From positions 1 through 15,458 of the forward strand of contig PFSX01000072.1 in NCBI GenBank assembly GCA_002789275.1: a stretch of 15,458 nt of DNA. The letters run 5' to 3'. Below are positions 1 through 15,458 of the stretch, one piece after another. Both the position numbers and the translations under genes were made by a program. The notes under the pieces are model-generated. The model was given only the letters and a program-made list of their open reading frames with translations. It was not told the DNA's origin and searched no databases. Each line of letters starts with the position of its first letter. Position 1 is the stretch's first letter. This DNA is from Candidatus Huberarchaeum crystalense (GTDB taxonomy: Archaea > Huberarchaeota > Huberarchaeia > Huberarchaeales > Huberarchaeaceae).

Positions 1-151
1 GATAAACTTCTGTACAGGAAGCATCATTTAACTTTTTGGTACAATCTTCACAGGAATTACATTCACATATTTCTGCTGCTACTATTGGATTTAAAACTAA
101 TAAAATTGCTGATAGCAAGCATATTTTTATGATTATATTTTTCATTTTCAT
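1..151 (-). CDS. N-terminus of a secreted, Cys-rich protein (partial, runs off left edge)
   Basis: The reading frame is open from an ATG at 151 to the window edge, giving 50 residues. It begins MKMKN, followed by a hydrophobic stretch at about residues 5-20 and a small-residue site around VAA at 24-26. This is a typical Sec signal peptide with likely cleavage near residue 26. The predicted mature N-terminus is rich in cysteine (C29, C31, C34, C37, C46; a C-x-C-x2-C-x2-C pattern). A second in-frame ATG lies at 145; an ATG at 165 is out of frame and stops quickly. The gene follows L32e on the same strand with about 300 bases between them. Its start region is duplicated upstream at 256-290. The short Cys-rich beginning is reminiscent of surface proteins with beta-helix or adhesin domains in small archaea, but the rest is missing and no family can be assigned. 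Confidence 0.6.
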   Translation of the reverse strand, partial: MKMKNIIIKICLLSAILLVLNPIVAAEICECNSCEDCTKKLNDASCTEVY

Positions 152-290
152 TTGTATTCGTTCATTTTCTTTATTTTTATCTTTTTTATTCATATTATAT
201 TGTATTAAATTATCTAAAAACAAGCAAAAACATTATGAGCAATCAGATATATAAAATTTTTATGATTATATTTTTCATTTTCATTTGTAT
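123..290. repeat. 35-base direct repeat carrying a start codon region (123-157 and 256-290)
   Basis: Bases 123-157 and 256-290 are identical over 35 bases with an offset of 133. On the minus strand both encode the same start, MKMKNIIIKI. The left copy continues as the signal-peptide protein. The right copy runs into a stop after about 13 codons. The 98 bases between the copies are AT-rich and have no recognisable gene. This is a local duplication of the 5' end of the secreted-protein gene. Confidence 0.85.
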
Positions 291-455
291 CCACTAGAAT
301 TATGACTTTCTTTTTTGACTATTTCTTTTTTGTCTACTTTTATTTCTTTCTTCACTTTATCCTTATTTTTTTCATCTTCTTCCCCCACAGTTTTTTTCTC
401 TGCACTTTCTTTTATTTCTTTTTTCACTTTATCCTTATTTTTTTCCTTTTTTTAT
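281..455 (-). pseudogene. Frameshifted remnant of the L32e C-terminal tail
   Basis: Just beyond the present L32e stop (456-458), another minus-strand frame still encodes the same tail repeat (KNKDKVKKEIKESAEKK, KVDKKEIVKKE) with no stop for about 54 codons, ending at a TGA at 281-283. Bases 317-445 match 534-662 at an offset of 217, but the flanking block 476-533 matches 710-767 at an offset of 234 (78 codons). The difference is a 17-base deletion between about 445 and 476, which throws the frame and creates the early stop. The TGA overlaps the ATG of the right-hand copy of the duplicated start (ATGA), so the ancestral L32e may have overlapped the next gene by four bases. A frameshift rescue looks impossible: the frame-0 TGA comes first and the alternative frame has its own stop there. 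Confidence 0.7.
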
Positions 456-767
456 TCACTTTTTTATACTTTTTTCAACTTCTTTTTTCACTGGTTCTTT
501 CCCCACATCATTTTTTTCATCATCTTCTTTTTTGACTATTTCTTTTTTGTCTACTTTTATTTCTTTTTTCACTTTATCCTTATTTTTTTCATCTTCTTTC
601 TCCACAGTTTTTTTCTCTGCACTTTCTTTTATTTCTTTTTTCACTTTATCCTTATTTTTTTCATCTTCTTTCTCCACATTTTTTTTCTCTGCACTTTCTT
701 TTATTTTTTCAGCTTCTTTTTTCACTGGTTCTTTCCCTACATCATTTTTTTCATCAGCTTCTTTTTT
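317..767 (-). repeat. Tandem 234-base repeat coding for the L32e tail
   Basis: Two adjacent units, 534-767 (234 bases, intact) and 317-533 (217 bases, with a 17-base deletion). On the minus strand the unit encodes 78 residues of Lys/Glu-rich sequence, marked by DEKNDVGKEPVKKE at L32e residues 145-158 and 223-236. A shorter internal repeat of about 25 residues (IKESAEKK..VEKEDEKNKDKVKKE) lies inside each unit. Because 234 is a multiple of three, the duplication itself was in frame. Confidence 0.85.
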
Positions 768-1187
768 GTCTACTTTTATTTCTTTTTTCACTTTTTTAAT
801 TTTGATTTTTCTATTGATTTTTGGGTTGAATATTTTTATCTTTTTTTTCTTTGCATCTTCGACAATTTTTGTTTTTAATTTTGCTCCAATTTGAGCAGCA
901 ACATAAATTCCTTGTGTTTTTGGATCAACTTTTTCGAGTTCTTTCAAATTGTGAATCCAAATAGGTCGCAAACCAGAAGGATGCAGGCCTCTTAAATTTT
1001 CTGGCTGTTTGTATCCAATATTTGGCCTATTATGAGGAAATTCTGTTTTTCTGCGAAAATGGCTATGAATTCCTGGCAATCTCCATTTTTCATCCAATCT
1101 TCCATGCGATGAAGATATTCCTACGCGCATAAATCGCGGTTTTCTTATTCCTGTTTTTAAAATTTTTGCCTTATTTCTTAAAGACAT
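456..1187 (-). CDS. rpl32e: Large ribosomal subunit protein L32e (eL32) with a long repetitive charged tail
   Basis: A structural protein of the large ribosomal subunit, found in archaea and eukaryotes. The first ~125 of 243 residues match the family: RKPRFMR at 16-21, HGRLDEKWRLPGIHSHFR at 28-45, GYKQPENLRGLHPSG at 58-72. The usual length is about 120-135 residues. The remaining ~110 residues are almost only Lys, Glu, Asp, Val and Asn in tandem repeats, and are probably disordered on the ribosome surface. The start ATG at 1185-1187 overlaps the L6 stop by one base (TAATG) and is preceded by a strong Shine-Dalgarno sequence, GGAGGG, within the end of L6, so translation is probably coupled. 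The present stop results from a 17-base deletion in the repeat, and the tail was once longer. In most archaea L19e, L18 and S5 follow here; in this window they do not. Confidence 0.95.
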   Translation of the reverse strand: MSLRNKAKILKTGIRKPRFMRVGISSSHGRLDEKWRLPGIHSHFRRKTEFPHNRPNIGYKQPENLRGLHPSGLRPIWIHNLKELEKVDPKTQGIYVAAQIGAKLKTKIVEDAKKKKIKIFNPKINRKIKIKKVKKEIKVDKKEADEKNDVGKEPVKKEAEKIKESAEKKNVEKEDEKNKDKVKKEIKESAEKKTVEKEDEKNKDKVKKEIKVDKKEIVKKEDDEKNDVGKEPVKKEVEKSIKK

Positions 1188-1729
1188 TATTTACCCTCCA
1201 CAATATAAATACCATCTTGAAATACTCTGCGGTCTTTGTTTAGAATCTTTGTTGCTTTTTCAATGTTTGCTGCTGTGCATCCTACATCTTCTTTATTATT
1301 TCCTCTGACTATAATGTCAGCACCCTTGACTTCAACTGTTGTTCCTTTTGTTATTTTTGCTGATCTTGGAGATCGTTCGCCCAAAAAGTTTGATATTATT
1401 ACTATATTTCCTTGCTGTTTTAGTTGTATTGGAAAGTGCTGGTATATGATTTTTAATTTCTTTTCCCAACCTTCTTGGACTCCACGAAGCATATTTTTTA
1501 TGTGAGCTGTTGTTGTTTTGAGCGCGCACTTACCTTTTTTTGTTTTTTGTATAGATTCAATCGTTAAAACAGAATCATTAACATTAAACTTTATATTTAG
1601 ATGAGCAAAATTTCTTGAACTTTTGGTGTTTTTGCCTGTTATTTCTATAATTCTGCTGTCTTCTTTTATTTGAACGCCAGACGGAATTACAATTTTTGTT
1701 ATCATCTTTTTTTCCTGTTTTTCTACCAT
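1187..1729 (-). CDS. rpl6: Large ribosomal subunit protein L6 (uL6)
   Basis: A large-subunit protein near the factor-binding site. With a start at ATG 1729 it is 180 residues, the usual archaeal length. Recognisable parts are the N-terminal domain (VIPSGVQIKEDSRIIEITG..SRNF) and the second repeat with FPIQLKQQGNIVIISNFLGERSPR and the C-terminal DRRVFQDGIYIVEGK. The open frame extends six codons upstream to a TTG at 1747, inside S8. ATG 1729 is preferred because it has an AGGA sequence about seven bases upstream and begins 7 bases after the S8 stop. A further ATG lies eight codons in. The gene is third in the S14-S8-L6-L32e operon and overlaps L32e by one base. Confidence 0.93.
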   Translation of the reverse strand: MVEKQEKKMITKIVIPSGVQIKEDSRIIEITGKNTKSSRNFAHLNIKFNVNDSVLTIESIQKTKKGKCALKTTTAHIKNMLRGVQEGWEKKLKIIYQHFPIQLKQQGNIVIISNFLGERSPRSAKITKGTTVEVKGADIIVRGNNKEDVGCTAANIEKATKILNKDRRVFQDGIYIVEGK

Positions 1730-1736
1730 TTTTTTC

Positions 1737-2120
1737 CTAATATACAACAGCGACTACAATGCCGCCGATTCCTTTTTGTTTTGCTTGAATGTGAGTAATT
1801 ATGCCCCGAGATGTTGATAAAATAATCCTTCCAAGATCTTTTGCAAGAAGATACCTCTGTTCCCACCAAATATAATTTTGTTTGTTGAATGGTGATCTTG
1901 GTTTTATTGAGGCACAATAATTAATTTTTCCTGCTAATGTAACTTTTGCAAATTCTCCGCGTGTGGTCTTTGTTAATTCATAATCTTTAATATATTTTTC
2001 TTCTTTTAAAACCAGCAAAATTTCTTTAAGAAGGCCGTTAACTTGAATCAGAACTTCGTTTTGTTTTTGCAAATCAGCGTTCTTGATTTTTGTTAACATA
2101 TTTGCTACTATATCTGTCAT
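1737..2120 (-). CDS. rps8: Small ribosomal subunit protein S8 (uS8)
   Basis: A small-subunit protein that binds the central domain of 16S rRNA. It has 127 residues, normal for archaea. The N-terminus (MTDIVANMLTKIKNA) and C-terminus (STSRGIITHIQAKQKGIGG) are the conserved signatures of the family; the latter forms the RNA-binding C-terminal domain. The ATG directly follows the S14 stop (TAAATG), with GGTGG a few bases upstream acting as a Shine-Dalgarno sequence. It lies in the ancestral order of the archaeal spc operon, between S14 and L6. Confidence 0.95.
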   Translation of the reverse strand: MTDIVANMLTKIKNADLQKQNEVLIQVNGLLKEILLVLKEEKYIKDYELTKTTRGEFAKVTLAGKINYCASIKPRSPFNKQNYIWWEQRYLLAKDLGRIILSTSRGIITHIQAKQKGIGGIVVAVVY

Positions 2121-2324
2121 TTAATCCACCTTATCAAATCCAAGTTCATAGGCATTGTCGCGCATACAATTTCTGCATATTCTTAGCCCGTATTTTTTGA
2201 TCACACCTTTTTCTCTTACTCCGCAAAAAATGCATGCTTTATCTTTTGCATCCATTATTTTGTTAGTTTTTTTGACTTTTGCGTTTGCAGGCGTATTTTT
2301 GACTTTTAAAGTTATATGAGCCAT
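2121..2324 (-). CDS. rps14: Small ribosomal subunit protein S14 (uS14), zinc-binding type
   Basis: A short S14 of the archaeal zinc-ribbon type, 67 residues. The two metal-binding pairs are CIFC and CRNC, with GVIKKYGLRICRNC between and LGFDKVD at the end, the standard C-terminal signature. About ten extra residues at the N-terminus (MAHITLKVKNTPANAKVKK) make it longer than the usual 50-57. It is the first gene of the minus-strand cluster here; L5, which normally precedes it, is missing, and a decayed SGNH hydrolase end lies upstream instead. No Shine-Dalgarno sequence is seen before the ATG, whereas the downstream genes have one, consistent with a leaderless first cistron. Confidence 0.93.
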   Translation of the reverse strand: MAHITLKVKNTPANAKVKKTNKIMDAKDKACIFCGVREKGVIKKYGLRICRNCMRDNAYELGFDKVD

Positions 2325-2344
2325 ATATTTTTGTTGTTAATTTT

Positions 2345-2357
2345 GTTAATTTAATTG
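2345..2357 (-). promoter_or_regulatory. Probable TATA box for the S14-S8-L6-L32e operon
   Basis: The minus-strand AT-rich element CAATTAAATTAAC is centred about 27 bases upstream of the S14 ATG. That is the distance expected if transcription starts at or next to the start codon. It overlaps the stop codon of the decayed SGNH fragment. The match to a TATA box is modest. Confidence 0.4.
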
Positions 2358-2461
2358 TTTTGGTTTTTTAGCACATTTTTGACTAAATTAAAAATCATCT
2401 TATGACCATCAGTATTTGGGTGAAGAACATCATCCAAGGTTTTAATATATTCTGAAGACAG
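2351..2461 (-). pseudogene. Decayed C-terminus of an SGNH/GDSL-family hydrolase
   Basis: A 36-codon minus-strand frame ending at TAA 2351-2353 reads LSSEYIKTLDDVLHPNTDGH followed by KMIFNLVKNVLKNQNN. The DxxH-P-N-x-x-GH pattern is the block V signature of SGNH/GDSL esterases, which holds the catalytic Asp and His at the C-terminus. The helical tail after it fits the family. Immediately upstream the frame is closed by a TAA, and no GDS motif or other block is readable in 2462-2640, so only the tail of the gene survives. Chance is possible for such a short piece, but the motif and its position at the end of the frame agree. Confidence 0.5.
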
Positions 2462-2640
2462 TTAACCATAATCTTTTTATCATCAAATAAAACTCACATA
2501 GCCTATCCGCAAAGTAAAAGTTAAATCACTTTGTCAAGAATGAAGTGAAAATTTTAAATCACAACATGTAGTTTATTTATTTATACTTTTTATTTATTTT
2601 TATAAAAAATTTATTTTACATCATAAAAAGTTATAATGCA
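2462..2640. other. Intergenic AT-rich stretch, no gene seen
   Basis: This lies between the SGNH remnant and the SepRS promoter. There is no open frame of note on either strand. A small inverted repeat TCACTT/AAGTGA spans 2526-2548. The stretch may be further decayed sequence of the hydrolase gene, but no motif supports that. Confidence 0.4.
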
Positions 2641-2642
2641 AT

Positions 2643-2652
2643 TTTTATAAAT
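2643..2652 (+). promoter_or_regulatory. TATA box of the SepRS gene
   Basis: TTTATAAATA is centred about 28 bases before the SepRS ATG at 2676. A start point about 26 bases downstream of the box would fall at or next to the ATG, so the mRNA is probably leaderless. No Shine-Dalgarno sequence is present. Confidence 0.65.
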
Positions 2653-2675
2653 ATTTTTACTTTGCAAAATACCTT

Positions 2676-4271
2676 ATGGTCTTTAAATTTAAACAACAAG
2701 CAAAACCACATCCTGTTTGCGAAATGATTGAAAAAATAAGACAAACATTTTTAAAGTTTGGACTTAGTGAAGTTATAAACCCTATGATAATTGAAGAATC
2801 AGAAATTTATAAACAATATGGGCCAGAGGCAGCGGTTATTTTGGACAGATGCTTTTATCTCGCAGAACTTCCGCGACCAGAAATAGGACTTAGTAACAAA
2901 AAACTTGATAAAATAGATAAAATTGCTCCCATGTGGAGAGAAGAAATATGCTCAGAATACAGCAAAAGCAGCTGTTGTTATTGCAGTCAAAATTTGGATA
3001 CAAATTCAGAAACAATTCTTAAAACTCTGTTGCGCGAGTATAAAAAAGGCAATATTGAAGGCGACAATATGCTTGAAGAGATGGTAAAACAACTAAATAT
3101 ATCAGCACAGCAAGCTAGCTGCATTCTTGACGAAGTTTTTACAGAGTTAAAAGAAATCAAACCACAACCAACAACAAAAACACTTCGCTCCCATATGACT
3201 TCTGCGTGGTTTTCTGTTCTTGCAAAAGCACACAAAAAATCAGAAATTCCTATTGGATTTTTTTCAATAGGTCCAAGATTTAGGCGCGAGCAAAAGTTAG
3301 ATGCAACCCATCTTTACGAATCAACAACTGCCTCAGCAGTTGTGATGGCTCAAGAATTTTCAGAGACAGAAATTTTTAGTTTTGTAGAAAAGTTATGCAA
3401 TAATTTGGGTTTCAAAAAAATAAATATTATCAGAAAAAAAGCAACAGCTCAATATTATGAAAACAACAAAGAATGGGAGGTTTATGCTTTGATAAACGGC
3501 AATGATGTTGAAATTGCTGACTTTGGTTTGTACTCAAAAAGAGCATTAAAGAGTTATAAGATAACTCACTCTGTTTTTAATATAGGATTTGGAGTAGAGC
3601 GACTTGCAATGCTATCAACAAAAAACAATGACATAAGAAATCTTGTTTATTGGCATATGCAAGAAGGCGTTTCTTTTTCAGACAAAGAACTCATAAAACA
3701 AATTGAAATAATTGAGAAACCTAACACAGAACAAGGATTAAAACTCAAAGAATTAATTGCAAAAACCGCAAAAAAATATGCTTTTGAAAAATCACCTTGT
3801 AGATTTAATGTGTTTGAGGACAAGTTTTTAGGAAAAAAGATAAAGGTCTCTGTTGTTGAAAAAGAAGAAAACACAAAATTGCTCGGTCCTGCCTGTTTAA
3901 ATAACATTTATGCGTTTGAGGGCAGCATATATGGCATTCCTCCTAAAAATTCATTTAAAGGAACAAACAACATAAAGAACAAGGGAATCAAAGCAAACTT
4001 TAATTTTTTAGACGCTATTTCCTCTTATTTTGCGGCAAAAATAGAAGAGCGAGTTTTGCAAGAGTTAAAAAAGACCGATTTACCAAAAGCAAATGACAAA
4101 TATGGCAAAAACAACAAGAAAACAAACTTTTGGCAGTTAAAAATGGCAAAAACACCTGCAGAAGTCAATATAAAAATAAGCGAGCCAGCAAACAGATTTA
4201 TTACCTCTAACAACAAAAAAATAATGCTTAGAGGGCCAATTTTTATGGGTATTGAATTAAAAATAGAGTAA
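2676..4271 (+). CDS. sepS: O-phosphoseryl-tRNA(Cys) synthetase (SepRS)
   Basis: A class II aminoacyl-tRNA synthetase that attaches O-phosphoserine to tRNA-Cys, the first step of tRNA-dependent cysteine synthesis. It has 531 residues. Recognisable family blocks, from memory of methanogen SepRS: KPHPV at 10-14, NPMIIEESEIYKQYGPEA at 35-52, DRCFYLAELPRPEIGL at 57-72, RSHMTSAWF at 171-179, motif 2 SIGPRFRREQ at 197-206, and motif 3 GFGVERLAML at 304-313. The C-terminal anticodon-binding part includes LLGPACLNNIYAFEGSIYGI and ends RGPIFMGIELKIE. Two oddities: the protein starts only ten residues before KPHPV, so about 35 N-terminal residues of methanogen enzymes are absent (an in-frame stop at 2634 rules out a longer start), and an insertion of roughly 20 residues around 84-112 carries four cysteines (C92, C100, C101, C103). 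It converges with SepCysS and tRNA-Cys. Confidence 0.95.
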   Translation: MVFKFKQQAKPHPVCEMIEKIRQTFLKFGLSEVINPMIIEESEIYKQYGPEAAVILDRCFYLAELPRPEIGLSNKKLDKIDKIAPMWREEICSEYSKSSCCYCSQNLDTNSETILKTLLREYKKGNIEGDNMLEEMVKQLNISAQQASCILDEVFTELKEIKPQPTTKTLRSHMTSAWFSVLAKAHKKSEIPIGFFSIGPRFRREQKLDATHLYESTTASAVVMAQEFSETEIFSFVEKLCNNLGFKKINIIRKKATAQYYENNKEWEVYALINGNDVEIADFGLYSKRALKSYKITHSVFNIGFGVERLAMLSTKNNDIRNLVYWHMQEGVSFSDKELIKQIEIIEKPNTEQGLKLKELIAKTAKKYAFEKSPCRFNVFEDKFLGKKIKVSVVEKEENTKLLGPACLNNIYAFEGSIYGIPPKNSFKGTNNIKNKGIKANFNFLDAISSYFAAKIEERVLQELKKTDLPKANDKYGKNNKKTNFWQLKMAKTPAEVNIKISEPANRFITSNNKKIMLRGPIFMGIELKIE

Positions 4272-4355
4272 ATAATAATACCAAATAATTATTAATTATT
4301 GTTACTCAGTTACTCATAATTAAAGAAGTTAGATTTGCTAACTATTATTAGTATT

Positions 4356-4460
4356 GATATTATTTATTAAAACAAATAAGTATTAACAAGGATATTATTT
4401 ATTAAAACAAATAAGTATTAACAAGGATATTATTTATTAAAACAAATAAGTATTAACAAA
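4356..4460 (+). repeat. Three tandem 35-base repeats containing TATA-like boxes, upstream of the scaffold gene
   Basis: Copies start at 4356, 4391 and 4426 and are identical except for the last base of the third. Each contains TATTTATTAAAA and ends in TATTAACAAG. The array stops five bases before the ATG of the IscU-like gene. There are no unique spacers, so it is not a CRISPR array. The duplication multiplies a promoter-like element. Confidence 0.9.
4431..4442 (+). promoter_or_regulatory. Probable TATA box of the IscU/NifU-like gene (third repeat copy)
   Basis: TATTTATTAAAA in the third repeat copy is centred 29-30 bases before the ATG at 4466, which fits an almost leaderless transcript. 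Identical boxes sit 35 and 70 bases further upstream and could drive transcripts with longer leaders. Confidence 0.5.
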
Positions 4461-4465
4461 AAGTT

Positions 4466-4894
4466 ATGCACAATAAGACACTTTTATCTCACTTTTTTCA
4501 CCCAAAAAATATGGGAAAAATGAAAAAACCAAGTGGATATGGGCGCGCAGGAAACCCTGTTTGCGGCGATATAATGGATTTTTATTTGAAAATAAAAGAT
4601 GAAAAAAGTAAAGCAATCATTAAAGATGTCAAGTGGGAAACCTTAGGATGTCCTGTTGCATTGGCTAATAGTTCAGTTCTTAGTGAAATGGTAAAAGGAA
4701 AGGCACTAAAAGATGCTGAAAAAATTACGCAGAAACAAATTATTAAAAAGCTCGGCGGCGAAATTCCCCATCAAAAACTTCATTGTTCAATGCTGGCACT
4801 TGATGCTTTTCATCAGGCTATTAACTATTATAAAAAGAAAAGGAAGATTATTGAACTTAAAACAAAACCAAAAACCAAGCATAACTTCAATTAA
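4466..4894 (+). CDS. iscU: Fe-S cluster assembly scaffold, IscU/NifU N-terminal type
   Basis: A U-type scaffold on which sulfur from a cysteine desulfurase and iron are assembled into Fe-S clusters. It has 142 residues. All three ligand cysteines are present: C33 with D35 in AGNPVCGD, C62 in TLGCPVALANSS, and C107 in HQKLHCSMLA. The N-terminal helix HFFHPKNMGKM and the final basic tail are typical or unremarkable. The usual GCGAAIA is GCPVALA here, a mild departure seen next to the second ligand. The tail of about 20 Lys-rich residues is extra. The gene follows SepRS on the same strand after a gap of 194 bases with its own repeated promoter. Given its neighbours it may serve SepCysS, whose methanogen relative has been shown to carry an Fe-S cluster, but it could equally be the general scaffold of the cell. 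Confidence 0.9.
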   Translation: MHNKTLLSHFFHPKNMGKMKKPSGYGRAGNPVCGDIMDFYLKIKDEKSKAIIKDVKWETLGCPVALANSSVLSEMVKGKALKDAEKITQKQIIKKLGGEIPHQKLHCSMLALDAFHQAINYYKKKRKIIELKTKPKTKHNFN

Positions 4895-5050
4895 ATCCAA
4901 TATTATAACAAAATCACTAAATGCAAATTATTCTTAACTTAAATAAATATATAGATTATTAACTAACTTAACACTTGTTTTTTTTAATAAAAGTGCGCAA
5001 ACCTTTTTATATAATTGCTTGTTTTTACAAACAAATCATCTGATAAATGC
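4895..5050. other. Convergent intergenic region, no gene seen
   Basis: AT-rich sequence between the convergent scaffold gene and tRNA-Cys. It contains a perfect 6-base inverted repeat TTGTTT/AAACAA at 5019-5034, which may aid termination. No open frame worth calling. Confidence 0.4.
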
Positions 5051-5081
5051 TTGGTTAATTTATTTTATAAAAATAAACCAA
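5051..5081 (-). terminator. Inverted repeat downstream of tRNA-Cys, possible terminator
   Basis: TTGGTT and AACCAA, extended by TTTATTTT/AAAATAAA, form an almost perfect palindrome 10 bases beyond the tRNA 3' end. Its position suits termination or 3' processing of the tRNA transcript. The high AT content makes a chance palindrome more likely than usual. Confidence 0.4.
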
Positions 5082-5091
5082 ATTCTAAAAA

Positions 5092-5162
5092 AGTAGGGGA
5101 AGAGAGTCGAACTCTTTTAAACCGGTCTGCAGCCGGACGCGTGGCCGTTCCGCCACCCCTAC
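5092..5162 (-). tRNA. tRNA-Cys (anticodon GCA)
   Basis: The minus strand folds as a full cloverleaf of 71 bases. The acceptor GTAGGGG pairs with CCCCTAC over all seven positions. The D arm is a 3-bp stem (GCG/CGC). The anticodon stem TCCGG/CCGGT has one T-T mismatch at its outer pair. The anticodon loop CTGCAGA gives GCA, so Cys. The T arm is AAGAG/CTCTT with loop TTCGACT. The discriminator base is T (U73) and position 37 is G; the GCA anticodon, U73 and G37 are known identity elements for SepRS. CCA is not encoded. The gene lies 24 bases downstream of the SepCysS stop on the same strand, so it is either co-transcribed or uses an AT-rich promoter overlapping that stop (about 5184-5198). Confidence 0.95.
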
Positions 5163-5186
5163 ATAAATTTTTAAAAAATTTATAGT

Positions 5187-6395
<1,209 letters not shown>

Positions 6396-6400
6396 TTACT

Positions 6401-6409
6401 TATTAATTT
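6401..6409 (-). promoter_or_regulatory. Probable TATA box of SepCysS
   Basis: On the minus strand AAATTAATA is centred about 25 bases upstream of the SepCysS ATG, in the 103-base gap after DedA. It implies that SepCysS, perhaps with tRNA-Cys, can be transcribed on its own. AT-rich context weakens the call. Confidence 0.45.
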
Positions 6410-6483
6410 GTGGAGTTGTATTATTTTTAGTGTTATTTTTTAATTTCTGTTTTTTATTTGTTTCTTTTTGCTTTTTTGCTTAA

Positions 6484-7083
6484 TTAATGTTTTGTGTGTG
6501 AATATAAAAAATAAGCAATTACAACCACAAATCCAAGAATTATAATTATATCTATAATCTGACTGTATTTGATAATTTCTGACCAATTGTTTTTCAATGA
6601 AAATCCAATATATACTAAAAAGGTGTTCCAAATTCCTGCTCCAATTATAGTAAAAACTGAAAATTTTAACAGATTCATTTTTCCAATTCCTGCAGGTATT
6701 GAAATAAAATGACGAACAACAGGAATAAATCCGCCAACAAAAACAGTTATTTCGCCGTGCTTTTTAAAAAATGTTTCGGTTAGATTGAGGTGGTGGTTGT
6801 TAAGAAAAACATACTTGCCGAATCGTTTTATAAAATGCCTTCCACCAAAAGCGCCAATATAATATGAAATCAAAGAGCCAATTAAACTTCCAAGTGTGCT
6901 AAAAAATACAACTCCTATAAAGGAAAATTTTTCGTGCGCAATCAAAAATCCAGCAAAAGGCAGAACTGCCTCGCTTGGAACAGGAAAAATCGTACCTTCC
7001 ATTGCCATCAAAACAACAAGGCCTGCATAGCCTGCGCCTGCTATAAAATTTACAATACTTTCTACTAATATCTCTGTTAACAT
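6484..7083 (-). CDS. DedA-family (SNARE-associated) membrane protein
   Basis: An integral membrane protein of 199 residues, normal for DedA. Family motifs: an acidic residue in MAMEGTIFPVPSEAVLP (28-42), a Gly-rich reentrant region with GSLIGSLISYYIGAFGGR (65-82), and GGFIPVVRHFISIPAG (117-132) with the conserved arginine R124. There are hydrophobic segments at roughly 15-50, 55-78, 112-130, 138-162 and 176-194. Bacterial DedA proteins are linked to membrane lipid-carrier or phospholipid flipping and proton-motive homeostasis; the archaeal role is not known. It sits between the cysteine desulfurase and SepCysS on the same strand, but the gaps (157 and 103 bases) leave room for separate promoters, so a functional link to cysteine synthesis is not shown. 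Confidence 0.88.
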   Translation of the reverse strand: MLTEILVESIVNFIAGAGYAGLVVLMAMEGTIFPVPSEAVLPFAGFLIAHEKFSFIGVVFFSTLGSLIGSLISYYIGAFGGRHFIKRFGKYVFLNNHHLNLTETFFKKHGEITVFVGGFIPVVRHFISIPAGIGKMNLLKFSVFTIIGAGIWNTFLVYIGFSLKNNWSEIIKYSQIIDIIIILGFVVVIAYFLYSHTKH

Positions 7084-7101
7084 ATTTTTATTTGAATATA
7101 T

Positions 7102-7196
7102 TTTTTTAGATTAACAATTACCCCCTATTATTTTTCATATTTATGTTTGCTCTTTTTTAGATTAACAATTATATCCATCTATTATTTTTTATATTA
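7102..7196. repeat. Imperfect 51-base tandem repeat between DedA and the cysteine desulfurase
   Basis: TTTTTTAGATTAACAATTA occurs at 7102-7120 and 7153-7171, followed in both by a similar CTATTATTTTT-ATATT stretch with a two-base indel. The repeat lies in the region that must hold the DedA promoter on the minus strand. Confidence 0.7.
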
Positions 7197-7240
7197 ATTT
7201 TTATATCTTATTTTTTATAATATATTTATTTATAATTTAC

Positions 7241-8386
7241 CTATTTAAGTGGGCTTATATTTCTCAATTTTTCAATAAATTTTGGCAAAACGCTTAAAAA
7301 ATAATCTATTTCTTTGTTTGTTGTGTATTTGCTTATTGTAATGCGAAGCGATCCGTGAGTTTGCTCTGGACTTAAACCAAGCGCGCGCAAAACATGGCTT
7401 GGTTCTAATGATTTTGAAGCACAAGCAGAACCAGTTGAAACAGCAATTCCTAAATTATCTAAATGCATTAGCAATGACTCGCCTTCAATCTTGTCAAATC
7501 GCACATTTATGTTGTTGCATGCTCGTTGCGTCAACGACCCGTTTAAATGACTGCCTTTGATTTTTAAGATTTCTTTTATTGTTTTGTTTCGAATTTCTGT
7601 CATTTTTTTAATATCTTCTGGCTTTATAACATCAACTGCTGCGCCAAAACCAATAATTCCGGGAATATTTTGAGTGCCCCCTCGCAGACCATCTTCCTGC
7701 CCCCCACCATGCACCCATGGCTCGATTTTTACGTTGTTTTGAATATAAAGTGCTGCAACTCCTTTTGGCCCATGAATTTTGTGCGCACTTATTGTAACTA
7801 AATCTAAAAAATATTTGTCAACATTGAGAGGAACTTTTGTAAAACTTTGGCATGCGTCTGTGTGAAAATAAATTCCTTTTTCACGGCAAATTTTTCCAAT
7901 CTCACAAATCGGCTGTATTGTTCCAATTTCATTATTTACATGCATAACTGAAACCAAAATTGTATCTTTGCGAATAGCTTTTTTTAGCGCGCCAACATCA
8001 ACAATTCCTTCTTTGTTAACATCCAAATAAGTTATTTCAAACCCTTGTTTTTCTAACCATTTGCAACTTTCAAGCACGCAACTATGCTCTATTTTAGATG
8101 TGATAATGTGTTTCCCTTTGTTGCGATTAGCAAAGGCAACTCCTTTAATTGCGAGATTGTTTGATTCAGAACCGCAACCAGTAAAGACCAAAATACCTCT
8201 TTTAGCACCCAATTTTTCTAAAATGCGTTTGCGCACCATTTCAATTGCCTTTGCTGGCTCTCTTCCAAACAGATGAATGGAGTTAGGATTTCCAAATTTT
8301 TTAGTTAAATATGGCTTCATTGCTTTCAAAACTTCAGGTGCAATTTGCGTTGTTGCTCCATTATCTAAATAAATAGTGTTAGTCAT
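7241..8386 (-). CDS. iscS: Cysteine desulfurase, NifS/IscS class
   Basis: A PLP enzyme that takes sulfur from cysteine as a protein persulfide for Fe-S clusters and thio-modifications. It has 381 residues. Visible motifs: YLDNGATT at 6-13, GNPNSIHLFGRE at 32-43, TGCGSESNN at 69-77, H101 that stacks on PLP, HTDACQS at 175-181, the PLP lysine K203 in SAHKIHGPKG, and the catalytic loop cysteine C322 in STGSACASKSLEPSHVL. The GSAC pattern and short loop place it in the NifS/IscS group. In this locus it could feed sulfur to SepCysS or to the IscU-like scaffold. A circularity is worth noting: it uses free cysteine, which the cell would have to obtain from outside or by protein turnover if it makes cysteine only on tRNA. 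It is divergent from the next gene with only 26 bases between the annotated starts. Confidence 0.93.
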   Translation of the reverse strand: MTNTIYLDNGATTQIAPEVLKAMKPYLTKKFGNPNSIHLFGREPAKAIEMVRKRILEKLGAKRGILVFTGCGSESNNLAIKGVAFANRNKGKHIITSKIEHSCVLESCKWLEKQGFEITYLDVNKEGIVDVGALKKAIRKDTILVSVMHVNNEIGTIQPICEIGKICREKGIYFHTDACQSFTKVPLNVDKYFLDLVTISAHKIHGPKGVAALYIQNNVKIEPWVHGGGQEDGLRGGTQNIPGIIGFGAAVDVIKPEDIKKMTEIRNKTIKEILKIKGSHLNGSLTQRACNNINVRFDKIEGESLLMHLDNLGIAVSTGSACASKSLEPSHVLRALGLSPEQTHGSLRITISKYTTNKEIDYFLSVLPKFIEKLRNISPLK

Positions 8387-8412
8387 ATATTTTTGTTGCG
8401 TTTATAAATTTT

Positions 8413-8985
8413 GTGCTGGGTTGCTCTTTTTCTTTTAAATATATTATAAATATTATAGATAAACATAAACTTACTGATGTTGAACAATTTATCAAAAAAT
8501 TCCACGAAGACAAAAAGCAAAACAAACTCGATTTATCCCTTGATGAAGATTTATCAATAGCAATTATGAATCTGGTGAGTATTGAAGAACACTTCTTTTT
8601 TACAGCTGAAAAAACAAAGAAAAGAAAGTACTTTGATTTGCTGAAAGAGGTGCGCGAAATGCGAAAGAGCTTGTTGAAAAAAATTGTAAAAAATCAAGAA
8701 GGTGAAATATGGTGCATTTCAAAGCATTTATTAGCATCTTCTATGCGGCTAATGGAAGTAGGGACAAAACTTTTAAAAGAGGACAGAAAAGACGAAGCAT
8801 ATGACTTGTTTGATAACTCATACAAACTTTACACTTTATTTTGGGCATTGAATTTAAAATTAATTGATGTTGGTGAGATAAAGGAACTGCATGGTAGCGC
8901 GCTCAACAAAACAGACAAAAACAAAAGTATTTTTCAGAAAATTGGGAATATTATTGATAAAACATTAGATTGTTGTAAAGAGTAA
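8413..8985 (+). CDS. Conserved-looking helical protein of unknown function
   Basis: 190 residues from a GTG at 8413. I do not assign a function. The central part (about 44-155) looks like a folded helical domain: SIEEHFFFTAEKT at 56-68, YFDLLKEVREMRKSLLKK at 73-90, GEIWCISKHLLASSMRLMEV at 97-116, then a helix-turn-helix-like pair with DEAYDLFDNSYKLYTLFWALNLKL. Glu, His and Cys residues (E58, E59, H60, C101, H105) could form a metal site in a helical bundle, but that is inference. I have an impression of similar proteins in small archaeal and candidate-phyla bacterial genomes. The start is uncertain: there is no ATG until residue 52, and the GTG lies 26 bases from the divergent desulfurase start. 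The last 12 codons belong to a 46-base tandem repeat. Confidence 0.75.
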   Translation: MLGCSFSFKYIINIIDKHKLTDVEQFIKKFHEDKKQNKLDLSLDEDLSIAIMNLVSIEEHFFFTAEKTKKRKYFDLLKEVREMRKSLLKKIVKNQEGEIWCISKHLLASSMRLMEVGTKLLKEDRKDEAYDLFDNSYKLYTLFWALNLKLIDVGEIKELHGSALNKTDKNKSIFQKIGNIIDKTLDCCKE

Positions 8986-9070
8986 ATTTTTAGATATTAT
9001 TGATAAAACATTAGATTGTTGTAAAGAGTAAATTTTTAGATATTATTGATAAAACATTAGATTGTTGTAA
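8948..9070 (+). repeat. 46-base tandem repeat copying the end of the preceding gene
   Basis: Copies begin at 8948, 8994 and 9040; the third breaks off at about 9070. The first copy encodes the end of the helical protein (NIIDKTLDCCKE and stop). The others repeat this coding sequence downstream as non-coding sequence. Copies are near-identical, so the event is recent. No unique spacers, so not CRISPR. Confidence 0.9.
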
Positions 9071-9197
9071 TAAATATGGATTAAATAAGAGAGTATTTCT
9101 AATTTTCAGGTTTTTTAAATAATTATATTTACTCTGACTTTTTTAAATAAGATATAATAACTAAGTTAAATTAAACATAGTTTTTTAGAGGATTTTT
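9071..9197. other. Intergenic stretch after the repeat, no gene seen
   Basis: AT-rich sequence between the tandem repeat and the duplicated coding fragment. I see no open frame, RNA fold or box motif. Confidence 0.4.
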
Positions 9198-9248
9198 ACA
9201 AAGCAAGATTTATATAAAAAATTCCACAAAGACAAAAAGCAAAGTTAA
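9198..9248 (+). pseudogene. Short copy of an internal piece of the helical protein gene
   Basis: Bases 9216-9243 match 8494-8521 with a single mismatch (offset 722). In frame, 9198-9248 reads TKQDLYKKFHKDKKQS and stop, against EQFIKKFHEDKKQNK in the helical protein (residues 24-38). Upstream the frame is closed. It is either a scrap of a lost paralogue or a displaced duplicate. TTTATATAAA at 9209-9218 inside it may double as the TATA box for the phosphoesterase. Confidence 0.6.
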
Positions 9249-9285
9249 TTGTAGTTCAACTTCTTAGATTAATTATAAAAATCTT

Positions 9286-10248
9286 ATGCAAAAACTCATT
9301 GTAATATCTGATCTTCACGGCGCATTTGACAATCTGGAAAAAGTGCTTAAATATGCTATTGAAACCAAGCAAAACATTCTTTTTTGCGGTGATGTAATTG
9401 GATATCCTAATGAAGAAGATATTCCTGGAGATAAAAATAAAAAGGAACAACTAATTTTGTTTAAACAATATGCAAAAAAGCAATGGAAAACATTTGTCGA
9501 AGTTTGCGAAAAATACCCGCAAGTTCAGATTTTTAGTGTTCTGGGAAATTATGATTTTAAATCGTTTGTTAAAGATAAAAAATTTGCAAAAAACAACTTC
9601 AATGTTGAAGCAAACTCTAAGAATATTCAAAATTTAAAGATATGTGGGTGTGGTGGCGCAGATTATATTGTTAGTTTTTTACGAAGATGGGGCTATGTTA
9701 GAAATATATCTTTAAAAAATTTGCGTACAAATTGCGATATTTTTATATCTCACGAGCCAGTGTTCGGCTATGGCGATATTTCCTCTTTTATAATTATAGG
9801 GGGTGGAAAAATTATTGTATTTCCTATGAAAAAAGATATTGAAGCCCTAAAAAAACTTGCGCCTGATGATTCGCTTGTTGATTTGTTAATTGATATTGGC
9901 GACTTAGAAAAAGAAGATCTTAAAAAGAAAAAACAAAGCGACAAAGAGCAAAAGATAATTGATTTTTTAAAAAATTTAAAGAAAAAAGATGTTCAGCAAA
10001 CCCATGTTGGAAAACATATTCTTAAAAAATTTATTGAAAATAACAAAAAAATAAAATTATTTGTAGCAGGACATATTCATTCTGAGCAATCAGCAACAGA
10101 AGTTAGAACTATGGCTAAAATCAAGCCTGGCGAAACAATTTACACCACTCTTGTGTTAAATCCAGGACCATTGATGGAAGGCAATTTTGCAGAAGTGGAA
10201 ATTAGTAAAAGAAAAGTTAGGTTTGTAGGGTTTGGTAAAATTGAATAA
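9286..10248 (+). CDS. Calcineurin-like metallophosphoesterase
   Basis: 320 residues with the full set of metal-binding motifs of this superfamily: D9 and H11 in SDLHG, GD at 35-36 in FCGDVIGYP, GNYD at 87-90 in place of the usual GNHD/E, H156 in SHEP, and H263 and H265 in GHIH. It should be a soluble dinuclear metal hydrolase of phosphomonoesters or diesters; the substrate cannot be told. The GYP after the second motif resembles the archaeal MPE/YfcE-like group. An insertion of about 60 residues (about 175-245), Lys-rich and probably helical, lies between the SHEP and GHIH motifs. The N-terminus fits the family exactly, with the DxH motif at residues 9-11. It stands alone on the plus strand, convergent with the GTPase gene. 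Confidence 0.88.
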   Translation: MQKLIVISDLHGAFDNLEKVLKYAIETKQNILFCGDVIGYPNEEDIPGDKNKKEQLILFKQYAKKQWKTFVEVCEKYPQVQIFSVLGNYDFKSFVKDKKFAKNNFNVEANSKNIQNLKICGCGGADYIVSFLRRWGYVRNISLKNLRTNCDIFISHEPVFGYGDISSFIIIGGGKIIVFPMKKDIEALKKLAPDDSLVDLLIDIGDLEKEDLKKKKQSDKEQKIIDFLKNLKKKDVQQTHVGKHILKKFIENNKKIKLFVAGHIHSEQSATEVRTMAKIKPGETIYTTLVLNPGPLMEGNFAEVEISKRKVRFVGFGKIE

Positions 10249-10303
10249 AAATATATTTTTATTTTAAGGAGTGTAAATTTAGATTTAATTATCAAAAAAT
10301 ATA

Positions 10304-11509
10304 TTATTTACTGCTTAAAATCTCAATTACATCTCCATTGTTAAGCACTGTTTCTCGCCCAATTTTTTGTTTTTTCTTTACATCAATTGCACCAATAAAA
10401 TTATCTCCAAAATCAGTGTGAAGTTTGTAAGCAAAATCAAGCGTCGTGGCATTTGGCGGCATTAAAAATGCATCGGGCATTACATTTCCCTTAGAATCCT
10501 CTAGTTTGTTTACTCCCCCAGGAAAAATTATTTTATATTTGAGAAGGTTAAAGACAGCGAAATTAAGTGTTTGTTGAACACCTGTTCCATTGACTTTTTG
10601 CATTATTGTTCTTATTTTCTCTATCCCTTGTTTTTGCTGGTCTGTTAGTTTGTTTGGCTCTAAAATCTGAAAATCGTTGTCCCCTGGAACATATTTTATT
10701 ATTTTTTGTTTTTCTGCAAATCTAAGTTGAATTTCTGCGAGCGCGCAGGTCGGAATAAAAGAATATTGCGGAAATGTAGAAACAAGGCGGTTAAAATTGC
10801 TTTCTGAACCTTTAATATCTATTTTATTTGCTGCGAAAACCATTGGTTTGGATATTAAACGAAGATTTTTTGTAAAGGTTTTGTATTCGTCGTCTGACCA
10901 AAGTGTAATCAATTTTCCTTTTAAATTTGACTTTGTTATAGCATCTATAACTTGTTTTTCGCGGACATTTAACCCACTAAAATGTTCGGCAATGAATTTC
11001 TCAACAGGTGTGTCTGTTGCCATTAAACGAAGTTGACGCTCTATCTTTGTTTTTCCGCGCATAAAAATATTAAAATACCAATCATCTAACTCTTTTTCAA
11101 TGAATTTTACATCTTCTACAGGATCATTTTTTCCAACCTCAATAATTTCCCCTTGCATATTTGTTGAACCTGAAATATCAATGATATGAATCAAAGCATC
11201 AACATTTGACAAATCATCTAAAAACAGATTTCCTAATCCTTTTCCTTCTGCAGCACCAGGAACCAAGCCAGCAACATCAACTAATTCAAAAGGAACAAAT
11301 CTTTGTCCATCAATGCAAAACCCGTGTTGTGGATTGCATTTGACTTTAAAAAAGTTTTCAGCAGGACATTCTGCGCGCACATATGCCACACCAATATTTG
11401 GCTTAATTGTTGTAAAAGGATAATTTTGAATTTCAATGTCTGTCATTGTCGCTGCTTTGAAGAAAGATGATTTTCCTATATTTGGTTTTCCAATGATTCC
11501 TATTTTCAT
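10304..11509 (-). CDS. ychF: Obg/YchF-type GTPase with C-terminal TGS domain
   Basis: A P-loop GTPase of the TRAFAC class linked to ribosomes and translation. From ATG 11509 it has 401 residues: G1 GKPNIGKSS at 7-15, G2-region TT at 33-34, G3 DVAGLVPGAAEGKGLGN at 78-94, G4 NKID at 228-231, and a C-terminal TGS-like domain ending in a THFGDNF-like stretch (TDFGDNFIGAID) and NDGDVIEIL-like NNGDVIEIL. The open frame runs 27 codons further upstream, but that part is hydrophobic and unlike the family, while MKIGIIGKPN is the canonical start. The NKxD motif indicates GTP specificity; bacterial YchF, an ATPase, has NxxE here. Divergent from SBDS. Confidence 0.9.
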   Translation of the reverse strand: MKIGIIGKPNIGKSSFFKAATMTDIEIQNYPFTTIKPNIGVAYVRAECPAENFFKVKCNPQHGFCIDGQRFVPFELVDVAGLVPGAAEGKGLGNLFLDDLSNVDALIHIIDISGSTNMQGEIIEVGKNDPVEDVKFIEKELDDWYFNIFMRGKTKIERQLRLMATDTPVEKFIAEHFSGLNVREKQVIDAITKSNLKGKLITLWSDDEYKTFTKNLRLISKPMVFAANKIDIKGSESNFNRLVSTFPQYSFIPTCALAEIQLRFAEKQKIIKYVPGDNDFQILEPNKLTDQQKQGIEKIRTIMQKVNGTGVQQTLNFAVFNLLKYKIIFPGGVNKLEDSKGNVMPDAFLMPPNATTLDFAYKLHTDFGDNFIGAIDVKKKQKIGRETVLNNGDVIEILSSK

Positions 11510-11652
11510 AAATTGTTTTAATAAACTAAAAATAAACAATAACTTAAAATATAACTTATTAAAAATTCGCTTTAATAATGCAATATACAAAGTTTACTTT
11601 ATAAACTATTTATAATTTTCTTGTTCTGCAAGAAATTACAGTTTATAGCAAC

Positions 11653-11661
11653 TTTTTATAG
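11653..11661 (+). promoter_or_regulatory. TATA box of the SBDS gene
   Basis: TTTTTATAG is centred about 27 bases before the ATG at 11684, implying a leaderless mRNA. No Shine-Dalgarno sequence is seen. Confidence 0.55.
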
Positions 11662-11683
11662 TTAGGCTTTGCATAAATAACAT

Positions 11684-12424
11684 ATGGCATTTAGTATGGG
11701 TGAAAAGATTAGAAAAATAGAGATTAAAAACGCTGTAAAAGTAAATTATAAAAAAGCAGAATATTCTTTTGAAATTTTGGCAAAACCAAACGCAATTGAA
11801 AAGATAAAATCAGCAGAAACAGATAAAGATATAAGTGGTTTAAAACTTGAAGATATTTTGGTAGTCAGTGAAATATATTTAAATGCAGATGCAGGAAACA
11901 TTGCAAAAAAAGAAGGTTTAACTCGTACTTTTGGCACTGAAAATAAGCGCGAAATTGCTATTATTATGATTAAAGAAGGAATTGTTGAAATTACAGTAGA
12001 ACAAAAAAGAAAAATAATGAATCAAAAATTGGCGCAACTTGTTACCGCAATTCAGCGAAACGCAGTTGATTCTGTTACAAAAACAATAATTCCTACTGAA
12101 CGCATTGAATTAGCAATAGACCAAGTTAATTTTAAAATAGATTTATATCAACCGCTTGAAAAGCAAATTCAAGTAGTAGTGAAAAAAATCCAGCCAATTC
12201 TTCCCCTTTCTTTTGAGAAAATTAAACTACTTATTGTTATTTCTCCAGAATATGCTCCGCGCAGTTACGGTATTTTAAAAAAGTTTCAATCACAAAAGTT
12301 TGAATATCGCAATGATGGTTCTCTCGAAGCAACAGTTGAATTAACAGCTAACCAAAAAATAGAATTTCTCTCACAAATTAACAAGTTAACAAAAGGATCT
12401 GCTAATATTACTGAAATCTCTTAG
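11684..12424 (+). CDS. sdo1: Ribosome maturation protein SBDS (Sdo1 homologue)
   Basis: The archaeal SBDS protein, which in eukaryotes helps release the anti-association factor eIF6 from the new large subunit. It has 246 residues, the usual archaeal length. Domain I covers about 10-95 (VNYKKAEYSFEILAKP, LKLEDILVVSEIYLNADAG, LTRTFGT), domain II about 100-175 with EGIVEITVEQKRK and IIPTERIELAI, and domain III the ferredoxin-like remainder with YGILKKFQSQKF. An alternative ATG lies four codons in (MGEK). In many archaea SBDS is in the exosome operon next to Rrp4; here it is divergent from a GTPase and followed by an unknown gene. Confidence 0.93.
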   Translation: MAFSMGEKIRKIEIKNAVKVNYKKAEYSFEILAKPNAIEKIKSAETDKDISGLKLEDILVVSEIYLNADAGNIAKKEGLTRTFGTENKREIAIIMIKEGIVEITVEQKRKIMNQKLAQLVTAIQRNAVDSVTKTIIPTERIELAIDQVNFKIDLYQPLEKQIQVVVKKIQPILPLSFEKIKLLIVISPEYAPRSYGILKKFQSQKFEYRNDGSLEATVELTANQKIEFLSQINKLTKGSANITEIS

Positions 12425-12474
12425 AGTTTGATAAAATCTTTCAAATATCTTTGGGTTTATGCAAATCAAACTTT
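12423..12474 (+). terminator. Inverted repeat right after SBDS, possible terminator
   Basis: AGTTTGAT (12425-12432) and ATCAAACT (12465-12472), extensible by two pairs including one G-U, enclose 32 bases. The repeat starts at the SBDS stop codon. The long loop makes it a weak candidate. Confidence 0.3.
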
Positions 12475-12503
12475 TGAGTGTTATATTAAAAACACAATAA
12501 TTT

Positions 12504-13286
12504 ATGGCCAAAACAATGTCTTTTTCAAAAAACCAAGGAAAATATTCAAAAGTCACTAAAAAACCAAAACCTGAAAAACAAGAATTAAGAAAAGATATTG
12601 GAAAAATAAAACCTGAAAAACAAGAATTAAGAAAAGATATTGGAAAAATAAAACCTGAAAAACAAGAATTAAGAAAAATGACTAAAAAATCAACTGCAAA
12701 AATTGTTTTAAAAAAAGAAATATTGCAGCCAGAAACTTATACTTTTCCTAAAAAACATACAAAAACACCTGCTAGTTTAGAAGCATTGAAACACATTAAG
12801 TATTTTTTAAAAAGTGTTTTAGGTGAAGAATGTGCTGATTTTTTATATAAATTAAAATTAGACTTTGTTTATGAAGATTCTTGTTTGAAAGTAGATTATG
12901 AGCGGAGGATAGCTTGTAAGTATTTGTATATTCTTCAAAGCAAAGGAATTGCTGAATATATAAAAAAAGAGCGTGTAGAAGAAAAGGCGAGATTTGATTT
13001 TTTATGGGCAGTTAAAAGCGAGGAAATTTTAAGGCAAACTCATCTGTTTTATGTAAACAAACTTAATAAAATTAATGTAATTTTAGATATTATATCTACA
13101 CAGGAAGCATATGTTGATTCAGCAGAAAAGATTTATAGTTTTGATGAAGCAGTTGAATGCAATTTTGTGGGCGAAGATGGCGCAGAACTAAAGCACTGCA
13201 ATCTTCAAAAGCTACTTAAAGAAAAACACACACTTGAAAGAATTATTACTTCTTTAACAGATGTTCAGATAACTTCGCTTGTTTAA
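12504..13286 (+). CDS. Hypothetical protein with a Lys-rich repeated N-terminus
   Basis: 260 residues; I do not recognise a family. Residues 1-70 are basic and low in complexity, with a 14-residue unit KPEKQELRKDIGKI repeated about 2.6 times (22-58). Residues 85-260 look like a folded, mainly helical domain, with LEALKHIKYFLKSVLGEECADFLYKL, a cluster of charged helices around 150-180, and C-terminal LLKEKHTLERIITSL. There is no signal peptide or membrane segment. The basic repeat could bind nucleic acid, which would suit a place 79 bases behind SBDS on the same strand, but this is inference from composition. TTATATTAAA at 12481-12490 may be a promoter, although it is only about 18 bases from the ATG. 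Confidence 0.7.
   Translation: MAKTMSFSKNQGKYSKVTKKPKPEKQELRKDIGKIKPEKQELRKDIGKIKPEKQELRKMTKKSTAKIVLKKEILQPETYTFPKKHTKTPASLEALKHIKYFLKSVLGEECADFLYKLKLDFVYEDSCLKVDYERRIACKYLYILQSKGIAEYIKKERVEEKARFDFLWAVKSEEILRQTHLFYVNKLNKINVILDIISTQEAYVDSAEKIYSFDEAVECNFVGEDGAELKHCNLQKLLKEKHTLERIITSLTDVQITSLV
12567..12677 (+). repeat. In-frame 42-base tandem repeat inside the hypothetical gene
   Basis: Units begin at 12567, 12609 and 12651 and are essentially identical at the DNA level; the third is partial. They encode the 14-residue KPEKQELRKDIGKI unit. The near identity of codons points to recent expansion. Confidence 0.9.
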
Positions 13287-13389
13287 GTTTATGGTTCTGT
13301 CTCAAAAGATTTAAAACAATATTATGTAAATTAAATTTATAGTTGCAAATTATGTTAAACTCAATTTAATATGTTTGCTTTTCTTCGTG

Positions 13390-13397
13390 TTTATATT
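13390..13397 (+). promoter_or_regulatory. TATA box of the C/D box sRNA
   Basis: TTTATATT is centred about 26 bases before the first base of the predicted sRNA at 13421, exactly the distance expected between an archaeal TATA box and the transcription start. Confidence 0.65.
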
Positions 13398-13420
13398 GTG
13401 TTTTGTGTAAAAATCATAAG

Positions 13421-13477
13421 CACAAATGATGAAAGATAGGCGGTCTGAACTATGATGATAACTTACATTCTGATGTG
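13421..13477 (+). ncRNA. C/D box sRNA guiding 2'-O-methylation
   Basis: All four boxes are perfect: C box ATGATGA at 13426-13432, D' box CTGA at 13445-13448, C' box ATGATGA at 13452-13458, D box CTGA at 13470-13473. The D'-C' spacer is 3 bases. The guides are 12 bases (AAGATAGGCGGT) and 11 bases (TAACTTACATT), the spacing typical of archaea. CACA before the C box pairs with TGTG after the D box to close the terminal kink-turn stem. A TATA box lies upstream and a hairpin with a T-rich run downstream. It should assemble with L7Ae, Nop5 and fibrillarin. By the N+5 rule the D' guide would direct methylation of a C within ACCGC and the D guide a U within AAUGU. The targets are not proven. Confidence 0.88.
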
Positions 13478-13487
13478 TTGTTATTAG

Positions 13488-13526
13488 GCGCTTTTTGATG
13501 TTTTGATAAAGTGCTTTGTTTTTTGT
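13488..13526 (+). terminator. Hairpin and T-rich run downstream of the sRNA
   Basis: GCGCTTT (13488-13494) pairs with AAAGTGC (13508-13514) with one G-U pair and a 13-base loop, followed directly by TTTGTTTTTTG. It is placed 10 bases after the sRNA terminal stem, suited to ending that transcript. Confidence 0.55.
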
Positions 13527-13795
13527 TAAAAAATTTTTGCAGAATTATTTTCATAGTTTTGAAGAATCGTGCTGTTAAAAATTTTTATAATGTTATTGTA
13601 TATTCTTTTTTTATTATTATTTTTTAAGTTCAATAAAAAGCAACCACTTCAATGCTTTTAATGTTTTATGTTTTTAGACCTTTTAAGGTTTATATAACCA
13701 AGACTTTCTGAAAGTGTTTGTTAAAGAATTATTTTGTTTTTTAATTTTTTTGTGTTGTATTTCTTATTTTTATAATAGGTATTGAATCTAAATTT
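13527..13795. other. Intergenic stretch, no gene seen
   Basis: AT-rich and T-rich on the plus strand. It contains a perfect inverted repeat ACCTTTTAAGGT at 13678-13689, immediately followed by a good TATA-like TTTATATA, then a small hairpin ACTTT/AAAGT at about 13702-13714. A promoter without an evident gene is possible, but T-runs follow within 30 bases. I see no coding frame or guide RNA boxes. Confidence 0.4.
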
Positions 13796-13940
13796 GCGTT
13801 CTTTGATGTGAAAAATAATATTAAATTGTGAATTCTTAACAAAAAATAATATTAATTCGCGCTCCTTGATGTGAAAAATAATATTAAATTGTGAATTCTT
13901 AACAAAAAATAATATTAGATTGTGAATTCTTAACAAAAAT
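13796..13940. repeat. Nested tandem repeats of 63 and 31 bases with an EcoRI-like core
   Basis: ATTGTGAATTCTTAAC occurs at 13825-13840, 13888-13903 and 13919-13934. It alternates with AAAAATAATATTA (from about 13811, 13842, 13874 and 13905). GATGTG at 13805 and 13868 marks a 63-base unit present twice; the third core copy follows at half spacing. No unique spacers of constant length, so not a CRISPR array. It lies about 140 bases before the PRC-barrel gene. Confidence 0.85.
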
Positions 13941-14081
13941 ATGATGTTAACACTCGCAAATATCTTTAAATTTCGCAAGACACAAACACATTTGCTTCCT
14001 TTTTAAATCTAATTATCTACTATATATCTTAACAATTCATATAAAAATATAGGGGTTTTTAAATCCCTTACTAAATATGTT

Positions 14082-14357
14082 ATGGCAGAAGAAGTTTCCA
14101 CTAGATCACTTTCATATTTGTTTGGACGCAAAGTTTATCTAAACAACGGAGTATATGTAGGAACTATTGAGGATTTAATCATCACAAGTGACTCAATTCA
14201 TAAAATAGAAGTTCGCGCAGGAAGTTCGCGCATTCAGGCACTTATTAGTAGCTCTACAAAAGGTATTAAAATACCCTACAATAGCGTCAATGCAATAAAG
14301 GATGTTGTTATTATTGATAATATTATTGGTTTGCCTGCAACTGACAAAGAATCTTAA
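14082..14357 (+). CDS. Small PRC-barrel domain protein
   Basis: 91 residues, a single PRC-barrel: FGRKVYLNNGVYVGTIEDLIIT at 14-35 is the signature first half, and IKIPYNSVNAIKDVVIIDN at 72-90 region the second. Stand-alone PRC-barrel proteins of 80-100 residues are common in archaea; relatives include the RimM C-terminal domain and the photosynthetic reaction centre H subunit. Recent work ties some archaeal PRC-barrel proteins to cell division in haloarchaea; whether this one does so is unknown. AT-rich elements at 14039-14050 and 14055-14064 could be the promoter. The ATG at 14082 follows a T-rich leader with no Shine-Dalgarno sequence. Confidence 0.82.
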   Translation: MAEEVSTRSLSYLFGRKVYLNNGVYVGTIEDLIITSDSIHKIEVRAGSSRIQALISSSTKGIKIPYNSVNAIKDVVIIDNIIGLPATDKES

Positions 14358-14653
14358 GTTTGCTGAGTAAAATAAAAAATGTTTGATTATTGGTAGTAGT
14401 TAATATTTTGCGCATTCTTTATCTCTAACCTTATTCCACTCTCTATTAGGTGTTTCTTACACTCTAAAAATTTACTATAGTTTATTAACTAACCTTTAAC
14501 ACCCATTTATCAAAATAGCTAACAACAGTTGGTATAAAGACAACATATTAAAATAATTTATGTGTGTTTGTTTTATTAGTGTAGGGATAGTTAAAAAAAT
14601 ATTTTAAGTAAAAGGTAAAGATAAAAATAGTGAAGCTTCGCAACAAAACCAAA
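14358..14653. other. Convergent intergenic region, no gene seen
   Basis: About 300 AT-rich bases between the PRC-barrel gene and the membrane protein gene. The only structure noted is a short perfect palindrome GAAGCTTC near 14632-14639. No coding frame or RNA signature. Confidence 0.4.
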
Positions 14654-15458
14654 TTAAATAACTCTCAACACCTTGCCATCTAAGTCAAGAATTATTTCAT
14701 GTTTTTTATCTTTTGTTAAAACGCGAATATATTGTTTGCTTTGATAATCAAATTGGCTCGCAACTAAATCAGATGTTGAGACCTTAATACCTTTTGATGC
14801 AAGGGCAGATGCAGCGATTGTGATTAATTTTGTTCGATCTAAAACAGAAGCAGTTTTATCAGTAGATTTGTCTACTCCTTTTTTTGTAAGTTTTGCTATT
14901 GTGTTGTTTAATGCATCTTTGATTTTTCCAATTGATAGTGCTTTATTATTTATAAATTCTTTTATTCCTCCTCTTTCTTTTATCTTCTCTATCAAAGACA
15001 ACGCTCCAAGAATTGCCCCAAAAACCAAAGCCAAAATAATTATAATCTGCGAAAGCAAACATACACTTATAATTATCGCAGCTATCAAAGGAACAATTAA
15101 AACAGCGAGAAGTATTGCAATATAAGGAATATTCTCTTTTTCAAATAAATTTGCAATCGCCTGTTTTGGATTTGATTTTAGATCTTCAAAAGAAATAGGC
15201 AAACTGAAGTTCGCTTTTTTCTTTATTAACAAATATGCAAAAAATGTTGATAAGAGTGTAAAAATGAGCAACAAAATCCAAGCAAGGGTATTAGGAATAC
15301 AAGCAAATATTAGATAATTACATTTATCGCACTCGCTAGTTTTATCTCTTCCTACCAAACCATCTGTACCACAATCTACCACACAAAAACTTTTTTCATC
15401 TTCATCGCATATACCGTCGCCGCAATATTTTCCATCTATTTTACAAAAACCGCAATCA
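14654..15458 (-). CDS. C-terminal part of a membrane protein with extracellular Cys-rich repeat (partial, runs off right edge)
   Basis: The frame is open from the stop at 14654-14656 to the window edge, 267 residues visible. A GTG at 15382 could be read as a start, but the 25 codons before it continue in the same style (CGFCKIDGKYCGDGICDEDEK), so the gene continues to the right. The visible N-terminal 50 residues are Cys-rich with CGDGxCDxDE, resembling short Ca-binding or disulfide-stabilised repeats of archaeal surface proteins. A transmembrane segment follows at about residues 55-78 of the visible part, then two more closely spaced hydrophobic segments (about 112-165). The final ~100 residues are soluble and mixed in charge, ending ILDLDGKVLRVI, probably cytoplasmic. 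The function is not recognisable. Confidence 0.75.
   Translation of the reverse strand, partial: DCGFCKIDGKYCGDGICDEDEKSFCVVDCGTDGLVGRDKTSECDKCNYLIFACIPNTLAWILLLIFTLLSTFFAYLLIKKKANFSLPISFEDLKSNPKQAIANLFEKENIPYIAILLAVLIVPLIAAIIISVCLLSQIIIILALVFGAILGALSLIEKIKERGGIKEFINNKALSIGKIKDALNNTIAKLTKKGVDKSTDKTASVLDRTKLITIAASALASKGIKVSTSDLVASQFDYQSKQYIRVLTKDKKHEIILDLDGKVLRVI

Follow-up and report, generated by a model that had tools for sequence, protein, structure and literature searches.

The window analysed here, a 15,458-nucleotide stretch from Candidatus Huberarchaeum crystalense, was found to carry an indirect Cys-tRNA locus of six genes between positions 2676 and 8386, comprising SepRS (O-phosphoserine--tRNA ligase), an IscU-type scaffold, tRNA-Cys(GCA), SepCysS, a DedA protein and a NifS/IscS desulfurase. 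An earlier note on this DNA had reported SepRS, SepCysS, tRNA-Cys and a NifS-IscU pair as co-located, and all six genes were recovered at the positions it gave. SepRS and IscU read forward and face tRNA-Cys, SepCysS, DedA and NifS on the reverse strand; because these two gene sets converge, the locus is not one operon, and a single compact operon for the six genes was ruled out. SepRS and SepCysS themselves lie convergently on opposite strands, where a single-transcript SepRS-SepCysS operon would have them co-directional and adjacent. Three perfect 35-bp tandem repeats (4356..4459, no strand; TRF 100% match, also read in the sequence) lie between SepRS and IscU. The DedA/VTT membrane protein (6484-7083, reverse strand), which is UptA-like (PF09335 76.1 bits; NF052604 172.7 bits, below the cut-off of 250), is probably a bystander.

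The SepRS gene (2676-4271, forward strand) encodes a 531 aa protein with a TIGR00470 score of 444.2 bits (cut-off 380.65), which aligned over most of its length with the solved Archaeoglobus fulgidus SepRS (2du3). An AlphaFold2 model of the protein (mean pLDDT 89.7) gave 2du3_A as its best fold match. The two proteins have the fold and the aligned residues in common, whereas the window SepRS is without the N-terminal ~40 residues (the first ~40 model positions) and bears an insert of 20 residues (87-106) that includes Cys92, 100, 101 and 103, together with an additional insert near 470-480. The Cys-rich insert was missing from 91/91 other aligned SepRS and is thus unique among the 92 sequences. 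An ordered metal site formed by these four cysteines was considered and set aside, as the insert is predicted to be disordered in the AlphaFold2 model, where residues 95-108 fall below a pLDDT of 50. The published SepRS N-x-G motif is kept as N302-I-G304, and S172, H173, T175 and S220 were invariant across 42 sequences; which of these residues, N302 and G304 included, line the O-phosphoserine (Sep) pocket is our presumption.

SepCysS (397 aa; 5187-6380, reverse strand) scored 544.5 bits with TIGR02539 (cut-off 365.25) and aligned over most of its length with the solved SepCysS of A. fulgidus (2e7i), sharing with it the aligned residues and the conserved cysteines and differing in the CxxCxxC of the window protein. 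Among 48 aligned SepCysS, the PLP lysine, Lys235, was conserved in 48, Cys65 and Cys68 (followed in the window protein by Cys71) in 45 and Cys273 in 47; the roles that we give to these Cys and Lys residues are in part assumed. The available text of PMC5424206 presents SepCysS as an Fe-S protein with a presumed persulfide mechanism, the exact course of the persulfide attack being described as not fully elucidated. The tRNA-Cys(GCA) gene (ARAGORN; 5092-5162, reverse strand) lies 24 nt downstream of SepCysS on the same strand and is followed by a T-run when the sequence is read. Reading the tRNA by eye, we found G1-C72, G37 and U73, which are named as SepRS identity elements in the text seen of PMC9499178.

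Scaffolds of the IscU/NifU_N type hold three ligand cysteines. The IscU/NifU_N-type Fe-S scaffold of the locus (142 aa; 4466-4894, forward strand; Pfam NifU_N PF01592 127.6 bits, cut-off 22) has Cys33, Cys62 and Cys107 as its sole cysteines; it aligned with solved IscU/NifU proteins and scored under the equivalog cut-offs of both IscU (TIGR01999, 109.6 versus 192.4) and NifU (TIGR03419, 138.3 versus 187.9). The NifS/IscS-type cysteine desulfurase (381 aa; 7241-8386, reverse strand; Aminotran_5 PF00266 270.4 bits), with Lys203 and Cys322, passed the IscS subfamily NF002806 (309.1, cut-off 304) and fell below the NifS equivalog TIGR03402 (505.6, cut-off 530.75). Its nearest solved chains were 4r5f and 4eb5, the latter an IscS-IscU entry that we take to be from A. 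fulgidus. The window desulfurase is close to the desulfurase chain of 4eb5 and the scaffold to its NifU chain; what sets the window pair apart is its position near SepCysS and SepRS.

The genome available comprises 500 kb in 74 contigs and is nominally 75% complete, so any absence from it may be a gap. Forty tRNAs over cut-off covered all 20 amino acids, with one tRNA-Cys only and no second copy. CysRS was not found in the genome available, the best score being 38.5 bits (cut-off 340) within a frame of 1061 aa, in which PF01406 also gave one partial match (31.2 bits, over the Pfam cut-off of 27). These side matches of PF01406 and TIGR00435 were partial, came from two frames (1061 and 829 aa) that resemble class I synthetases, and were rejected as CysRS candidates. 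An ordinary CysRS alongside another tRNA-Cys elsewhere was among the findings that, by the earlier note, would undo its reading, and neither gene was seen in the genome portion available; Cys-tRNA is therefore probably made in this cell by the indirect route alone. A normal CysRS and its own tRNA-Cys could instead lie in sequence missing from the assembly, with SepRS and SepCysS as a parallel second route, as in archaeon G093, which bears CysRS and two tRNA-Cys genes. The completeness of 75% leaves room for this, and 30 of 63 SepRS-family genomes have CysRS over cut-off, but the other 33 likewise have none, the tRNA set here spans all 20 amino acids and its lone tRNA-Cys adjoins SepCysS, and we consider a hidden CysRS quite unlikely.

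Searches of the same available sequence returned no cysteine-synthase (PALP) family member (PF00291), no SerA-type dehydrogenase (PF02826) and no SufB/D (PF01458). A SerC candidate, a side match of PF00266, was rejected as a class I aminotransferase-like frame; the multi-domain frame beside it looked, on inspection by eye, like prephenate dehydrogenase/chorismate mutase/prephenate dehydratase. Since neither the SerA-type nor the cysteine-synthase family was found, the description of the locus in the earlier note as a self-contained module is not supported, and Sep (or serine and a kinase) together with a sulfur source would probably be obtained externally, perhaps from a host. NifU_N and the NifS-type desulfurase are each single-copy in the genome available, where no second member of either was found; for this reason, and as no SufB/D was found, general Fe-S assembly probably falls to this pair in any case.

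To set the locus against its relatives, we compared neighbourhoods across the SepRS-family genomes. NifU_N lay within 1 kb of SepRS in two of the 37 such genomes with NifU_N (this genome and G093) against 0.095 expected (P 0.004), a value that includes the window, which was itself picked out in a search for clusters of this kind; with the window set aside, the count was 1/36 and not significant (P 0.086). Within 10 kb the count was 3/37 against 0.81 expected (P 0.049), or 2 against 0.77 with the window set aside (P 0.18). NifS abuts SepCysS in three genomes (G226, G034 and G076) of one Altiarchaeota family, which probably count as one case. These counts bear on the simpler view that SepRS, SepCysS and tRNA-Cys form a known pathway cluster with NifS, IscU and DedA as chance neighbours and NifS-IscU as the general Fe-S system. 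The 10-kb counts, the single-copy state of the pair and the apparently unrelated DedA gene between NifS and SepCysS all fit this view, whereas the 1-kb excess and the adjoining NifS and SepCysS genes of the Altiarchaeota family argue against it; we regard it as a real possibility, though not the probable one.

A close counterpart was the island of G093 (loci L091 and L258), where SepRS, IscU, NifS, SepCysS and tRNA-Cys, the same five components, are grouped within about 9 kb. Its gene order differs, it has extra SufS-like and aminotransferase genes, and G093 carries CysRS and the second tRNA-Cys besides. SepCysS lay within 10 kb of SepRS in at least 2 of the 46 genomes with both over cut-off, a lower bound because contigs are fragmented, and no SepCysS was seen on the available stretches of the Altiarchaeota loci whose SepRS is nearest. 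Gene order was not conserved in relatives, and the suggestion of a transferable module is unproven on account of the G093 order, the 2/46 count, the Altiarchaeota loci and the trees described below.

Loci that group SepRS, SepCysS and tRNA-Cys have already been described in DPANN archaea and in bacteria (PMC8762117 and PMC5424206, as far as their available text goes). The clusters described there have the same two enzymes, an adjoining tRNA-Cys gene, the same inferred chemistry and a small-genome archaeon in common with ours; the window genes converge instead of forming one operon, and NifS, IscU and DedA lie inside the cluster. NifS, IscS and IscU are absent from the main text of both papers, and the 2017 paper of the two mentions, in the part available, ‘a few sulfur metabolism genes’ beside clade VII SepCysS. 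Open PubMed Central papers, supplements aside, yielded none that joined SepCysS, a sulfur donor and a cysteine desulfurase; nor did the open papers yield one on Huberarchaeota, Altiarchaeota and cysteine together, or a further one on the phosphoserine source. The indirect pathway and the three-gene cluster are known, and the co-located NifS-IscU pair is rare.

Altiarchaeota are the likely hosts of Huberarchaea, and the Huberarchaea genome is ~0.4 Mbp (PMC7414124 and PMC8407392, respectively, in the text available). By sequence identity, SepRS and SepCysS are nearest Altiarchaeota types, more so than an IleRS-like protein, the only control. Mean identity to Altiarchaeota-type versus methanogen-type sequences was 46.5 versus 38.9 for SepRS, 57.8 versus 49.8 for SepCysS and 37.5 versus 36.7 for the IleRS-like control. 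These means rest on seven Altiarchaeota-type genomes (five for SepCysS) from families f13, f39 and f73, with G171 (f82) counted in by tree place, and on five methanogen-type genomes set by tree position (G045, G002, G182, G216 and G205). Length and similarity served to assign the control frames to IleRS, and one of 20 (L287) was dropped as weakly matched. The window branch was 2.88 long for the IleRS-like protein, versus 0.81 for SepRS and 0.42 for SepCysS.

SepRS trees were drawn from 139 distinct sequences (92 in the first, quick tree and 62 in the careful tree), leaving out divergent SepRS-like rows of family f9. The best tree had the window beside the Altiarchaeota clade (support 79/96, not starred), the quick tree placed it elsewhere and the careful tree put it outside a starred 22-row clade containing the Altiarchaeota. 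Since the nearest SepRS are those of Altiarchaeota, a recent transfer of the gene from the Altiarchaeum lineage was considered. It is unsupported given the position outside the starred clade; forcing the window with Altiarchaeum alone was 11.7 log units worse (p 0.134, not rejected). The SepCysS tree joining the window and Altiarchaeum scored equal to the free tree (p 0.51), and SepCysS had the highest GC (0.379) and GC3 (0.307) of the 15 window genes. Acquisition of both enzyme genes at once, and perhaps of the tRNA gene too, from a donor resembling Altiarchaeota (possibly a host) would accord with the identities, the long control branch, the best SepRS tree and the SepCysS tree and composition. 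The constrained and quick SepRS trees, an ordinary SepRS GC3 (0.265), the lack of SepRS-SepCysS clustering at the Altiarchaeota loci and the single control protein speak against it, and it appears rather doubtful. Both enzymes do lean to Altiarchaeota types, but the trees do not settle the shared movement that the earlier note had raised.

We favour, as a fairly likely reading, that a small-genome archaeon uses this locus for indirect Cys charging, probably as its sole route, with NifS-IscU as the sulfur and Fe-S supply, and we infer its activities, sulfur route and functional coupling as follows. SepRS would charge the tRNA-Cys encoded beside SepCysS with Sep, and SepCysS would swap the phosphate for sulfur on the tRNA, giving Cys-tRNA. 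SepCysS and the rest of the cell would most likely receive persulfide sulfur from NifS and Fe-S clusters from NifS with IscU. The sulfur-supply link from NifS/IscU to SepCysS is plausible but unproven, and the pair may simply be general Fe-S machinery. Making Cys-tRNA with the help of a desulfurase that itself uses up cysteine is circular, except where free cysteine is imported or the true donor is sulfide. An extended version appears improbable as a whole: a host-dependent archaeon that no longer has CysRS, cysteine synthase or phosphoserine synthesis and imports phosphoserine and sulfur, with SepRS and SepCysS kept or taken from an Altiarchaeota-like donor and coupled to the sole NifS-IscU, and the SepRS Cys4 insert as a possible metal or Fe-S/sulfur sensor.

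With the only NifS-IscU pair detected lying next to SepRS and SepCysS, a sulfur route from NifS to SepCysS can be put to a direct test. Phosphoserine and cysteine synthesis are both apparently missing, which raises the question of what such a reduced archaeon has to import for its genetic code to stay functional.

All six features named in the earlier note were present, in the order SepRS (O-phosphoserine--tRNA ligase; 2676-4271, +), IscU-type scaffold (4466-4894, +), tRNA-Cys (5092-5162, -), SepCysS (5187-6380, -), DedA (6484-7083, -) and NifS (7241-8386, -). The cluster thus consists of two converging gene sets, which rules out a single operon, with tRNA-Cys and SepCysS on the same strand and separated by a gap of 24 nt. 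SepRS and SepCysS passed their curated cut-offs (TIGR00470, 444.2 against 380.65; TIGR02539, 544.5 against 365.25). The scaffold scored over the Pfam NifU_N cut-off and the desulfurase over that of Aminotran_5; neither reached the strict IscU or NifS equivalog cut-offs, so the names are limited here to 'IscU-type' and 'NifS/IscS-type'. Perfect tandem repeats were also seen in the window, of 35 bp between SepRS and IscU (4356-4459), 46 bp (8948-9070) and 42 bp (12566-12677), and the ribosomal protein L32e gene (337-710) has a long Lys/Glu-rich tail encoded by an imperfect 72-bp repeat.

The window SepRS could be aligned with A. fulgidus SepRS (2du3), and retained the N-x-G motif (N302, G304) along with other invariant residues. 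Its model (mean pLDDT 89.7) found 2du3_A as best fold match with a TM-score of 0.62 and an rmsd of 7.8, values which indicate that the domains are placed differently in the two. An insert at residues 87-106 (window 2934-2993), modelled with low confidence, adds 20 residues including Cys92, 100, 101 and 103, and was missing in all 91 other SepRS in an alignment of 92. SepCysS was alignable with 2e7i, and its expected functional positions were conserved among 48 aligned sequences (C65 and C68 in 45 each, C273 in 47, K235 in 48). An additional Cys71 creates a CxxCxxC motif found in 4 of the 48 (the window and loci L252, L240 and L239). The tRNA-Cys carries G1-C72, GCA, G37 and U73, the IscU-type protein C33, C62 and C107, and NifS K203 and C322.

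When the rest of the genome (G000) was searched, as the earlier note had proposed, neither cysteinyl-tRNA synthetase (CysRS) nor a second tRNA-Cys was found in an assembly of 499,820 bases on 74 contigs that is 75% complete, where every absence may be a gap. The best CysRS match reached 38.5 bits against a cut-off of 340. Two partial PF01406 matches were considered as CysRS, one of 31.2 bits in a 1061-aa frame, above the Pfam threshold of 27, and one of 22.6 bits in an 829-aa frame; both frames were read instead as other class I synthetases. Forty tRNAs over cut-off covered 20/20 amino acids, one being tRNA-Cys. This 75% complete genome gave no matches to PF02826 (SerA-type dehydrogenases), PF00291 (cysteine-synthase family) or PF01458 (SufB/D), and a single NifU_N; its class V aminotransferase folds were NifS, SepCysS and a weaker match in a class I-like aminotransferase frame. 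Elsewhere in this reduced genome (G000:C29, L107:4135-6099) a class I-like aminotransferase adjoins a frame that, by eye, appears to fuse prephenate dehydrogenase, chorismate mutase and prephenate dehydratase, and some amino acid synthesis may therefore have been kept.

SepRS scored over cut-off in 100 of 297 archaeal genomes, G000 among them as the sole member of its phylum. Further searches covered 63 genomes, in 55 of which SepRS passed its cut-off and in 8 of which the match was weaker or partial; of the 63, 46 had SepCysS and 30 CysRS over cut-off, and 37 NifU_N. SepRS and SepCysS lay within 10 kb in 2/46 (G000, G093) and within 20 kb in 5/46 (also G216, G010, G032), both lower bounds with many contigs short. 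Among 119 distinct SepRS loci, 47 of them flanked by 6 kb or more on each side, those with a partner within 6 kb numbered 4 for SepCysS (window, L091, L194, L202), 3 for IscU (window, L091, L098) and 5 for a NifS-like protein (window, L091, L095, L098, L185). Three genomes (G226, G034, G076), all from a single Altiarchaeota family, have NifS directly next to SepCysS. In G191 (L095:9008-10799), a tRNA-Cys directly after SepRS has A37, against the G37 expected for archaeal SepRS. In G008, where no SepCysS over cut-off was found, a divergent SepRS-like gene lies next to CysRS, IscU, NifS, a SufS-like gene and a gene that by eye resembles cysteine synthase (L098:2041-10752).

A second island, in G093 (L091, 7.8-16.5 kb), an archaeon from a different family, contains SepRS, IscU, NifS, a SufS-like protein, SepCysS and tRNA-Cys. 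The gene order, which the earlier note had suggested comparing across genomes, differs in this island. G093 also has CysRS and a second tRNA-Cys: on contig G093:C24 (L258:1295-2549, L258:5983-7460) a G37 tRNA-Cys adjoins SepCysS and an A37 tRNA-Cys lies just upstream of CysRS, an arrangement suggestive of two cysteine systems, each paired with its own tRNA, in a single archaeon. Across the 37 genomes, NifU_N lay within 1 kb of SepRS twice (0.095 expected, P 0.004), a value that includes the window, itself selected for such clustering. With the window left out, observed and expected counts were 1 and 0.090 within 1 kb (P 0.086), 2 and 0.466 within 6 kb (P 0.080) and 2 and 0.767 within 10 kb (P 0.18); the link of the scaffold to the SepRS neighbourhood is no more than suggestive.

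The trees that the earlier note had called for placed both enzymes near Altiarchaeota rows, at a SepRS node that is not starred (79/96, adjoining a 22-row clade containing Altiarchaeota) and within a SepCysS clade whose inner order was unresolved (window with G093, 59/97; with Altiarchaeum, p 0.51). Besides the window, that 14-row clade (100/99) takes in rows from the Altiarchaeota families f13 and f73, two genomes of f8, one Parcubacteria record, and G171, G093, G191 and G238. For SepRS, the nearest sequences in the named collection were mostly Altiarchaeota; a tree joining the window to Altiarchaeum alone was not rejected (p 0.134), one joining it to G093 was borderline (p 0.0475), and an earlier, quick tree had placed the window among bacterial, Hadesarchaeal and Asgard rows. 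On average, identity to the Altiarchaeota-type set and to five methanogen-type genomes (G045, G002, G182, G216, G205) was 46.5 and 38.9 for SepRS, 57.8 and 49.8 for SepCysS, and 37.5 and 36.7 for an IleRS-like control. Judged by this single control protein, the sequences would fit a shared Altiarchaeota-like source of both enzymes. SepCysS has the top GC (0.379) and GC3 (0.307) of the 15 window genes; SepRS GC3 (0.265) is inside the 0.157-0.304 range of the ten non-cluster genes. According to PMC7414124, Altiarchaeota are the sister group in 16% of the relationships tallied for the Huberarchaeota clade; if the organism is a Huberarchaeote, transfer from Altiarchaeota would have precedent.

PMC5424206 describes SepRS in four archaeal groups, one of them DPANN, where it was 'rarely found', as well as SepRS-SepCysS operons in bacteria and a compact operon made up of tRNA-Cys, SepCysSn, SepCysS and SepRS; clade VII SepCysS is accompanied there by tRNA-Cys and genes of sulfur metabolism. 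In DPANN, early Euryarchaeota and bacteria, according to PMC8762117, SepRS frequently shares an operon with SepCysS and in some cases with tRNA-Cys; NifS, IscS and IscU find no mention in the main text of either paper. The locus is well supported as the indirect cysteine pathway, an added case of a known system. The earlier note's grouping of SepRS, SepCysS, tRNA-Cys and a NifS-IscU pair held, and its transferable module was not established. SepRS/SepCysS is probably the sole Cys-tRNA route of this reduced archaeon; its genes lie beside the only NifS-IscU pair found in the genome, a neighbourhood that is rare, and functional coupling of that pair to SepRS/SepCysS is plausible and testable.
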